Assembly (NCBI RefSeq): GCF_004310425.1
Contig: NZ_SIUB01000005.1
Span: forward strand, 62,001 to 126,000
Reading direction: 5' to 3'
From: Hansschlegelia quercus
Lineage (GTDB): Bacteria > Pseudomonadota > Alphaproteobacteria > Rhizobiales > Methylopilaceae
Length of the DNA stretch: 64,000 nucleotides
Of the stretch, positions 1 through 64,000 are shown in pieces (positions within the stretch are counted from its first letter, which is position 1; each line of letters begins with the position of its first letter). Under the pieces are notes generated by a model. It saw nothing but the letters and a program-made list of their open reading frames with translations. It was not told where the DNA came from and searched no databases. Made by a program: the position numbers and the translations under genes.

Positions 1-1
1 G

Positions 2-925
2 GGCGACATCGACACGCAGAGCGTGACCGGCGCGATCATGACCGCGACCCATGGCGCTGGGGTCACGCTGCCTTGCATGTCCATGCAGATGATCGCGGCG
101 CGGATCATCACCGCGGAGGGCGACTTCCTCGATCTGTCGCAGGAGAAGGACGGCGAGCTGTTCAAGGCGTTCCGCGCCTCGATCGGCCTGTTCGGGCTGA
201 TCGTGTCGCTCACCATCCAGGCCGTACCGTCCTACAACATCCACAAGCGCTCCTGGAACACGGACGTCGAGGATTGCATCGGCGGCCTGCACCAGCGGCT
301 CGCAGATAACCGGACGTTCTGGTTCTTCTGGCTGCCACGCAAGGAGTCCGCCGAGCTCTACGTGTTGCCGGGCGGCGTCGTGCCGTCCCAGGCGACCCGC
401 GACCACGACATCTGCCACATGCGCACCTACAACGCAGTCCCCGTGGACGAGCCGGCCCCCGAGCTGCAGCCCGGCGAGCAGTTCGGGCACAGCTCGATGA
501 TCTTTCCTAATCCCTACATCCCGAACTTCCGCGAGATCGAATACGCGGTGCCGTTCGATCGGTTCGAGGAGGCGTTCGCGGAGGTGCGCGAGCGCTTTAT
601 CGCCAAATACCCGCAGGCGATCTATCCGGTCGAATGTCGCCCGGTGAAGGCCGACGACAGCTATCTCAGCGCCTATGCCGAGCGCGCGGGCTACGCGCTG
701 TCGATCTCCGGCCCGCTTGAGCATTGGACCTGGGCCATGCTGCAGGAGATGGACGAGATCCTCGACCGCTACGAGGCGCGTCCGCACTGGGGCAAGCACC
801 ACTTCATGTCGCCGCAGCGGCTCGAGCGGCTCTACCCGCGCTACGACGCCTTCAAGAAGATCCGTCGTGAGATCGATCCCGACGGCATGTTCTTGAACGA
901 CCACCTCCGGGCGCTCTTCGCCTGA
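2..925 (+). CDS. FAD-linked oxidase, D-arabinono-1,4-lactone oxidase / alditol oxidase type (5' truncated)
   Basis: Only the C-terminal part (about 308 residues) is in the window; the frame is open from base 2. The visible start GDIDTQSVTGAIMTATHGAG is the end of the FAD_binding_4 domain, where the G-A-TATHG stretch contacts FAD. The rest is the ALO-type substrate domain ending PDGMFLNDHLRALF, with RPHWGKHH upstream, which in this family lies at the active site. These enzymes oxidise sugar lactones or polyols with O2 or an electron acceptor. The next gene is an aldehyde dehydrogenase, so oxidation of a polyol or alcohol to aldehyde and then acid is a reasonable inference. The substrate cannot be read from the sequence. 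Confidence 0.8.
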   Translation, partial: GDIDTQSVTGAIMTATHGAGVTLPCMSMQMIAARIITAEGDFLDLSQEKDGELFKAFRASIGLFGLIVSLTIQAVPSYNIHKRSWNTDVEDCIGGLHQRLADNRTFWFFWLPRKESAELYVLPGGVVPSQATRDHDICHMRTYNAVPVDEPAPELQPGEQFGHSSMIFPNPYIPNFREIEYAVPFDRFEEAFAEVRERFIAKYPQAIYPVECRPVKADDSYLSAYAERAGYALSISGPLEHWTWAMLQEMDEILDRYEARPHWGKHHFMSPQRLERLYPRYDAFKKIRREIDPDGMFLNDHLRALFA

Positions 926-928
926 CCC

Positions 929-956
929 GCATGCCGTCGCATCAGCGACGGCATGC
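929..956. terminator. 12-bp perfect inverted repeat between oxidase and aldehyde dehydrogenase
   Basis: GCATGCCGTCGC (929-940) and GCGACGGCATGC (945-956) form a perfect 12-bp stem with loop ATCA, beginning 4 bases after the oxidase stop. There is no T tract, so it may be a weak terminator, an mRNA-stabilising stem or an operator. It lies inside the longest aldehyde dehydrogenase frame, one reason to start that gene later. Confidence 0.6.
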
Positions 957-981
957 GCCTGAACCGACTGGAACAACGCCA

Positions 982-2472
982 ATGACCATGAGCCTCAGCA
1001 TCGCGGCGGCCGAGCCCGCTGACGCGCCGATCAAGCAGCTGATCATCGACGGCAAATTCGTCGACGCGCAGTCCGGCCGCACCTTCGAAACCCGCAATCC
1101 CGCGACCGGCGAGCTTCTCGCCAATGTCGCCGAAGGAGACGCGGCCGATATCGAGATCGCCGTCGCCGCCGCGCGGCGCGCCTTCGAAGGACCGTGGAGC
1201 CGCTTCACCCCGTTCCAGCGGCAGGAATGCCTGCTGAAGTTCGCCGACCTCGTGGAGAAGCACTTCGAGGAGCTTACGCGCACCGACGTGCTCGACATGG
1301 GCATGCCGATCACCTCCGCGCTCGCCCGCAAGACCCGCGCGCTCGGCATGATCCGCTTCTACGCCGGGATGTGCACGACCATCCACGGCGAGACGCTGCC
1401 GAACTCGTTTCCCGGCGAGGTCTTCAGCTACACGCTGAAGGAGCCGATCGGCGTCGTGGGCGCGATCACCCCGTGGAACGCGCCTCTGACTTCGACGATG
1501 TGGAAGCTCGGCCCAGTGCTCGCGACCGGCTGCACGATGGTGCTGAAGCCCGCGGAGGACGCGCCGCTGACGGCGCTTCGGCTCGGCGAACTGCTGCTCG
1601 AGGCCGGCGTGCCGGCCGGCGTCGTCAACGTCGTGCCGGGCTTCGGCCACACCGCGGGCGCGGCGCTCGCCGCCCATATGGACGTCGACAAGATCGCCTT
1701 CACCGGCTCCGACGTCACCGGCCGCAGGATCATCGAAGCGTCCAAAGGCAACATCAAGCGCGTAACTCTGGAGCTCGGCGGCAAGTCGCCGGACGTGATC
1801 TTCGCCGACTGCGACATGGATCTCGCGGTTCCAGGCGCGGGGATGGGCGTGTTCGCTAACACCGGCCAGATCTGCTGCGCGGGCACGCGGCTGCTGATCG
1901 AGCGGCCGATCTACGAGGAGTTTGTTGCGCGCGTGTCGGCCTACGCCAAGTCGTTGAAGGTCGGCGACGGCATGGACCCGGCGACGCAGATCGGGCCGGT
2001 CGTCAACGCCAAGCAGCTCGATCGCGTGACCGACTATATCGGCATCGGCCTCGGCGAGGGCGCGGTGGCCGCGGCCGGCGGCGCGCGGCTGACCGAAGGC
2101 AGTCTCAAGGACGGCTTCTTCATCGAGCCGACGGTGCTATCGGGCGTCCATAACGACATGCGGGTGGCGCAAGAGGAGATCTTCGGCCCGGTCGCCTCGG
2201 CGATCCCGTTCGACACGCTCGAGGAAGCCGCCGCGATCTCGAACGCCACCCCGTTCGGCCTCGGCGGCGGCGTATGGACGCAGAATGTCCGCACGGCGCA
2301 CCGCATGGCGAAGGCTATTCGCTCCGGCACCATCTGGATCAACACCTATGGCGGGCTCGATCCGGTCGTCCCCTTCGGCGGCTACAAGGCGAGCGGCTAT
2401 GGGCGGGAGTCCGGGCTCCACCATGTGGACGAATATCTCCAGACGAAGTCTGTGGTGATGAAGCTCGCCTAA
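982..2472 (+). CDS. NAD(P)-dependent aldehyde dehydrogenase
   Basis: A 496-residue aldehyde dehydrogenase of normal length. Visible motifs are the cofactor-binding ITPWNAPL and LKPAEDAPLT stretches, FTGS, the catalytic glutamate in LELGGKSP and the catalytic cysteine in NTGQICCAG; the end is GGYKASGYGRESG. It oxidises an aldehyde to the acid with NAD(P)+. The frame is open from 931, but that segment is the inverted repeat, so ATG 982 is preferred. It follows the oxidase in the same direction and precedes the sigma-54 activator, suggesting a two-step alcohol/polyol oxidation module. The true substrate is unknown. Confidence 0.9.
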   Translation: MTMSLSIAAAEPADAPIKQLIIDGKFVDAQSGRTFETRNPATGELLANVAEGDAADIEIAVAAARRAFEGPWSRFTPFQRQECLLKFADLVEKHFEELTRTDVLDMGMPITSALARKTRALGMIRFYAGMCTTIHGETLPNSFPGEVFSYTLKEPIGVVGAITPWNAPLTSTMWKLGPVLATGCTMVLKPAEDAPLTALRLGELLLEAGVPAGVVNVVPGFGHTAGAALAAHMDVDKIAFTGSDVTGRRIIEASKGNIKRVTLELGGKSPDVIFADCDMDLAVPGAGMGVFANTGQICCAGTRLLIERPIYEEFVARVSAYAKSLKVGDGMDPATQIGPVVNAKQLDRVTDYIGIGLGEGAVAAAGGARLTEGSLKDGFFIEPTVLSGVHNDMRVAQEEIFGPVASAIPFDTLEEAAAISNATPFGLGGGVWTQNVRTAHRMAKAIRSGTIWINTYGGLDPVVPFGGYKASGYGRESGLHHVDEYLQTKSVVMKLA

Positions 2473-2554
2473 GACGTCTCGACGCGCTGCTCAACTTGAC
2501 GGCGCCGAAGAGTGGAGCCCAAAATAGTCGCATCTCAGCGCTATGAGGGCTCCG

Positions 2555-4483
2555 ATGGCTAACACGCTTGGCTATGCCGCGTCGCGCACGGCCTGGAACG
2601 CCGCTTCGTCCGCCGTTGCGATACCCGCGGACGGTTATGATGTCGCCGCCTCATGGCGGCGCTGCGTCGACCGTTACCGGCTCGATCCGCTCTCCGGCCA
2701 ACAGGTCATGACGCTGACCGGGTCTGAGCTGAACCAGCATCGCGAACCCTTTGCGGAGGTTCTGTCCTTCGTCGAGGAGGAGATCTACCAAGTCGCCGAG
2801 CCGCTCTCGGCGGCGAGTTTCAGCGTCAGCTTCGCCGACATGGCGGGCGTCATCCTCTACTACCGGTCGGACCGTTCGCTCGGGAACTACCACGAGGTCG
2901 AACGCGCCGGGACTCTCTGGGCTGAAGGCGTCGCAGGGACCAATGGGGTCGGCACCTGCGTGGTCGAGCGCCGCCCCGTCCAGGTCTTCAAGGATCAGCA
3001 CTTCTTTCGCGACTTCGCGCATCTGTCCTGCTGCGCGGCCCCGGTGATGGCGCCGGACGGCGAGATGATCGGCGTGCTGAACTTCACCACCGGCAACCCG
3101 GACGTCTCGGAAGGCGCATTCCGGCTCGCCTGCGGGCTGGTGTCCAAGGTCGCGGAGCGCCTTGGCAATCAGCTCTTCCGGCGGCAGTTCCGCAGCAACG
3201 CGCTGCTGGCGTCCTTCGGGGCCTCAGGGTCTCTGCTCCTCGCCATCGACGACGAGCACAACCTCGTCGGCGCCAACGCTTCGGCGCGCAGCTGGCTGCA
3301 GCTTTCGGAAGGCGCGTTTCGGCAGCGCAAGCTTTGGGATTTCTTCGACGGCGATGGGGCGGCGGCGTTGGCGGGCGAGGCCGGCCGCATCCGCCTTCGG
3401 CGCAACGATGAGGAAACCGAGTTCAGCTTCCAAGGGCGGCCCGGCGCAAGCGTCGCGCGGGCGGCGGCTCCAAAATCCCTAAAGCCTCTCAAACGAGCCG
3501 ATCCGGTCGATCTCTCCGCGGGGCCGACCGTCGAGGCATGCCTCGGCGCGGATCCGCGCATGGGCGGCCAACTCCGCCTCCTGCGACGGGTCGTCGGCAG
3601 TCGTCTGCCCATTCTAGTGCTGGGCGAAACGGGCGTCGGCAAGGATACGCTCGCTCGCGCGCTTCATCGCGAGGGCGACCGACGGGACAAGCCCTTCGTC
3701 GCCTTCAACTGCGCCGCGGTTCCGGAAAGCCTGATCGACAGCGAACTGTTCGGCTACGGCTCCGGCGCCTTTACGGGCGCGCGGCGCGAGGGCAATCCCG
3801 GCCGCCTCGCGGACGCCGACGGCGGCACGCTGTTCCTCGACGAAATCGGAGACATGCCGCTCGCGCTCCAGACACGGCTTCTCCGCGTGCTGGAGACAGG
3901 AGAGGTCACGCCGCTCGGCTCCGGCAAGCCGAAGCAAGTCGACCTGCAGGTGATCGCCGCGACCAACCACGACGTGAAGACGCGTATCGCCGAAGGCGCC
4001 TTCCGCGCCGATCTTTATCACCGCCTGGCGGCGGTCGTGGTGACCCTCCCGCCGCTTCGCGAGCGCGCGGACGCTGCGGCGCTCATCCGCAGGCTTTTCA
4101 TGCATGCGCGAGCCGACCGCCCGCTCGACCTCTCGAGCGACGCCCTGGCTGCGCTCCTGTCCCATCCATGGCCCGGCAATGTGCGCGAGTTGCGGTACGT
4201 GCTTCAGCGCGCGGTGCTGGTCGCGGACGGCCCCGAAGTGACGGTCGACGATCTGATGCTCGACGCCGCCCGCGGACCCGCTCAGCAGGCCGGTCCACAG
4301 AATGAGACCGCCGACACCGCGCGCGGGGCCGTGGCGCTCGCCGAACGACGCGTCATCGAAGAGGCGCTTGTGGCGAATGAAGGGGACGTCACCCGGTCCG
4401 CCCGCGCGTTGAAGATCAGCCGCGCGACCCTCTATCGCAAGCTTCGACAGCACCAGCTGGATGTGCCGGGGCGTCGGCACTGA
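2555..4483 (+). CDS. Sigma-54-dependent transcriptional activator, AcoR-like (GAF, AAA+, Fis HTH)
   Basis: A 642-residue enhancer-binding protein. An N-terminal GAF-type sensor (about residues 75-185, containing GTNGVGTC) and a degenerate PAS-like segment precede the AAA+ domain: Walker A GETGVGKD at 357-364, the sigma-54-contacting GAFTGA loop at 404-409 and Walker B GGTLFLDEIGD. A Fis-type helix-turn-helix ends the protein (EGDVTRSARALKISRATLYR). There is no receiver domain, so it probably senses a small molecule through GAF, as AcoR-type acetoin regulators do. ATG 2555 is chosen over ATG 2543 because GAGGG (2545-2549) is correctly spaced for it. A -24/-12 promoter lies 157 bp downstream of its stop. 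Confidence 0.92.
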   Translation: MANTLGYAASRTAWNAASSAVAIPADGYDVAASWRRCVDRYRLDPLSGQQVMTLTGSELNQHREPFAEVLSFVEEEIYQVAEPLSAASFSVSFADMAGVILYYRSDRSLGNYHEVERAGTLWAEGVAGTNGVGTCVVERRPVQVFKDQHFFRDFAHLSCCAAPVMAPDGEMIGVLNFTTGNPDVSEGAFRLACGLVSKVAERLGNQLFRRQFRSNALLASFGASGSLLLAIDDEHNLVGANASARSWLQLSEGAFRQRKLWDFFDGDGAAALAGEAGRIRLRRNDEETEFSFQGRPGASVARAAAPKSLKPLKRADPVDLSAGPTVEACLGADPRMGGQLRLLRRVVGSRLPILVLGETGVGKDTLARALHREGDRRDKPFVAFNCAAVPESLIDSELFGYGSGAFTGARREGNPGRLADADGGTLFLDEIGDMPLALQTRLLRVLETGEVTPLGSGKPKQVDLQVIAATNHDVKTRIAEGAFRADLYHRLAAVVVTLPPLRERADAAALIRRLFMHARADRPLDLSSDALAALLSHPWPGNVRELRYVLQRAVLVADGPEVTVDDLMLDAARGPAQQAGPQNETADTARGAVALAERRVIEEALVANEGDVTRSARALKISRATLYRKLRQHQLDVPGRRH

Positions 4484-4507
4484 ACCACAGTCGGGGCGAG
4501 ACGTCCG

Positions 4508-4523
4508 TGTCGCACCTGCGAGA
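4508..4523. promoter_or_regulatory. Candidate upstream activator site for the sigma-54 activator
   Basis: TGTCGCA-CC-TGCGAGA is a near-palindrome (6 of 7 positions paired) of 16 bp, about 120 bp upstream of the -24 element. This is a usual distance for an enhancer-binding-protein dimer site. That the AcoR-like protein at 2555 binds here is inference; I see no second equally good copy. Confidence 0.4.
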
Positions 4524-4639
4524 CTCGTCGTTCGTTCGTGAAACGCACGCGGACGATTCACCGGCGCGTCACTTCCAGTTCCGATCAAGCCGCCTCTATT
4601 TTCACCGCGCTCAAGACTTGCTCAGCTCGCGAAAAGGCG

Positions 4640-4654
4640 TGGCACGGGGTTTGC
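4640..4654 (+). promoter_or_regulatory. Sigma-54 (-24/-12) promoter of the polyamine-type ABC operon
   Basis: TGGCACGGGGTTTGC matches the RpoN consensus TGGCAC-N5-TTGC. The invariant GG (4641-4642) and GC (4653-4654) are exactly 12 bp apart. Transcription would start near 4665, about 30 bases before the first gene of the transporter. The immediately preceding gene encodes a GAFTGA-containing activator. Confidence 0.85.
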
Positions 4655-4694
4655 GCATGCTCCGATGTTCACCCCTGAAGGCTGAGAGGCGCCG

Positions 4695-5801
4695 ATGTCA
4701 GACAGCATTGCCAAACCGAGGCTCGACCGCCGATCGGTCCTGAAGGCGGGCGCCGCCGGCGCCGCCGTTGCGCTCGCAATGCCCTCCATCATCCGTCCTG
4801 CCATGGCGGACGACACGATCGTGCTGCTGACCTGGGAGACCTACCACGACGATCCGTGGATCGAAGAGTGGAGCCGCGCCAACAATACCAAGGTTCAGGC
4901 GATCCGCATCGGCTCCGAGGACGAACTCTTTCAGCAGCCGTTCTCCGGCGCGGTGCATCCGGACGTCATGTATATCGAGACCGGGTCGCTCGCCCGGTTC
5001 AAGGCCGGCGGCCTGATCGTCGACTTCGACGTCTCGCAAGTGCCGAATGCGAAGAACATCACGCCGAAGCTCGACTGGAAGAAGTACGCCAGCATCGACG
5101 GCAAGGTGCAGGCGGTTCCCTACAACTGGGGCACCCAGCCGCTGATGTATGATGCCGACGTCGTGAAAACGACCGACAGCTGGTCCGTTCTTTGGGACCC
5201 TGCCTACGAGGGCAAGGTCAACATGTTCGACGATTGCTCGCTGACTTTCCCGATGATCGCTCTGCATGTCGGCGCAAAGGATCCGTTCAATCTGACCGAC
5301 GACGAATTCAAGAAGTGCGAGGACGCGCTTCGCTCGCTTCGCAAACAGATCCGCGTGATCGCACGCGGCTTTGACGACGCCTCCACCATCTATGCGGCGG
5401 GCGACGCCGTCCTCGGCTACTGCCAGAACGTCGCGGTCGTCACGTCCCTTCAGCAGAAGGGCAAGAACTTCAAGTATTCCTTGCCGAAGGAAGGCACGCC
5501 CACCTGGATCGACTGCGCCGGCGTTTCGGCGAAGGGCAATCGTCCGATCGTCTACAAGTTCCTGAACGACAATCTGACGCCGGAATGGCAGTCGCGCTTC
5601 ATCACCAGTTCGAGCAACAACGGCGTGCTGAACGTCGCCGACGCCCGCAAGGCCGGCGTGAAGGAGGAGACGATCAAGATCACCAACCTGCTCGACGCCG
5701 AAGACCCTTCATTCTGGGAGAAGCTCGTCGTCTTCCAGAAGAACGAGGATCTCGATCGACGCCTGCAGATCTGGAACGACTTCAAGTCAGGCACCCTCTG
5801 A
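4695..5801 (+). CDS. Polyamine-type ABC transporter substrate-binding protein (Tat-exported)
   Basis: A 368-residue periplasmic binding protein of the PotD/PotF type. The N-terminus carries a twin-arginine signal (DRRSVLKAG, then an Ala-rich stretch ending RPAMA), so it is probably exported folded by Tat. The mature protein starts DDTIVLLTWETYHD, as in spermidine/putrescine-binding proteins, and contains VPYNWGTQPLMYD and a C-terminal helical lobe. GAGAGG lies 7 bases before ATG 4695. It is first in an operon with the ATPase (22-bp gap) and a fused permease, under the -24/-12 promoter. The ligand could be a polyamine, an opine or another cation; PotD-like similarity does not settle it. Confidence 0.88.
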   Translation: MSDSIAKPRLDRRSVLKAGAAGAAVALAMPSIIRPAMADDTIVLLTWETYHDDPWIEEWSRANNTKVQAIRIGSEDELFQQPFSGAVHPDVMYIETGSLARFKAGGLIVDFDVSQVPNAKNITPKLDWKKYASIDGKVQAVPYNWGTQPLMYDADVVKTTDSWSVLWDPAYEGKVNMFDDCSLTFPMIALHVGAKDPFNLTDDEFKKCEDALRSLRKQIRVIARGFDDASTIYAAGDAVLGYCQNVAVVTSLQQKGKNFKYSLPKEGTPTWIDCAGVSAKGNRPIVYKFLNDNLTPEWQSRFITSSSNNGVLNVADARKAGVKEETIKITNLLDAEDPSFWEKLVVFQKNEDLDRRLQIWNDFKSGTL

Positions 5802-5823
5802 CGGTCGGCGGCGGGAGATCGAG

Positions 5824-6894
5824 ATGAGCCTGACGGACCAGCCGTTGCTGGCGCTCGATGGGATCGACAAAACCTATGAGGGCGGGAAGAAACCCGCTCT
5901 CGACCGCGTGTCCTTCCAGGTCGCGAAGGGCGAGTTCTTCTCCATTCTCGGCCCGAGCGGCTCCGGCAAGACGACGCTGCTGCGGATGATCGCGGGCTTC
6001 GAGACGCCTGACCGCGGCCGTGTGGTGATGGACGGCGAGCCCATCACCCACGTGCCGCCGTTCAAGCGGGACGTGCGCACCGTCTTCCAAAGCTACGCGC
6101 TGTTCCCGCACCTGACTGTCCAGGGCAACGTCGAATATCCGCTGCGCATGGCGCGCGCCCGACATCCGGAGCGCGCCGCGAAGGCCATGGAGGCGCTCGC
6201 GCTGGTCGACATGGCGGATTACGCCGAGCGGTTGCCGCATCAGCTTTCCGGCGGTCAGCGACAGCGCGTGGCGCTTGCGCGCGCGATCGTCTGCCGCCCC
6301 AGGGTTCTGCTGCTCGACGAGCCGCTCGGCGCCCTCGACCTGCGGCTACGCCAGCAGATGCAGCACACGCTGGTTTCGCTGCAGAAGGAGCTCGGCATCG
6401 CGTTCGTCTATGTCACGCACGACCAAGGCGAGGCCCTGTCGATGTCGAACCGGGTCGCAGTCATGCGGGAGGGCAGAATCGCGCAGCTCGGAACGCCGGA
6501 AGAGCTCTATTTCGAGCCGGCGTCTGAGTTCGTCGCTCAGTTCGTTGGTCGCTCCAACCTCATTCCCCTGACCTTCCAATCGGGCGACGACGGTCCGGTC
6601 GCGGTGATCGGCGGCTCCCGGTTCCCGCGGTTGACGTCCCGAAAGTCCGGGCCCGCGCGTCTCGCTTTGCGCTTCGAGGCTATCCGCGTCGCGCCTGCGT
6701 CAGATGGCGAGGGCGACCTCGCAGGGGTCGTAGAGGACGTCCTGTTCCTGGGGACCAATCTCGAGGTCAACGTCCGCTGCGAAGGGCTGAACCTTATTGC
6801 GAGCGTGCCCGCGGCGCGGACGAACGAGCTGTCGCGTGGCCAGCCGGTGAACGTGACGATGGACCTGAGCAATGCGCGGGTCTTCCATGGTTGA
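5824..6894 (+). CDS. ABC transporter ATP-binding protein, PotA-like
   Basis: A 356-residue ATPase with Walker A GPSGSGKTT, Q-loop (VFQSYALFPHLTV), signature LSGGQRQRVALARA, Walker B VLLLDEPLGALD and H-loop YVTHDQ. A C-terminal TOBE-type domain follows (about 280-356), typical of the polyamine/opine/iron importers. The length is normal for PotA. It lies 22 bp after the binding protein, and its stop overlaps the permease start by 8 bases (ATGGTTGA), so the two are probably translationally coupled. It would power import through the fused permease. Confidence 0.93.
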   Translation: MSLTDQPLLALDGIDKTYEGGKKPALDRVSFQVAKGEFFSILGPSGSGKTTLLRMIAGFETPDRGRVVMDGEPITHVPPFKRDVRTVFQSYALFPHLTVQGNVEYPLRMARARHPERAAKAMEALALVDMADYAERLPHQLSGGQRQRVALARAIVCRPRVLLLDEPLGALDLRLRQQMQHTLVSLQKELGIAFVYVTHDQGEALSMSNRVAVMREGRIAQLGTPEELYFEPASEFVAQFVGRSNLIPLTFQSGDDGPVAVIGGSRFPRLTSRKSGPARLALRFEAIRVAPASDGEGDLAGVVEDVLFLGTNLEVNVRCEGLNLIASVPAARTNELSRGQPVNVTMDLSNARVFHG

Positions 6895-8620
6895 TCAGTC
6901 GGCCGCGGCGACCGGCATGACCGCGCCCGTCATTCCGCGACCGCGGATCGCGCGACTGGTCAATCTGCCGGTCTGGATCTGGCTCGTCGTGATCGTGCTG
7001 CTTCCGAATGCGCTGCTGATCGGATGCAGCCTGATGCGCATTTCGAACGGCTTCATCGCCTTCGATCCGTCGCTGGTGAACTATCAGCGGCTCTGGGGCT
7101 CTTCCGGATTCTGGACCCTGCTCGGGCGCACCCTGAAGCTCAGCCTCGTCGCGAGCGGGATCGCGGCCCTGGTCGCCTATCCCCTGGCCTTTTTCGTCGG
7201 CCGGATCGTCAGGCGCAACAAGGCGCTGATCGTCACTCTCGTCCTCGTGCCGCTGTGGATCAGCCTGCTGATGCGGGTGTTCGCGTGGCGGCTGATCCTC
7301 GGCCAATCCGGCCTGCTCAACAGCTTCCTGGTCTCGAGCGGCGTCCTGGATCGCCCGTCGGAGGCGTTCCTTTACACCTCCGCCTCGGTAATCCTGGTCT
7401 TCACCTATATTGCGATCCCCTACATCTTCATCGCGACGCTGAACGCCTTCGAGAAACTCCCTCAGTCGCTGCTCGAGGCGTCAGAGGATTCAGGTGCGTC
7501 GAGCCTGCAGACCTTCCTGCACGTGGTCTGGCCCCTCACACGCCGTAGCCTCGCCATCGGCGTGTCGCTCGCGTTCCTCATCACCGTCGGCGATTTCGTG
7601 ACCCCCTCCATGATCGGCGGCATCGACGGGACCACGATCGGCGTCCTGATCTCCTCCCAATTCGGCATGGCGAACAACTGGCCCTACGGCGCCGCCGTCG
7701 CGATCGTGCTGATGCTCTGCTGCGGCGCGATCGTCGGCCTCGTCATGGCGGCGTGTCCACAGCGTGGCGTATTGCTCGGCGACGAAGGGGCGAGGCCCGC
7801 CTCGGGCGCGCCTTCTGCGCGGGGACGCTGGCTGAAGATCGGAGGCATGACGGGCGTGTTCGCCGTCATCCTGTTCCTCTATGCGCCGATCGCGCTGATG
7901 GCGTTCTTCTCCTTCAATGACAGCAAGATGCAGCTCTTCCCGCTCGCCGGGTTGAGCCTACGCTGGTATTTCGATCTAGTTCACAACGACGGGTTGATCG
8001 TCGCCGCCCAGCGTTCGCTGATCGTCGCGTTCTTCGTGATCACGTTCTCCACGATCGTCGGCACGGCGTTCGCGCTGCTGTTGCATTACGGCCGGGTCTC
8101 GGGCGCGCGCTTCTGCGAATTCGCCATCGCCCTGCCGATCGCCATGCCGGGTGTGGTGCTCGGCATCGTGATGGTGCTCGGCACGGAGATGCTGCGCATT
8201 CCCTCAGGACTTGTTCGCACGGTCGTCGGCCAGTCGAGCTTCGTGCTGCCGGTGACGATGATGTTGGTGCTCGCGCGGCTGCGGCGGCTCGACCCGTCGC
8301 TCTTGGAAGCCTCGCTCGACCTCGGCGCGGACAAGCTACGCAGCTTCTTATTCGTGCTGCTGCCGCTGATCCGCGGCGCCGTCGCAAGCGGCGCGCTGCT
8401 CGGCCTGACGCTTTCGGCCGACGACGTCATGGTCACGCTGTTCCTTGCAGGACCGTCGCAGACCCTTCCGATCTGGGTATTCAACCAGATGCGCTTCGGC
8501 TTCACCCCGACGGTCAACGCCGTCTTCACCCTGCTCGCCGTCGCCTGCCTGCTGATCGTCGTCGCTGCGTCGCGGATCGGCGGCAGGCTGGGGCGCCCGG
8601 TCGCTCAAAACGACGCATAG
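6887..8620 (+). CDS. Fused PotB-PotC-type ABC permease
   Basis: A 577-residue protein in which two permease subunits are joined in one chain. The N-terminal half carries an EAA loop (EASEDSGASSLQTFLHVVWP) and the C-terminal half a second one (EASLDLGADKLRSFLFVLLP). About six membrane helices precede or surround each. Bacterial polyamine systems usually encode PotB and PotC separately, at about 270-300 residues each. ATG 6887 is chosen because it gives the 8-base overlap with the ATPase; an ATG at 6872 is also in frame. A short hydrophilic linker (about 300-320) joins the halves. With the two preceding genes this completes an importer. Confidence 0.9.
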   Translation: MVDQSAAATGMTAPVIPRPRIARLVNLPVWIWLVVIVLLPNALLIGCSLMRISNGFIAFDPSLVNYQRLWGSSGFWTLLGRTLKLSLVASGIAALVAYPLAFFVGRIVRRNKALIVTLVLVPLWISLLMRVFAWRLILGQSGLLNSFLVSSGVLDRPSEAFLYTSASVILVFTYIAIPYIFIATLNAFEKLPQSLLEASEDSGASSLQTFLHVVWPLTRRSLAIGVSLAFLITVGDFVTPSMIGGIDGTTIGVLISSQFGMANNWPYGAAVAIVLMLCCGAIVGLVMAACPQRGVLLGDEGARPASGAPSARGRWLKIGGMTGVFAVILFLYAPIALMAFFSFNDSKMQLFPLAGLSLRWYFDLVHNDGLIVAAQRSLIVAFFVITFSTIVGTAFALLLHYGRVSGARFCEFAIALPIAMPGVVLGIVMVLGTEMLRIPSGLVRTVVGQSSFVLPVTMMLVLARLRRLDPSLLEASLDLGADKLRSFLFVLLPLIRGAVASGALLGLTLSADDVMVTLFLAGPSQTLPIWVFNQMRFGFTPTVNAVFTLLAVACLLIVVAASRIGGRLGRPVAQNDA

Positions 8621-8811
8621 GCATTCGCGTCTCAGCGTCTGGATGTATGCTGAGTTGCCTCTAAGACGAACTCCGCGGTTTCGGCGGGGTCGTCAGGTTC
8701 TGTTGCTGGATCGGGTTGTCAGTCCTGGGGAAAGAGCCGGCGTCGCCTATGTTCGACAAGCCGGCGGCTTACCGGAGAGCGTCGTGGGGAACGCGGCCGC
8801 ATGTCCGCCTC

Positions 8812-10902
8812 TCAAGTCCCCGCGATCATCTCGCGGATGCGGGCGCCCAGCGTGTCCACCACGAAAGGCTTCGTGAGCACCGCCATGCCAGGCTCCAGAT
8901 TGCCGGAGCTCAACACCGCGTTCTCGGCGTAGCCGGTGATGAACAGGATTTTCAAGCCCGGCCGCGCGACGCGGCCGGCGTCGGCCATCTGGCGACCGTT
9001 CATGCCGCCGGGCAGGCCGACGTCGGTGACCAGCAGGTCGATGCGGATTTCGGACTGCAGGATCTTCAGTCCCGCCGCGCTGTCGCCGGCCTCGATCGCG
9101 GAATAGCCGAGCTCCTCCAGAACTTCCGTGACGAGCATGCGCACCGTCGGCTCGTCATCGACGACCAGAACGGTCTCGCCATGTTCGGCGCGGGCGGCGG
9201 GCTCGATGCCGGGGAAGGCGTCAACCTCCTCCGCCTCGCCGATGTGCCGCGGCAGGTAGATGCACACCGTCGTGCCCTGCCCGACCTCCGAATAGATCCT
9301 GACCTGCCCGCCGGACTGCTTGGCGAAGCCGTAGACCATCGAGAGGCCTAAGCCCGTGCCGGCGCCGATCGGCTTGGTCGTGAAGAACGGGTCGAAGGCC
9401 TTGGCGACGACGTCGCGCGTCATGCCGGAGCCGGTGTCGGTGACGCAGAGCGAGATGTACTGGCCCGGCGGGATGTCGTGGCGGCGGGCGGCACGCTCGT
9501 CGAGCCATTTGTTCGCGGTCTCGACGACCATCCGCCCGCCCTCCGGCATCGCGTCGCGGGCGTTGATGCAGAGGTTCAGCAGCGCGTTCTCGAGCTGGGA
9601 GGCGTCGACCAGCGTCGGCCACAGGCCGGAGGCGCCGACGACCTCGATCTCGACGGCGGGGCCGACGGAGCGGCGGATCATGTCCTCCATGCCGAGGACG
9701 AGGGCGTTCACGTTGGTCGGCTTGGGCGCGAGCGTCTGTCGGCGGGAGAAGGCCAGCAGCCGGTGGGTCAGCGCGGCAGCCCTGCGCGCCGCGCCTTGGG
9801 CCGCCGTCATGTAGCGGTCGACGTCGGCGAGCCGACCCTGGCTGATGCGCGTCTGCATCAGCTCCAGGCTGCCGGAGATGCCGGCGAGCAGATTGTTGAA
9901 GTCGTGCGCGATGCCGCCGGTGAGCTGGCCGACCGCTTCCATCTTCTGCGCCTGGCGCAGCGCCTCCTCGGCCTCCGCCAGCCGCTCCTGCTCGCGCAGC
10001 CGCCCGGTGACGTCGTAGACGAACTGGTAGGCGCCGATCTGCCGCCCCTCGGCGTCGCGCAGCGCGCTGAACCGCATCTCGTAATGCCGCCGCTCGCCGG
10101 CCTGATCGTCGAAGGCGGCGAGCTCCATGAACTCCTCGCCGGCGAGCGCCCGCGCCCAGATCGAGCGGAGAAGCTGTTGCTGTTCCGGCCGGCCTTCGAG
10201 CAGCGCCAGCATGTTGTCGCCGACCTTGGGCAGCACGCCGAACATCCGCTCGAACTCGCGCGCTCCGGCGCCGTTGATCGCGAGCCAGACGAAGTCGGCG
10301 TCGACGACATGCACGAAGGCGTTGGCGCCCTCCACGATGTCGGCCAGCAGCTTGCGCTGCGCGATCGCCTCGGCGACGCGGGCCTCGAGGGTCTCGTTGA
10401 GCTCCCTTAGCGCGCGTTCCGCCGACTTGCGGGCCGTGACATCCTGGAACAGCACCGCCACCTGGCGCCGGCTCGGCGGCTCGACGCGGAAGGCCGCAAG
10501 CTCGAGATGCCGACCCGTGGCGACGAGTTCGCGCTCGAAGCGGATCGGGACGCCGGTCTTCAGCACGCCGCCATAGAGCTCGACCCAGCCGTCGGCCTCC
10601 TCGCCCACCATCTCGCGCAGCTTCTGGCCGGTGACGTTGGGGATGCCGGCGTGCAGGGCGTAAGCGGGGTTGGCCTCGACATGGACGTAGTCGCTCGACG
10701 GACCGTGTGGACCGTCGAAGAACTCGATGATGCAGAAGCCCTCGTCGATCGCGTCGAACAGCAGGCGATAGCGGTCCTCGCTCGCGCTGATCGCGGCGTC
10801 GGTCCGCGCGCGTTCGACACTCTCCGCCGCGGTCAGCCGCGCGTTCTCTTCCTCCAGCGCCCGCACCCGAGCGAGAAGGCGATCGACCTCCTCCTGCGTC
10901 AT
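8812..10902 (-). CDS. PAS-domain hybrid sensor histidine kinase with C-terminal receiver
   Basis: A 696-residue soluble kinase without evident membrane helices. A short coiled coil (MTQEEVDRLLARVRALEEEN) is followed by two PAS-type domains (about 45-160 and 185-300) and a HisKA segment whose phosphoacceptor lies in GGIAHDFNNLLAGISGSLE. The ATPase domain has NALLNLCINARDAMPEGG, DTGSGM and GTGLGLSMVYGF. A receiver domain (about 575-695) carries the acceptor Asp in LLVTDVGLPGGMNGRQMA. The domain order is that of a hybrid kinase; output must pass to another protein because there is no DNA-binding domain. No response regulator is adjacent, and the signal is unknown. Confidence 0.9.
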   Translation of the reverse strand: MTQEEVDRLLARVRALEEENARLTAAESVERARTDAAISASEDRYRLLFDAIDEGFCIIEFFDGPHGPSSDYVHVEANPAYALHAGIPNVTGQKLREMVGEEADGWVELYGGVLKTGVPIRFERELVATGRHLELAAFRVEPPSRRQVAVLFQDVTARKSAERALRELNETLEARVAEAIAQRKLLADIVEGANAFVHVVDADFVWLAINGAGAREFERMFGVLPKVGDNMLALLEGRPEQQQLLRSIWARALAGEEFMELAAFDDQAGERRHYEMRFSALRDAEGRQIGAYQFVYDVTGRLREQERLAEAEEALRQAQKMEAVGQLTGGIAHDFNNLLAGISGSLELMQTRISQGRLADVDRYMTAAQGAARRAAALTHRLLAFSRRQTLAPKPTNVNALVLGMEDMIRRSVGPAVEIEVVGASGLWPTLVDASQLENALLNLCINARDAMPEGGRMVVETANKWLDERAARRHDIPPGQYISLCVTDTGSGMTRDVVAKAFDPFFTTKPIGAGTGLGLSMVYGFAKQSGGQVRIYSEVGQGTTVCIYLPRHIGEAEEVDAFPGIEPAARAEHGETVLVVDDEPTVRMLVTEVLEELGYSAIEAGDSAAGLKILQSEIRIDLLVTDVGLPGGMNGRQMADAGRVARPGLKILFITGYAENAVLSSGNLEPGMAVLTKPFVVDTLGARIREMIAGT

Positions 10903-11238
10903 GCGGCGTCATCCGGAAGAACGCCGAGATAAACCCGCGGAAGGCGGTCGAGCGGAGGCGACGAAAGTCTGCGGCTGGGCATGGGGCGGGGTAGTCTCTC
11001 GAGCGGCTTGGCGGGCCATGTAGCGCAGCCATACGGCTCCGGACAGCGCACAGGCTGCGGCGCATGCGCCTTCCCGGAGGGAGCCAGGCTTGTCGGCTTT
11101 ATGGCGGTCGACGGCGCAGACGACCGGCGCCCAATTCCTGCCCGGACGCTGCCTATATTGCATTCTTGATCTCTTGTTCTTGCCTCCGACAAATCACGTC
11201 CTGATCAGCCGCGGAATGGCCGCGGGCGGAGGATTGTG
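10903..11238. other. Divergent intergenic region, no gene supported
   Basis: This 336-bp stretch lies between the divergently transcribed hybrid kinase and the BMP-type binding protein and must hold both promoters. The part nearest the plus-strand gene (11150-11205) is comparatively AT-rich and the likeliest promoter location. I see no convincing -35/-10 pair, riboswitch or coding sequence. A short minus-strand frame ending just before the kinase was judged unsupported. Confidence 0.5.
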
Positions 11239-12366
11239 ATGGCAGATACAGCCCGTTTCGCTCGGCTCGACCGCCGCGCCCTTCTCCAGCTCGGCGCGGC
11301 AGGCGTCGGGGCGGCGACGCTTGGCGCAGGATCGTTCGCCCGTGCGGCGGAAGAACTGACGGTCGGCGTGGTCTATGTCGGCCCGAAGGGCGATTTCGGC
11401 TGGAACCAGTCCCACGCCGTGGCGATCGATGCGCTGAAAAAAGTGCCCGGCGTCCGGGTCGTCGAGGAAGAACGCGTTCCGGAATCAATCGACGTCGTGA
11501 AGACGATGCAGTCGATGATCGAGATCGATGGCGCCAAGCTGATCTTCGGAACGTCCTTCGGCTACTTCAATCCGTTCATGGTCGATCTCGCCAAGAAATA
11601 TCCGGACGTGCAGTTCCGCCACCCGACGACGCTGTGGAGCGCGGACAAGCACCCGAAGAACCTCGGCGGCTATTACTGCCTGCTGTCGCAGGCGCATTAT
11701 GCGACCGGCGTCGCAGCGGGACTGTCGTCGAAATCCGGCAAGGTCGGCTTCATCGCGGCGAAGCCGATCGGCATCGTGATCCGCTCGATCAACGAGTTCA
11801 CTCTCGGCGTGCGCAAGGCGAACCCCGACGCTACCGTGCGGCTCGTCTTCACAGGCGACTGGGCGCTGCCGGTGCGCGAGGCGGAGGTCACCAATTCGCT
11901 GATCGACAGCGGTTGCGACGTGATCGCCTGTCAGGTCGACAGCCCCAAAGTCATCATCCAGACCTGCGAGACCCGCGGCGCCAAGAGTTGTGGTAACAAC
12001 GCGGATCAGGCATCGCTCGCGCCGAAAGGCTTCGTCACGGGCGCGGAGCTCAAATACGAGACGATCTACAAGAAGTTCGCGGACCTGCTGTCAAAGGGCC
12101 AGCCGTTGCCGAACATTGAGGTCGGCGGCTTCGACAAGGACATGGTGCGCGTCACCCCGTACGGCGCCGGCGCGACGCCGGAGGCTCGCAAAGCGACCGA
12201 CGTCGCTGTGGCCGATCTGACCGCCGGAAAGCCGGTCTACGTGGGTCCGATCAAGAGCAACAAGGGGGTGGAGATCGTCGCGGCCGGTCAGTCCATCGAC
12301 AATTACGACGCGGCGCTGAACGCACAGACATACCTGGTCGAAGGCGTGCAGGGCGAACTGTCTTGA
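11239..12366 (+). CDS. BMP-family (Med/PnrA-like) ABC substrate-binding protein, Tat signal
   Basis: A 375-residue periplasmic binding protein of the basic-membrane-protein family, whose studied members bind purine nucleosides. It opens with a twin-arginine signal (LDRRALLQLGAAGVG, cleavage near FARAAEE). The mature start LTVGVVYVGPKGDFGWNQSH is the family's typical first strand and loop, followed by GTSFGYFNP. GGAGG (11228-11232) fits ATG 11239 better than GTG 11236. No ATPase or permease accompanies it, unlike usual BMP operons; instead the next gene, a GlcG/HbpS protein, overlaps its stop. Either the transporter lies elsewhere or the protein has another role. Confidence 0.85.
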   Translation: MADTARFARLDRRALLQLGAAGVGAATLGAGSFARAAEELTVGVVYVGPKGDFGWNQSHAVAIDALKKVPGVRVVEEERVPESIDVVKTMQSMIEIDGAKLIFGTSFGYFNPFMVDLAKKYPDVQFRHPTTLWSADKHPKNLGGYYCLLSQAHYATGVAAGLSSKSGKVGFIAAKPIGIVIRSINEFTLGVRKANPDATVRLVFTGDWALPVREAEVTNSLIDSGCDVIACQVDSPKVIIQTCETRGAKSCGNNADQASLAPKGFVTGAELKYETIYKKFADLLSKGQPLPNIEVGGFDKDMVRVTPYGAGATPEARKATDVAVADLTAGKPVYVGPIKSNKGVEIVAAGQSIDNYDAALNAQTYLVEGVQGELS

Positions 12367-12803
12367 GCGAAGCGGTTCGTCTCGCGCCCAAGCTCACGCA
12401 TACCGGCGCTCTGAGGATGATCGAAGCCGGCGTCGCCAAAGCGATCGAGATCGACGCGCCGGTCAACATCGTGATCGTCGATGAAAGCGGCTGCGATCTC
12501 GCGATGGTGCGCATGGACGGCGCGCGCTTCCTGTCGATCGAGACCGCACGCTCGAAGGCGCTGACCGCCTCCTCGCATCGCCGTCCGACTCCGAAGGTGC
12601 CGGCCGAGATCGCCGTCGGCCTCGCTTTCGCATCGCTCGGCCGGATCACCCAGATGGCGGGCGGGCTGCCGATCGTGTTCGACGGGCAGACGGTCGGCGG
12701 GATCGGCGTAGGTTCGGCGAACGACCAGGAGGACATTGCAATCGCCGAGGCGGCTCTCTCCGCGATTGGGGCTGCGACCCCGTGGGCCGCGCCGCAAGCT
12801 TAA
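12363..12803 (+). CDS. GlcG/HbpS-family protein
   Basis: A 146-residue member of the GlcG/HbpS (formerly DUF336) family, recognised from NIVIVDESGCDLAMVRMDGA, ETARSKALTASS and the glycine-rich end GGLPIVFDGQTVGGIGVGSA. Family members include the haem-sensing HbpS of Streptomyces and GlcG of glycolate operons; many sit in catabolic operons without a proven reaction. It starts with TTG at 12363, overlapping the BMP stop (TTGA), so the two genes are coupled. I infer a shared small-molecule function; no signal peptide is present. Confidence 0.8.
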   Translation: MSEAVRLAPKLTHTGALRMIEAGVAKAIEIDAPVNIVIVDESGCDLAMVRMDGARFLSIETARSKALTASSHRRPTPKVPAEIAVGLAFASLGRITQMAGGLPIVFDGQTVGGIGVGSANDQEDIAIAEAALSAIGAATPWAAPQA

Positions 12804-12807
12804 GCGT

Positions 12808-12848
12808 CGCGCCGTCGGAATGGCCGAGACGGCCAATCCGGCGGCGCG
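12808..12848 (+). terminator. Long stem-loop after the GlcG/HbpS gene
   Basis: A nearly perfect 19-bp stem (left arm 12808-12826, right arm 12830-12848, loop AGA) with one A:A mismatch begins 4 bases after the stop codon. There is no T run, but position and strength suggest transcription termination or 3'-end protection of the BMP-GlcG transcript. Confidence 0.6.
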
Positions 12849-12856
12849 CGCAGAGT

Positions 12857-12979
12857 TCAGTCGGCCGAGGTCGAGGTAAGGCGCCGGCGGTCGGCGCGTG
12901 ACAGACCGGAGTTCAGTCTCGTCAACACGAACACCGTGAGGGAGATTCCGAACAACAGCATCATCATGTTTTCCAACAT
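12857..12979 (-). CDS. Possible 40-residue single-span membrane protein
   Basis: The frame encodes MLENMMMLLFGISLTVFVLTRLNSGLSRADRRRL and a few more residues: one hydrophobic helix (about 6-20) followed by a basic tail, as in many small inner-membrane proteins. GGAAG precedes ATG 12979 at short spacing. The frame continues upstream to 13081 but that part is not protein-like. I do not recognise a family. Downstream of it is the stem-loop at 12808-12848. Confidence 0.4.
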   Translation of the reverse strand: MLENMMMLLFGISLTVFVLTRLNSGLSRADRRRLTSTSAD

Positions 12980-13264
12980 TGTCTTCCCAGTCGCTCCCTG
13001 TGGATCTGAGGAACCAACGCCATTCTGTGCGACGCGTTGCTGAATGGGCACAGCCTTCGCGCCACAAGGTTTCGGGGACACTTCGGCGTTCGACGGCTTT
13101 TGACCGAACTCCGGGCCGTCTAGACGGGATCTACGTGAAGGGCGGCGCGCGCATCGTCGACATGGCCACGAAACCCTAAACCGCTTCCGACAAGGCAGCG
13201 CTCCGCGGCGTCATGCCCGCCGAACGCAGCGCCGTTGTGTGGAGCACGAAGCGCTCGACCACCG
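12980..13264. other. Intergenic region, nothing recognised
   Basis: About 285 bp between the possible small membrane protein and the end of mscL. A plus-strand open frame ends at 13179, but its composition and lack of a ribosome-binding site do not support a gene. No repeat, RNA or promoter stands out. Confidence 0.4.
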
Positions 13265-13699
13265 TCACGGACGCGTCTGGCCGCTCGCTAGAAGATCTCT
13301 GATTTCGGAAAGCAGCCTCACGTCTTCAGGCTTCTCCGGAGCGCTGGCGGGCTTGGCCTCTTCCCTCCGCTTCAGCCGGTTCACGCCCCTGATAACGAGG
13401 AACAGGATGAAGGCGACGATCAGGAAGTTGATGGTGATGGTCAGGAAGTTCCCATAGGCGAGGACCGCACCTTCTTTCCTGGCGTCCGCCAGCGAGTTGG
13501 CGGTCACGGCGGACGACAAGCCCACGAAGTAGTTCGAGAAGTCGAGACCGCCGACCACTGCGCCGACGATCGGCATGAAGATGTCGCTGACCAGGCTTTC
13601 AACGATCTTGCCAAAGGCTGCGCCGATGATAACGCCGACCGCGAGGTCGACGACATTGCCCTTCATCGCGAATTCTTTGAATTCCTGAATCATCGACAT
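13265..13699 (-). CDS. mscL: Large-conductance mechanosensitive channel MscL
   Basis: 144 residues, the usual MscL length. The first helix and pore-lining segment read [20 protein letters not shown], followed by the periplasmic loop and the second helix [21 protein letters not shown] charged C-terminal helix ends the protein ([12 protein letters not shown]). The homopentamer opens under membrane tension and releases solutes on hypo-osmotic shock. A purine-rich GGAGAGGGGGGA lies just upstream of ATG 13699. It is transcribed away from the neighbouring giant sensor kinase, with 101 bp between the two starts. Confidence 0.96.
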
Positions 13700-13800
13700 C
13701 CGTCGTCCCCCCTCTCCGCTGCTGCAGCGCTCGTGCGCGCTCGGCCTGAACGCACCTCAAAGCGCGCCTTCAGACAACCGGGATTTTCGTCACCCGGCGC

Positions 13801-16800
13801 GTGAAAGCTGCTAATTCTCGAGGCTCGCAAATTACCGGAAAAGCCCCGGGGAGAAGCATCGCCTTGCTGGGTTCTGTCGTCGTCGCGGTCGCCATCCTCT
13901 ATCTCGCCGCGCTTTTCGCGCTCGCGGCCTATGCCGACGGGAAACGGCCGTTCTGGCTCGCCGGCCCTTTGCGCCCGTGGATCTACGCGCTCGGCCTCGG
14001 GGTTTACTGCACGTCCTGGGCTTTCTTCGGCGCGGTCGGCTTCGCGGCCCAGACGGGCTGGAGCTTCGTCGCGCTATCGGTCGGCCCGGCGCTGGCGCTG
14101 ATCCTGTTCGGCCCGACGATCCGCCGCATCGTCCGGCTCGCAAAGTCCGACAACATCACGTCCGTCGCGGACTTCATCGGCGCCCGCTATGGCAAGAGCG
14201 AGGTCGTCGCCGGCCTCGTCGCGATCGCCGCCATTGCAGGCGTCACGCCTTATGTCGCCCTCCAGCTCAAGGCGATCTCGACGTCGCTCGAGATGCTGGC
14301 GGGGCCCGGCGCCGTATTCGCGATCGATCCGGGCTTCGCCGCTGCGGCCACGCTTGCGCTGTTCGCCGCATTGTTCGGCGCCCGCCAGGTGGCGCCGACG
14401 GAGCGGCAGGACGGTTTGATGTTCGCGGTCGCGACCGAATCCGTGGTGAAGCTCGTCTGCTTTGCCGCCGTTGGTCTGTTCGTCCTGTTCGCGCTGCACG
14501 ACGGGCCCGGCGACCTGATCGCGAAAGCCCGGGAGGCCGGCGTCGGCGCATCCTTCGGCGAGTTTCCGGCGCCGGCGCAGTTCATCGCGCTGACGGCTTT
14601 GTCCTTTTCCGCCTTCCTTCTCCTGCCGCGGCAGTTCCACGTCGCGATCGTCGAGAACCGGAGCGATCTCGAGCTGAAGCGGGCGTCCTGGGCGTTTCCG
14701 CTCTACCTCCTTCTGCTCGGCCTGTTCGTCGCGCCGATCGCGCTTGCCGGGCTTCTTGCTTTCCCCTCAGGCAGCGGCGTCTCGCCCGACGCCTATGTGA
14801 TCGCGCTACCGCTCCAGGCGGGTTCGGTCTGGATCACCGGCGCGGCCTTCATCGGCGGCCTGTCGGCCGCGAGCGCCATGGTCGTCGTCGAATCCGTCGC
14901 GCTCGCGATCATGGTCTCGAACGACCTCGCCATGCCGATCCTGCTGCGCGGCCGCGCTCGCAGGCAAAGCATGACGCGGCGGCTGTTGGTGCTGCGCCGC
15001 GTCGCGATCGTGGCGGCGATCCTGGCCGCCTATCTGCTTCACCGCATGACCGGGGCTGCGCAGCTCGCCGCGATCGGCATGATCTCGATGGCCGCGATCG
15101 CGCAGCTCGCGCCCGCCTTCTTCGGCGGCCTGTTCTGGAGACGCGCGACAGGACGCGGCGCGGTGGCTGGAATTGTGGCCGGCATGATGGCCTGGGCCTG
15201 GACGCTGATGCTGCCGGCCATCGCCTCCCAGGTGCCCGCGCTCGGATCCGTGCTGACGGAGGGGCCGTTCGGCGTCGGCTGGCTGAGGCCGCACGTCATG
15301 TTCGGGCTCGGCCTTTCCGATCCGCTGACCCATGGCCTGCTCGTCAGTCTCGCCGTGAACGCCCTCGCCTTCGTCGCCGCGTCCCTCACCCGCGCGCCAT
15401 TCCCAATCGAACGGCAGCAGGCCGTCGCCTTCTTCGAGGAGACGCCGGTTTCAGCGACCACGCCTGCGATGCTGCGAAGCCGCCGAACGCGCGCGACCGT
15501 CGCCGAGCTCAGCCAGACGGTCGCGCGCTATCTCGGCCCGGAGAAAACCGAGACCGCCTTCCGCGGCTTCGCCATCGCCCGCGGCGGCGAGCCGGACGCG
15601 GCCGAGACCGAGGCCGACCTGCAGACGCTACGCTTCGCCGAGCGGCTGCTTGCCTCCGCGATTGGCCCGGCGGCGTCGCGGCTGGTGCTTTCCATGCAGC
15701 TCACCCAGCGGGCGGTGACGAGCACGGCCGCGCTGCAACTGCTCGACGACGCCTCGGCCGCCATGCAGTCCAACCGCGACGTGCTCCAGAACGCGCTCGA
15801 CCACGCCCGCCAGGGCGTGACCGCGATCGACGCCGAGATGAAGCTCGTCTGCTGGAACCGCGAGTTCCGCGAACTGTTCGACTTACCCGAGGAGATGATC
15901 CATCTCGGCGTCGGCCTCGACGAGATCTTCCGCTTCAACGCCGCCCGCGGCCTCTATGGCCCGGTCTCGGCGGACGAGTTCATCGCGGACCGCATCGAGC
16001 GCTTCGTGGTGCGCCTCGAGACGCTCCGCACGCGCCTGTTCCCCTCCGGCCGGGTGATCGAGATCCGCTCGGCGCGCATGCCGGACGAGGGCGTGGTCAC
16101 AACATACACCGACATTACCGAGACGGTGGAGGCTCAGGAGGCGCTCGAGCGCGCCAATGAGACGCTGGAGCGCCGAGTCCGCGAGCGCACCCGCGAGCTT
16201 ACCCGCCTCAACCAGGAGCTCGCCCGCGCCAAGACCGAGGCCGACGAAGCGAACATCTCGAAGACCCGCTTCCTGGCGGCTGCGAGCCACGACATCCTTC
16301 AGCCGCTGAACGCCGCGCGGCTGTTCGCGACCAGCCTGTCGGAACGCGCCGTCGAGGGCACTGATCAGGCCCGGCTCGCCCGCAACGTGGATTCCTCGCT
16401 CGACGCAGTCGAGGAGATTCTTTCCACCCTTCTCGACATCTCGCGGCTCGACACCGGCGTGATGAAGCCGGAGCTGACAAGCTTCCGGCTCGACGAGATC
16501 ACCAACCAGCTCGCCCGAGAATTCGCGCCGGTCGCGGCCGAGAAGGGTCTGAAGCTGAAGGTCCTGCCGACGAGCCTGACCGTGCGATCGGACCGGCGGT
16601 TGCTGCGCCGCGTACTGCAGAACCTCGTCTCGAACGCGATCAAATACACGCCGTCGGGACGCGTAATCGTCGGATGCCGCAGGCTGAAAGGGCGCGTGCG
16701 CATCGAGGTATGGGACACCGGCCTCGGCATCGCCTCGGGCCAGCAGCGGCTGGTGTTCCGCGAGTTCAAGCGGCTCGAACAGGGCGCCAAGGTCGCGCCG

Positions 16801-17361
16801 GGTGTTGGACTCGGCCTGTCGATCGTCGAGCGCATCGCGCGCATGCTCGAACATCCCATCACGCTGCGCTCGACGCCGGGCGTCGGCTCGGTGTTCGCGC
16901 TGGAGACGCCAACGTCGGCCCCAATGCCGGTGACGGCGCCGGTCGAAGTGATCGCGCCGCAGCGCAATTCGGCGCTGAAGGGCCTCACCATCGTCGCGAT
17001 CGACAACGAGCCGGCGATCCTCGAAGGCATGATCACTTTGCTTGAGGGCTGGGGCTGCGCAGCGATCGTCGCGACCAACCAGCGCGAGGCCGAGCGCGCG
17101 CTCGCCAAGCGCAAGGCGGCTCCGGACGTCATCATCGCCGATTATCACCTCGACGAGTCCGACGGCGTCGAGACCATCGTCAACATGCGCTGGAAGCTCG
17201 GCCGCGCCGTGCCGGGCGTGCTCGTCACCGCCGACCGCTCGCCGGGCGTCCGCGAGAAGGCGGAAGCCAAGGACATACGGCTGCTGGTGAAGCCGCTGAA
17301 ACCCGCCGCGCTCAGGGCGCTTCTGGCGCAGCTATCGACGAGCAGAGCGGCGGCGGAGTAG
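13801..17361 (+). CDS. Hybrid sensor histidine kinase with sodium:solute-symporter N-terminal domain (CbrA/NahK type)
   Basis: 1186 residues from a GTG start. The first half is a multi-span membrane domain with the sodium:solute symporter fold (about 30-520; GVYCTSWAFFGAVG, SVADFIGARYGKSEVVAG). A PAS segment follows (about 645-760), then a coiled coil (RVRERTRELTRLNQELARAK) and HisKA with phosphoacceptor His in LAAASHDILQPLNAARLFA. The ATPase region has NLVSNAIKYTPSG, WDTGLGI and GVGLGLSIVERIA. A C-terminal receiver has its Asp in VIIADYHLDESDG. CbrA-like kinases combine a transport-like sensor and kinase in carbon/nitrogen control. A LuxR-type regulator is convergent 223 bp downstream and is a plausible partner. 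Confidence 0.9.
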   Translation: MKAANSRGSQITGKAPGRSIALLGSVVVAVAILYLAALFALAAYADGKRPFWLAGPLRPWIYALGLGVYCTSWAFFGAVGFAAQTGWSFVALSVGPALALILFGPTIRRIVRLAKSDNITSVADFIGARYGKSEVVAGLVAIAAIAGVTPYVALQLKAISTSLEMLAGPGAVFAIDPGFAAAATLALFAALFGARQVAPTERQDGLMFAVATESVVKLVCFAAVGLFVLFALHDGPGDLIAKAREAGVGASFGEFPAPAQFIALTALSFSAFLLLPRQFHVAIVENRSDLELKRASWAFPLYLLLLGLFVAPIALAGLLAFPSGSGVSPDAYVIALPLQAGSVWITGAAFIGGLSAASAMVVVESVALAIMVSNDLAMPILLRGRARRQSMTRRLLVLRRVAIVAAILAAYLLHRMTGAAQLAAIGMISMAAIAQLAPAFFGGLFWRRATGRGAVAGIVAGMMAWAWTLMLPAIASQVPALGSVLTEGPFGVGWLRPHVMFGLGLSDPLTHGLLVSLAVNALAFVAASLTRAPFPIERQQAVAFFEETPVSATTPAMLRSRRTRATVAELSQTVARYLGPEKTETAFRGFAIARGGEPDAAETEADLQTLRFAERLLASAIGPAASRLVLSMQLTQRAVTSTAALQLLDDASAAMQSNRDVLQNALDHARQGVTAIDAEMKLVCWNREFRELFDLPEEMIHLGVGLDEIFRFNAARGLYGPVSADEFIADRIERFVVRLETLRTRLFPSGRVIEIRSARMPDEGVVTTYTDITETVEAQEALERANETLERRVRERTRELTRLNQELARAKTEADEANISKTRFLAAASHDILQPLNAARLFATSLSERAVEGTDQARLARNVDSSLDAVEEILSTLLDISRLDTGVMKPELTSFRLDEITNQLAREFAPVAAEKGLKLKVLPTSLTVRSDRRLLRRVLQNLVSNAIKYTPSGRVIVGCRRLKGRVRIEVWDTGLGIASGQQRLVFREFKRLEQGAKVAPGVGLGLSIVERIARMLEHPITLRSTPGVGSVFALETPTSAPMPVTAPVEVIAPQRNSALKGLTIVAIDNEPAILEGMITLLEGWGCAAIVATNQREAERALAKRKAAPDVIIADYHLDESDGVETIVNMRWKLGRAVPGVLVTADRSPGVREKAEAKDIRLLVKPLKPAALRALLAQLSTSRAAAE

Positions 17362-17365
17362 ATCT

Positions 17366-17516
17366 CCCCTTTTCCCGCAAGCGGGAGAAGGGGCCGCCGC
17401 GAAGCGGCGGACGGATGAGGCTTCTTCGGGATTGAGGGCGCTCTCCCGGCGGACGAGGCTCCTTCCGAAGCCGTAACCGCGAACTTACCCTTACCCTCTC
17501 CAGCATGCGGAGAGGG
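17366..17516. repeat. Cluster of palindromic REP-like intergenic elements
   Basis: Three stem-loops lie between the convergent kinase and response-regulator genes: CCCCTTTTCCCGC/GCGGGAGAAGGGG (17366-17393, slightly imperfect), CCGCCGC/GCGGCGG (17394-17410) and CCCTCTCC/GGAGAGGG (17494-17516). Short GC-rich palindromes of this type are commonly dispersed between genes in Rhizobiales. They may also act as a bidirectional terminator. Confidence 0.6.
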
Positions 17517-17584
17517 GCCGAACAGGTCGCTCGTCATCGACGAGAGCGCATTCGCTTCGGAGAGAAGGAAGAGGCGTCGAGCCT

Positions 17585-18250
17585 TCAGCTCGGCGCGCGC
17601 TCCGGCCATTGGCCGGCTTCGATCTTGGAGGCCGCGATGACGGCCTGGGTGCGGCTTTCGACGCCGAGCTTGGCAAGGATCGCGGAGACATGCGCCTTCA
17701 CCGTGGCTTCCGAGACCGAAAGCTCATAAGCGATCTGCTTGTTGAGCAGGCCCTGGCTCAGCATCATCAACACGCGGACCTGCTGCGGCGTCAGCGTGCC
17801 GAGGCGCGCCGCGACCTTGGCCGCCTCGTCGTCGCCGGCCGCGCCGAGGTCGATGTCCGGCGGGGTCCATTCCTCGCCCGACAGCACGACGCGGACGGCT
17901 TCCCGCATCTTCTCGACTTCGAGCGTCTTAGGAATAAAGCCCGATGCGCCGAACTCCATGCAACGGCGGATGACCTTGGGATCTTCGTTCGCCGAGCAGA
18001 CCACAACGGGGACCGCCGGGTATTGGGCCCGGAGATACATGAGGCCGGAAAAGCCGCTGACGCCCGGCATGTTGAGGTCGAGCAGGACGAGGTCGATCGA
18101 AGAATCCGCTTCGAGCGCCTTGGAAGCCTCGTCGAAAGAGCCGGCTTCCGTGATTACGGCGGCGCCGCCCGACATGGCCTCACGCAACGCGCTACGGAAC
18201 AGCGGATGATCGTCGGCGATCAGCAGGCGGTAAGATTCGGCGGTGCTCAT
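17585..18250 (-). CDS. LuxR/NarL-family response regulator
   Basis: 221 residues. The receiver domain (about 8-125) shows LIADDHPLF, the phosphoacceptor in LVLLDLNMPGVSG and a late Lys in GFIPKTLEVEKM. A linker precedes the LuxR helix-turn-helix (about 155-212: LTPQQVRVLMMLSQGLLNKQ, then SEATVKAHVSAILAKLGV). It should bind DNA when phosphorylated. It faces the large hybrid kinase end to end; this kinase-regulator arrangement resembles the ErcS'/AgmR-type pairs of pseudomonads, which is only an analogy here. Confidence 0.93.
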   Translation of the reverse strand: MSTAESYRLLIADDHPLFRSALREAMSGGAAVITEAGSFDEASKALEADSSIDLVLLDLNMPGVSGFSGLMYLRAQYPAVPVVVCSANEDPKVIRRCMEFGASGFIPKTLEVEKMREAVRVVLSGEEWTPPDIDLGAAGDDEAAKVAARLGTLTPQQVRVLMMLSQGLLNKQIAYELSVSEATVKAHVSAILAKLGVESRTQAVIAASKIEAGQWPERAPS

Positions 18251-18364
18251 AGCTGACTCTTAATCTTGCAGACGCACGGAAGCGATGCGTTAGAACGCCT
18301 CTATTCACAAGTCGAATATACCAAAGGCAGCTTAACGCCAGCCTTAAGGGCGGAAAGTGGCCGA

Positions 18365-18832
18365 TCAGCTCCCGCGCGAACCCAGAAAATGCACGATGAT
18401 CTCGCGCTCATGGGACCGCGCGCGATGCTCGATCAGGAAGATTCCCTGCCAGGTCCCAAGCGCCAGCCGACCGTCGATGACTGGGATGGAGAGCGAAACG
18501 CCGGTCAGCATCGCCTTAACATGCGCCGGCATGTCGTCCGGCCCTTCGAGATCGTGCCGCCAGCCGGCGTCTTCCGGCGCCAGCCGCGCCAAAGCGTCGA
18601 CGAGGTCCTCGCGCACTTCCGGGCTGGCGTTCTCCTGGATGAGGAGCGACGCCGAAGTGTGCCGGACGAAGATGGTGGCGAGCCCGTCGCCGGCGTCACC
18701 CTTGCTCAAGGCGTCGGCGACTTCGCGCGTGATGTCGGTCAGGCCCGGCCCACGCGTGCGGACCGAAATGCGGGCGATGACCTGATGGTCCGCGGCGCCG
18801 GAGCGGATGTCGGTGGAAGCCATCTCATGCAT
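18365..18832 (-). CDS. YjbQ/UPF0047-family protein
   Basis: 155 residues. Recognised from GLATIFVRHTSASLLIQENA, PEVREDLVDAL, DMPAHVKAMLTGVSLSIPV and the end LGTWQGIFLIEHRA. These are the conserved blocks of the YjbQ family, some members of which have weak thiamine-phosphate synthase activity; the physiological role is unsettled. The frame runs back to 18994 into the divergent esterase gene, but the extension is not protein-like. ATG 18832 gives a normal length; ATG 18823 is also possible. Confidence 0.85.
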   Translation of the reverse strand: MHEMASTDIRSGAADHQVIARISVRTRGPGLTDITREVADALSKGDAGDGLATIFVRHTSASLLIQENASPEVREDLVDALARLAPEDAGWRHDLEGPDDMPAHVKAMLTGVSLSIPVIDGRLALGTWQGIFLIEHRARSHEREIIVHFLGSRGS

Positions 18833-18963
18833 GCTAGGGCGCATTTGCCGGCCGTCGAAGCCGCCGCGGGTTTTACCGCCCGCCCGGCTCGCGTGAAAGT
18901 CATGAAGTCCCGTTCGACGCCGAGCATGATGGCGCCTCCGAACGACGCTGGAATGAGGAACGG

Positions 18964-19917
18964 ATGTCCAAGCCGCTCGTGATCGACCCCGCATGGTTCT
19001 CCCCCGGCGCAGCGCCGAAGGAGACCGTCGCCCACGCGGAGGCGCTCATCGCCAAGGGGCGGAACGCGCCGGATATCTGGGCGCTGGGGCCTCGGGAGGT
19101 GCGCGCCCGCCGACAGCAGGGCGAGACGCCCTTCGTGATCGAGCCGCCGAGCGCGCGGGCCCAGACGATCGAGATCGATGGGCCGGGCGGCAAACTGCCC
19201 TTGAGGATCATCGCCCCGGCGCGACCGGCCGGCGCCTATCTTCACATCCACAGCGGCGGCTGGACCCTCGGCTCGGCCGATCAGGACGACCCGAGGCTGG
19301 ACCGCCTGGCCGATGAGGCCGGCCTCGCCTGCGTCTCGGTCGAGTACCGGCTCGCGCCCGAATTCCCCTACCCCGCCGCTCCTGACGACTGCGAGGCGGC
19401 GGCGCTCTGGCTCGTGCGGGAGGCCGCACCGCGCTTCGGCGTCCAGCGCCTCGCGATCGGCGGCGAATCCGCTGGCGCGAACCTCGCGGCCGTTACGCTG
19501 CTCCGCCTGCGCGACCGCCACGGCCTGACGCCGTTCTCCGCCGCGAACCTGACCGCCGGCAGCTTCGACCTCGGACTGACCCCAAGCGCGCGATGCTCAG
19601 AGAAGGACCGCCTGATCCTCAGCACGCGCGATCTCCGCCTGTTCGCGGCCGCTTACGTGCAGAACGGCCAGAGTCTCGCCGATCCCGACATCTCGCCGCT
19701 TTACGCCAATCTTGCGGGCATGCCGCCGGCCTTGTTCACCTGCGGCACGCGCGACCCGCTGATCGACGACACGCTGTTCATGGCGGCGCGCTGGACAGCG
19801 GCCGGGCGGAAGGCGGAACTGTCGATCTGGCCGGGCTCCGCCCACGTCCACACGTCGCTGCCTGAACCGAACGGAGCGGCGGCCAACGACCGGATCGTGG
19901 CCTTCCTGAAGGGGTGA
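18964..19917 (+). CDS. Alpha/beta hydrolase, hormone-sensitive-lipase-like esterase
   Basis: 317 residues. The oxyanion-hole segment reads YLHIHSGGWTLGSADQDD (HSGGW in place of the classical HGGG). The nucleophile lies in IGGESAGANLA (GxSxG), with the late Asp in GTRDPLIDD and the catalytic His in SAHVHTS. This is the family IV esterase layout, acting on acyl esters or lactones; there is no signal peptide, so it should be cytoplasmic. The divergent YjbQ gene begins 131 bp upstream. The natural substrate is unknown. Confidence 0.9.
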   Translation: MSKPLVIDPAWFSPGAAPKETVAHAEALIAKGRNAPDIWALGPREVRARRQQGETPFVIEPPSARAQTIEIDGPGGKLPLRIIAPARPAGAYLHIHSGGWTLGSADQDDPRLDRLADEAGLACVSVEYRLAPEFPYPAAPDDCEAAALWLVREAAPRFGVQRLAIGGESAGANLAAVTLLRLRDRHGLTPFSAANLTAGSFDLGLTPSARCSEKDRLILSTRDLRLFAAAYVQNGQSLADPDISPLYANLAGMPPALFTCGTRDPLIDDTLFMAARWTAAGRKAELSIWPGSAHVHTSLPEPNGAAANDRIVAFLKG

Positions 19918-19920
19918 GTC

Positions 19921-20178
19921 TCAGGCCTTGCCGGCTCCCGCGACCACGCTCAGCAGGACCCGGGCGACTTCGGCCGTCACCTTGCGGCGGTACTTGCGGT
20001 GGACCAGCTGGCCGTTGTGGTAGACGTCCTGCTCGACATAGAGGGCCTGCCCGTCCCAGCGCAGCACGTTGTCGCTCTCGACCGTCTCGAGGACCTTCAG
20101 GCCCTCAATCAGCTTCTCGTCCTGGCGCGTATCCAAAAAGCCCTCCTGTTCGTCGCAGTTTAAGGCGGCCGCCATCAT
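19921..20178 (-). CDS. Small conserved-looking hypothetical protein
   Basis: 85 residues (MMAAALNCDEQEGFLDTRQ onward) rich in charged residues, with LRWDGQALYVEQDVYHNGQL and a basic segment KYRRKVTAEVARV. The look is of a small beta-sheet protein. The upstream extension of the frame to 20343 is arginine/serine-rich and lies inside the next gene, so ATG 20178 is used. It ends 3 bases from the convergent esterase stop and follows the creatininase-family gene by 28 bases, so it is probably the last gene of that operon. I do not recognise a family. Confidence 0.6.
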   Translation of the reverse strand: MMAAALNCDEQEGFLDTRQDEKLIEGLKVLETVESDNVLRWDGQALYVEQDVYHNGQLVHRKYRRKVTAEVARVLLSVVAGAGKA

Positions 20179-20206
20179 CCGGCGGCCGGTCCTGGTTGTC
20201 GAGCGG

Positions 20207-21022
20207 TCAAAGATCCAGCGGACCCTTGCCCAGCCTCTCGAGCGGGAAACGGTGGACGTCCTGGAGCAGCTCGACGAAAGCGCGCGCGCCGTGCTCGGCG
20301 GCGGCTTCGCCGGTCTCCTTTGTCCCCGAAGCCGCATCGCCAATGGCGCCCGCCGGGTGCAGATCCTGGCTCATCCAGCCGAAGCCCGCCGGCGCGCTGG
20401 CGCGCAACTGCGCGAAGTCGCGCTCCATGTCGTAGGTCCCGGAGCGGAAGTGCTCGGCCTTATCCATCCGCACGAGCTCGTGGCGGAACGCCAGCATCAG
20501 CGACGTCTCGATCTCGCCCGCATGGATGCCGTGGCGGATCTCGTCGCCCGAGAACAGGGCGTTGGGGTAGCCCAAGCGGTGCCAGTTGGTGGTGACCGCG
20601 AGCATGCCGTGCTGGACGCGTAGCGCGCGCGCGATGACGTCGAGAACGGGGGAATTACCGCCATGGCTGTTCATCAGCACGATCTTTCGGACGCCAGCGC
20701 GCGCGACCGACGCGCCGATCTCGATCCAGGCCCGGATCACGGTCTCGGGCGAGAGCGAGAGCGTGCCCGGAAAGGCGGCATGCTCGACCGACGCCCCAAC
20801 CATCTGCATCGGCAGGAAGGTCACCGGCAGATCGTCAGGAAGCAGCCTCTCGGCGCGGGCGAGATAGCCCTCGCCGATCATCGCATCGACGCCGACCGGC
20901 AGATGCGGCCCATGCTGCTCCACGGCCGCCACCGGCAACACCGCGATCCAGCCTGACGTATTCGAGGCGGAAAATTCCTCGGTCGTCATGTCGATCCAAT
21001 GGCGGCGCGGCATCAGCGGCAT
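20207..21022 (-). CDS. Creatininase-family amidohydrolase
   Basis: 271 residues. The metal-binding residues of the family are visible: EQHGPHLPVGVD (Glu, His, Asp), the glycine loop MNSHGGN and the late glutamate in GIHAGEIETSL. Members hydrolyse small cyclic amides (creatinine, N-formamides, coenzyme or redox-cofactor precursors). ATG 21022 is chosen because it begins 31 bases after the stop of the upstream peptidase; the frame runs into that gene. It is the middle gene of a probable three-gene minus-strand operon with the pyroglutamyl peptidase, so processing of a lactam-type compound is a possibility, not a demonstration. Confidence 0.85.
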   Translation of the reverse strand: MPLMPRRHWIDMTTEEFSASNTSGWIAVLPVAAVEQHGPHLPVGVDAMIGEGYLARAERLLPDDLPVTFLPMQMVGASVEHAAFPGTLSLSPETVIRAWIEIGASVARAGVRKIVLMNSHGGNSPVLDVIARALRVQHGMLAVTTNWHRLGYPNALFSGDEIRHGIHAGEIETSLMLAFRHELVRMDKAEHFRSGTYDMERDFAQLRASAPAGFGWMSQDLHPAGAIGDAASGTKETGEAAAEHGARAFVELLQDVHRFPLERLGKGPLDL

Positions 21023-21053
21023 CGAAGGCGGTTCCGTCGTGGCGGGCGCCGCG

Positions 21054-21713
21054 TCACGCGGCAGGCCGGGTATGCCGCAGAACGGCGCGGACCGCACGCG
21101 CCATTTCGCGGAGAGGCACGGTCGGGAGCGCTTCGCCTTGGGCGGCCGGGACGCCCGCCGCTACCTGTTCGGGGAGAAGCGGCAGGTGCAGGAAGGTCGC
21201 GACGAAGCCGTCGCGTTCGCGTTCGGCCGCCTCGAGCGTGAGATAGAGCGTCTGGTTGCAGAGGTGCCCGCCCGCCTCGTCGGAGACCATCGACGGGACG
21301 CTCTCTTTTTCGATCGCAGCGACAGCGCCCTCGAGGTCCGGCCAGTTCGCGATGCGCTCGGCGAGACCGCCCTCTCTGACCGGACCGAGCGGGCCGCTAC
21401 GCCCGGCCGAGTCCGGCACGCCAAAGTCTCGGCGGTTACGAGCGATCCGTTCAAGGCAGAGCGCGGCGCGCCCCGCCGCCTGGCCCATCAAGAGAACGTG
21501 ACTTGGATTGACCCGACGAAGCGCCTTCGACAGCGCGTCTTCGATCGTCTGGGTATCGACATCAAACAGGGCGAAGCCGATGCGCCCCTGGAACTCGGAA
21601 GCGAGAATCCTGCGCCGCGCCTGGAGAAGGCGGAGCAAGGCTTCCGAGCAGTTCGGCCCGCCGTGGAACTGCCCAAATGCTGTGATGAGCAAAACCCTTG
21701 GGCGCACGGTCAA
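21054..21713 (-). CDS. Pyroglutamyl-peptidase I-like cysteine peptidase (C15)
   Basis: 219 residues from TTG 21713, for which GGAGG (21725-21729 on the plus coordinates) is placed; an earlier TTG at 21734 is in frame. The start VLLITAFGQFHGG, the Glu-containing block MGQAAGRAALCLERIA, the nucleophile in AGGHLCNQTLY and the His in FLHLPLLPEQ match the E-C-H triad of peptidase C15, which removes N-terminal pyroglutamate. Identity to characterised enzymes looks modest, so the substrate may differ. It leads the operon with the creatininase-family gene. Confidence 0.8.
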   Translation of the reverse strand: MTVRPRVLLITAFGQFHGGPNCSEALLRLLQARRRILASEFQGRIGFALFDVDTQTIEDALSKALRRVNPSHVLLMGQAAGRAALCLERIARNRRDFGVPDSAGRSGPLGPVREGGLAERIANWPDLEGAVAAIEKESVPSMVSDEAGGHLCNQTLYLTLEAAERERDGFVATFLHLPLLPEQVAAGVPAAQGEALPTVPLREMARAVRAVLRHTRPAA

Positions 21714-21832
21714 CGCTCCGCCGTCCTCCAGCAAAATTTACCGTAAAGCGAGTTCCAAGTCTCGATTATTGTAATTTGAGGTATAGATAAGGTTCGCGAA
21801 AGAGTTAAGACCACGCGTAAAGTGATCTATTG

Positions 21833-22327
21833 ATGAATAATCCTTACGCCAAAACCGTCGGCTTCGAGCTTCTGCATGCCGCCCGTCTGCACAGGGCGCG
21901 GAGCGCCCAGCTTCTAGGTGAAATCGGTTTGTTCCCTGGGCAGGAACAGGTGCTGACCCTGCTGGCGGAGGATGAGCGCACCATGGGCGATCTCGCCACC
22001 AGCCTCCGCGTGCGGCCGCCGACCGCGTCCAAGACGATCGCCCGGCTCAGCGCCCAGGGCCTCGTCGAGCGGCGCGCATCGAACGGCGACGGCCGTACCG
22101 TCCGCGTCGGCCTGACGGACGAAGGACGCGCGCGCGCGACCGCGGTCGAAGCGGTCTGGCGCGCGCTCGAGGCCGAGGCCGTCGCGGGGCTCGACCCGAA
22201 GGACCGCAAGCGTCTCCGAAAGCTGCTGCGGAAGCTCGGCCAGAACGTCTCCTCCCGCTCCATCGCAATGGACCACATCGACGAGGTCCTCGTACCGGAA
22301 TTTGAGGGCGCTTCCGAGACCGTCTGA
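21833..22327 (+). CDS. MarR-family transcriptional regulator
   Basis: 164 residues with the winged-helix core LFPGQEQVLTLLAEDE, MGDLATSLRVRPPTASKTIARL and the wing RRASNGDGRTVRVGLTDEGRA, flanked by dimerisation helices. It should be a dimeric repressor or activator responding to small ligands. ATG 21833 is preferred to TTG 21830. Divergent from the pyroglutamyl-peptidase operon across a 119-bp AT-rich gap, so it may control that operon. Confidence 0.93.
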   Translation: MNNPYAKTVGFELLHAARLHRARSAQLLGEIGLFPGQEQVLTLLAEDERTMGDLATSLRVRPPTASKTIARLSAQGLVERRASNGDGRTVRVGLTDEGRARATAVEAVWRALEAEAVAGLDPKDRKRLRKLLRKLGQNVSSRSIAMDHIDEVLVPEFEGASETV

Positions 22328-22331
22328 AGCC

Positions 22332-23027
22332 TCAGAGCCTTTCCCTAAGCTCTGCGAGACGCGCGATCTGAACGCCGGCGGCGTCGAAGTTGTTCGGGTC
22401 GAGCCACGCCTCGAGCGCCGCCTTCACGCGGGGCCACTCGTCCTCCACGATCGCAAACCACGCGGTGTCGCGGCTGCGGCCTTTGACGATCATGTGCTTG
22501 CTGAAGATTCCCTCAAATCGGAACCCCAGTCTGATCGCGGCCGCGCGCGAAGGCTCGTTGAGCGCGTCGCACTTCCACTCGTAGCGGCGGTATCCGAGAT
22601 CCTCGAAAGCATGGCGCGCCATCAGGTACATCGCCTCGGTCGCCGCTGGCGTGCGCGCGAGTTGCGGCGAAAACAGAATTGAGCCCACCTCAATGGAGCG
22701 GTGCTCAGGCTCGATCCGCATATAGGAGGCGCGCCCGACGGTGCGGCCGCTCGCGGCCTCGCGGATCGCGAGCGGCACAGTCGTGAGCGAGGCCGACGAG
22801 GCGGCGAAGTCCGCCCGCAGCGCCGCTTCGTCCGCAAACGGGCCGGTAAAGAGATAGGCGAACAGCCGCTCGGCCGCGGCCCCGCTCACTTCGGGAAAAA
22901 GATCCGCGGCGTCGCGCGCCGGATCGGTCGGACCGATGCGCACGTGGCGGCCTGTCAGAGTGATCGGCGAGGGCCGGCGCGCAGGTCCGCCCGTGACCAT
23001 AGATCCCCGCGGCAATGGCGCGCTCAT
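22332..23027 (-). CDS. GNAT-family N-acetyltransferase (RimJ/RimL type)
   Basis: 231 residues. The Acetyltransf_3 pattern is visible: LTGRHVRIGPTDPARDAADL at the N-terminus, then GRASYMRIEPEHRSIEVGSI, ARTPAATEAMYLMARHAFED and YRRYEWKCDALNEPSRAAA. The end IRLGFRFEGIFSKHMIVKGR is typical of ribosomal-protein or amino-acid N-acetyltransferases. ATG 23027 overlaps the stop of the upstream secreted protein by 4 bases (ATGA), which fixes the start. The stop lies 4 bases from the convergent MarR stop. Confidence 0.88.
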   Translation of the reverse strand: MSAPLPRGSMVTGGPARRPSPITLTGRHVRIGPTDPARDAADLFPEVSGAAAERLFAYLFTGPFADEAALRADFAASSASLTTVPLAIREAASGRTVGRASYMRIEPEHRSIEVGSILFSPQLARTPAATEAMYLMARHAFEDLGYRRYEWKCDALNEPSRAAAIRLGFRFEGIFSKHMIVKGRSRDTAWFAIVEDEWPRVKAALEAWLDPNNFDAAGVQIARLAELRERL

Positions 23028-23422
23028 AGCGGCGCCATCGGCGACCAGCCTTCGCCCGGCGAGAAGCGGGCGACCGCCCGGTTCGGCCCTTGCGCCGGGA
23101 ACGCGATCCATGCGCCGCCATCCGCCGGACAGCCGCCGAGATAGCCGAGGCCAAAGAATTCCTTGGGCCCGCTGGCGTCGGTCTTCGCCCGCGCAGTCAC
23201 CTCGGCCAGATGCGCGCGAATGTGTTCGGAGCCCTCCTTGAGCGCCTTCGCCTTCAGGAGATCGATCTGCTTCGGCGAGCATTTGTCGGCCTGCGGATGA
23301 AGCGCGATGCGCATCTTCACGTTCGAGCGACCAACCTTCGTCGCGACCTCGAACGATTTCGGCGCGGCGAGCGCCGGCGAGGCGATGGAAAGCAGGAGCA
23401 GACAGGAGAGCGTACGGCGCAT
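23024..23422 (-). CDS. Secreted hypothetical protein
   Basis: 132 residues with a clear Sec signal peptide (MRRTLSCLLLLSIASPALAA, cleavage after ALA). The mature part contains KMRIALHPQADKCSPKQIDLLKAKAL and two cysteines (DKCS, GGCPADGG) that could form a disulfide. I do not recognise the family. It is translationally coupled to the acetyltransferase gene by an ATGA overlap. Confidence 0.75.
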   Translation of the reverse strand: MRRTLSCLLLLSIASPALAAPKSFEVATKVGRSNVKMRIALHPQADKCSPKQIDLLKAKALKEGSEHIRAHLAEVTARAKTDASGPKEFFGLGYLGGCPADGGAWIAFPAQGPNRAVARFSPGEGWSPMAPL

Positions 23423-23497
23423 GAACGAGCCTCAACGCAAAGAAAAGCGGCGGACCATCAGGCCCGCCGCTTCCATAACGGTTGATCAGGTTCGGGA

Positions 23498-24070
23498 TCA
23501 AGCAGCCGAGCGGCGCTGCCCCTCATGTCGACCTTCCGCAAATTCTTCAATGATCTTCGCGTTGAAAGCCGGAATGTCGTCGGGCTTGCGGCTCGTAACG
23601 AGGCCCTTGTCGGTGACGACAGCTTCGTCGGAGACGATCGCGCCTGCGTTTGCGAGATCCGTCTGGATCGACTGGAAGCCGGTCATCTTGCGGCCCTTCA
23701 CCAGGCCCGCAGAGATGAGCACCTGCGGTCCATGGCAGATGGCGGCGACAGGTTTGCCGGCCGTGAAGAACGCCTTCGCGAAGGCCTTCGCCTTCTCGTC
23801 AACGCGCAGAGCGTCCGGATTGAAGAGGCCGCCAGGGATGAGAAGGCCGTCGAACGACGAGGGGTCAGCGGAGGACAAGTCCTGGTCCACCTTCACCGTG
23901 TCGCCCGGCTCGTCGTGCTTGAAGCCCTGGATCTCGCCTGACTTGGGGCTGACGACTGTAACGGTCGCGCCAGCATCCTTGAGAGCTTTCATCGGCTCGG
24001 TGAGCTCGACCTGCTCGAATCCGTCAGTGGCGAGAATGGCGATCTTTCGTCCGTCGAGGCGATTAGCCAT
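23498..24070 (-). CDS. DJ-1/PfpI-family protein, type 1 glutamine amidotransferase-like
   Basis: 190 residues. The nucleophile elbow AAICHGPQ and the partner loops FDGLLIPGG and SDEAVVTDKGLVTSRKPDD define the PfpI/YhbO subgroup (general stress protein 18 type). E. coli relatives repair glyoxal-modified macromolecules or act as chaperones or peptidases; which applies here is not clear. No signal peptide. It stands alone between a secreted hypothetical and a DUF2934 gene, 75 and 124 bases away, on the same strand. Confidence 0.9.
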   Translation of the reverse strand: MANRLDGRKIAILATDGFEQVELTEPMKALKDAGATVTVVSPKSGEIQGFKHDEPGDTVKVDQDLSSADPSSFDGLLIPGGLFNPDALRVDEKAKAFAKAFFTAGKPVAAICHGPQVLISAGLVKGRKMTGFQSIQTDLANAGAIVSDEAVVTDKGLVTSRKPDDIPAFNAKIIEEFAEGRHEGQRRSAA

Positions 24071-24194
24071 CGTGAGACTCCTTCTTGTTTAAGAGCGCTC
24101 GATCGGACCAAAGATCCGACCGCGCGGCGCGAAAACCGGCGCCAGCCTTCATTTGGACAACCAATAGCGCTGGCGAATGTTCCGTGTTTTGCCC

Positions 24195-24491
24195 TCAGTC
24201 CTCCCGGGTCGGGGCGTGCGGACGATCGCCCTGGTCGGTTTGCAAACCGGGAAATTCGCCGAGGTTTTCCTGCAGAAACGCTTCTTCGACAGGCTCACCG
24301 CGCTCGGCGGGAGTGACCACGCCGTCGGCGAGCGGATTCGGCTCCAGGCCCGCTTCAGGGCTCGACTCCATCCCCGCCAGTTCGCGGGCGCGCTCGAGAT
24401 AATCGTCTTCGCGTCCTGCGGGGCTTCCCGCGTCGATCCAGAGCTTCTTCGCGCGCTCGCGGAGCTTTGGGGTGATCGGGGTCTCGGACAT
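24195..24491 (-). CDS. DUF2934-domain protein
   Basis: 98 residues. The N-terminal helix pair ITPKLRERAKKLWIDAGSPAG followed by REDDYLERARELAG matches DUF2934, a short domain of unknown function common in Rhizobiales. The rest is acidic and proline-rich, probably disordered. It follows the TerB/DUF533-like gene by 68 bases on the same strand. No function is known. Confidence 0.7.
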   Translation of the reverse strand: MSETPITPKLRERAKKLWIDAGSPAGREDDYLERARELAGMESSPEAGLEPNPLADGVVTPAERGEPVEEAFLQENLGEFPGLQTDQGDRPHAPTRED

Positions 24492-24559
24492 GGGTGAACC
24501 TCGCAGGCTTCGACAGGAACTCCCCGTCGAAACCCGCGAGCGCGTCCGGAGGTTCCGGA

Positions 24560-25396
24560 TCAGCCGGCCGATACGCCGGACTGCTTGGCCTGGCTCGCCG
24601 TCCCTTCGAGATGGGCGACGAGGCCGGAATCGAGGCCGAGCTTCTCGGCCAGACGCCGGAGGAATTCCTGTTCGGACGGCGTATCGGGATCGATCGTCAA
24701 CCGCGCCGCAAGCCAGACCTCGGAGCCGAGCTCCGGTCCCCGGGCGTCGGCGGCAAGTCCATCGAGGTCGTCGGGGCGGCCGAGTTGCTCCAGCAGGAAG
24801 GTCTGCTCGTCGCCATCAGCGCCGGACGCCCTCAGGCCCTCGCGGATCTTGGAAATCTCTTCGCCGTCGATGCGCCCGTCGGCGCGTGCGGCCGCGATCA
24901 TCGCGCGCACGAGCAGCAGGCCGAGGCTCTGCTCCTCGTTCGGGGAGTTGGGTTGGAACGGCGTCTCCGCCGGGGGCGGCGCGATCGGCACCGGCCCAGC
25001 CTGCGGCGTCGGCTGCGACGGCGCGGATTGCGTCTGCTGATAGTTCTGCCACGCTTTGTAAGCGAGCCCGCCGAGGATCGCGAGGCCGCCGAGCTGCATG
25101 GCCGAGCCGCCGAGCGCAGGTCCTTTGCTCTTTCCGCCGCCGAGCAGGACGGAGGCGAGCGTGCCCGCGATAGCGCCGCCGGCTACTCCGCCGAGCTTCC
25201 CGCGCGCCAGATCCTGGACCTGGGAGAGGATGTCGCCGGCCCCGCCGCTGGAGGGCGGGCTCCCGTAATCGTTACCTCGACTGCCTCCATAGCCGCCGGA
25301 TTCGCCCGGCCGGCCATGTGATCTGGTGGGTGCGGGAGAACCGAACGCTCCGCCTGAGCCGAGCAGTTGGTCCAAGATTTTCTTGGCGTCGATCAT
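24560..25396 (-). CDS. DUF533/YebE-like protein with TerB-type C-terminal domain
   Basis: 278 residues. A short helix (MIDAKKILDQLLGSG) and a Gly/Ser-rich linker are followed by a glycine-rich hydrophobic segment (about 75-125; LGGVAGGAIAGTLASVLLGG), a proline-rich spacer and a helical domain (about 160-275) with AMIAAARADGRIDGEEISKI, the TerB-like signature. This is the YebE/DUF533 layout. Members are envelope-associated and of unknown biochemical function. Confidence 0.8.
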   Translation of the reverse strand: MIDAKKILDQLLGSGGAFGSPAPTRSHGRPGESGGYGGSRGNDYGSPPSSGGAGDILSQVQDLARGKLGGVAGGAIAGTLASVLLGGGKSKGPALGGSAMQLGGLAILGGLAYKAWQNYQQTQSAPSQPTPQAGPVPIAPPPAETPFQPNSPNEEQSLGLLLVRAMIAAARADGRIDGEEISKIREGLRASGADGDEQTFLLEQLGRPDDLDGLAADARGPELGSEVWLAARLTIDPDTPSEQEFLRRLAEKLGLDSGLVAHLEGTASQAKQSGVSAG

Positions 25397-25470
25397 CGGA
25401 GCGGTTCCTCATAGACGGCCTTTGACCGTCCGGAGGTAGTGTCCGCCAGCGCCAGCGCCAGAGACGCGGC

Positions 25471-26121
25471 TCAGCGCGCCTTCAGCGCGGAGGCTTCGGA
25501 CGCCAGCGCTTTGATCGCCGCCCAGTCGCCGCTTTCGATCGCCTGCTGCGGCGCGACCCAGGAACCGCCGCAACACACCACGTTCTTAATTGCGAGGTAG
25601 TCGCGGACGTTGCCCATGTCGATGCCGCCGGTCGGCACGAAATGAAGCTCCGGAAGCGGGGCGACCAGCGACTTCAGGAACGGCGCGCCGCCCGCGGGGC
25701 CGGCGGGAAAGAATTTCGCGAAGGTTACGCCGCGCTCGGCGAGGTGCATCGCTTCCGACGCTGTCGAGCAGCCCGGCAGATAGGGAATCGGCGCCTCGCC
25801 GCCCGCAGCCAGAAGGCGCGAGCTCGAACCGGGACTGACAAGGAAGGCCGCGCCGGCGGCGATCGCCTTCTGGACGTGCTCGGGCTCGAGGATGGTGCCC
25901 GCTCCAACCGTCACGCCTTCGACCTCGTTGACGATCGCCGTCAGCACGTCGAGCGCCTGGGGCGTTCGCATCGTGATCTCGAGCACAGTCAGGCCGCCGT
26001 CCCGTAACGCCTTCGCAGTCTCGACGCCGCTCTGAACGTCATTGAAGGTCAGAACGGGGATCACCGGGACCTGCGCCAGAATGGCGGCGAGGCGTTCCGT
26101 CTTGGCGAGAGTGAACGACAT
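25471..26121 (-). CDS. eda: 2-dehydro-3-deoxy-phosphogluconate (KDPG/KHG) aldolase
   Basis: 216 residues. Visible active-site features: Glu in LTVLEITMRTPQ, VGAGTI, FLVSPG, the Schiff-base lysine in FAKFFPAGPAGG and the phosphate-binding FVPTGGI. It cleaves KDPG to pyruvate and glyceraldehyde 3-phosphate in the Entner-Doudoroff pathway. ATG 26121 is used because the upstream 22 codons of the frame are basic and not conserved-looking. The nearby GlcNAc genes are on the other strand; no edd is in the window. Confidence 0.92.
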   Translation of the reverse strand: MSFTLAKTERLAAILAQVPVIPVLTFNDVQSGVETAKALRDGGLTVLEITMRTPQALDVLTAIVNEVEGVTVGAGTILEPEHVQKAIAAGAAFLVSPGSSSRLLAAGGEAPIPYLPGCSTASEAMHLAERGVTFAKFFPAGPAGGAPFLKSLVAPLPELHFVPTGGIDMGNVRDYLAIKNVVCCGGSWVAPQQAIESGDWAAIKALASEASALKAR

Positions 26122-26215
26122 GGAGTCTCCCGTGAGGACCTTCGTCTTTCGGCGAACGTCCTTCCGCTTCGGGGAGGCTCGAGTCAAGCGGCGGACGGGT
26201 CCGCGGCCTGCGATG

Positions 26216-26620
26216 TCACTTGCCGCCTAGACATCCGCCTGCGTTAAGATCGCCGCGCGACCCGTCGGGACAGGTGACGTAGCGGGATTTCGGCTCGGAG
26301 CCGCCAGAGCCCGCCGGCCCGCTTGCGACGTTGTTGGCGCTGTTGGCGTTGCCGACGCCGCCGCCCGATCGCCCAGTCACGCCCGCCGCGGAGCCAGACC
26401 CGCCGCCAATGACGTCGCCCGCGCCGGGCGCCTGCGAATAAGACGGCGAGCCGCCGGAAGCGCCGCCGCCAACACTCCCGCCTGCAGAACCCGCAGCGCC
26501 GCCTGAGGAGCCGCTAGATCCAGATCCTCCTCCGCCCGAGCTTTGCGCCAAAGCGGCTTCGGCGGAAAACAGGACGGCGCCAGCGAGGGTCAGCGCCAGG
26601 ATTGCGCGCGCGATCGACAT
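26216..26620 (-). CDS. Glycine/serine-rich secreted protein
   Basis: 134 residues. A Sec signal (MSIARAILALTLAGAVLFSA, cleaved near ALAQ) is followed by about 80 residues dominated by Gly and Ser. A short Cys-containing end follows, YVTCPDGSRGDLNAGGCLGG, where two Cys could pair. Low-complexity exported proteins with such a tail are frequent in Hyphomicrobiales; no function is known. ATG 26620 is chosen for the signal peptide; the longer frame upstream overlaps the next small gene. Confidence 0.75.
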   Translation of the reverse strand: MSIARAILALTLAGAVLFSAEAALAQSSGGGGSGSSGSSGGAAGSAGGSVGGGASGGSPSYSQAPGAGDVIGGGSGSAAGVTGRSGGGVGNANSANNVASGPAGSGGSEPKSRYVTCPDGSRGDLNAGGCLGGK

Positions 26621-26670
26621 CGCATCGTCCTTCGTGCTGTTAGCGCATGGCTTCGAGACCGATTGGCGCG

Positions 26671-26796
26671 TCAAATCAGCAGGAGCTGCGCGATCACCCA
26701 CAGGCCCATGCCCCACATCGCGACGATGGCGGCCGAACTGCCATATTCTACCGCTACCTGGCGACGTTCGAATCGCCTCAGCGTGTTGTCCGTCAT
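26671..26796 (-). CDS. 41-residue single-span membrane protein
   Basis: The frame encodes MTDNTLRRFERRQVAVEYGS followed by the hydrophobic helix SAAIVAMWGMGLWVIAQLLL and a terminal Ile. A basic N-terminus before one helix predicts N-in orientation. GGGGAAAG lies 6 bases before ATG 26796, a good ribosome-binding site. It sits 50 bases upstream of the Gly-rich secreted protein on the same strand. I do not recognise it. Confidence 0.65.
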   Translation of the reverse strand: MTDNTLRRFERRQVAVEYGSSAAIVAMWGMGLWVIAQLLLI

Positions 26797-26868
26797 GACG
26801 TCTTTCCCCGCTTTGCGCCTTCCGGGCCTCTCTGAAGCTCAAACGCCGTCGACTCCGCGGAGTTCCCG

Positions 26869-27741
26869 GTGACTGAGGCGCGCCTCTATCTGGGCGTCGA
26901 CGGCGGCGGCACGCGCTGCCGCGCCCGTATCCGGGACGATGCCGGGTCGCTTCTCGGCGAGGGCGAGGCAGGCTCTGCGAACGCGCGGCGCGGCGCGCGC
27001 GCGACGATGGGCGCCATTGTAGCCGCGAGCCGCGCCGCCCTCGCTATTGCCGGCCTGCCCATGACCGCTCTCGGATCGCTTCACGCCGGCGCGGGCCTCG
27101 CCGGGGTCTGCCAGCCCGCGGACATGGCGGCGATGGCGGCCGAGCCGCACCCGTTCCGCTCGCTTCGGCTGACGACCGATTTTACGACCGCCTGCCTCGG
27201 CGCGCATGAGGGACGTGACGGCGGCGTGGTGATCGCCGGAACGGGGAGCGTCGCCTATGGGCGTCTGCGAGGCCGGGAATGGCGCTTTGGGGGCTGGGGC
27301 TTCGAGGCGAGCGACGACGGCGGCGGGGCGGCATTGGGCCGCGCGATCGTACGGCATGCGTTGAAAGCGGCGGATGGGATGGCGCCGCGCGGAACGCTCT
27401 CGGAAAGCGCGTTGCTGGCGCTCGGCGGCGACCAGGAGGCGGCGGTGAGTTGGTGCGGGCGCGCGAGCCCCGCAGATTACGGCCGACTTGCCCCACTGGC
27501 GTTCGAGCACGCCGCGGCGGACGCCGAAGCCGCGCGCCTCCGTGACGAAGCTGCGGCCGAGATCGGCGCCCTCGTCATGCGCCTGCTCGAACTTGGCGTG
27601 GACCGGGTCGCGCTGGTCGGAGGGCTCGCTGCCCCGCTCGCGTCCCATCTTCCGGAACAGGCCTGCGCCGCTCTCGTGGAGCCGGCGTCGGACGCCGCCG
27701 ACGGCGCGATCGCGCTCGCCCGCCTGGGAGACGCCGCATGA
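26869..27741 (+). CDS. BadF/BadG/BcrA/BcrD-type ATPase, probable N-acetylglucosamine kinase
   Basis: 290 residues from GTG 26869. The ASKHA phosphate loops are visible: LYLGVDGGGTRCRARI at the N-terminus, GGVVIAGTGSVAY (phosphate 2) and VALVGGLAAPL (adenosine). This family includes GlcNAc and glucosamine kinases. The gene overlaps the NagA gene by 4 bases (ATGA), so phosphorylation of GlcNAc to GlcNAc-6-P for NagA is a strong inference from context. Confidence 0.88.
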   Translation: MTEARLYLGVDGGGTRCRARIRDDAGSLLGEGEAGSANARRGARATMGAIVAASRAALAIAGLPMTALGSLHAGAGLAGVCQPADMAAMAAEPHPFRSLRLTTDFTTACLGAHEGRDGGVVIAGTGSVAYGRLRGREWRFGGWGFEASDDGGGAALGRAIVRHALKAADGMAPRGTLSESALLALGGDQEAAVSWCGRASPADYGRLAPLAFEHAAADAEAARLRDEAAAEIGALVMRLLELGVDRVALVGGLAAPLASHLPEQACAALVEPASDAADGAIALARLGDAA

Positions 27742-28880
27742 GCCGCTTCGTCCTGAAGCCGCAACGCCTGTTCGACGGCCAGGCATTCCGCGACGGCGCG
27801 GTCGTGTTGGTCGACGGCCAGCGCATCGCCGCCGTCGGCGCAGACGCCGACATGCCGTCGGAAGTCGCTCGGATCGTCGTCGAAGGGTTGCTCGCACCAG
27901 GCTTCATCGACGTGCAGGTCAATGGCGGCGGCGGCGTTCTGCTGAACGACGATCCCTCTCCCGCCGCGATGGCGGCCATCGCCCGCGCCCACCGCCGGTT
28001 CGGGACGACGGGCCTGCTGCCCACGCTGATCACCGACACATCAGAACGGATGGCGGCCGCCCTAGCCGCATCGGACCAAGCGGTCCGAGCGTCGGTCCCC
28101 GGGGTGCTGGGCGTGCATATCGAAGGGCCGTTCCTCAACCCCGCCCGAAAGGGCGTGCACGACCCTGCGCTCATGCGGGCGCCCAAAGACGACGACCTGG
28201 CGTTACTCACCGAGGCCCGCGCCGGCGCGACGCTCGTCACGCTCGCGCCGGAGATGGTCGGTCAGGGCGCGGTCGCGCGGCTCGCTTCCGCAGGCGCCAA
28301 GGTTGCCGCTGGGCATACCGAGGCGGACGCCGCCACGCTGGACGAGGCGCGCCGGGCCGGGATGACTGGCTACACGCACCTCTTCAACGCCATGCCTCCG
28401 ATGGGCGGCCGGGCGCCGGGCCCCGTCGGCGCGGCGCTTTCGGAACGGGTGACGTTTTGCGGCTTGATCGTCGACATGCACCACGTCTCGGCCGAGGCCA
28501 TGAAGGCCTCGATCGCGGCCAAGGGCTTTTCGCGCGTGATGCTGGTGACGGATTCGATGTCCACGATCGGTACGGACGTCGACGAGTTCGTGCTTCAGGG
28601 CCGGAGGATACTGCGCGGCGGCGGCAGGCTCATGACGGAGGACGGCACGCTCGCAGGTTCCGATCTCGACATGGCGAGCGCGGTGCGAAACGTGGTCGAA
28701 GCGCTCGGGCTTCCTCTTGGCCAGGCGCTGGCGATGGCGTCGATCGTACCGGCCGCGTTTCTCGGGCTGAACGACCACCTCGGCTGCATCGCGCCTGGGC
28801 TGCGCGCTGACCTTGTTGCGCTGAACGATGCGCTCGAGGTAAGCGGCACGTGGATAGCCGGTTCGTACGAGGCGGCATGA
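27738..28880 (+). CDS. nagA: N-acetylglucosamine-6-phosphate deacetylase
   Basis: 380 residues. Amidohydrolase features: LLAPGFIDVQVNGGGGV, the Glu of HIEGPFLNPARKGVH, metal His in VAAGHTEADA and YTHLFNAMPPMGGR, and the catalytic Asp in LVTDSMS. It converts GlcNAc-6-P to glucosamine-6-P and acetate. Coupled to the upstream kinase, it forms a two-gene GlcNAc salvage (or cell-wall recycling) operon. NagB and a dedicated transporter are not in the window. An inverted repeat at 29042-29069 may end the transcript. Confidence 0.95.
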   Translation: MSRFVLKPQRLFDGQAFRDGAVVLVDGQRIAAVGADADMPSEVARIVVEGLLAPGFIDVQVNGGGGVLLNDDPSPAAMAAIARAHRRFGTTGLLPTLITDTSERMAAALAASDQAVRASVPGVLGVHIEGPFLNPARKGVHDPALMRAPKDDDLALLTEARAGATLVTLAPEMVGQGAVARLASAGAKVAAGHTEADAATLDEARRAGMTGYTHLFNAMPPMGGRAPGPVGAALSERVTFCGLIVDMHHVSAEAMKASIAAKGFSRVMLVTDSMSTIGTDVDEFVLQGRRILRGGGRLMTEDGTLAGSDLDMASAVRNVVEALGLPLGQALAMASIVPAAFLGLNDHLGCIAPGLRADLVALNDALEVSGTWIAGSYEAA

Positions 28881-28884
28881 GGGC

Positions 28885-28977
28885 TCAGCGCTTCTCCAGC
28901 CCTTTGGTCATGATCTCGGCCCACCACATCGTGCCGGTCATCCAGGACGCGAGTGGGCTGCCTGTAAGCGGGTTCAT
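28885..28977 (-). CDS. Possible 30-residue Trp-rich small protein
   Basis: A short frame, MNPLTGSPLASWMTGTMWWA then EIMTKGLEKR, ends 4 bases from the convergent nagA stop. The tryptophan/methionine-rich amphipathic centre with a basic end is protein-like, but there is no clear ribosome-binding site and no recognised family. Treat as tentative. Confidence 0.3.
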   Translation of the reverse strand: MNPLTGSPLASWMTGTMWWAEIMTKGLEKR

Positions 28978-29041
28978 GGGCCGCGACTCCAAAGCTGCCG
29001 CGCATGACGCCGCGCGATTGCAAGGGGCGAACGTTCTAAGG

Positions 29042-29069
29042 ATGGGCGCGTTCCGAGGAACGCGCCCAT
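29042..29069. terminator. 13-bp inverted repeat between nagA and the zinc operon
   Basis: ATGGGCGCGTTCC (29042-29054) and GGAACGCGCCCAT (29057-29069) pair perfectly over 13 bp around the dinucleotide GA. It lies 160 bp after nagA and 87 bp before the Zur-like box. No T tract follows. It may insulate the two transcription units or be an operator-like palindrome. The rest of 28978-29155 holds nothing I recognise. Confidence 0.5.
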
Positions 29070-29155
29070 AGTATCGTATTGATCGGATAAGTCTTTCTGC
29101 TCCCAAGCCTGTTTCTCGCGACCTGGCCGGGGCCTGCGACCGAAAGGCCGCTTGT

Positions 29156-29174
29156 AATGTTATACTATTACAGT
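29156..29174. promoter_or_regulatory. Zur box of the zinc-importer operon
   Basis: AATGTTATA-C-TATTACAGT closely matches the proteobacterial Zur consensus AATGTTATA-N-TATAACATT, with only two mismatches. The surrounding 20 bp TGTAATGTTATACTATTACA is a 16/20 palindrome. It lies 36 bp before the first gene of the zinc ABC operon, where Zur-Zn would block transcription. Confidence 0.85.
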
Positions 29175-29210
29175 TAGCTCTCTCGGACCGATGCCACTCG
29201 ATGTGAGCCA

Positions 29211-29336
29211 ATGGCCGAGCGCGATCCCTTCCTGTCTTCCCTGATCGCGCAGCCGGCCTCCCGCCGCGTGATCGGCGCGTTGGCGGCCACGGCGTTTCTG
29301 TGGGTCGCCGTGCTTTGGGCGATCGCCACGCCATGA
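29211..29336 (+). CDS. 41-residue membrane protein opening the zinc-importer operon
   Basis: The frame reads MAERDPFLSSLIAQPASRRV followed by a single hydrophobic helix IGALAATAFLWVAVLWAIAT and a final Pro. It is the first gene after the Zur box, and its stop overlaps the ATPase start by ATGA. Overlap and position argue that it is translated and zinc-regulated. I do not know a named family; a role as an accessory or coupling subunit of the importer is inference. Confidence 0.7.
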   Translation: MAERDPFLSSLIAQPASRRVIGALAATAFLWVAVLWAIATP

Positions 29337-30103
29337 CCGCTTCGACGAACGCCATCTCCTTCCGCGATGTGACGGTCGCCTATGATCGCCGCCCCGCGGT
29401 GCATCACCTCACCGGCGGGTTCGAGCAAGGCGGCCTGACCGCCGTTACCGGCCCCAACGGCGCGGGCAAGTCGACCCTGCTGAAAGCCCTGATGGGCGAG
29501 CTTAAACCTTCCGCGGGAGCGATCGACCGCGGCGGTCTTAGGTCGCGCGATTTCGGCTATCTGCCGCAGGCCGCCGACATCGAGCGACGCATCCCGCTGT
29601 CGGTCGCCGACGTCGTCATGCTGGGCGCCTGGCGCGAGACCGGAGCCTTCGGCGGAGCAACGCGGGCTTCGGCCGAGCAGGGCCGCCGTGCGCTGGCCGC
29701 CGTCGGGCTCGAGGGCTTTGAGCGCCGCCCCGTCGGCACGCTCTCCGCCGGCCAGTTCCAGCGCGCGCTGTTCGCCCGTCTGCTGATGCAGGACGCGGAA
29801 GTCATCGTGCTCGACGAGCCGTTCACCGCGATCGACGCGCGCACCACCCGCGATCTGCTGGAGATCGTGAAGCGTTGGGGCGGCGAGGGCCGAACGGTGA
29901 TCGCCGTGCTGCACGACCTCGAACAGGTGCGCGCGCATTTCGCCAACACCCTCCTGCTTGCCCGCGAGGCGATCGCTTGGGGACCGACCGAAAGCGCGCT
30001 ATCGCCCAAGAACCTGCTGCGCGCGCGCGCCATGGCGGAGAGCTGGGACGAACACGCCCATGCCTGTGACGGCGATCATCACAGGCTGAGGCTGAGCGCG
30101 TGA
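29333..30103 (+). CDS. Zinc ABC transporter ATP-binding protein (ZnuC/AztA type)
   Basis: 256 residues. Walker A GPNGAGKST, Q-loop GYLPQAADIERRIPL, signature LSAGQFQRALFARL, Walker B EVIVLDEPFTAID and the H-loop VLHDLEQVR are present. The C-terminus is short and His-containing (DEHAHACDGDHHRLR). ATG 29333 is set by the ATGA overlap with the preceding small gene; the frame opens earlier at 29300. It energises zinc uptake with the next two genes. Confidence 0.93.
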   Translation: MTASTNAISFRDVTVAYDRRPAVHHLTGGFEQGGLTAVTGPNGAGKSTLLKALMGELKPSAGAIDRGGLRSRDFGYLPQAADIERRIPLSVADVVMLGAWRETGAFGGATRASAEQGRRALAAVGLEGFERRPVGTLSAGQFQRALFARLLMQDAEVIVLDEPFTAIDARTTRDLLEIVKRWGGEGRTVIAVLHDLEQVRAHFANTLLLAREAIAWGPTESALSPKNLLRARAMAESWDEHAHACDGDHHRLRLSA

Positions 30104-30972
30104 GCGCTTACGACCTCCTGCTCGCGCCGATCGTGGACTACGGCTTCATGCGCCGCGCGCTGGTGGCGACGCTGGCGCTCGCAATCGGAGCGGCGCCCGT
30201 CGGCGTGCTGCTGATGCTGCGCCGCATGAGCCTCGTCGGCGACGCCATGGCGCACGCCGTGCTTCCCGGCGCGGCGGTCGGCTTCCTGATCGCCGGCGGA
30301 CTTTCGCTGCCGATGATGGGGCTCGGCGGCCTGATCGCTGGCCTCTCGGTGGCGCTGCTCTCGGGGATCGTCAGTCGCGCGACCGATTTGAACGAGGACG
30401 CCAGCTTCGCGAGCTTCTACCTCGCTTCGCTCGCGCTCGGCGTCCTGATCGTCTCGCTGCGCGGCTCGAACGTCGACCTGCTGCACGTGCTGTTCGGCAC
30501 CATCCTCGCGATCGATTCCGAAGCGCTCGTGCTCGTCGCGGGGATCGCGACGCTGACGCTGCTGACGCTCGCCATCGTCTATCGGCCGCTGGTCGCGGAA
30601 TGCTTCGACCCCGGTTTTCTGCGCGCCGTCGGCGGCCGGGGACCGCTCTATCACCTGCTCTTCATGTTCCTCGTCGTCATCAACCTCGTCGCTGGCTTCC
30701 AGACCCTCGGCACCCTGATGTCCGTCGGCATGATGACGCTGCCGGCGGCGGTCGCCCATCTCTGGGCGCGCTCGCTGCCCGGCCTGTTCGCGGTCGCAGC
30801 CGCTGTCGCCGCCGTCTCCGGCTATGTCGGGCTGATCGTCTCCTTCCATCTCGGTTTCGCCTCCGGCCCGACGATCATCCTGACGGCGGCCTCGATCTAC
30901 CTCGCGTCGCTGCTCGTCGCGCCGGCCGGCGCGCTGAGGCGGCTGATCCCCCGCCCGCATTTGGCGGGCTGA
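30100..30972 (+). CDS. Zinc ABC transporter permease (ZnuB/AztB type)
   Basis: 290 residues, an ABC-3 family permease with about 8-9 helices (AAPVGVLLMLRRMSLVGDAM, AHAVLPGAAVGFLIAGG). It starts with GTG 30100 overlapping the ATPase stop (GTGA). Metal specificity follows from the Zur box and the binding protein 22 bases downstream, not from this sequence alone. Confidence 0.93.
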   Translation: MSAYDLLLAPIVDYGFMRRALVATLALAIGAAPVGVLLMLRRMSLVGDAMAHAVLPGAAVGFLIAGGLSLPMMGLGGLIAGLSVALLSGIVSRATDLNEDASFASFYLASLALGVLIVSLRGSNVDLLHVLFGTILAIDSEALVLVAGIATLTLLTLAIVYRPLVAECFDPGFLRAVGGRGPLYHLLFMFLVVINLVAGFQTLGTLMSVGMMTLPAAVAHLWARSLPGLFAVAAAVAAVSGYVGLIVSFHLGFASGPTIILTAASIYLASLLVAPAGALRRLIPRPHLAG

Positions 30973-30994
30973 CTGTCCCAAACGGAGAGCCCCG

Positions 30995-31909
30995 ATGCTC
31001 CTTCGCTCCAGCCTGTCCGCGCTCTGCGCCGCAGCGTCGATGCTGCTCGTCCAGCCCGCAGCCGCAAAGACGCTCGAAACCGTCGCGAGCTTCACGGTGC
31101 TCGCCGACGTCGTGAAGAACGTCGGCGGCGACCACGTAAACGTCACGAGCCTCGTTCCCCCGAACGGCGACCCGCACGCCTTCGAGCCGTCGCCGGACGA
31201 CGCACGCAGGCTGAAGGCCGCCGATCTGGCTTTCGTCAGCGATCCCGGTTTCGAGACGTGGTTCCCGCGCCTCGCCAAGGCCGCCGGCGCGGCCAAGCCG
31301 CCAGTCGCGGTGTCGAAGGGCGTCAAGACGATCGAAATGGAAGAGGAGGCCGAGCCCGGGCACGACCACGGCCATGGCAAGGTCCGCGACCCCCACGTCT
31401 GGAACAGCCCGGCGAACGTGCTCGTTTGGGTCGGCAACATCGAGAAAGCGCTTAGCCTGGCCTCGCCCGAGGACGCCGCGGACTTCCATGCCAACGCCGC
31501 CCGCTATGCGGACGAACTGAAGGCGGTGAACGCCTATGGCCATCAGACATTCGACGACGTGGCGAAGGAGAAGCGCAAGGTCCTCACCAGCCACGACGCC
31601 TTCGGCTATTTCGGCGCGGAGTATGGCGTGACGTTCCTCTCGCCGCTCGGCGTGACGACCGAGGCCGAGCCCTCCGCCAGGGCGGTCGCGGCGCTCATCA
31701 AGCAGATCCGGGCCGAGAAGGTCGGGACCTACTTCCTCGAAAGCTCGAACGATCCCCGCCTCATCCGTCAGATCGCGGAGGCGACCGGCGCTCAGCCCGG
31801 CGGCGAGCTCTATCCGGAAGCGCTGTCCACGACCGACGGGCCGGCCCCGACCTATCTCAAGATGATCCGCTACAACATCGACAAGATCGCCGGCGCGATG
31901 GGGAAGTAA
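30995..31909 (+). CDS. Zinc ABC transporter substrate-binding protein (ZnuA/AztC type)
   Basis: 304 residues, with a Sec signal peptide ending near PAAAKT. Cluster A-I binding-protein features: candidate metal ligands in GDPHAFEP, DPHVWNSP and LTSHDAFGYF, and a late acidic residue in ESSNDPRLI. A short His-rich loop (EPGHDHGHGK) precedes the second ligand, much shorter than in E. coli ZnuA, as in the Azt systems. The gene order ATPase-permease-binding protein is the aztABC order; no aztD-like chaperone follows. It ends 4 bases before the convergent rmuC stop. Confidence 0.92.
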   Translation: MLLRSSLSALCAAASMLLVQPAAAKTLETVASFTVLADVVKNVGGDHVNVTSLVPPNGDPHAFEPSPDDARRLKAADLAFVSDPGFETWFPRLAKAAGAAKPPVAVSKGVKTIEMEEEAEPGHDHGHGKVRDPHVWNSPANVLVWVGNIEKALSLASPEDAADFHANAARYADELKAVNAYGHQTFDDVAKEKRKVLTSHDAFGYFGAEYGVTFLSPLGVTTEAEPSARAVAALIKQIRAEKVGTYFLESSNDPRLIRQIAEATGAQPGGELYPEALSTTDGPAPTYLKMIRYNIDKIAGAMGK

Positions 31910-31913
31910 GCCG

Positions 31914-33083
31914 CTACTCCGCGGCCTGACGGCCAAGCGGGTTCGGCAGCGTCTCCGGACCCGCTCCCAGCTCCAATTGCTCCAGCCGCGCGCCCCTGCG
32001 GGCAAGCTTCTCGGCCGAGATGCCGATCTGGTCGAGGTCGCCGACCGCCTGACCGAAGTGGACTTTGAGCTTCTCCACGCGCTCGCCGATGCGTCGGACG
32101 TCGTCGAGCAGACGTCCGACCTCGGCCTGCAGAAGATGCGCCTGGTCGCGCATCGCGGCGTCGCGGGTCAGGCCCTGCACGACCTGTACGGCGAGCATCA
32201 GCAGCGAGGGCGAGACGATCAGCACGCGCAGGCGGTGCGCGCGCGTGACGACGTCGTCAAACTTCTCGGCGAGCTCGGCGTGGATCTGCTCGGACGGCAC
32301 GAACAGCAGCGCCACGTCCTGCGTCTCGCCGGACACCAGATATTTCGCCGCGACGTCCGTGACATGCTTTCCGACGTCGGACCGAACCCGCGCCTCCGCA
32401 GCCTTCGTCGCGTCCGGCGTCTCCGCCACCCGCAGCCGCTCGAAGCCTTCAAGCGGGAACTTTGCGTCGAGCGCGAGCGGGCGCTCGTCGCCGGGAAGGT
32501 GGATCAGCGCGTCGGGACGAAACCCGTTCGAAAGCTGCGCCTGGAAGGCGTAGGCCGAAGGCGGCAGCGAATCCCTGAGGATCGCCTCCATCCGCCCCTG
32601 CCCAAAGGCGCCGCGGGCCGGCTTGTTGCCGAGGATGGCCTTGAGGTCGGTCACCTGCCCTGCAAGCGCGCCGATCTGCGCGCCCGCGGCGTCGATGACG
32701 GCGAGTCGCGCCTCGAGCTTCGCCAGTTGCTCCGCGGTCGCCTGCCCATTCACGGTCAGCCCCTCGCCCACACGGGCGCCGACGGCGTCAAGCCGTTCCG
32801 CGACGCCGCGGGCAAGGTCCGCCTGCCGCGCGCCAATCGCCGACGCAAAAGCCTGCAGCCGCCCCATCGCCTCGGCCTGCAGGCGCTCGACGCCCTCCAG
32901 CCTTCGGTCCGCCTCCTGCGCGCGCAAGGCCGCCTCATAGGCCTCGCGCCGCCGCGCGCGTCCTGCGCCCATCACGGAGAACAGCACCAGCAGCAGCGCG
33001 CCGAGCGCAGCGGCGACGAGAAAGGCGAGCGCTTCGCCGGTCGAGACAATGCGGCCCGCGATGATGAAAAGCGTCTGGTCCAT
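31914..33083 (-). CDS. rmuC: DNA recombination protein RmuC
   Basis: 389 residues: an N-terminal membrane anchor (LAFLVAAALGALLLVLFSVM), a long helical/coiled region (about 45-150) and the RmuC nuclease-like core with YAFQAQLSNGFRPDALIHLP, LALDAKFPLEGFERL, DVALLFVPSEQIHAEL and the late ILVSPSLLMLAVQVVQG. RmuC limits recombination at inverted repeats and processes damaged DNA. A GTTC-N7-GTTC box lies 21 bp upstream of ATG 33083, so it is a probable SOS gene. Confidence 0.93.
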   Translation of the reverse strand: MDQTLFIIAGRIVSTGEALAFLVAAALGALLLVLFSVMGAGRARRREAYEAALRAQEADRRLEGVERLQAEAMGRLQAFASAIGARQADLARGVAERLDAVGARVGEGLTVNGQATAEQLAKLEARLAVIDAAGAQIGALAGQVTDLKAILGNKPARGAFGQGRMEAILRDSLPPSAYAFQAQLSNGFRPDALIHLPGDERPLALDAKFPLEGFERLRVAETPDATKAAEARVRSDVGKHVTDVAAKYLVSGETQDVALLFVPSEQIHAELAEKFDDVVTRAHRLRVLIVSPSLLMLAVQVVQGLTRDAAMRDQAHLLQAEVGRLLDDVRRIGERVEKLKVHFGQAVGDLDQIGISAEKLARRGARLEQLELGAGPETLPNPLGRQAAE

Positions 33084-33103
33084 GGCCGCTCGAATCTCGC
33101 ACG

Positions 33104-33118
33104 GAACAAATAAAGAAC
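33104..33118. promoter_or_regulatory. LexA (SOS) box upstream of rmuC
   Basis: GAACAAATAAAGAAC is exactly GAAC-N7-GAAC, the reverse of the alphaproteobacterial LexA consensus GTTC-N7-GTTC. It is 21 bp before the rmuC start and 65 bp before the divergent def gene, so rmuC is the likelier target. The AT-rich spacer TTTATTT is usual for such boxes. Confidence 0.75.
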
Positions 33119-33183
33119 AGGTTGACGCCCGCGGCGCAAGGCCCTATCGGCGGGTCTTTCCCGTCGCTTAAGACTTCAAGCTC

Positions 33184-33753
33184 ATGGCCGCCGCTCCCCT
33201 CGTCTACATCCCGGACGCCAAGCTCCGCCTCGTCAGCGAACCCGTCGCCGAGGTCAATGACGACGTCCGCGCGCTCGTCGCGACCATGTTCGAGACGATG
33301 TACGAGGCCTCGGGCATCGGCCTCGCCGCGATCCAGATCGGCGTCGCCAAGCGCGTCGTGACAATCGACCTCGCGGGCGAGGACGAGGACCCGCAGCCGC
33401 TGGTTTTCGTCAATCCAGAGGTCATGAAGGCGTCTGAGGAAAGGCAGCTCTACGAAGAGGGCTGCCTGTCGATCCCCGACTATTATGAGGAGGTCGAGCG
33501 TCCGGCGAAGGTTACGGTGCGCTATCTCGATCGCGACGGCGCCCCCCAGGAGATCGAGGCGGAAGGCCTGCTGTCGATCTGCCTCCAGCACGAGATCGAC
33601 CATCTGAACGGCGTGCTGTTCATCGACCACATCTCGCGACTGAAGCGCGACCGGGTGGTGAAGAAGTTCGAGAAGGCGCGCGCGATGGGCGAGCTGCCGT
33701 CCTTCCCCCGCCGCGACAAGAAGCGCCGCGAGCCGGAGCCTGTCGCGTCCTGA
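33184..33753 (+). CDS. def: Peptide deformylase
   Basis: 189 residues with all three family motifs: [11 protein letters not shown] (motif 1), [10 protein letters not shown] (motif 2, metal Cys) and [12 protein letters not shown] (motif 3, HExxH metal ligands and Glu). The enzyme removes the formyl group from nascent N-termini. The end [11 protein letters not shown] is a basic tail. fmt and truA follow on the same strand after a 179-bp gap occupied by a palindromic element. Confidence 0.97.
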
Positions 33754-33773
33754 AGCAAAAGCTAACACCTCTC

Positions 33774-33898
33774 CGTCATTCCGGCTGAAGCGAAGTGGAA
33801 TGCCGGAATCCATCACCGCGCACGCAAAGGTCATGGCGAGAGACCTCGAATTCTAAGACCCTCGCGGTGATGGATTCAGGGACAAGCCCGGAATGACG
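33774..33898. repeat. 125-bp imperfect palindromic element between def and fmt
   Basis: Nested inverted arms: CGTCATTCCGG (33774-33784) with CCGGAATGACG (33888-33898), and GAATCCATCACCGCG (33806-33820) with CGCGGTGATGGATTC (33863-33877), enclosing about 42 bases. Folding would give one long hairpin. The phrases GTCATTCCGG and GGATTCAGGGACAAGCCCGG are typical of dispersed intergenic palindromes in alphaproteobacteria. It is probably one copy of a repeat family rather than a locus-specific element. Confidence 0.75.
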
Positions 33899-33932
33899 GC
33901 GGCGAAAATCCGCATAACATGACGGAAAACCC

Positions 33933-34868
33933 ATGCCGCTTCGCCTCGTCTTCATGGGCACGCCGGACTTCTCCGTTCCCGCCCTCTCCGAGTTGATCGG
34001 CCAGGGGCACGAGATCGTGGCGGTCTATACGCGCGCGCCGAAGCCCGCCGGCAGGCGGGGCATGGAGCTGACGAAATCGCCGGTTCACGCGCTCGCCGAA
34101 AGCTTCAACCTCCCCGTCTACACGCCGAAGAGTTTTCGCGACGAGGCGACGCTTTCGGTCTTCGCCGAACATGAGGCCGACATCGCCGTCGTGGTCGCCT
34201 ACGGGCTGATCCTGCCGAAGGCGGCGCTCGACGCGCCCGAGTTCGGCTGCCTCAACCTCCACGCCTCTCTACTGCCGCGCTGGCGAGGCGCGGCGCCGAT
34301 CCAGCGCGCGATCATGGCGGGCGACGCCGAGACCGGCGTGATGGCGATGCGCATGGAGGAAGGCCTCGACACCGGCCCCGTCGGCATGGCCGAGCGCGTC
34401 GCAATCGGGCCGGACGAAACGGCGGGCGAGCTGCACGACCGGCTATCACGGCTTGGCGCGGACCTTCTCGCCCGCGCCGTCGCCGCGATGGGCCGTGGCG
34501 GCCTGACCTTCCGCCCCCAGGACGACGACGGCGTGGAATACGCCGCGAAGATCGAGAAGGCGGAAGCGCGCATCGACTGGTCGCGCCCGGCCCGCGAGGT
34601 CCATGACCGCATCCGCGGCCTGTCGCCCTTCCCCGGCGCATGGTTCGAGCTCGAAGGGCCGCGCGGGCCGGAGCGGGTGAAGGTTTTGCGCTCTGCGCTC
34701 AGCGAGGGCTCCGGAGCGCCCGGCGAAGCCCTCGACGAACGTTTGACCATCGCCTGCGGCGAGGGCGCAGTGCGCCTCACCCAGCTCCAGCGCGCCGGCA
34801 AGGGACCGGTCGACGCCAGCGCCTTCCTCAACGGCGCGCGGATCGCTCCGAGCTCGCGGCTCAACTGA
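33933..34868 (+). CDS. fmt: Methionyl-tRNA formyltransferase
   Basis: 311 residues. The N-terminal Rossmann-type formyltransferase domain has [14 protein letters not shown] and the catalytic block [19 protein letters not shown] with Asp in AGDAETGVM. The C-terminal tRNA-binding domain begins near 205 ([18 protein letters not shown]) and continues [14 protein letters not shown]. It formylates initiator Met-tRNA using 10-formyl-THF, the counterpart of def. truA follows after one base. Confidence 0.97.
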
Positions 34869-34869
34869 A

Positions 34870-35607
34870 ATGCCGCGCTACCGTTTCACCGTGGAATATG
34901 ACGGAGCCCCCTTTGTCGGCTGGCAGCGGCAGGCCAACGGCGCTTCCGTGCAGGGCGCTCTGGAGGCGGCGTTCGCGGCCTTCACGGGCGAAACGCCTGT
35001 GGTGAAAGGCGCAGGCCGCACCGACGCCGGCGTCCACGCTACCGGTCAGGTCTTCCATCTCGACCTCGCCCGGGCATGGCGCACGGACACGCTACGAGAT
35101 GCCGCGAACGCCCATCTCGTCCCGCAACCCGTCGCGGTGCTGGACGCGGCGCAAGCCCCCGACGATTTCGACGCCCGCTTCTCCGCGATCCGACGCCATT
35201 ACGTCTACCGCATCGTCGACCGGCGCCCGCCGCTGGCGCTCGATCGCGGTCGGGCATGGCGCGTACCGAAGCGGCTCGATGCGGAGGTGATGGATGCGGC
35301 GGGCAAACGCCTGCTCGGCCGGCACGATTTCACGACCTTCCGCTCCTCCGCCTGCCAGGCCACGAGCCCGCTCCGCACGCTCGACCGGCTGGACGTCACG
35401 CGCGACGGCGACGCCGTGCTGATCGCGACGAACGCGCGCTCCTTCCTGCACAACCAGGTGCGCTCGATGGCGGGGTCGCTGGTTGAGGTCGGCCTCGGCC
35501 GCTGGTCGGCCGACGATCTGGCCACCGCGCTTGACCGCGCCGACCGCGCCGCCTGCGGACCGGTCGCGCCGCCGGACGGGCTCACCCTCGTTCGGGTGGA
35601 CTACTGA
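34870..35607 (+). CDS. truA: tRNA pseudouridine(38-40) synthase TruA
   Basis: 245 residues. The start [18 protein letters not shown] and the catalytic Asp in [14 protein letters not shown] are diagnostic; YVYRIVDRR and [12 protein letters not shown] are further TruA blocks. It isomerises uridines 38-40 of the anticodon stem. It directly follows fmt (1-bp gap), the usual arrangement in alphaproteobacteria. Confidence 0.97.
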
Positions 35608-35637
35608 AGCGAGCGGGTCGGAGCGGAAGCCCCTTTC

Positions 35638-36201
35638 TTAGCGCGCCTTGGGCGCCGGCCCCTTGCACTCGGCGTTGATTTTGTCGAGCGCGGCCGCGAT
35701 GCCGGCGAGCGAGTAGGTCTGCGTCGAGGCCCGACCACGCGTCGGCGTCAGCTTCAAAATCATGTCCTTGCGTCCCTCGCGCATCGCCAGCACGAGCGCC
35801 GCCTGCTCCTCGTTCGAGTTCATGAACGCGCCGTCGCCGCGCGCCGCCATCTTGAACGCCTTGTCGTCGACATCGAGTTCGACGACGCTTTCGGGCTTTA
35901 GTTGAAAGCCCGGCGTAACGCTGACCTCGTTCAAAACGTTCTCCTGAGGACGATTGGAGATGAAGAAGTACGCCCCGGCCGGCGGCTGAGCCGATTTGCG
36001 CCGTCCCTTCTCAGGAGTGGCGAGCGCGTAACAGACGCGGCCGCCCTTCACGGGCGCCGCGTAGGCGGTCCAGTCCTTGAACTCTCCGAGCGTCGTCGGC
36101 GCGGCGGCGCCAGCCTGAGGCGTCTGCGCGAGGACGTCGCCCGCGCCGAGCGCGAGCAGGCCGGCTGCGAGGATGAAGACGAAGCGGGAGCGGTCGAACA
36201 T
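35638..36201 (-). CDS. Invasion-associated-locus-B (IalB)-like periplasmic protein
   Basis: 187 residues with a signal peptide (FVFILAAGLLALGAGDVLAQ). The core matches the IalB/DUF1176-like beta fold by FKDWTAYAAPVKGGRVCYAL, AYFFISNRPQENVLNEVSV and the C-terminal YSLAGIAAALDKINAECKG. The name derives from a Bartonella locus, but members are common in free-living Rhizobiales and do not imply pathogenicity. Convergent with truA, 30 bases apart. Confidence 0.85.
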   Translation of the reverse strand: MFDRSRFVFILAAGLLALGAGDVLAQTPQAGAAAPTTLGEFKDWTAYAAPVKGGRVCYALATPEKGRRKSAQPPAGAYFFISNRPQENVLNEVSVTPGFQLKPESVVELDVDDKAFKMAARGDGAFMNSNEEQAALVLAMREGRKDMILKLTPTRGRASTQTYSLAGIAAALDKINAECKGPAPKAR

Positions 36202-36430
36202 GGCGGCGCTTTCGTGTTTCCGGCGCAGGCGGGAGCGACGGAGGGAATCCAGTGAGCGCGCGGCCGGCTGGCCGCGGACGAGGCGTCTATGATCAATCTA
36301 GTGCAAAAGTTTAGAAAAATTGACCATGCGCCGCGGCTCGCGCGTCGTTATCGGACGTGCTTTGCTCAGACCGCGTCCTATAACAGGGCATGCAGCTCCC
36401 CAGTCTTGCTGGAACCGGAAGGTCGCCTCC

Positions 36431-37015
36431 TTGGCCGCGCATCCGCCGTCTGACCTCGCGACCGAGATGGCGTGCCTCGTGGCCCGCATCGCGGACGCAC
36501 GGGACAAGCAGGCCTTCGCCGCTCTGTTCGACCACTATGCGCCGCGGCTGGTCGCCTTTCTGGAGCGTCTCGGCGCGGAGCCCGCGCTCGCCGAAGAGGT
36601 GATGCAGGACACGATGACCGCGCTCTGGCGCAAGGCGGACACGTTCGATCCAGCAAAATCGTCCGTCGGCACCTGGCTCTACCGCATCGCCCGCAATCGT
36701 CGGATCGACCTGCTCCGGCGCAATCGCGGGCAGATGGTCGACATCGACGACACCGCCCCGCCTGTCGACGACGCGCCGCAGCCCGATGAGGAGGCTTCGT
36801 CACGCGAGCGCCAGGGCTTCATCCGGCGGGCGATGACGATGCTGCCCCCGGAGCAGATGGCCTTGGTGCGGCTGGCCTTCTTCGAGGAACGCTCCCACAG
36901 CGAGATCGCCGCAGCCACCGGCCTCCCGCTCGGGACGGTGAAGTCGCGGATACGGCTGGCCTTCGGCCGGCTGCGCCGCAGCCTCGAGGCCGACGGCGTG
37001 GCGGACGCGCATTGA
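36431..37015 (+). CDS. ECF sigma factor resembling Rhodobacter RpoE (ECF11-like)
   Basis: 194 residues. Region 2 reads AFAALFDHYAPRLVAFLERL, LAEEVMQDTMTALWRKADTF and SSVGTWLYRIARNRRIDLLR; region 4 reads MLPPEQMALVRLAFFEERSH followed by GLPLGTVKSRIRLAFGRLR. The sequence closely recalls the singlet-oxygen sigma factor RpoE of Rhodobacter. The frame opens at 36320, but TTG 36431 has GGAAGG (36417-36422) 8 bases upstream and gives the length expected ahead of region 2. No ChrR-type anti-sigma gene follows; a quinone oxidoreductase does, 37 bases on. Confidence 0.85.
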   Translation: MAAHPPSDLATEMACLVARIADARDKQAFAALFDHYAPRLVAFLERLGAEPALAEEVMQDTMTALWRKADTFDPAKSSVGTWLYRIARNRRIDLLRRNRGQMVDIDDTAPPVDDAPQPDEEASSRERQGFIRRAMTMLPPEQMALVRLAFFEERSHSEIAAATGLPLGTVKSRIRLAFGRLRRSLEADGVADAH

Positions 37016-37052
37016 GCCGCGGGCTTGCGATGGACGGCAGGGCGTCGAACGC

Positions 37053-38027
37053 GTGAAGGCGGTGCTCTGCGAAACGCTCGGGTCGCCTGAGACGCTGAAG
37101 CTCGTCGATCTGCCGGCGCCGGAACCCGGTCGCGGCGAAGTGGTGGTCGACGTCGCCTACGCCGCCCTCAACTTCTTCGACACCCTCATCATCCAGGGTC
37201 GCTATCAGACCAAGCCCGAGCTGCCGTTCTCGCCGGGCGGCGAGATGGCGGGCGTCGTGTCGGCCGTTGGCCCGGGCGTCGAGGGGCTGGCGCCGGGCGA
37301 CCGGGTGGCGGGTTATCTCGGCTATGGCTGCTGCCGCGAAAAGGTCGTCGCGCGCGCCGACCAGCTCACCCTCGTTCCGGAGGAGCTCGGGCTCGATCGC
37401 GCGGCCGGGCTCATCATCGCCTATGGCACGACGCTCCACGCGCTCGCGGACCGCGGCGCGCTGAAGTCCGGTGAGACCCTCGCCGTGCTCGGCGCGAGCG
37501 GAGGGGTGGGCTTAGCGGCCGTCGAGATCGGCAAGCTGCTTGGCGCGCGCGTGATCGCCTGCGCGTCGTCGGCGGAAAAGCTCGCTTTCGCTAGGGAGCG
37601 GGGCGCGGACGAAGTGCTCGACTATTCCCGCGAGGACCTGAAGGTCAGGCTGAAGGAGTTGACCGGGGGACATGGCGTTGACGTCGTCTACGATCCCGTG
37701 GGCGGCGAGGCGACGGAAGCGGCGGTCCGGGCGCTCGCTTGGCGCGGCCGTCTGCTGGTCATCGGGTTCGCCGCTGGAGACATCCCGAAGCTGCCCCTCA
37801 ACCTGCCGATGCTCAAGGGCGCGGACATCCGCGGCGTGTTCTGGAGCGCCCACGCTACGCGGGAGCCGGCGGCGCATCGCGCCGAACTCGCCCGATTGTT
37901 CGACTGGGCGGCCGACGGGGACGTCTCCGCGCATGTCGACGTTGCGCTGCCTCTCGAGCAGACGCCGGAGGCGATCGCACGGATTGCGCGCCGCGAGGCT
38001 AAGGGCAAGATTCTGGTGCGACCATAG
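37053..38027 (+). CDS. NADPH:quinone oxidoreductase, zeta-crystallin-like MDR family
   Basis: 324 residues from GTG 37053. Catalytic-domain motifs PELPFSPGGEMAGVVSAVG and GDRVAGYLGYG, then the Rossmann motif LAVLGASGGVGLAAVEIGKL and a nucleotide specificity region CASSAEKLAFARERGADEVL. No structural zinc cysteines are seen, as expected for quinone oxidoreductases. It follows the ECF sigma gene by 37 bases, so it may be co-transcribed and belong to an oxidative-stress response. Confidence 0.92.
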   Translation: MKAVLCETLGSPETLKLVDLPAPEPGRGEVVVDVAYAALNFFDTLIIQGRYQTKPELPFSPGGEMAGVVSAVGPGVEGLAPGDRVAGYLGYGCCREKVVARADQLTLVPEELGLDRAAGLIIAYGTTLHALADRGALKSGETLAVLGASGGVGLAAVEIGKLLGARVIACASSAEKLAFARERGADEVLDYSREDLKVRLKELTGGHGVDVVYDPVGGEATEAAVRALAWRGRLLVIGFAAGDIPKLPLNLPMLKGADIRGVFWSAHATREPAAHRAELARLFDWAADGDVSAHVDVALPLEQTPEAIARIARREAKGKILVRP

Positions 38028-38182
38028 GGCGCTGAGTGCTTCAAAACGGCCTTTTGGGCCTCCTCAGCATGAGGAAGTTTGAGACACACAAACGGTCCTT
38101 ATGCTGAGAAACCTGCGTAAGCAGACGTCTCGAAGCAGGCAGCGCGGCACCGCTCGATCCCCCGTTCCGCAGAATGAGCCGT

Positions 38183-38207
38183 GATCCTCCGGCTCGACCG
38201 GAGGATC
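38183..38207. repeat. Palindrome in the gap between the oxidoreductase and metZ
   Basis: GATCCTCCGG (38183-38192) and CCGGAGGATC (38198-38207) form a 10-bp stem with loop CTCGA. The neighbouring text CCTCCTCAGCATGAGGAAG (from about 38059) is another small palindrome. The whole 38028-38294 gap carries no gene and looks like a set of dispersed intergenic repeats. Confidence 0.5.
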
Positions 38208-38242
38208 CATGTTCCAGCTCCAGAGCTCAACACCCGGGATGG

Positions 38243-38265
38243 ATGGTCCGGTCATGCCGGACCAT
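38243..38265 (-). terminator. Stem-loop downstream of metZ
   Basis: ATGGTCCGG (38243-38251) and CCGGACCAT (38257-38265) pair over 9 bp with loop TCATG, 29 bases after the metZ stop in the direction of its transcription. There is no T run. It is a candidate terminator or another copy of a dispersed palindrome. Confidence 0.45.
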
Positions 38266-38294
38266 GATGCCTGAGGACGGCGGTGGAGCGTTTG

Positions 38295-39494
38295 TCACAC
38301 CGCCTTGAGGGCATGCTCCACGTCCTCGAGCAGGTCATCGACGTGCTCGAGCCCGATCGACAGCCGCAGCATGGCGTCGGTGATGCCGAGCTCCGCCCTC
38401 GCGTCGGGCCCAAGCCGCTGATGCGTCGTCGTCGCGGGGTGGGTCAGGATCGATTTGGCGTCGCCGAGATTGTTCGAGATCTTGACCACCCCGAGCGCGT
38501 CGCCGAAGCGGAAGGCTTCCGGCTTTGCGCCGTCGAGCGTGAAGGCGACCAGCGTGCCGCCGCCCGCCATCTGCTTTTTCACCAGCGCGGCCTGCGGATG
38601 GTCCGCCCGCCCGCAATAGGTCAGCTGCTTCACCTTCGGATGCGTCGCGAAGAAATCCGCGACCGCGGCTGCGCTCGACTGCGCCTTCTCGACCCTGAGC
38701 GTCAGCGTCTCGAGCCCCTTCGCCAACACCCAGGCGTTGAACGGCGACATCGCCGGTCCGGTCTGCCGCAGGAAATTGTGCAGGTGGTCCATCACGAATT
38801 TTTCTGAGCCCAGCACGACGCCGCCGAGCACCCTGCCCTGCCCATCGATATGCTTGGTCGCGGAATAGACCACGACGTCAGCGCCGAACTTGAGCGGCTT
38901 CTGAAGGACCGGCGTCGCGAACACGTTGTCGACCACGAGACGGGCGCCGTTGGCGTGCGCGATCTCGGCGATCGCCTCGATGTCGTAGACCTGCAGCGTC
39001 GGATTGGTCGGCGTCTCGATGAACAGCACCTTGGTCTCGGGCCGGATCGCCGCACGCCATTGGTCGAGATCCGCCCCGTCGACCAGGGTCGACGAGATCC
39101 CGAAGCGAGGGCAAAGATCCTCGACCACATAGCGGCACGAGCCGAACAGGGCCTTGGCCGCAACCACATGGTCGCCGGCGTTGAGCTGGCAGAGCATCGC
39201 CGCGGTGACCGCCGCCATGCCGCTCGCCGTCGCGCGGCCGGCTTCGGCGCCCTCCAGCGCAATCATCCGGCGCTCGAAGGTCGCGACCGTCGGGTTCGAG
39301 AAGCGCGAATAGATGAAGCCGGGGTCGCGCCCGTCGAAGCGGGCTTCCGCCGCGTCCATCGTATCGTAGGCGAAGCCGGAGGTCAGATACATCGCCTCCG
39401 ACATCTCGCCGAAGCCGGAGCGCGCCTCGCCCTCGTGGATCAGGCGGGTGGCGTCACGCAAAGGACGGTCTTTGGGAAGGCTTTCGCGGCTCAT
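38295..39494 (-). CDS. metZ: O-succinylhomoserine sulfhydrylase
   Basis: 399 residues, Cys/Met-metabolism PLP family. Visible: FIYSRFSNPTVATFERRMIA, SGMAAVTAAML, YVVEDLCPRFGI, LFIETPTNPTLQVYDIEAIA, the PLP Asp region VVDNVFATPVLQ and the Schiff-base lysine in YSATKHIDGQGRVLGG. It makes homocysteine directly from O-succinylhomoserine and sulfide. A SAM-II riboswitch precedes it, giving feedback control by S-adenosylmethionine and supporting the methionine role over cystathionine synthase. Confidence 0.95.
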   Translation of the reverse strand: MSRESLPKDRPLRDATRLIHEGEARSGFGEMSEAMYLTSGFAYDTMDAAEARFDGRDPGFIYSRFSNPTVATFERRMIALEGAEAGRATASGMAAVTAAMLCQLNAGDHVVAAKALFGSCRYVVEDLCPRFGISSTLVDGADLDQWRAAIRPETKVLFIETPTNPTLQVYDIEAIAEIAHANGARLVVDNVFATPVLQKPLKFGADVVVYSATKHIDGQGRVLGGVVLGSEKFVMDHLHNFLRQTGPAMSPFNAWVLAKGLETLTLRVEKAQSSAAAVADFFATHPKVKQLTYCGRADHPQAALVKKQMAGGGTLVAFTLDGAKPEAFRFGDALGVVKISNNLGDAKSILTHPATTTHQRLGPDARAELGITDAMLRLSIGLEHVDDLLEDVEHALKAV

Positions 39495-39567
39495 GGTCTG
39501 CGACCTCAGACTTCAAAAGCCGGGTCGCGCATAGGCCCTTCAAGTCAGGGCTGATCCGCGCGTCCGG

Positions 39568-39624
39568 CCTTTTAGCAGGTTGTTTTTACGTGGCTGCAAG
39601 CCGGCCGGCCCAAGGAACCACGGG
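39568..39624 (-). ncRNA. SAM-II riboswitch in the metZ leader
   Basis: Read on the minus strand from 39624: CGTGG opens stem P1, closed by CCACG; between them lies the conserved GGCTTGCAG. After P1 come TAAAAACAA and the invariant GCTAAAAGG, whose end can pair with CCTT in the loop to make the pseudoknot. These are the conserved positions of the alphaproteobacterial SAM-II (metA) motif. It ends 73 bases before the metZ ATG. SAM binding would lower metZ expression; the exact expression platform is not evident. Confidence 0.88.
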
Positions 39625-39689
39625 AGAGAAGCCGTCCTAAGCCCGCCGCCGCTTGGCGTCAACGGCCGGGCGCCGTAAAGCGGCACCTA

Positions 39690-39922
39690 ATGTTGATACA
39701 GAAGCGGGTCCGTGAACCGCATGAGACGGGAGACTGTGGAACGGCTCATAATGGCGAGCCGAATCAGTCAGTTAGTAATCTCGCAAGCTGTGGATGGACG
39801 ACACCGCGGGTGGGGAAAAAGAGACATCTCCCGGGAGCGATGATCGTCGCGCGGAGTTTGGATTGGAGTGTGTTCCCGCACAAAGGCTATGGCTCTAATC
39901 GACGACCAAAGGGCTACCTGAT
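39690..39922. other. Lower-GC, hairpin-rich non-coding stretch before the dCTP deaminase gene
   Basis: About 233 bp with composition unlike its GC-rich surroundings. Nested complementarity is visible: GACTG (39732-39736) with CAGTC (39765-39769) enclosing CGGCTC/GAGCCG (39742-39747/39756-39761), and GCGG/CCGC (39704-39707/39717-39720). A 78-codon plus-strand frame overlaps it but is not protein-like. It could be a long leader, a small RNA gene or a remnant of whatever carried the gene in. I do not match it to a known RNA family. Confidence 0.5.
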
Positions 39923-41092
39923 ATGAACCATTCTCCCCCACCCGAGCTGTTTCGCGGAGGCTCGTTGCCGCTTGATGGTGAACGCCTTTCGCAAAATGCA
40001 GGGGTTCTACCTTCCCAGTGGATCCGGCGCCTCAGCGCCGGAAAGGCAATCATCGGGCGCCCATTCGATGACGGCCAGATCCAGCCCGCAAGCCTCGATC
40101 TTCGCTTGGGGCGTAGGGCGTTCAAGCTGGCCGCAAGCTTTCTACCGGGTGCTTCGACGGTCGAAGATCGAATAAAGGAGTTCGCTTCTTACCAGATTGA
40201 TCTAGAGACGCCACAAATTCTAAGTAAAAATGGCGTTTACCTCATCGAGCTTGAGGAAAGCCTTAAATTACCGGACAGCATCTCTGCCTTTGCTAACCCA
40301 AAGAGCTCAACAGGGCGGCTTGATATATTTACGCGGGTCGTCACGGACAAAGCCGAAGTGTTCGACGTCGTGCCCGCTGGGTACGAAGGCAAATTATGGC
40401 TTGAGGTGTCTCCGCGGACGTTTGAGGTGAAAGTCGTCCGCGGTTCTCGGCTAAGTCAACTGCGGTTTCACAAACTGAATTCAATGCATCACAAGACCAG
40501 TCGCTTTCGGCTAGACGATGGCGCGCTACGTCGCCTTCATAGAGAGACGCCTCTAACCGATAGTGAGCCTGTAATAAGGCAAGGCCTCAATTTGCGTCTT
40601 AACCTTACTCCAGAAGGAAAAAATCCAGTCGTAGCGTATGAGGCGCGAAATTACACCGGATTTATTGATATTAGCAAAATAGACTACTACGATCCGATTG
40701 AATTCTGGAAACCTGTTGAAGTACCGCCTCGTGGACGAATGATCCTCACTCCCGGCCAGTTTTATATTCTTGCTTCAAAGGAACGCATTCATATCCCGAA
40801 GACCCATGCGGCGGAAATGGTAGCTGTTGATCCCGTTATGGGAGAATTTCGAGTCCACTATGCGGGGTTCTTTGATCCCGGATTTGGGTCTCAAAACGGC
40901 GGAGCCGGCAGTAGAGCGGTGCTTGAGGTAAGAACCTATGACATACCGTTCTACATAGAGGATGGGCAGACTATCGGCCGATTGGATTTCGAGGAAATGA
41001 ACGAAGAGCCCCACCAAGGTTATGGGGAGAATGGCCAGTCTAATTATCAAGGTCAGGGGTTGAAACTTTCAAAGCACTTCAAAACCTTATAA
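39923..41092 (+). CDS. dcd: 2'-deoxycytidine 5'-triphosphate deaminase, probably acquired
   Basis: 389 residues of the long two-lobed alphaproteobacterial Dcd type. Key blocks: DDGQIQPASLDLRLGRRAFK, the substrate site ANPKSSTGRLDIFTRVV, LWLEVSPRTFEVKVVRGSRL and the end SNYQGQGLKLSKHFK. It converts dCTP to dUTP for dTTP synthesis. Unlike all neighbours, the gene is distinctly AT-richer with different codon use, for example TTTATTGATATTAGCAAAAT near 40660. Directly after its stop lies the 3' third of a second, GC-rich copy, so it probably replaced the native gene by transfer. Confidence 0.9.
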   Translation: MNHSPPPELFRGGSLPLDGERLSQNAGVLPSQWIRRLSAGKAIIGRPFDDGQIQPASLDLRLGRRAFKLAASFLPGASTVEDRIKEFASYQIDLETPQILSKNGVYLIELEESLKLPDSISAFANPKSSTGRLDIFTRVVTDKAEVFDVVPAGYEGKLWLEVSPRTFEVKVVRGSRLSQLRFHKLNSMHHKTSRFRLDDGALRRLHRETPLTDSEPVIRQGLNLRLNLTPEGKNPVVAYEARNYTGFIDISKIDYYDPIEFWKPVEVPPRGRMILTPGQFYILASKERIHIPKTHAAEMVAVDPVMGEFRVHYAGFFDPGFGSQNGGAGSRAVLEVRTYDIPFYIEDGQTIGRLDFEEMNEEPHQGYGENGQSNYQGQGLKLSKHFKTL

Positions 41093-41098
41093 GCTGAG

Positions 41099-41398
41099 GT
41101 GTTACGTCGCGCCGCCGAGTTGGTGCCGTTCGACCCGATGGTCGGCGAGTTCCGCGTGCGCTACGCCGGCTTCTTCGATCCCGGCTTCGGCCACGCCCAG
41201 GCGAGCGGCTTAGGCGCACGCGCCGTGCTGGAGGTCCGCAGCCACGAGGTGCCGTTCATCTTGGAACACGGCCAAACCGTCGGCCGCCTCGTTTACGAGC
41301 GCATGCTGGAGCGCCCCCGCGCGCTCTACGGCGAACTCGGGGCTTCGAACTATCAAGGCCAGAAGCTCAAGCTGTCGAAGCACTTTAGAGCGCGGTGA
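41099..41398 (+). pseudogene. 3' remnant of the native dCTP deaminase gene
   Basis: About 96 codons (AAELVPFDPMVGEFRVRYAG and on to SNYQGQKLKLSKHFRAR) match residues 295-389 of the intact upstream Dcd at roughly 60 % identity by eye. They are written in the GC-rich codon style of the chromosome. The N-terminal 75 % with the substrate-binding core is missing, no ribosome-binding site precedes GTG 41099, and the fragment starts 6 bases after the intact gene's stop. It is best read as a decayed native dcd. Confidence 0.85.
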
Positions 41399-41583
41399 CG
41401 AGCCTCCGCAGGCTGGCCTGACGCGGGTCGATCTGGCGTCCCAGAACACAGAGATGGAAAGAGAACGAAGCAGGACGCGCTCGATTCGTTCTCCTCGACA
41501 GAGGAAGAACGCTTTCGGACGAGCGCGTCTTAATAAAACGTGTCGGTGGTGCGAGTGACGAACAACGCGGGTCGATAAGACGC

Positions 41584-41621
41584 GAAAAAGGCCCCGCTCG
41601 GCCGTAGCCAAGACAGGGCCT
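41584..41621 (-). terminator. Intrinsic terminator of the downstream-facing membrane-protein gene
   Basis: On the minus strand AGGCCC ... GGGGCCTTTTTCGCG forms a stem followed by a T run. It lies just after the stop of the minus-strand gene ending at 41635. The adjoining 41399-41583 holds no recognisable gene. Confidence 0.65.
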
Positions 41622-41634
41622 CCTCATTGCCTGA

Positions 41635-42495
41635 TCACCAGGTCCTAAGCGCGGCGACGCCTGCGCGGCCGCCCAGGGCGCCGGCGAGAGCGCCGAGAAC
41701 GAGGGCGAAGAACGCCACGAACGCGCCGAGCGAGCCGGCCTTGGCCGCCGTGTCGGCCGCCTGCTTGGCCTGCTCCTTGGTCCGGGCGGCGAAGGCGGTG
41801 TAATCGGCCTGATACTTGTCGATCTGGGCCCTCGCCTGATCCTGCGGGATGTTCTGGGCCTTCGCGAGCGCATCGGCCGCCTGGGTCTTGGCCTGCTCCT
41901 GCTGCGCGGGATCACCGGTCAAGGCCGCGCGAACTGCCGAAACCGCCTTGTCGCGCAACGCCGCCGGATCGTCGCCGGAGCTGTTGCGGATGCCGGATTC
42001 GATCGAACCCATCGGGTCCGACGCGTTGGCGAGCGCAGGCGCCGCGGTCTGCGCGGCCGTCGCGATCGCAGATCCTGCGCCGCTGAGCGTGCTCGTCACG
42101 CCGGAAAAGGCGCCGCCCACAACCGCGCCGACGGTCGTCGTCAGGAGGTAGAGAATGATCAGCGTCGTGGCGGCCCAGGCGGTGAGGCCGTGGAAGACGC
42201 CGGCGTCTTTGCGGTCGACCCCCGATGTGCGACCGGCGACGTAGCCTCCGGCTGCCGACGCGATGATGCCGGAGACGACGGCCCATATGCCGGCGCTCAA
42301 CGAAAACGTCGAAGCCGCGGGTGAAGCGCCCTCGACAGGGTGAACAGTCGCAAGTCCAATTCCGAGACCGAGCAGGCTAAGAATAACTTGCACGATCAGC
42401 GCGATCGCGACGCCCGCGAAAACAGAGCTCCAGGCAATGCGGTTCAGCCGGAATGTTCCCGGTCTGTCGATGGGGTCGGTAGAGTAAACAGTCAT
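41635..42495 (-). CDS. Hypothetical membrane protein (PhnA-like annotation type)
   Basis: 286 residues from ATG 42495 (frame open to 42582). Three or four membrane helices near the N-terminus (WSSVFAGVAIALIVQVILSL, SLSAGIWAVVSGIIASAAGG, WAATTLIILYLLTTTVGAVV) are followed by a long Ala/Gln-rich helical segment (about 190-255; EQAKTQAADALAKAQNIPQD). A final helix pair with LVLGALAGALGGRAGV ends the protein. Similar Rhizobiales proteins are called PhnA-like without functional basis. An intrinsic terminator follows. Confidence 0.7.
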   Translation of the reverse strand: MTVYSTDPIDRPGTFRLNRIAWSSVFAGVAIALIVQVILSLLGLGIGLATVHPVEGASPAASTFSLSAGIWAVVSGIIASAAGGYVAGRTSGVDRKDAGVFHGLTAWAATTLIILYLLTTTVGAVVGGAFSGVTSTLSGAGSAIATAAQTAAPALANASDPMGSIESGIRNSSGDDPAALRDKAVSAVRAALTGDPAQQEQAKTQAADALAKAQNIPQDQARAQIDKYQADYTAFAARTKEQAKQAADTAAKAGSLGAFVAFFALVLGALAGALGGRAGVAALRTW

Positions 42496-42679
42496 AGCAT
42501 TCGCCTCTCTGGCCTCGGGACAAGCTCTCGGAGAAAACTGTCCAGCGTCTTCGAACGCTTTGAAGCCGGATTTGTTCGACATGCAGGCATGTGAAACTGC
42601 CTAGACGATCAAACGCCTCATGGAGCGACCAGTCGGCGCTCGGCCTCAACGTCGGCAGGCGGCTGAATTCAGAGCGCGC

Positions 42680-45600
42680 CTACTCCGCCGGGGCGGGCGA
42701 TGCCGCGACGTGCGCGTGCCGCTTACCGCGGAGCCGGATCGCCAGGCGGTCGAGGTAGAGATAGACGATCGGCGTCGTGAACAGGGTCAGCACCTGGCTG
42801 ACGGCCAAGCCGCCGACCATGGCGTAGCCGAGCGGCTGGCGGAGTTCCGAGCCGACGCCGGTCCCGATCATCAGCGGCACGCCGCCGAGCATGGCGGCGA
42901 GCGTCGTCATCAGGATCGGGCGGAAGCGCAGCAGGCAGGCCTTCTTGATCGCCTGCTCGGAGGAGAGCCCCTCGTCACGCTCGGCGGCGATGGCGAAGTC
43001 CACCATCATGATCCCGTTCTTCTTCACGATGCCGATCAGCAGCACGATGCCGATCAGCCCGATCAGGCTGAACTCGAAGCCAGCGAGATAGAGCGCGCCG
43101 AGAGCGCCGAGCCCCGCAGAGGGCAGCGTCGAGAGGATGGTCAGCGGGTGGACGTAGCTTTCATAGAGCACGCCGAGGATGATGTAGACGGCGATCAACG
43201 CCACCAGGATCAGCGCCGGCACGGTCGAGATCGAGGCTTGGAAGGCTTGCGCCGTGCCCGCGAACGAGCCGACCAGCGAGGCGGGGGCGCCGAGTTCGCG
43301 CTTGGCGTTCTCGATCGCCTCGGTCGCCTGCCCGAGCGACACGCCGGGCGCGAGGTTGAAGGAGAGCGTCACCGCCGGGAACTGGCCCTGATGGTTGATC
43401 GTCAGCGGCGCAGTCTGCGCCGTCGTCCATGACGCGAGCGCGGAGAGCGGGACCTGCTCGCCGCTCGTCGGCGCGCGGACGTAGAGCCGGTTCAGCGTCT
43501 CGACGTCGCCGCGCTGCGCCGCCGGCGCTTCCAGGATCACCTTGTAGCTGTTGAGCTGTGTGAAGAACTGCGCGACCTGCCGCTGCCCGAACGCGTCGTA
43601 GAGCGTGTCCTCGATCGCCTGCGGCTGGATGCCGTAACGCGACGCCTGATCGCGATCGATCTTCAGGGTCAGCGTCGCGCCGGAATCCTGCTGGTCGGAG
43701 GCGACGTCGCGAAGCCCCGGCAGCTTCTTCATCGCCTCGAGCATCCGCGGCGCGTATTCGTTCAGCGATTCGAGGTTCGCGTCCTGCAGGGCGTATTGGT
43801 ACTGCGTTCGCGTCCTCCGCGCGCCGAGCCGAACGTCCTGCGCGGACTGAAGCAGCAGCGTCGCGCCTTCGACTTCGGCGAGTTTCGGCCTGAGCCGCGC
43901 AATGATTTCGTCGGCGGACGCGTCCCGCTGATCCTGCGGCTTGAGCTGGATGAAGCCGCGGCCGGCGTTCGGCGCCGCCGCCCCGCCGCTCGCTCCGATC
44001 AGGCTCCCCATGGTCTCGACCGCGGGATCGGCGAGCACGATCGCGTCGAGCGCCTCCTGACGACGCGCCATCTCGGCGAACGACACGTCCTGCGCCGCCT
44101 CGCTTGAGGCCGTGATGAGACCGGTGTCCTGCTGCGGGAAAAAGCCCTTTGGAATCGCGAAGAACAGCCAGACGGACGCGCCCACTGTCGCGAAGAAGAT
44201 GAGGAGGGTGACGAGCCGGAAGCGCAGCGCCGCGTCGAGTCCGCGCTCATATCCCCGCACCATCGCGCCGAAGCCGGCCTCCACCGCGCGGTAGAACCGG
44301 CCGTGCCGCGCGTGATGTTCGTTCTTCAGGAACCGCGCCGACATCATCGGGGTCAGCGTCAGCGCAACGACCGCCGAGACCACGATCGTGATCGCGACCG
44401 TCATCGCGAATTCGCGGAACAGCCGACCCACAATGCCGCCCATTAGAAGCAGCGGGATGAAGGCCGCGATCAGGGAAAAGCTGATCGAGACGACTGTGAA
44501 GCCGATCTCGCCGGCGCCCTTGAGCGCGGCCGGAAACGGCGCCATCCCGTCTTCGACGTGGCGGGCGATGTTCTCGATCACGACGATGGCGTCGTCGACC
44601 ACGAAGCCGACGGCGATGACCAGCGCCATCAGCGAGAGATTGTTGAGGCTGTAGCCGAAGGCGTACATCACGGCGCAGGCGCCGAGCAGCGAGATCGGCA
44701 CGGCGAGCGCCGCGATCGTCGTCGCCCACAGGCTTCTCAGGAAGACGAAGATGACGCCGACGACGAGCGCGATGGTGATCACGAGCGTCATCTCGACCTC
44801 CTCCAGGGAGGCGCGGATGGTCGTCGTGCGGTCGCTCATAATTTCGACCTTAAGCGACGGCGGCAGCCCGGCCGTGAGGCGCGGCAGCTCGGCTTTCACC
44901 GCATCCACGGTGTCGACCACATTCGCGCCGGGCTGCTTGCGGATGACGAGGAAGAGGCCGCGCTGCCCGTTGATCCACGCCGCCTGCAGGCGATCCTCGG
45001 GACCCGGAACCGCCTGGCCGACGTCACGCACGCGGATCGGCGCGCCATCGCGATAAGCGAGGATCACGTCGTTCCACTTGGCCGCCTCGGTGAGCTGGCC
45101 GTCGGCGTAGATGGTGAAAGCGCGCTTGTCGCCGTCGAGCGTGCCGTTCGGGCTGTCGGTCGTCACCGTCGCCATCACGCCGCGGATGTCCTCGAGCGTC
45201 AGACCCTTGGCGGCGATCTTCTGCGGATCGATCTGGACGCGGATCGCGGGCTTCTGCTCGCCGGCGACGGTGACCTGTCCAACGCCCGAGATCTGGCTGA
45301 TCTGCTGGGCGATGCGGCTGTCGGCAAGATCGTTCGCTTCGATCAGCGGCATGCTGTCGGAGCGTATCGAGAGCAGCAGGATCGGGCTGTCGGCCGGATT
45401 GGTCTTGCGATAGCTCGGCGGCGAGGGAAGGTTCTGCGGCAGCTGGCCGCTCGCCGCGTTGATCGCGGCCTGCACGTCCTGCGCGGCCGCGTCGATGTCG
45501 CGGTCGAGCTCGAATTCGGCGGTGATCGTCGTCGCGCCGATCGCGCTGACCGAGGTCAGCTCCGCCACGCCCGGAATCTGCGCGAACTGCCGTTCGAGCG

Positions 45601-45814
45601 GCTGAGCGACCGAGGACGCCATCGTCTCCGGACTGGCGCCCGGCAGGTTGGCGGAGATCTGGATCGTCGGGAAATCGATCTGCGGCAACGGCGCGACCGG
45701 CAGGCGCGAGAATGCCGCGAGCCCCGCGAGCGTGACGGCCGCCATCAGCAACGAGGTTGCGATCGGCCGCCGGATGAAGGAACCAGAGACCCCACCCGCG
45801 CCGCCGCCGATCAT
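42680..45814 (-). CDS. RND efflux transporter, inner-membrane pump (MdtB/MdtC-AcrB type)
   Basis: 1044 residues, the standard length for a tripartite HAE-RND pump. Features: FIRRPIATSLLMAAVTLAGL as first helix, the proton-relay aspartates in GFVVDDAIVVIENIARHVED, FAMTVAITIVVSAVVALTLT, and the repeat half beginning LRFRLVTLLIFFATVGASVW. Porter-domain blocks such as NLPGASPETM are present. It would export drugs or other hydrophobic compounds by proton antiport. Start and stop of the two pump genes overlap by ATGA; no outer-membrane factor is in the window. Confidence 0.95.
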   Translation of the reverse strand: MIGGGAGGVSGSFIRRPIATSLLMAAVTLAGLAAFSRLPVAPLPQIDFPTIQISANLPGASPETMASSVAQPLERQFAQIPGVAELTSVSAIGATTITAEFELDRDIDAAAQDVQAAINAASGQLPQNLPSPPSYRKTNPADSPILLLSIRSDSMPLIEANDLADSRIAQQISQISGVGQVTVAGEQKPAIRVQIDPQKIAAKGLTLEDIRGVMATVTTDSPNGTLDGDKRAFTIYADGQLTEAAKWNDVILAYRDGAPIRVRDVGQAVPGPEDRLQAAWINGQRGLFLVIRKQPGANVVDTVDAVKAELPRLTAGLPPSLKVEIMSDRTTTIRASLEEVEMTLVITIALVVGVIFVFLRSLWATTIAALAVPISLLGACAVMYAFGYSLNNLSLMALVIAVGFVVDDAIVVIENIARHVEDGMAPFPAALKGAGEIGFTVVSISFSLIAAFIPLLLMGGIVGRLFREFAMTVAITIVVSAVVALTLTPMMSARFLKNEHHARHGRFYRAVEAGFGAMVRGYERGLDAALRFRLVTLLIFFATVGASVWLFFAIPKGFFPQQDTGLITASSEAAQDVSFAEMARRQEALDAIVLADPAVETMGSLIGASGGAAAPNAGRGFIQLKPQDQRDASADEIIARLRPKLAEVEGATLLLQSAQDVRLGARRTRTQYQYALQDANLESLNEYAPRMLEAMKKLPGLRDVASDQQDSGATLTLKIDRDQASRYGIQPQAIEDTLYDAFGQRQVAQFFTQLNSYKVILEAPAAQRGDVETLNRLYVRAPTSGEQVPLSALASWTTAQTAPLTINHQGQFPAVTLSFNLAPGVSLGQATEAIENAKRELGAPASLVGSFAGTAQAFQASISTVPALILVALIAVYIILGVLYESYVHPLTILSTLPSAGLGALGALYLAGFEFSLIGLIGIVLLIGIVKKNGIMMVDFAIAAERDEGLSSEQAIKKACLLRFRPILMTTLAAMLGGVPLMIGTGVGSELRQPLGYAMVGGLAVSQVLTLFTTPIVYLYLDRLAIRLRGKRHAHVAASPAPAE

Positions 45815-46983
45815 TGCGTGACGCTCTCGCCGCTGCGGCGGCTCGCCTGGGCGACGCCGCTGACAGGGCGCGCCTCGAGATGGGCGCCTTGCGTGACCCG
45901 CGACGCGCCCACTGCGACGACCTCGTCGCCGTCGTCGAGCCCGCGCTGGATGACAGCGACGCCCTCGGCCTGCCGGCCGACGGTCAGCCCTCGTTTCTCG
46001 GCGGTCGCGTCGGTCTTCACGACGAAGGCGAAATAGCCGTCAGGCCCGCGCTGAACCGCATCCTCGGGCACCGTCACCACGTTCTGGAGCGTGTTGACGA
46101 AGGCGCGGACGCTGACCGACTGACCGGGCCACAGCCGGCTATCGGCGTTGGCGAATTTTGCTTTTGCCCGAAAAGTGCCGGTCTGCTGGTCGATCTGGCT
46201 GTTGAGCACGTCGAGCTCGCCGGTCGCGAGCTCCCGGCCGTCGGGCGCGAGCGCGACCGCCTTGACCGGACCGCGCTTCATCGCGTCGGCGACTTCGAGG
46301 AAGTCGCGTTCCGGAAGCGTGACCACGGCCGTGATGGGCTGGATCTGCGAGAGCGTCACGATGCCCGTGGCGTCGGTCGCGCGCACGAGGTTGCCGCGAT
46401 CGACCAAGTGAAAGCCGGCCCGTCCCGCCATCGGCGCGCGGATCGTCGTGTAGTCGAGCTGGACCTGCGCGCTCTCGACCGCGGCCTTGTCGCCCTCGAT
46501 CTGCGCGCGGAGCTGCGCCACGGTCGCACGCTGCCCGTCCACCTGCTGGCGGGAGGTGAAGTTGCTCTCGACCAGCCGTTCGGATCGCGCGAGGTCGCGC
46601 AGGGCGTTGGCGAGCTGGGCCTCGTCCTGCGCCTGTTTCGCTTTGGCTTGATCGAGCGAGGCCTGATAGGGGCGCGGGTCGATCTGCGCGAGCAGATCGC
46701 CCTCCGCGACCATCTGGCCTTCGGCGAAACCGACCTTGAGCACCTCGCCGTCGATCCGGCTCCTGACGGTGACGACGGTGAGCGGCTGGACAGTCGCAAG
46801 CCCCGTAAGCGAGACCGGCACGTCCGCGCGCCGCGCGGCGACCGTCTGCACAGGAACGGGCTTGGCCGGAGCGGCGGCGGCGTGCTGTGGCGCGGCGTCG
46901 GCATGGCCGTAGCTCCGCCACGCGACGTATCCGCCGCCTGCGAGCGCCGCGAGCACGAGAACAAAGATCGTGCGGCCTGCCAT
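45811..46983 (-). CDS. RND efflux periplasmic adaptor subunit (membrane fusion protein)
   Basis: 390 residues. An N-terminal membrane anchor (TIFVLVLAALAGGGYVAW) precedes the lipoyl-like halves (VTVRSRIDGEVLKVGFAEGQ and TTIRAPMAGRAGFHLVDRGN). A coiled-coil hairpin (about 115-185) and the beta-barrel with DVLNSQIDQQTGTFRAKAKF follow. It links the inner-membrane pump to an outer-membrane channel. It is transcribed first, and its stop overlaps the pump start by 4 bases. Confidence 0.94.
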   Translation of the reverse strand: MAGRTIFVLVLAALAGGGYVAWRSYGHADAAPQHAAAAPAKPVPVQTVAARRADVPVSLTGLATVQPLTVVTVRSRIDGEVLKVGFAEGQMVAEGDLLAQIDPRPYQASLDQAKAKQAQDEAQLANALRDLARSERLVESNFTSRQQVDGQRATVAQLRAQIEGDKAAVESAQVQLDYTTIRAPMAGRAGFHLVDRGNLVRATDATGIVTLSQIQPITAVVTLPERDFLEVADAMKRGPVKAVALAPDGRELATGELDVLNSQIDQQTGTFRAKAKFANADSRLWPGQSVSVRAFVNTLQNVVTVPEDAVQRGPDGYFAFVVKTDATAEKRGLTVGRQAEGVAVIQRGLDDGDEVVAVGASRVTQGAHLEARPVSGVAQASRRSGESVTQ

Positions 46984-47023
46984 CGACGGTCCTACGAGAC
47001 GCGCTTATGCGCGAGGGGGGATC

Positions 47024-47128
47024 ATGCCCTGCTCTATCGAGCGGCGGCGGGCCGCCCTCGATCGCCGGATCATCTTAGAGCAGACGGCTCTCATCGACGA
47101 TATCACCGCCGATGAAGTCATTGTGTGA
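47024..47128 (+). CDS. Possible 34-residue small protein, YdcH/DUF465-like start
   Basis: ATG 47024 follows GAGGGGGG at 3-base spacing and opens MPCSIERRRAALDRRIILEQ, ending DDITADEVIV. The RRAALDRRI stretch recalls the first helix of YdcH-type (DUF465) proteins, which are usually about 60-80 residues, so this may be a short member, a decayed one or chance. It is divergent from the efflux operon and lies before the HxlR gene end. Confidence 0.4.
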   Translation: MPCSIERRRAALDRRIILEQTALIDDITADEVIV

Positions 47129-47160
47129 ACGACAGCGCCAAGCGAGAGGCCGTCGAACGC

Positions 47161-47571
47161 TTAAACGCGGCGATCGTAGGCGCCCTGCGATTCCGCCACC
47201 GCCGCCATGCGGGTTTCGGCCCAGTCGATCATCAGGCGGAGCGCCGTCAGAAGCTCGCAGCCGAGCGGCGTGACGCCGTAGGTCACGGTGACCGGAACGG
47301 TCGGCTCGACCTCACGCGTGACCAGCCCGTCCCGCTCCAGGGACCGAAGCGTCTGGCTAAGCATCTTCTGCGAAATGCCGCCGATCCGGCGCTTCAGCCC
47401 GTTGAAGCGCATGTCGCCCTCCCCCAGCAGCAGAAGGATGAGCACGCTCCACTTGTCGCCCACCCGGTCCAAGAGCTGCCGCGTCGGACAATCGCGATCG
47501 AAGACGTCGCCGCGGCGCGGAGCGGTTTCGCCGAGGTGACCAGGTGAGGGTAAAGTGCCGTCTTGCGTCAT
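47161..47571 (-). CDS. HxlR-family transcriptional regulator
   Basis: 136 residues. The CPTRQLLDRVGDKWSVLILL start with its single cysteine, MRFNGLKRRIGGISQKMLSQ and the wing LERDGLVTREVEPTVPVTV are HxlR hallmarks; such dimers often sense aldehydes or redox state through the Cys. It is divergent from an NAD(P)-binding reductase gene, with a palindrome in the 50-bp gap. This is the usual HxlR/reductase arrangement. Confidence 0.93.
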   Translation of the reverse strand: MTQDGTLPSPGHLGETAPRRGDVFDRDCPTRQLLDRVGDKWSVLILLLLGEGDMRFNGLKRRIGGISQKMLSQTLRSLERDGLVTREVEPTVPVTVTYGVTPLGCELLTALRLMIDWAETRMAAVAESQGAYDRRV

Positions 47572-47582
47572 GGGTTTCCATC

Positions 47583-47597
47583 AGCGACCTAGTCGCT
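47583..47597. promoter_or_regulatory. Candidate HxlR operator in the divergent gap
   Basis: AGCGAC-CTA-GTCGCT is a perfect 6-bp inverted repeat with a 3-base spacer, 11 bases upstream of the HxlR start and 24 bases upstream of the reductase start. The position fits autoregulation and control of the reductase by HxlR. Confidence 0.55.
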
Positions 47598-47621
47598 AAC
47601 GTAAACCAAGGAGGACGAGCC

Positions 47622-48230
47622 ATGAAAGTCGCAGTGCTTGGCGCAAGCGGTCACGCCGGTTCGGAGATCACGGAAGAGCTCGCAAGTCGCGGGCATGAGG
47701 TGCGGGCCATCGCCCGGAATCCCGACCGGATCCCTAGCCTGCCCGGAATTCAGGCCGTTGCAGGCGACGCGTCCGATCCGGCGGCGCTGGCCGAGCTGAT
47801 CCGCGGAAGCGACGCCGTCATCAGCGCGCTGCATTTCGACGTGGCGGCGGAGACGCTGCTGTCGGCGCTGAGACAGGCGGGCGTGGGGCGTCTGCTGGTC
47901 ACGGGCGGAGCGGCGAGCCTTGTGACCAAGGACGGCCAGCGACTGTTCGATACGCCCGAATTTCCCGAGGAATGGAAGGTCTTCGCGAAGGGCGGCATCG
48001 TCTTCCTCGACGCCATCCGCGGCGAGCAGGCGATCGACTGGACCTTCTTCTCGCCCCCCGCCCAGATCTTCGAAGGGCCGCGGCTCGGCCGCTTCCGGCT
48101 GGGCGGCGACGAACTCGTCACCGACGAAGCGGGCGAGAGCAGGATCAGCTTCGCGGACTACGCCATCGCCATGGTGGATGAGCTGGAGCAGACCAAGCAC
48201 AGTCGCGCCCGCTTCACCGTCGGCTATTGA
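47622..48230 (+). CDS. NAD(P)-binding oxidoreductase, atypical SDR (YwnB/NmrA-like)
   Basis: 202 residues. The Rossmann start MKVAVLGASGHAGSEITEEL and the blocks HEVRAIARNPDRIPSL and VGRLLVTGGAASLV are typical of NAD(P)H-binding reductases of the BVR/YwnB group. AAGGAGG lies 7 bases before ATG 47622, which fixes this start inside a longer frame. Probably induced through the divergent HxlR regulator; the substrate is unknown. Confidence 0.9.
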   Translation: MKVAVLGASGHAGSEITEELASRGHEVRAIARNPDRIPSLPGIQAVAGDASDPAALAELIRGSDAVISALHFDVAAETLLSALRQAGVGRLLVTGGAASLVTKDGQRLFDTPEFPEEWKVFAKGGIVFLDAIRGEQAIDWTFFSPPAQIFEGPRLGRFRLGGDELVTDEAGESRISFADYAIAMVDELEQTKHSRARFTVGY

Positions 48231-48296
48231 TCAGCACCGCGAGGTCACTGTCGGGCCGACCCTCTTCGATCGGCGGCTCGCACGTCGCGTCTTGCC

Positions 48297-49256
48297 TCAG
48301 CCCGGCCCGCCGGCGCCCATCAGCAGCATCCCGGCCAGCATCAGAGCGCCGAACCCCAGCACCACCAACGCGGCCACGGTTTCGAGCCCCGCGATCAGAA
48401 CGGCGCCGAGACCCGGCCGAGACGCTGCGATCCTGAGCGCTGTCGACTTGGCGCCGACAGCGAGCGCGGCGATCGCGGCGACGGTGACGGCCGTGCCGAC
48501 GGCCATCGCGAAGGTCGCCGCGACGCCGGCCCAGACCAGCCCCTGCGCGAGCGCAAAGACCAGCACGATCAGCGCGCCCGTGCAGGGGCGGATGCCGACA
48601 GCGAGCACCGCAAGCGCGGCTCGGCGGAGATCGAAGCGGCCCTCGACCGTCGCAGGGTCGACGCCATGCGCATGGCCACAATCCGGGCCATGGACATGGG
48701 CGGAGCGCCCGGTCAGCGTTCGGCCGAAGCCGCGCCCCTTGCGCCAGAGCAGCACGAGGCCGAGCGCGACGATGGCGGCGTAGCTCGCGGCCTCCAGCCA
48801 GAAGGTGGCGGCTCCCATCGCGACGCTGGTCGCGCCGATGACGATCGCGAGCACGCCGACCACCGCGATCGCGCTTAACGCCTGCGCTAGCGCCGCGACC
48901 GCGGACAGCGCCACGCCGCGGCGAAAGCCCTCGCCGGTCGCAACCAGATAAGACGAGATCACCGCCTTGCCGTGGCCGGGCCCCGCGGCATGGAACACGC
49001 CATAGGCGAAGGACAGGCCGAGCAATGAAGCGAGCGCCGCTTTGTCGGTCCGGACCGCTCGGATCGCCGAGGAAAGCGATTGGTAGAATCCGGACTGCTT
49101 CGCCGCGATCCAGCCGAACAGGCCGTCCGCCGGGACCGCCCCGCCGCCGTCAGGACGGCCGACGCCGAACGGGCCGGCGTTCTGCGCGAATGCGTCGGCA
49201 AGGCCGAGCGCGAGACAGGCCGCGACGACGGCGCAGATCGCGACGGCCCGCCTCAT
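48297..49256 (-). CDS. NicO/RcnA-family metal transporter (ZevB-like)
   Basis: 319 residues with a signal or first helix (VAICAVVAACLALGLADAFA) and about six membrane segments. Metal-transport motifs are HAAGPGHGKAVISSYL (the NicO/HoxN-type H-x5-HGK) and VGIRPCTGALIVLVFAL. A short His-rich loop HVHGPDCGHAHG lies on one face. ATG 49256 overlaps the stop of the upstream DUF1007 gene by 4 bases. The pair DUF1007 + NicO is the layout of the zinc-uptake system ZevAB of Haemophilus; nickel or cobalt handling is also possible. Confidence 0.85.
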   Translation of the reverse strand: MRRAVAICAVVAACLALGLADAFAQNAGPFGVGRPDGGGAVPADGLFGWIAAKQSGFYQSLSSAIRAVRTDKAALASLLGLSFAYGVFHAAGPGHGKAVISSYLVATGEGFRRGVALSAVAALAQALSAIAVVGVLAIVIGATSVAMGAATFWLEAASYAAIVALGLVLLWRKGRGFGRTLTGRSAHVHGPDCGHAHGVDPATVEGRFDLRRAALAVLAVGIRPCTGALIVLVFALAQGLVWAGVAATFAMAVGTAVTVAAIAALAVGAKSTALRIAASRPGLGAVLIAGLETVAALVVLGFGALMLAGMLLMGAGGPG

Positions 49257-49909
49257 TTGCAGGCGACGAGCAGCGTGTTCGAGAACTGCGCGCCGAAGTT
49301 CGAGCCCGGCGAAAGGCCGGTGAAGAAGCTTTCGGAGAGCGTCTTTTGCTGGCCCGGATCCGGCGCCTTCGGCCGTTCGAGCGCGACGCCGCAGCCGGTC
49401 GGCGCCGAGACGGTCTTCGCCGGATTCTCCTTGGCGAACTCGAAGGCCACGAAGTAGGTCGGGTCGTAGACCTCGACCCGGAAGGGCTGGCTCGCAGCCG
49501 GCGCGTTCTCCTTCACCGGCAGGGTGAAGTGGAGCGTGAGCAGCTTGTCCGCGCCCATCTCCAGCCAGTAGTCGACCGGCTTGGCGAAGCTCACGCGCTT
49601 GTCGCCGTCGAACTTGCCGAAGGTGAAGAACTTGAACTCGTCGAGCGAGGTCACGTTCACTTCCGCAAGCGGCTGAAGCTCCTCCCGGCTGAACTGGCCG
49701 TCGCCGTTCGCGTCCAGCCCTTGCGTGGAGAAGGACGAGAACATCTCGTCGAAGGTCCATGCGTGACGGACCGCCGCGAGCCTGCCGTCCGCGCCATAGA
49801 TCAGTTCGCTGCGCGCCGTCACCCAGACATGCGGATGCGCCTGCGCGGGAGCTGCGGGCAGACCCGAGAGCAGGAGAAGCACTGCGAAGACGAGACGCCG
49901 GAGAATCAT
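49253..49909 (-). CDS. DUF1007-family periplasmic protein (ZevA-like) with EF-hand-like loop
   Basis: 218 residues. Sec signal peptide (LVFAVLLLLSGLPAAPAQA), then HPHVWVTARSELIYG, the N-terminal His motif of the family. GLDANGDGQFSREELQP has the D-x-N-x-D-G spacing of an EF-hand calcium loop. KENAPAASQPFRVEVYDPTY is also typical. ATG 49909 is chosen for the signal peptide. It is coupled to the NicO-type transporter and probably delivers or senses metal for it. Confidence 0.85.
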   Translation of the reverse strand: MILRRLVFAVLLLLSGLPAAPAQAHPHVWVTARSELIYGADGRLAAVRHAWTFDEMFSSFSTQGLDANGDGQFSREELQPLAEVNVTSLDEFKFFTFGKFDGDKRVSFAKPVDYWLEMGADKLLTLHFTLPVKENAPAASQPFRVEVYDPTYFVAFEFAKENPAKTVSAPTGCGVALERPKAPDPGQQKTLSESFFTGLSPGSNFGAQFSNTLLVACK

Positions 49910-50068
49910 AGGAAGGCTCTGCGCGACATGCCGTCGTTGATGTCGCCGAGGAGTGGGGCCGAAAGGCGGCGGGGGAAGCCTGCATGGACTCCCGCCCCGC
50001 CGCATACCATATCAGCGGCTCCCGGCGCGGTTCTCGCGCGGCTCCTCGCTCAAGTTTGAAGAGGCGCG

Positions 50069-50713
50069 ATGCGCTCGGCCCTCGTGATCTCCGGCAGCCC
50101 GTCGCTGACCTCGCGCACCGCGGCGCTTGGCGACCATGTCCTTGGCGCGCTCGCGGCCCGCGGGCTCTCTGCCCGCCACATCAGGGTCAGGGAGCTCCCT
50201 GCCGAGCCGCTGATAGCAGCCGACCGCTCGTCGCCGCCGGTCGCCGAAGCGCTCGGGCTTCTCCGTGAGGCCGAGGGCGTCGTGTTCGTCACGCCAACCT
50301 ATCAGGCGGCCTATTCCGGCCTGCTCAAGCTGTTCCTCGACCTGCTGCCGCAGACCGCGCTCGCCGAAAAGGCCGTGCTGCCGCTCGCGACGGGCGGCAC
50401 GCTCGCCCATGTGCTGATGCTCGATTATGCGCTGCGCCCCGTTCTGCATGCGCTCGGCGCGCGGCATTCCGTACAGGCCTGCTTCGTCACCGAGAGCGCG
50501 ATCGATGTGAGTTCGCCCGGCTTCGTGACGGATGTCAGGCAGGCGGAACTGCTCGAGCAGGGGCTCGACGCGTTCTGCGCCGCGATCGCGTCAGTTTCGC
50601 CAGCCCCGGGACCGCGAGACGGCGTCGGCGAAGCGGCGCGTCCGCGCGTCGCGGTCGACCGGCCGGGGCGCGAAACGGCGCTCGCCCTCGGGGGCGGAGA
50701 GCGCGACGCCTGA
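50069..50713 (+). CDS. NADPH-dependent FMN reductase (SsuE-like)
   Basis: 214 residues. Flavodoxin-like motifs: ALVISGSPSLTSRTAALGDH (FMN phosphate loop) and GVVFVTPTYQAAYSGLLKLF, then PLATGGTLAHVLMLDYALRP. SsuE-type enzymes supply FMNH2 to monooxygenases such as alkanesulfonate monooxygenase, but no partner is adjacent. The usual length is about 190; the last 40 or so codons (from about residue 175, PAPGPRDGV) overlap the convergent kinase gene and are low-complexity. Confidence 0.85.
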   Translation: MRSALVISGSPSLTSRTAALGDHVLGALAARGLSARHIRVRELPAEPLIAADRSSPPVAEALGLLREAEGVVFVTPTYQAAYSGLLKLFLDLLPQTALAEKAVLPLATGGTLAHVLMLDYALRPVLHALGARHSVQACFVTESAIDVSSPGFVTDVRQAELLEQGLDAFCAAIASVSPAPGPRDGVGEAARPRVAVDRPGRETALALGGGERDA

Positions 50714-52000
50714 TCCGAGCGCGGCCAGCGCCGCCGCTCCGAAGGCCGTCCGCTCATCGAAATCCGCCACCACGATCTCCCGCCCAAGGCTGTCAGCGAG
50801 GAACTGCGCGAAGTAGCTGCTGCGGGCGAGACCGCCGTCGATCGAGATCGCGCGTTTGAGCGGCACGCGCTCGTCTATCGCCGCGATGACTTCGCAGGCG
50901 CGCAGCGCGATGCCTTCGAGCAGCGCCTGGGCCATGTCCTCGCGCGTCGTCCCGCCTGACATGCCGAGATAGAGCGAAGCGGCCGAGCGATCCCAATGGG
51001 GGCAGGCGAGACCCGAGAGCGCGGGCACGAAGACGAGGCCGCGATCGATCGCAGGCTCCGCGTCGAAGCGGTCGAGCTCGGCGACGTCGCTGACGACGCC
51101 GATCCGCGTCGCCCACTCCACCGCAGAACCCGCGTCATAGACGCCGCCATCCACGGCGTAGAGGGTTTCCGTCCCCGTCGCCCAGGCGACCGTCGGCAGC
51201 AGGCCCTTTTCGGGCGCGCGCACGATTTGGTCTCCCGTCACCGCGAGCGCAAAGGCGCCGGTGCCGAAGGTGATCTTGGCGTCGCCGGCCTCGCGGCAGC
51301 CATGGCCGTAAAGCGCGGCCTGCTGGTCGACCATCGCCGCACGGACAGGGACGCCCGAGATCGAGCCGAAATCGCCGACCGTCGGCCGGATCTCCGGCAA
51401 CGTCTCGATCGGGATGCCCAAGAGAGCGCAGAGGTCCGAATCCCACCGACTGGTCGCTAGGTTCATCAGTGAGGTGCGGGACCCCGTCGTCACGTCTGTG
51501 GCGAAGACGCCGGCCAGCCGGTCGAGAAAGAAGGCGTCGGTCGTGCCGAGCCTGAGTCGGCCGGCGGCCAAAGCTTCCTTCGCCGCCGGAATTTCCCGAA
51601 GGATCCAAGCGAGCTTGGACGCGGAGAAGTAAGGGTCCAGCGGCAGGCCCGCGCGCTCCATTACGAGGTCCGCGCCCGCCGCGCCGAGACTGGCCAGATC
51701 GGCCGCGGTGCGGTCGTCCTGCCAGACGATGACCGGCGAGAGCGCGGCCTTGGTCTCCGCGTCCCACGCAAGGCAGCTTTCGCCCTGGTTCGCGATCGCG
51801 ATGGCGTCGACCTCGCCCGCCGCTTCGAGGCAGGCCAGAATGTTCGAGACGAGCTCTTCCGGATCGTGCTCGACCCAACCGGACGCGGGGTAAGACTGCC
51901 GGTGGCGGATCGCCTTGCATATTTTGGCGGCGCCCGTTCGGTCATCCGCGACCAAGACGCGGGTCGAAGTGGTGCCTTGGTCGATCGCGGCGATGCGCAT
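50591..52000 (-). CDS. FGGY-family kinase, glycerol-kinase-like
   Basis: 469 residues. The N-terminal IAAIDQGTTSTRVLVADD and the GlpK-like GWVEHDPEELVSNI, ALSPVIVWQDDRTA, AMVDQQAALYGHGC and KITFGTGAFALAVTG stretches point to glycerol kinase. E. coli GlpK is about 502 residues, so this is slightly short. It phosphorylates glycerol or a similar polyol. It follows two flavoprotein dehydrogenase genes on the same strand, whose substrate would then be its phosphorylated product. Its 3' end overlaps the convergent flavin reductase gene by 123 bp. Confidence 0.85.
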   Translation of the reverse strand: MRIAAIDQGTTSTRVLVADDRTGAAKICKAIRHRQSYPASGWVEHDPEELVSNILACLEAAGEVDAIAIANQGESCLAWDAETKAALSPVIVWQDDRTAADLASLGAAGADLVMERAGLPLDPYFSASKLAWILREIPAAKEALAAGRLRLGTTDAFFLDRLAGVFATDVTTGSRTSLMNLATSRWDSDLCALLGIPIETLPEIRPTVGDFGSISGVPVRAAMVDQQAALYGHGCREAGDAKITFGTGAFALAVTGDQIVRAPEKGLLPTVAWATGTETLYAVDGGVYDAGSAVEWATRIGVVSDVAELDRFDAEPAIDRGLVFVPALSGLACPHWDRSAASLYLGMSGGTTREDMAQALLEGIALRACEVIAAIDERVPLKRAISIDGGLARSSYFAQFLADSLGREIVVADFDERTAFGAAALAALGSGVALSAPEGERRFAPRPVDRDARTRRFADAVSRSRGWRN

Positions 52001-52067
52001 TTCGAATGAACTCTCCCGTAACCGACGGTTAACCCGGATTAACCCGGAACGAACCGGCGTTAACGCG

Positions 52068-53303
52068 TCATCGCTCTTCGAGCGAGATCGTGACGTCGCC
52101 GGAAACCGGCCCTAGCAAATCCGAGCGGAACAGCACGCGCTGCTCCGCCCGCGCGGCGACCGGCGCGGACGCGAGTTCGCGGCCCTTGCCCCTGGCGACG
52201 AGCCGCCCTTCCGACCGTGCCCCGAGCCGCAGCTGCAGCTGAGAGAGCCCGCCGCCGCCCAGAGCGAGGCGCTGAGGCACGACATAGCGCACCCCCGGCC
52301 CCGGCCGCAGCCGCGCCGCCCCCTGGTGAACGGGGAGCAAACCTTTCATATCCTCGGCGATAAAGCCCGCGACCCGCCGTCCTTCCTCCCATGACCAGCC
52401 GGCCGTCTCGACCGGGCGCAGCACATTGCCGGCCGCGAAGATGCGGGGATCGCTGGTGCGGCCGAACTGGTCGATCGAGGGCCCGAGCGTTCCCCGATCG
52501 AGCTCCAGCCCCGCGGCCCGAACCAGCGTCGCCTCGGGCTGGAAGCCGCCGGTGAAGACCACGCCGTCGCACGCGATGGTCTCCGTCCCGCCTCCAGCGA
52601 GCCGAAGCGTCACTCCTTCGACCCGCGGGGCGCCGAAAATGTCGACGATCTCGGCGCTGTAGAAGCGTGGGACCCCAAGCAGCCAGGGCAGCATCATGTA
52701 GACTTCGGGAACCGTCGGCCCCGCGCCCGTCTCCACCATGGCGACGGGCTCCGCGCCGATCGCGCGGCAGGTCAACAGGCTGGACAGCGCCACGAGCTCG
52801 GTGCCGACGATGAGCGGTCGTCGGAACGGCGCAAGGCGCTCGAGATAGGCGTAGGCCTGCAGCGCGCCGGTGTTCATGACGCCGAGCGGCCGGTCGCCCG
52901 AGGCGAAACGCTGGGCGCGCGTGCGCTCGCGTACCCCGGTCGCGAGCAGGATCCGCTCGGCGCGCACGGCGCTCACGCCTTCCGGAGAGGTCAGCGTGAC
53001 GGCGGGATCGTCGCCGTCGCGATCGATCGCGACGACCGTCGTCTGCAGCCTGAGATCGACGCCGGCGCGCGCGGCCCGGCGGGCCAGCCGACGCGCGTAG
53101 CTCGGACCGGTCAGGACGCATTTGAACTCGCGCATGCCGAAAGGCGGATGCCCGCAATGCCTAGGCACGCCGCCGGCCTCGCGCTCGCGCTCCACCACGA
53201 CGACGGAGCCGACGCCGAGCCGCTTGAGCTCGGTCGCGGCGGCGAGGCCAGCAGGCCCGGCGCCGACGATGACCACGTTCGTATGGTCGGCCGGTACGCT
53301 CAC
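52068..53303 (-). CDS. FAD/NAD(P)-binding oxidoreductase, second subunit of a G3P-dehydrogenase-like complex
   Basis: 411 residues. Two dinucleotide folds: VVIVGAGPAGLAAATELKRL (FAD) and, after ILLATGVRERTR, PLIVGTELVALSSLL (NAD(P)H). GFQPEATLV and RIFAAGNVLRPVETAG complete the pyridine-nucleotide oxidoreductase pattern. The stretch PRHCGHPPFGMREF is characteristic of the partner of GlpA-like dehydrogenases in several bacteria. Its ATG overlaps the stop of the upstream gene by 4 bases, so equimolar synthesis is likely. Confidence 0.85.
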   Translation of the reverse strand: MSVPADHTNVVIVGAGPAGLAAATELKRLGVGSVVVVEREREAGGVPRHCGHPPFGMREFKCVLTGPSYARRLARRAARAGVDLRLQTTVVAIDRDGDDPAVTLTSPEGVSAVRAERILLATGVRERTRAQRFASGDRPLGVMNTGALQAYAYLERLAPFRRPLIVGTELVALSSLLTCRAIGAEPVAMVETGAGPTVPEVYMMLPWLLGVPRFYSAEIVDIFGAPRVEGVTLRLAGGGTETIACDGVVFTGGFQPEATLVRAAGLELDRGTLGPSIDQFGRTSDPRIFAAGNVLRPVETAGWSWEEGRRVAGFIAEDMKGLLPVHQGAARLRPGPGVRYVVPQRLALGGGGLSQLQLRLGARSEGRLVARGKGRELASAPVAARAEQRVLFRSDLLGPVSGDVTISLEER

Positions 53304-54685
53304 GCGGCCTCGTCCTTCGCGAGCGGCGCGGCAAAGCGGCCGGCAGTCAGGCTCGCCAGCCGCGCGTTACAGTTGAAGCCCTGGCAGCGGCCCATCCCGG
53401 CTCGGGTTCGTCGCTTAAGGCCGCCGAAATCGCCCGGCGGCACAGGGCCGTCGAGGGCGATTTCGATCTCGCGCCGCGTGACCAATTCGCAATGGCACAC
53501 GATCTCGCCATGGTCGGATTGCTCCCAATCGCGCGGAAGGTGTTCGGCGATGTTCGGAACCTTAGGCCAGACCGGATCCTTCGCAGCCGCGTGGCCCTGG
53601 CCGATCTCGCTGTAGATCCTCACCGCCAAAGCAGCGAGGCCGAGCGAGGCCGTCAGGCCCGTCGAGCGCACGCCGCCGAGGCTGATCCAGCGCCGCTCGG
53701 CCTCGACGCGGATACGATATCCCTTTTCCTCGGACGCGGGCCTGAGCCCGGCATAAACGGCGGTGACGTCCACCTCCGCCAGCGCCGGCACCATCTCGAC
53801 GGCGCGCGCGACGAGGCCCTTGAGCGTCGCCTCCTCGACGGTGGCGCGCGTGCGGTCCTCCTGCTCCTCCGCGGTGGGGCCGACGAGGACGTTGCCGAAG
53901 GCGGTGCGGCACAGCACGACACCCTTGGTTCGCTCATTCGGCACGGGCAGCACGATGCTCCGGACAAGTTTCGCCGCCGCCTTGTCGAAGACGACGAACT
54001 GGCCCTTGCGCGGCCTGATTTCGAAGGACGCGTCGCCGAGGAGTAAGCGCTCGATCCGGTCTCCGTAGAGACCGGCGGCGTTGATGACGGCGTTGGCGCG
54101 CACCTCCCCGGTCGAGGTCGAGAGCCGCCAGACCTCGCCGTCGAAGTCGCCGCCGAGAACCTCCGTTGAGAAACGGAGCTCGGCGCCCTGGGTCTTGGCT
54201 TCGATCAGATAAGCGAGGAAGGGCGACCAAGGGTCGATCACGTGTTCGCCCGGCACAAGCAGCGCTTCGAGCACGCTCCGCGAGAGCTCCGGCTCGCGCA
54301 AGCGGATTTCGGCGGCGGTCAGTCGCCGGACATCCGTCACGCCGTTTTCGATCGCTTGGGCCTCGATGCCGTCAAGCGCCGCGCGCTCGGCCTCGGACCA
54401 GGCGACGACTATCGCGCCGGTCTCCAGCAAAGGCAGGTTCATCCGCTCGCGGATCGCGAGGTATTCCCGGCGACCCTCCTGCATGCAGGCGAGCTCTACG
54501 CTGCCTCGCGGCGCATCGAAGCCGGTGTGCAGGATGGCGCTGTTGGCTTTGCTCGCGCCCGAAAGCAGGTCAGCGCCCTTTTCGAGCAGGACGACCTTGG
54601 CGCCTTCGAGCGCGAACCGGCGCGCCGCGGCGCAGCCGACGGCGCCGGCCCCGATGATCGCGATATCCGCGGTGGACACGTTCAC
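53300..54685 (-). CDS. FAD-dependent glycerol-3-phosphate-dehydrogenase-like protein with BFD-type [2Fe-2S] domain
   Basis: 461 residues. The DAO fold opens with DIAIIGAGAVGCAAARRFAL and includes GASKANSAILHTGFDAPRGS and RKGQFVVFDKA. A C-terminal BFD-like domain (about 395-450) has the four-cysteine pattern VCHCELVTRREI ... GMGRCQGFNC. This matches two-subunit G3P dehydrogenases in which electrons pass through FAD and an iron-sulfur domain to the NAD(P)-binding partner. Glycerol kinase is third in the operon, supporting G3P or a related polyol phosphate as substrate. Confidence 0.85.
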   Translation of the reverse strand: MNVSTADIAIIGAGAVGCAAARRFALEGAKVVLLEKGADLLSGASKANSAILHTGFDAPRGSVELACMQEGRREYLAIRERMNLPLLETGAIVVAWSEAERAALDGIEAQAIENGVTDVRRLTAAEIRLREPELSRSVLEALLVPGEHVIDPWSPFLAYLIEAKTQGAELRFSTEVLGGDFDGEVWRLSTSTGEVRANAVINAAGLYGDRIERLLLGDASFEIRPRKGQFVVFDKAAAKLVRSIVLPVPNERTKGVVLCRTAFGNVLVGPTAEEQEDRTRATVEEATLKGLVARAVEMVPALAEVDVTAVYAGLRPASEEKGYRIRVEAERRWISLGGVRSTGLTASLGLAALAVRIYSEIGQGHAAAKDPVWPKVPNIAEHLPRDWEQSDHGEIVCHCELVTRREIEIALDGPVPPGDFGGLKRRTRAGMGRCQGFNCNARLASLTAGRFAAPLAKDEAA

Positions 54686-54724
54686 GCTCCATGCGCGGCC
54701 GAAATGCGAGACGGCCAGAAAAAG

Positions 54725-54755
54725 AGGCGCCCGTCCCGCGGAGGGACGGGCGCCG
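54725..54755 (-). terminator. Strong intrinsic terminator between the permease and the dehydrogenase operon
   Basis: GGCGCCCGTCCC (54727-54738) and GGGACGGGCGCC (54744-54755) form a perfect 12-bp stem with a 5-base loop. On the minus strand it is followed by TCTTTTTCT. It ends the permease transcript 18-48 bases after its stop and lies 40 bases before the dehydrogenase start. Confidence 0.85.
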
Positions 54756-54772
54756 TTCGTCTCAGGATTGGC

Positions 54773-56314
54773 TCAGGCTTTCCGTCCGAGCGCCTGCTCG
54801 GCGGCGGCGATCTCCGCCTGGCGTCGGGCGATCGCAGCGCCGATTGGAGGACCGGAGAAGCGCTTGCGCTCCAGGCCGAACCACAGGACCAGCAGCAGGA
54901 CGATCAGCCCGATCGCGTAGTTGATCAGGATGTCGAAAGGCGGCTGGATGCCGGCGTACATCAGGATCAGCACGCCAAGGCAGGCGAGAACGCCCAGCGG
55001 CTTCGACCAAACGCCGAGGCGGAACGGGCCGAACTCCGTCCAGGTCTTGCCTTCCGCCAGAATGCCGGCGGCGATCGGCATCACGTAGGACACGTAGAGG
55101 AACAGCGCGCAGCCGGCGGCGAGAGCCGCGAATGCCGGGGAGTAGAGCGTCGCGCAGACCGAGAGAACTGCGCCGAGCCAGATCGCGGGCACCGGCGTGC
55201 GCCACTTCGGGCTGACCTGCTTCCACATCGACGAGCCCGGCAGGCCGCCGTCCCGGGCGAAGGCGTAGATCATGCGCGAGGTCGAGGTGAGACCCGCGAG
55301 CGCGCAGATGAAGTTCGCCAGCACGATCGCGATCGCGATGATGTCCTTCAGCCAGACAGGCGCCGGCAGGGTGTTGAACATGTTGAACCAGGCGTTCGCG
55401 CCGTCCTTGGCTGTCGCCGTCAGATCCGGGCTCGCGAGCACGAAAGAGGCCGCCATCACGAAGCCGAACACCAGCGACCAGAACACTGAATGGATCATGC
55501 CGCGGGGCACCGCGCGGCGGGCGTCGGCGGTCTCTTCCGAGGTGTGCGCCGACGCGTCGAAGCCGGTGATCGTGTAGAGCGGGTAGAGCAGGCCGACGAG
55601 GAAGGCGACGATCGCGGTCCTCGGCTCCGGCACGTAGCCGCCGCCGGGCTCGCCGGTGTTGTTCACGAAAGTGGTCAGCCGCGAGATGTCCCAGGTCGCG
55701 CCCCAGATCAGGAACATCGCGGTGAGCACGACCGCGACGACCAGGATCATGTAGCCCGAGAAATCGGTCAGCATCGTCGTCAGCTTGATGCCGAAATGGT
55801 TCACCAGCGCCTGAGCGAGCGTGATCAGCGTAACGCCGATGATCTGTTCCTGCACGCCCCAGGCCGAGACGTCGTAGTGGAACACGCCGGCCCAGACGAG
55901 GTCGCGGAACAGCAGAAAGACGCCGACATTCACCGACGCCACGACGAAGATCAGGCCGAGCAGGTTGATCCACGCCGTCGCCCAGCCCCAGCCGCGGCCG
56001 CCGAGGATGGACGACCAGTGATAGAGCGCGCCGGCCGTCGGATAGGCCGAGGCGATCTGGCCGAGGCAGGCCGCGACGAGCAGCGCGAACAGGCCGCCGA
56101 TGATCCAGCCGATCGTGGCCTCGAAGCCGCCGCCGGTCGCCATGGCGAGCGGGAACGATGTGATGCCGCCTGCGAGAATGCAGATGATCGAGAACGATAT
56201 CGCGAAATTCGAGAAGCCGCCCATGCGCCGCGCCAGCTCCTGCGCATAGCCCATGGAATGGAGGACTCTGGTGTCCTCGTCGTGATGATCCGTCATGCCG
56301 ACCCCTTCGCCCAT
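54773..56314 (-). CDS. APC-superfamily permease (amino acid/choline transporter type)
   Basis: 513 residues and about 12 membrane helices. The start MGYAQELARRMGGFSNFAIS followed by FSIICILAGGITSFPLAMAT is typical of the ACT subgroup of the APC family, which carries GABA, choline or amino acids; ITGFDASAHTSEETADARRA is the other diagnostic block. ATG 56314 has GGAAGG 6 bases upstream; ATG 56296, also with a purine-rich leader, is an alternative. It is divergent from the DeoR-type regulator and closed by a strong terminator. The link with the glycerol-type genes downstream is unproven. Confidence 0.88.
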   Translation of the reverse strand: MGEGVGMTDHHDEDTRVLHSMGYAQELARRMGGFSNFAISFSIICILAGGITSFPLAMATGGGFEATIGWIIGGLFALLVAACLGQIASAYPTAGALYHWSSILGGRGWGWATAWINLLGLIFVVASVNVGVFLLFRDLVWAGVFHYDVSAWGVQEQIIGVTLITLAQALVNHFGIKLTTMLTDFSGYMILVVAVVLTAMFLIWGATWDISRLTTFVNNTGEPGGGYVPEPRTAIVAFLVGLLYPLYTITGFDASAHTSEETADARRAVPRGMIHSVFWSLVFGFVMAASFVLASPDLTATAKDGANAWFNMFNTLPAPVWLKDIIAIAIVLANFICALAGLTSTSRMIYAFARDGGLPGSSMWKQVSPKWRTPVPAIWLGAVLSVCATLYSPAFAALAAGCALFLYVSYVMPIAAGILAEGKTWTEFGPFRLGVWSKPLGVLACLGVLILMYAGIQPPFDILINYAIGLIVLLLVLWFGLERKRFSGPPIGAAIARRQAEIAAAEQALGRKA

Positions 56315-56535
56315 GTTCGGCCTTCCCTCGTGGACCGACCGTCGTTCCCCCGCCGCCGCGACCGGCTGCGCGCCCGCTCCATTCGAAGAGCCTTGCGTGA
56401 TCGCGACCCGATCTGGCGTAAGGCCCTTCCTGTGGAGCGGGAAACGTCGCATCCTCGGATGCGGCGCCCGTTCGGTCAAGACGGGTGACTGTTCGGTAAT
56501 TAGGCGGGGCCGCCCAAAATGCGCACAATCCGGCC

Positions 56536-57309
56536 ATGAATCCGGAACAACGGCGGGAGCGGATCGTCGCGCTGACGCTTCAGCGCGAGCGCGTGGCGGT
56601 CGACGAACTCGCCGCGGCGCTGAAATCCTCGCGCGAGACGATCCGGCGGGATCTTTCGGAACTCGACCGCCGCGGTCGGCTCAGAAAGATCCATGGCGGC
56701 GCGACCATTGCGGAATCAGCGCTGGTGGAGCCCGGCAGCGAGAGTCCGTTTCAGATGCGGCTCGGCGAGAACATCGCCGCCAAGCGCGCCATCGCCCGCC
56801 GCGCCGCGCCGCTTTTCCAGCCGGGCGAAACCCTGTTCGTCGACACCGGCAGCACCACCATCCTGTTTGCGGAGGAGATCGCTCACGCGACCGGCCTTAC
56901 GGTTGTCACCAATTCCGCGGCCATCGCGGCTTTCGCCGGCCGCGGTCCGGAAAGCAGCGTATTCCTGATCGGCGGCGCGTATCGCAATGACGGAGCGGAG
57001 AGCGTCGGACCGCTGGCCGTGGAGCAGATCGCCCGCTTCCATGCGGACCACGCCGTGCTCACGGTCGGCGCAATCGGCGAGGTCGGCCTGCTCGATTATG
57101 ATCTCGAGGAAGCGCTGGTCGCGCGCGCCATGATCGCGCACGCCCGCTCCGTAACCGTGCTGGCGGATTCCTCGAAGTTCGGGCATTCGGCGCTGTTCAA
57201 GGTGGCGCCGCTCGGCGCGGTTGACCGGATCGTGACCGAACGGTCGCCGGTTCAAGCTCTCGAGACCACAATTGCGGCGGCCGGAATCGATCTGATCCTC
57301 TCGTCTTAA
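56536..57309 (+). CDS. DeoR/GlpR-family transcriptional regulator
   Basis: 257 residues. The N-terminal winged helix reads RRERIVALTLQRERVAVDEL, LKSSRETIRRDLSELDRRG and LRKIHGGA. The C-terminal effector domain has GETLFVDTGSTTILFAEEI and VTNSAAIAAFAG, the DeoRC phosphosugar-binding pattern. GlpR-like repressors answer to G3P or sugar phosphates. It is divergent from the permease (221-bp gap) and near the G3P-dehydrogenase-like genes, which it may control. Confidence 0.92.
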   Translation: MNPEQRRERIVALTLQRERVAVDELAAALKSSRETIRRDLSELDRRGRLRKIHGGATIAESALVEPGSESPFQMRLGENIAAKRAIARRAAPLFQPGETLFVDTGSTTILFAEEIAHATGLTVVTNSAAIAAFAGRGPESSVFLIGGAYRNDGAESVGPLAVEQIARFHADHAVLTVGAIGEVGLLDYDLEEALVARAMIAHARSVTVLADSSKFGHSALFKVAPLGAVDRIVTERSPVQALETTIAAAGIDLILSS

Positions 57310-57417
57310 GGCTGCGCGGGCTCTTCTCTGGGGAAAAGACCGTTCGACGCTTGGACCTAGCGGTCATGATCGGCGACGGTCGCGGCGGCGGGCTCTCCCA
57401 AGGGAATGCGTTTTTCA

Positions 57418-58890
57418 ATGACGATCGGCATCGAGATCGGCGCGAAGCGCACAGGCGAGCGCGCGGTCTTCGACCTTGAGGAGCTGCTCGCGACGCGCCT
57501 GCTGGTGCAGGGCAATTCGGGCTCGGGCAAGTCGCATCTGCTGCGTCGTCTGCTCGAGCAGAGCGCCCCTTGGGTGCAGCAATGCGTGATCGATCCAGAG
57601 GGCGACTTCGTCACGCTCGCCGACCGCTTCGGCCATGTCGTGATCGACGCCGCCCATGCCGAACGGGAGCTCGCGGCGATCGCCGACCGGGTGCGGCGGC
57701 ATCGCGTCTCCGTGGTGTTCAACCTCGAGGGCCTCGAGGTCGAGAAGCAGATGCGCGCCGCCGCTCTGTTCCTCAACGCGCTGTTCGAGGCGGACCGCGA
57801 TCACTGGTATCCGATGCTGGTGGTGGTCGACGAGGCGCAGCTGTTCGCGCCCGCGGCCTCGGGCGACGCCGACGAGGAGTCCCGACGCCAGTCGCTCGCC
57901 GCGATGACGAATCTGATGTGCCGGGGGCGCAAGCGCGGGCTCGCCGGCGTGATCGCGACCCAGCGGCTCGCGAAACTCGCCAAGAACGTCGCCGCGGAAG
58001 CCTCGAACTTCCTGATGGGGCGCACCTTCCTCGATATCGACATGGCGCGCGCAGCCGATCTGCTCGGCATGGAACGGCGTCAAGCGGAGACATTCCGCAA
58101 CCTGGATCGCGGGCATTTCGTGGCGCTCGGCCCCGCGATCGGCCGCAAGCCGGAAGCCGTCAAGATCGGCGCGGTGGAGACCGAGCCGCGCGGCGGCGGG
58201 CCGAAGCTGACGCCGCTGCCGGAGACCGCAGAGGACGCGGCCGGCCTGATCTTCCGCCGAGGCGCCGACGAGGCGGGGCCGCGGCCTCGCGCACTGCCGC
58301 GCGAAACCGCCGAGGAGGTGCTGGCGCGGCTCGCCGAGCCCCGGCCGAGCGACGCGCCCGAAGCGCCGGTCGACCTGTTCTTCGGCGCTGAGCGCGACGC
58401 CGCCGTGAGCGCGATCGTCGCGGAAATGATGGTCGAGCCCGAGGCGGGCTTTCAGCCGGTCGCCCTACTCTACCAGGACTTCCTGGTCCGGTGCCGAATC
58501 GCGCGGATGCCCGGCGAGCCGATCGATTTGCCGCGGTTCCGGAAGGAGCTCGCGCTCGCCAAGGCCGGCTTCGGCGAAGGCTCCGTCGCGACTTCAGACT
58601 GGGATCAGGCGACGCTGGTCGCCTCCGGCCTGCCGGACGACGTGCAGGGCGTGTTTTTACTACTGGCGAAGGCAGCGCTCTCGAAGGCCCCCTGCCCGTC
58701 AGACGACGAGATCGCCCGCGCCTACGGCACGAGGTCGACCGGCCGGGCGCGGAGACTGCTGGCGCATATGGAGGATCGCGGCTTCCTCACCTGCGCTTCC
58801 GACCTTCGCGGGCGGCGCATCGTCATGCTGCCCGATCTCGGCTGGCAGACCGCGCCGGGCGCGGCGGACCTTGCCGCCGCCGCCGGCTGA
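57418..58890 (+). CDS. HerA-like P-loop ATPase (DUF87 type), stand-alone
   Basis: 490 residues (ATG 57406 is also in frame; AGGGA at 57401-57405 is nearer the correct spacing for 57418). The HAS-barrel-like start MTIGIEIGAKRTGERAVFDL precedes Walker A LVQGNSGSGKSHLLRRL. Walker B is LVVVDEAQLFAP, followed by MTNLMCRGRKRGLAGVIATQRL, the FtsK/HerA arrangement. The C-terminal part (about 330-480) ends in a winged-helix-like segment (SDDEIARAYGTRSTGRARRL). HerA translocates DNA, usually with NurA nuclease; no NurA-like gene is adjacent. Confidence 0.85.
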   Translation: MTIGIEIGAKRTGERAVFDLEELLATRLLVQGNSGSGKSHLLRRLLEQSAPWVQQCVIDPEGDFVTLADRFGHVVIDAAHAERELAAIADRVRRHRVSVVFNLEGLEVEKQMRAAALFLNALFEADRDHWYPMLVVVDEAQLFAPAASGDADEESRRQSLAAMTNLMCRGRKRGLAGVIATQRLAKLAKNVAAEASNFLMGRTFLDIDMARAADLLGMERRQAETFRNLDRGHFVALGPAIGRKPEAVKIGAVETEPRGGGPKLTPLPETAEDAAGLIFRRGADEAGPRPRALPRETAEEVLARLAEPRPSDAPEAPVDLFFGAERDAAVSAIVAEMMVEPEAGFQPVALLYQDFLVRCRIARMPGEPIDLPRFRKELALAKAGFGEGSVATSDWDQATLVASGLPDDVQGVFLLLAKAALSKAPCPSDDEIARAYGTRSTGRARRLLAHMEDRGFLTCASDLRGRRIVMLPDLGWQTAPGAADLAAAAG

Positions 58891-58894
58891 ACGC

Positions 58895-60211
58895 TCAGTC
58901 GTTCCTGACGAGTTGGCGGTTGATCGCAAGCGACGCCAGCGTGCACACGGCGCCCGAGAACAGATAGATCCCGACGAAGGCGAGACCGAACCGGCTCGAC
59001 ACGCCAAGCGCCACGAGCGGCGCGAACGCCGCGCCGATGAGCCAGGCCAGATCGGATGTGAGCGCGGCGCCGGTGTAGCGGTAGCGGCTCGAGAAATTCG
59101 ACGTGAGCGCGCCCGAGGACTGACCAAAGGTCAGGCCGAGCAACGCGAAGCCGATCAGAATGAAGGCCGTCTCCGATTTTACTCCGCCGCCGAGCAGGAA
59201 GGGCGTCAGGATCGCGAAGCCCGCGATCAGCACCGCACAGACGCCGAGGAGAGTGCGGCGGCCGATGCGATCGGCGATCAGCCCGGAGGCGACGATCGCG
59301 GCGACGCAGACCAGCGCGCCCGACATCTCGATGAACAGGAAGTCGCGCGCCGAGAGATCGGTGAACAGCGTGACGTAGGACAACGGGAAGATCGTGACGA
59401 GGTGGAACAGCGCGAAGCTCGCGAGCGGCGCGAAGGCGCCGATCAGCACGTTGCGGCCCTCCTCGCGCAGCATCCGGAACACGCCGACGGGCGCGAGCTC
59501 TCGCGTCTCGAGCAGCTGCGAATAGGCTTCGCTCAGCACAAGTCGCAGCCGCGCGAACAGCGCGACGACGTTGATCGCGAAGGCGCAGAAGAACGGATAG
59601 CGCCAGCCCCAGTCGAGGAACTCCGCGTCGGACAGCACGCCGACGAAGAAGGCGAACAGGCCGCTTGCCATCAGGAAGCCGAACGGGGCGCCGAGCTGCG
59701 GCATCATCGCGTACCAGCCGCGTTTGCCGGGAGGCGCGTTCAGCGACAGCAGCGAGGCGAGGCCGTCCCACGCGCCAGCGAGGCCGAGGCCCTGGCCGAT
59801 CCGGAAGATCGCAAGCAGCGCGGCCGCCGCATAGCCGATGCTCTGATAGTTCGGCAGGAAGCTGATCGCGGCGGTCGAGCTGCCTAGCAGGAAGAGCGCG
59901 ATCGTCATCTTGACGCCGCGGCCGTGCCTGCGGCCGACCCACATGAAGATCGCCGAACCGACCGGCCGCACGATGAAGGCGAGCGAGAAGATCGCGAAGG
60001 AGAGCAGCGTGCCTTCGAGCGGCGCGATATGGGGGAACAGGAGCCGCGGGAACACCAGCACCGAGGCGATGCCGTAGACGAAGAAGTCGAAGAACTCCGA
60101 CGTCCGGCCGATGACGACGGCGGTCGCGATCTCGCCAGGCGAAACCTTGCCGTGCGCCGTCCCGTCCCTGTGACCGGCGGAGCCGGCGGTGATTGCGACG
60201 TCTTGGCTCAT
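58895..60211 (-). CDS. MFS transporter, metabolite:H+ symporter type
   Basis: 438 residues, 12 membrane helices. The family start IGRTSEFFDFFVYGIASVLV and the motif VGSAIFMWVGRRHGRGVKMT after helix 2 identify the MHS subfamily (citrate, alpha-ketoglutarate, proline/betaine or shikimate symporters); the repeat motif ASGLIADRIGRRTLLG is also present. ATG 60211 is chosen for the usual N-terminus. It ends 4 bases from the convergent HerA-like stop. The substrate cannot be predicted. Confidence 0.9.
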   Translation of the reverse strand: MSQDVAITAGSAGHRDGTAHGKVSPGEIATAVVIGRTSEFFDFFVYGIASVLVFPRLLFPHIAPLEGTLLSFAIFSLAFIVRPVGSAIFMWVGRRHGRGVKMTIALFLLGSSTAAISFLPNYQSIGYAAAALLAIFRIGQGLGLAGAWDGLASLLSLNAPPGKRGWYAMMPQLGAPFGFLMASGLFAFFVGVLSDAEFLDWGWRYPFFCAFAINVVALFARLRLVLSEAYSQLLETRELAPVGVFRMLREEGRNVLIGAFAPLASFALFHLVTIFPLSYVTLFTDLSARDFLFIEMSGALVCVAAIVASGLIADRIGRRTLLGVCAVLIAGFAILTPFLLGGGVKSETAFILIGFALLGLTFGQSSGALTSNFSSRYRYTGAALTSDLAWLIGAAFAPLVALGVSSRFGLAFVGIYLFSGAVCTLASLAINRQLVRND

Positions 60212-60437
60212 CGGTTCTCGCCCATCGGTCTCGGCTCTCAAAAACGCCTGAGGATCGCCGGCATTGCGCCGATCCACAATGCCCGGACACGGCCGCCGGT
60301 TCAAACTCGAAGCTTCGCGAAGCGGGTTTCTCGTGTGTAATGCTATCGACGAGCCTTCGCCGATAGGACAAACCGTCCAATGTCCCGTCGGACGCTCCAG
60401 GCTTAACCCGGCGGGACGACGTCCCGATCCGCCAAGG

Positions 60438-61568
60438 ATGGCTTCGCCCGTGCGCGCTCTTCGACTGACGGCGCTTCTGCCGCTCCTCCTGATTCTCACC
60501 GGCTGCGACTGGGTCGTCATGTCGCCATCCGGCGACGTGGCGATGCAGCAGCGCGACCTGATCGTCATCTCGACGGCCTTGATGCTGCTGATCATCGTCC
60601 CGGTGATCGCGCTGACGCTTCTGTTCGCATGGCGCTATCGCTCTTCGAACAAGGACGCGACCTACGATCCCGACTGGCACCATTCAACGCAGCTCGAGGT
60701 GGTGATCTGGGCGGCCCCGTTGGTCATCATCATCGCGCTCGGCGCCATCACCTGGGTCTCGACCCACCTGCTCGATCCCTACCGTCCGCTCAACCGGGTC
60801 GCCGACGGCCGCTCCGTCGATCAGGCGGCGCAGCCGCTCGAGGTGCAGGCGGTCGCGCTCGACTGGAAGTGGCTGTTCATCTACCCGCAATACGGCATCG
60901 CGACAGTCAACGAGCTCGCCGCGCCGGTCGATCGGCCGATCAGCTTCCGCCTGACCTCCACCAGCGTGATGAACTCATTCTTCATCCCCGCGCTCGCTGG
61001 CCAGATCTACGCCATGCCCGGCATGGACACGAAGCTCCACGCGGTCATCAACAAGGCCGGCGTCTTTAACGGGTTTTCAGCGAACTACAGCGGCGCGGGC
61101 TTCTCCGACATGCGCTTCAAGTTCCACGGCGTTAGCGGCGAAGAGTTCGAAAAGTGGGTGGCTGACATCAAGGCGGGCCAGGGCGGCAACCTCGACCGAG
61201 CCGCCTATACCGGCCTTGCGGAGCCGAGCGTCAAAGAGGCCCCGAAGCGCTTCCAGTCGGTCGCGCCGGACCTCTACGACGCGATCCTCAACCGCTGCGT
61301 CGACCCCGCCCGCATGTGCATGAAGGACATGATGGCGGTCGACGCCGAAGGCGGCATGGGAATGGCGGGCCTCCGCAATGTCTTCGAGCGGCGGGTCGAC
61401 GTCCCCGGCGCGCCTCCTGCGACCGGGTCGCGCTTCGTCGCGGCCGTGTGCACCCCCCAGCGGCCGCGGGACGGCGAGATCAAGTCAGCCGCCGCAACCC
61501 CTATCGCGTTCGATAAGCCTCTGATCGACGGCGCTCAGCCGCGGTCCGCCGGCGGAATGACCGAGTGA
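60438..61568 (+). CDS. cyoA: Cytochrome bo3 ubiquinol oxidase subunit II
   Basis: 376 residues, a lipoprotein: [15 protein letters not shown] has a lipobox with the modified Cys. Two membrane helices follow ([18 protein letters not shown] and [20 protein letters not shown]), then the periplasmic cupredoxin-like domain ([37 protein letters not shown]). The copper-A ligands of cytochrome c oxidases are absent, as in quinol oxidases. ATG 60438 is used; GTG 60450, better spaced from AAGGA, is possible. The frame is open further upstream to 60264. Confidence 0.95.
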
Positions 61569-61572
61569 TCCG

Positions 61573-63576
61573 ATGACACCGAACCCCGCCTCCGAAAGCG
61601 TCCTGTTCGGCAAGCTCTCGCTCGCCGCAATCCCGCTGCATGAGCCGATCCTGCTTGCGACCTTCGCGGTCGTCGCCATCGGCGGCGTCGCGGTCCTCGG
61701 CGCGCTCACCTATTACCGCGTCTGGGGCTGGCTCTGGCGCGACTGGCTGACCTCGATCGACCACAAGAAGATCGGGATCATGTACATGATCCTCGGCGTC
61801 ATCATGCTGCTGCGCGGCTTCTCCGACGCGATCATGATGCGTCTCCAGCAGGCGATCGCCTTCGGCGGATCAGAAGGTTACCTGCCGCCGCACCACTACG
61901 ACCAGATCTTCACGGCGCACGGCGTGATCATGATCTTCTTCGTGGCGATGCCGTTCATCACCGGCATGATGAACTATATCGTCCCGCTGCAAATCGGGGC
62001 GCGCGACGTCGCCTTCCCCTTCCTCAACAATTTCAGCTTCTGGATGACGACCGGCGGCGCCGTGCTCGTCATGATGTCGCTGTTCGTCGGCGAGTTCGCG
62101 GCGACCGGCTGGCTCGCTTATCCGCCGCTCTCGGGGATCGAATCAAGTCCGACCGTCGGCGTCGACTACTACATCTGGGCGCTGCAGGTGGCGGGCGTCG
62201 GCACGCTGCTCTCCGGCGTCAACCTGATCGCGACCATCGTGAAGATGCGCGCGCCCGGCATGACCATGATGCGCCTGCCGATCTTCGTGTGGACGGCGCT
62301 CTGCTCGAACATCCTGATCGTGGCCTCGTTCCCGGTGCTGACGGCGACGCTCGCGCTGCTCTCGGCCGACCGCTACCTCGGAACGGCGTTCTTCACGAAC
62401 GATTTCGGCGGCAGCGCCATGATGTACGTGAACCTGATCTGGATCTGGGGCCACCCGGAGGTCTACATCCTGATCCTGCCGGCCTTTGGCATCTTCTCCG
62501 AAGTGACCGCCACCTATTGCGGCAAGCGTCTCTTTGGCTACGCCTCGATGGTCTACGCGACGGTCGTCATCACGATCCTCTCCTACCTCGTTTGGCTCCA
62601 CCACTTCTTCACGATGGGGTCCGGCGCGAGCGTGAACTCGTTCTTCGGCATTACGACGATGATCATCTCGATCCCCACGGGCGCGAAGATCTTCAACTGG
62701 CTGTTCACGATGTATCGCGGCCGCATCCGCTTCGAGCTGCCGATGATGTGGACGGTCTCCTTTATGGTGACCTTCGTGATCGGCGGCATGACCGGCGTGC
62801 TGCTCGCCGTGCCGCCGGCCGACTTCGTGCTGCACAACTCGCTGTTCCTGATCGCGCACTTCCATAACGTGATCATCGGCGGGGTGCTGTTCGGTCTGTT
62901 CGCCGGCATCGCCTACTGGTTCCCCAAGGCCTTCGGCTTCAAGCTCAACACCTTCTGGGGGACGATCTCCTTCTGGTGCTGGACGATCGGCTTCTACGTC
63001 GCCTTCATGCCGCTCTACGTGCTCGGCTTGATGGGCGTGACGCGTCGTCTGTCGAAGTTCGACGATCCGTCCCTGCAGATCTGGTTCGTCATCGCGGCCC
63101 TTGGCGCCGGACTGATCGCGATCGGCATCGCCTCGTTCCTCATCCAGATTTATGTGAGCTTCCGCGACCGCGAGGCGCTGACCGACACGACCGGCGACCC
63201 CTGGGACGGCCGCACGCTGGAATGGTCCACGTCGTCTCCGCCGCCGGCCTACAACTTCGCCTTCACGCCCGTGGTGCACGACCTCGACGCCTGGCACGAC
63301 ATGAAGAAGCGCGGCTATGTCAGGCCGACCGACGGCTTCATCCCGATCCATATGCCGAAGAACACCGGCGCGGGCGTCGTCCTGGCCGGGATCAGCACCC
63401 TGCTCGGCTTCGCGCTGATCTGGCATATTTGGTGGCTCGCCGGCCTGAGCTTTGTCGCGCTGATAGCGACCGCCATCGGGCACACGTTCAACTACAGCCG
63501 CGACTTCCACATCCCGGCCTCGGACGTCGTCATGACGGAGAACGAGCGCACCCGCCTGCTCGGCGCGGGAGCCTGA
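61573..63576 (+). CDS. cyoB: Cytochrome bo3 ubiquinol oxidase subunit I
   Basis: 667 residues with 14-15 helices. Haem-copper site residues are visible: [20 protein letters not shown] (low-spin haem His), [20 protein letters not shown] (Cu-B His and cross-linked Tyr), WLHHFFTMG (two Cu-B His) and [13 protein letters not shown] (haem ligands). It reduces O2 to water with ubiquinol and pumps protons. It starts 4 bases after cyoA, and cyoC follows 4 bases after its stop. Confidence 0.97.
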
Positions 63577-63580
63577 ACCG

Positions 63581-64000
63581 ATGACCGCTCAAGCCCCCGC
63601 CTCCACCGTCCCCGCCGACGATGGCGTGAACTTCTACACCCGGGAGGAGCATCACCCCGAGAACGGGACGCTGCTCGGCTTCTGGATCTACCTGATGAGC
63701 GACTGTCTCATCTTCGCGGTTCTGTTCGCCTGTTACGGCGTGCTCGGCCGGTCCTATGCGGCCGGTCCCTCGGGCGCCGACCTATTCGATCTGAAGCTCG
63801 TCGCCCTCAACACGCTGTTCCTGCTGTTGTCGTCGATCACCTATGGCTTCGCCATGCTGGAGATGGCGAAGAACCGCACGGCGACGACGCTGCTCTGGCT
63901 CGGCGTCACCGGTTTCTTCGGCCTCTGCTTCCTCAGCGTGGAGCTCTACGAGTTCCACCATCTGATCGAGGAGGGCGCGACGCCGCAGCGCTCGGCGTTC
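63581..64000 (+). CDS. cyoC: Cytochrome bo3 ubiquinol oxidase subunit III (3' end outside window)
   Basis: The first 140 residues are visible: FYTREEHHPENGTLLGFWIY, LMSDCLIFAVLFACYGVLG and LVALNTLFLLLSSITYGFAM, the first helices of the haem-copper oxidase subunit III family, with the conserved Glu in FLSVELYEFHHL. It starts 4 bases after cyoB in the cyoABC order; cyoD would follow outside the window. Confidence 0.95.
   Translation, partial: MTAQAPASTVPADDGVNFYTREEHHPENGTLLGFWIYLMSDCLIFAVLFACYGVLGRSYAAGPSGADLFDLKLVALNTLFLLLSSITYGFAMLEMAKNRTATTLLWLGVTGFFGLCFLSVELYEFHHLIEEGATPQRSAF

What the first reader, a model, noticed from the sequence alone, without database searches (positions are those of the whole stretch)
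39690..41398. In-place replacement of the native dCTP deaminase gene by a foreign homologue, leaving a native 3' stump
A complete Dcd gene (39923-41092) with clearly lower GC and different codon use abuts, 6 bases after its stop, a GC-rich fragment (41099-41398) encoding only the C-terminal quarter of a related Dcd. The two share about 60 % of residues by eye over 95 positions. The incoming gene kept its own full 3' end, so the junction is not a crossover inside the homologous region; the native 5' part was lost. Replacement of a housekeeping nucleotide gene at its own locus is unusual. No integrase, transposase or obvious target repeat is seen at the junctions.
Basis: partly seen in the sequence, partly recalled or inferred. 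Interest (0 to 1): 0.8.

Follow-up and report, generated by a model that had tools for sequence, protein, structure and literature searches.

The report
Foreign dCTP deaminase replaced resident gene
In this bacterial genome a housekeeping enzyme gene (dCTP deaminase) has been swapped, at its own address on the chromosome, for a distant relative's version, and the last quarter of the old gene is still attached behind it, so the swap can be read directly from the sequence.

Summary
The intact two-domain DCD (39923-41092) has GC3 0.514 against 0.843 +/- 0.054 for 49 window ORFs. The fragment behind it (41099-41398) is 85-97 % identical to the C-terminus of the single DCD of all 12 held congeners, while the intact protein is only 48-52 % identical to those; all 12 carry their DCD beside metZ, as here. 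The right junction is sharp (41109/41110); the left lies between about 39680 and the start codon. Going further: the intact gene belongs to a DCD clade with an 8-residue longer inter-domain linker, absent from 86 of 86 other rows. In the order, 28 of 377 genomes with a match carry this form, in eight families including the window's; none of the 28 has a second match. In family f42 both forms occur at one locus. So: in-place xenologous displacement, perhaps one of several exchanges of two DCD forms, frozen with a stump of the loser and apparently recent (stump Ka/Ks 0.09). Donor and recombination mechanism remain unknown. The phenomenon is known; the preserved stump and possible recurrence are the interest.

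The parts
39923..41092 (+). Intact two-domain dCTP deaminase of the long-linker form, the incoming (xenologous) gene; the only full DCD found in the genome
   Evidence: NF005734 472.5 bits; PF06559+PF22569; GC3 0.514; 48-52 % to 12 congener natives; long-linker clade 100/100; own-genome search: the other PF22769 hits are the stump and a 149-aa ORF that looks like dUTPase
41110..41398 (+). Stump of the native DCD: about the last 95 codons and the stop; N-terminal domain and half of the C-terminal domain missing
   Evidence: 85-97 % protein identity to the C-terminus of 12 of 12 congener DCDs; 92 % DNA identity to G005; Ka/Ks 0.087 to G005
41093..41109 (+). 17 nt between incoming stop codon and native sequence; right junction at 41109/41110
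   Evidence: blastn match starts at 41110 in 11 of 12 congeners and at 41111 in the twelfth, G008; alignment with four congeners
39681..39922 (+). Spacer upstream of the incoming gene, GC 0.55, not alignable with congeners; holds the left junction, probably mostly foreign
39552..39631 (-). SAM-II riboswitch (RF00521) of the divergent metZ; native left flank
   Evidence: 56.9 bits, gathering 36
38295..39494 (-). metZ-like Cys/Met metabolism PLP enzyme, native left neighbour, beside DCD in all 12 congeners
40472..40498 (+). Codons (about residues 184-192) of the 8-residue linker insertion that marks the incoming form
   Evidence: present in the intact protein and 13 of 13 clade rows (7 residues in one of them), absent in 86 of 86 others

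Best explanation
Xenologous gene displacement in situ. A foreign DCD gene of the long-linker form, of which hardly more than the gene remains, entered between metZ and the resident short-linker DCD. It supplied the function, and the native 5' leader and roughly the first three quarters of the native gene were deleted, leaving the native last 95 codons and stop as a dead stump 17 nt behind the new stop codon. Shown: native locus on the left, native stump, foreign composition, phylogeny outside the genus, loss of the native 5' part. Inferred: that the foreign gene works as the cell's dCTP deaminase; that the stump is dead; that the route was insertion followed by one deletion (preferred) rather than a one-step replacement; that the donor is an unsampled alphaproteobacterium.
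For: 12 of 12 congeners have one DCD, beside metZ, nearly identical to the stump and about half identical to the intact gene; 17 of 17 other family members (those 12 and 5 more) have one match each. The intact gene falls in a 14-row clade outside genus and family, 100/100, p-AU 0.015 against genus membership, and carries that clade's linker insertion. GC3 lies 6 standard deviations below the window's ORFs. Flanking metZ and stump are native by identity and by Ks to G005 (metZ 0.51, stump 0.35). The stump is little decayed: Ka/Ks 0.087 to G005, three residues found in none of 12 congeners against 0-2 such residues in each congener. No other full DCD was found in the genome.
Against: No donor: in the rows listed, the best near-full-length relatives are 50-56 % identical in searches of 397 order, 385 class and 398 phylum genomes; no match in phages, none confirmed in viral contigs, best 49 % in plasmids. 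The gene has a very long tree branch (1.2-1.5). Residues 26-106 alone show no affinity to the long-linker clade, and the whole N domain (26-184) gives no well-supported placement; residues 27-46 are closer to the genus natives (53 %) than to that clade (35 %), so the gene may itself be mosaic. One genome per species, one assembly, no reads. The gene order right of DCD varies among congeners, so only the left side proves the locus.
Confidence: 0.88

Rival explanations
1. Ancient tandem pair with differential loss: the ancestor had both DCD forms side by side; congeners lost the long-linker copy, this genome lost most of the short-linker copy.
For: Both forms occur beside metZ in the order; the two lie head to tail here.
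Against: None of the 28 order genomes with an insertion-length match has a second match. 12 congeners and 5 family members would have lost the same copy although the stump nests with G005 inside the genus. It does not explain GC3 0.514.
Confidence: 0.05
2. One-step replacement by homology-facilitated illegitimate recombination, anchored in the conserved metZ leader and joined illegitimately inside the native gene (a variant of the best explanation, differing only in mechanism; its odds overlap with those of the best explanation).
For: Genomes with the long-linker form also have metZ with a SAM-II leader near DCD, and 49-62 nt of the leader are 84-90 % identical in nine of ten matching loci outside the genus (79 % over 91 nt in the tenth). 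A displacement that leaves the old 3' gene is proposed for Vibrio T6SS modules (PMC5361080, passages read).
Against: The metZ promoter between riboswitch and junction looks native: a 15-mer at 39650 is exact in 7 of 12 congeners and in 0 of 15 loci outside the genus, though G032 differs by only 2 bases and G018 by 3, so this is suggestive only. The left junction lies in spacer that no held sequence matches.
Confidence: 0.2
3. Tandem duplication of the native gene followed by rapid divergence of one copy.
For: Head-to-tail arrangement of homologues; residues 27-46 are nearest to the genus natives.
Against: The intact copy shares a clade-specific insertion with distant genomes, its composition is foreign, and genus membership is rejected at p-AU 0.015.
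Confidence: 0.02
4. Assembly or contamination artefact joining DNA of two organisms.
For: The genome is an unnamed draft (17 contigs) and reads were not available.
Against: The foreign stretch is about 1.4 kb inside a 303-kb contig, native sequence adjoins on both sides, contamination is given as 0.05, and without it no full DCD would be found in the genome.
Confidence: 0.03

Closest known systems
Gene displacement in situ / mosaic operons (Omelchenko et al. 2003; title seen only in the reference list of PMC1779527; the paper itself is not held)
   Same: A resident gene is replaced at its own locus by a distant homologue with neighbours unchanged (concept recalled).
   Different: Here the loser's 3' stump survives, so direction and relative age can be read from one genome and its congeners.
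Vibrio cholerae T6SS effector-immunity displacement (PMC5361080; passages read)
   Same: An incoming module displaces the resident gene and leaves the old 3' part behind it; the authors suggest something akin to homology-facilitated illegitimate recombination.
   Different: That is an accessory locus with a conserved upstream anchor and retained whole immunity genes; here a single-copy metabolic enzyme, no anchor demonstrated, and a remnant that cannot be a full enzyme.
Two-domain 2'-deoxycytidine 5'-triphosphate deaminase PRK07559/NF005734 (solved structure 2r9q)
   Same: Same domain order and full-length match (472.5 bits to the model; 361.9 bits to 2r9q).
   Different: 8-residue longer linker between the domains, low GC, long branch.

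Membership tests
Two-domain DCD (NF005734) | Full-length match above curated cut-off with DCD_N and DCD_C in order | tested here: met
   Intact protein; the stump fails (176.3 bits against 283)
Two-domain DCD (NF005734) | dCTP deaminase activity | not testable with these tools
   The intact protein departs from 5 of 92 near-invariant columns (K68, P97, S101, H183, A238); no assay possible
Xenologous gene displacement in situ | Same locus and neighbour as the resident gene of relatives | tested here: met
   metZ divergent neighbour in 12 of 12 congeners and native stump on the other side; the next genes to the right differ among congeners and were of no use
Xenologous gene displacement in situ | Incoming gene phylogenetically outside the recipient's genus and family | tested here: met
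   not resolved for residues 26-106 or 26-184 alone
Xenologous gene displacement in situ | Resident gene lost or inactivated | tested here: met
   only a remnant of about 95 codons left; no other full DCD found in the genome
Xenologous gene displacement in situ | Donor lineage identified | tested here: not met
   no near-full-length relative above 56 % in the listed rows. A usual support rather than a requirement of the concept
Homology-facilitated illegitimate recombination | One joint in a stretch homologous to the donor | tested here: inconclusive
   left junction lies in non-alignable spacer; promoter beside it looks native; donor unknown
Long-linker DCD clade | 8-residue insertion between DCD_N and DCD_C, and position in the clade | tested here: met
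Insertion by mobile element | Integrase or transposase and target repeats at the junctions | tested here: not met
   four flanking genes have no such domain by Pfam; no pair of direct repeats of 12 nt or more brackets the two joints; the rest of the window was not scanned for integrases

The most novel reading that the evidence does not exclude
Two old forms of a core nucleotide enzyme, long-linker and short-linker two-domain DCD, are repeatedly exchanged for one another in place across an alphaproteobacterial order and not kept together, as if selection (for example phage pressure on dCTP pools, or an inhibitor that hits one form) drives the swaps; this window is a swap caught with the loser's end still attached.
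Probability: 0.25. Interest if true: 0.6.

Novelty: new member of a known kind. Interest (0 to 1): 0.42.

Why it matters
Replacement of a housekeeping gene at its own locus is usually inferred only from tree conflict, because nothing of the loser remains. Here the loser's end is still attached and hardly decayed, so direction, relative age and one breakpoint can be read directly. The patchy long-linker form in eight families, and a second locus where the two forms alternate, make it testable whether such swaps recur at DCD and why.

Tried and rejected
Anti-phage defence gene: 0 PADLOC models matched at E 0.001. Phage or viral origin: no match in 50,697 phage records; in viral contigs 13 stretches held a pattern and none was confirmed. 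Plasmid donor: 18 records, best 49 %. SAM-II leader as a homologous anchor: disfavoured but not excluded. Native remnants in the spacer 39660-39940: only hits with E 0.2 or worse. Inverted repeat 39954-39971 / 41392-41409 (16 of 18): taken for chance by a rough mental estimate, not computed. The N-terminal segment as recently native: residues 27-46 are genus-like in protein (53 %) but only 59 % in DNA, far below the stump's 83-92 %; its own tree is unresolved. In-place swap in genus g76 (G249 against G105, G138): flanks of G249 do not align with the other two, so not shown. The genome-contig scan gave one distant locus (Loktanella). The gene order right of DCD varies among congeners and was of no use. 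Rfam, promoter and repeat scans found no mobile-element signature at the joints.

Full report
What is there. The window lies in a 3.58-Mb genome (17 contigs, completeness given as 100, contamination 0.05) on a 303-kb contig. The ORF 39923-41092 (389 aa) is a complete two-domain dCTP deaminase; its best match among solved structures is 2r9q (361.9 bits). Six bases after its stop begins a 99-aa ORF, 41099-41398, which matches only the end of the same family. The intact gene's GC3 is 0.514 against a mean of 0.843 (sd 0.054) in 49 other ORFs picked by a crude rule in this window; the stump's is 0.859.

Comparison with relatives. All 12 other held species of the genus have exactly one DCD match. 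In all 12, metZ lies divergently beside it (81-88 % identical to the window's metZ), the DCD is 48-52 % identical to the intact protein, and its end is 85-97 % identical to the stump. Native DCD GC is 0.71-0.74. All 17 other held family members (these 12 and 5 more) have one match. In the own genome the remaining PF22769 hit is a 149-aa ORF that looks like dUTPase, next to a coaBC-like ORF (these two names are my reading of the sequence, not a family search). So no other full DCD was found.

Junctions. Homology to congeners begins at 41110 in 11 of 12 (41111 in G008), 17 nt after the incoming stop codon. On the left, similarity ends near 39680 (alignment with four congeners; sliding identity with 12). 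That left block is the metZ promoter and a SAM-II riboswitch (39552-39631, minus strand, 56.9 bits). A 15-mer of the promoter at 39650 recurs exactly in 7 of 12 congeners and in 0 of 15 loci outside the genus; one congener (G003) differs by 2 bases, and outside the genus G032 differs by 2 and G018 by 3, so the motif is not strictly genus-specific. The left joint thus lies in the 242-bp spacer or at the start of the gene. No pair of direct repeats of 12 nt or more brackets the joints, and the four flanking genes tested carry no recombinase domain.

Age. Against G005 the stump has Ks 0.345, Ka 0.030, ratio 0.087; metZ has 0.513, 0.085, 0.165. Three stump residues occur in none of 12 congeners, against 0-2 such residues in each congener. 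The stump is little decayed and the truncation recent compared with the split from G005; 94 codons are few, so this is a coarse date.

Where the new gene comes from. A 101-row tree puts the stump with G005 (SH-aLRT 97) inside the genus (100), and the intact gene in a 14-row group of scattered members of the same order (99). The rows were the best-scoring loci of each search, not an even sample. In a careful 56-row tree that group has 100/100; holding the intact gene with the genus natives costs 32 log units, p-AU 0.015. The group is marked by an 8-residue insertion in the linker between the two domains: present in the intact gene and 13 of 13 group members (7 residues in one), absent in 86 of 86 other rows. 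Against this: the intact gene's branch is long (1.2-1.5). By segments, residues 107-200 and 200-388 have long-linker rows as nearest rows, in starred sets of 10 and 11 rows (99, 98), but residues 26-106 and the whole N domain 26-184 give no starred set, and residues 27-46 resemble the genus natives more (53 %) than the group (35 %). The gene may itself be a mosaic. No close donor was found: 380 of 397 order, 146 of 385 class and 97 of 398 phylum genomes match, with at best 56 % over near-full length in the listed rows, which are capped; 18 plasmid records match with 49 % at best, no phage record, no confirmed viral contig.

The wider pattern. A profile over 64 residues spanning the linker was run on 397 order genomes; 377 matched. 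The 28 are six genomes of family f34, 13 of f32, three of f42, two of f4, one each of f16, f2 and f25, and the window's: eight families. Fourteen of these sequences that were not in the first trees (12 of f32, two of f4) fall, in a 60-row tree, with the others on one side of a branch (25 rows, 96) and show the insertion there. Genera g1, g76 and g124 hold both forms: g1 by the window; g124 by G306, G366 against G377 (171-nt match); g76 by G249 against G105 and G138, whose matches break with no room for the insertion. None of the 28 has a second match; the one genome with two matches, G169, is not among them. In f42 the long-linker genes of G306 and G366 sit beside the same upstream gene as the short-linker gene of G131 (71 % over 1576 bp) and, over a shorter stretch of 365 bp, that of G377. 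In f16 the long-linker gene of G216 and the short-linker gene of G032 both sit beside metZ. In g76 the flanks did not align, so no in-place claim is made. Of the 11 long-linker loci fetched with flanks, some cut short by contig ends, none shows a second, partial DCD, so the stump is so far known only from this window. Direction and number of exchanges elsewhere were not reconstructed, and old paralogy with losses is not excluded for them.

Mechanism. I prefer insertion of foreign DNA between metZ and the native gene followed by one deletion that took the foreign 3' flank and the native 5' three quarters, because the right joint unites a point 17 nt after the foreign stop with the inside of the native coding sequence. 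A one-step event with one anchored joint, as suggested for Vibrio T6SS modules (PMC5361080, passages only), is possible; the native-looking promoter speaks mildly against an anchor in the metZ leader. PADLOC gives no sign of a defence gene.

Novelty. Displacement of a gene in situ is an established concept (title of Omelchenko et al. 2003 seen in a reference list; paper not held; content recalled). Searches of the held library for dCTP deaminase together with horizontal gene transfer and alphaproteobacteria listed 2 papers, both phage genome papers by title, and together with xenolog 0 papers; the other searches were made, of which I saw listings only apart from the passages named. So this is a new, unusually legible case of a known kind.

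Noticed in passing
window 38178-38267: A roughly 90-bp dispersed repeat between the 3' ends of the zinc-binding dehydrogenase gene and metZ; tens of matches in congeners G005 and G001.
   Followed up: no
window 33761-33905: Another short dispersed repeat, with many matches in G005.
   Followed up: no
window 41475-41562: Downstream of the stump, parts of it match two other places in the same genome (C4:7415-7457, C8:474442-474529).
   Followed up: no
window 39552-39631 (-): SAM-II riboswitch in the leader of metZ; also found in 11 of 12 further loci searched.
   Followed up: partly
L138 (G247), L139/L140 (G306, G366), L136 (G249): Long-linker DCD in single genera of families whose other members have the short-linker form; G306/G366 share the upstream neighbour with short-linker G131.
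   Followed up: partly
window 41635-42582 (-): 315-aa ORF right of the stump without a Pfam match; genes right of DCD differ between congeners.
   Followed up: no
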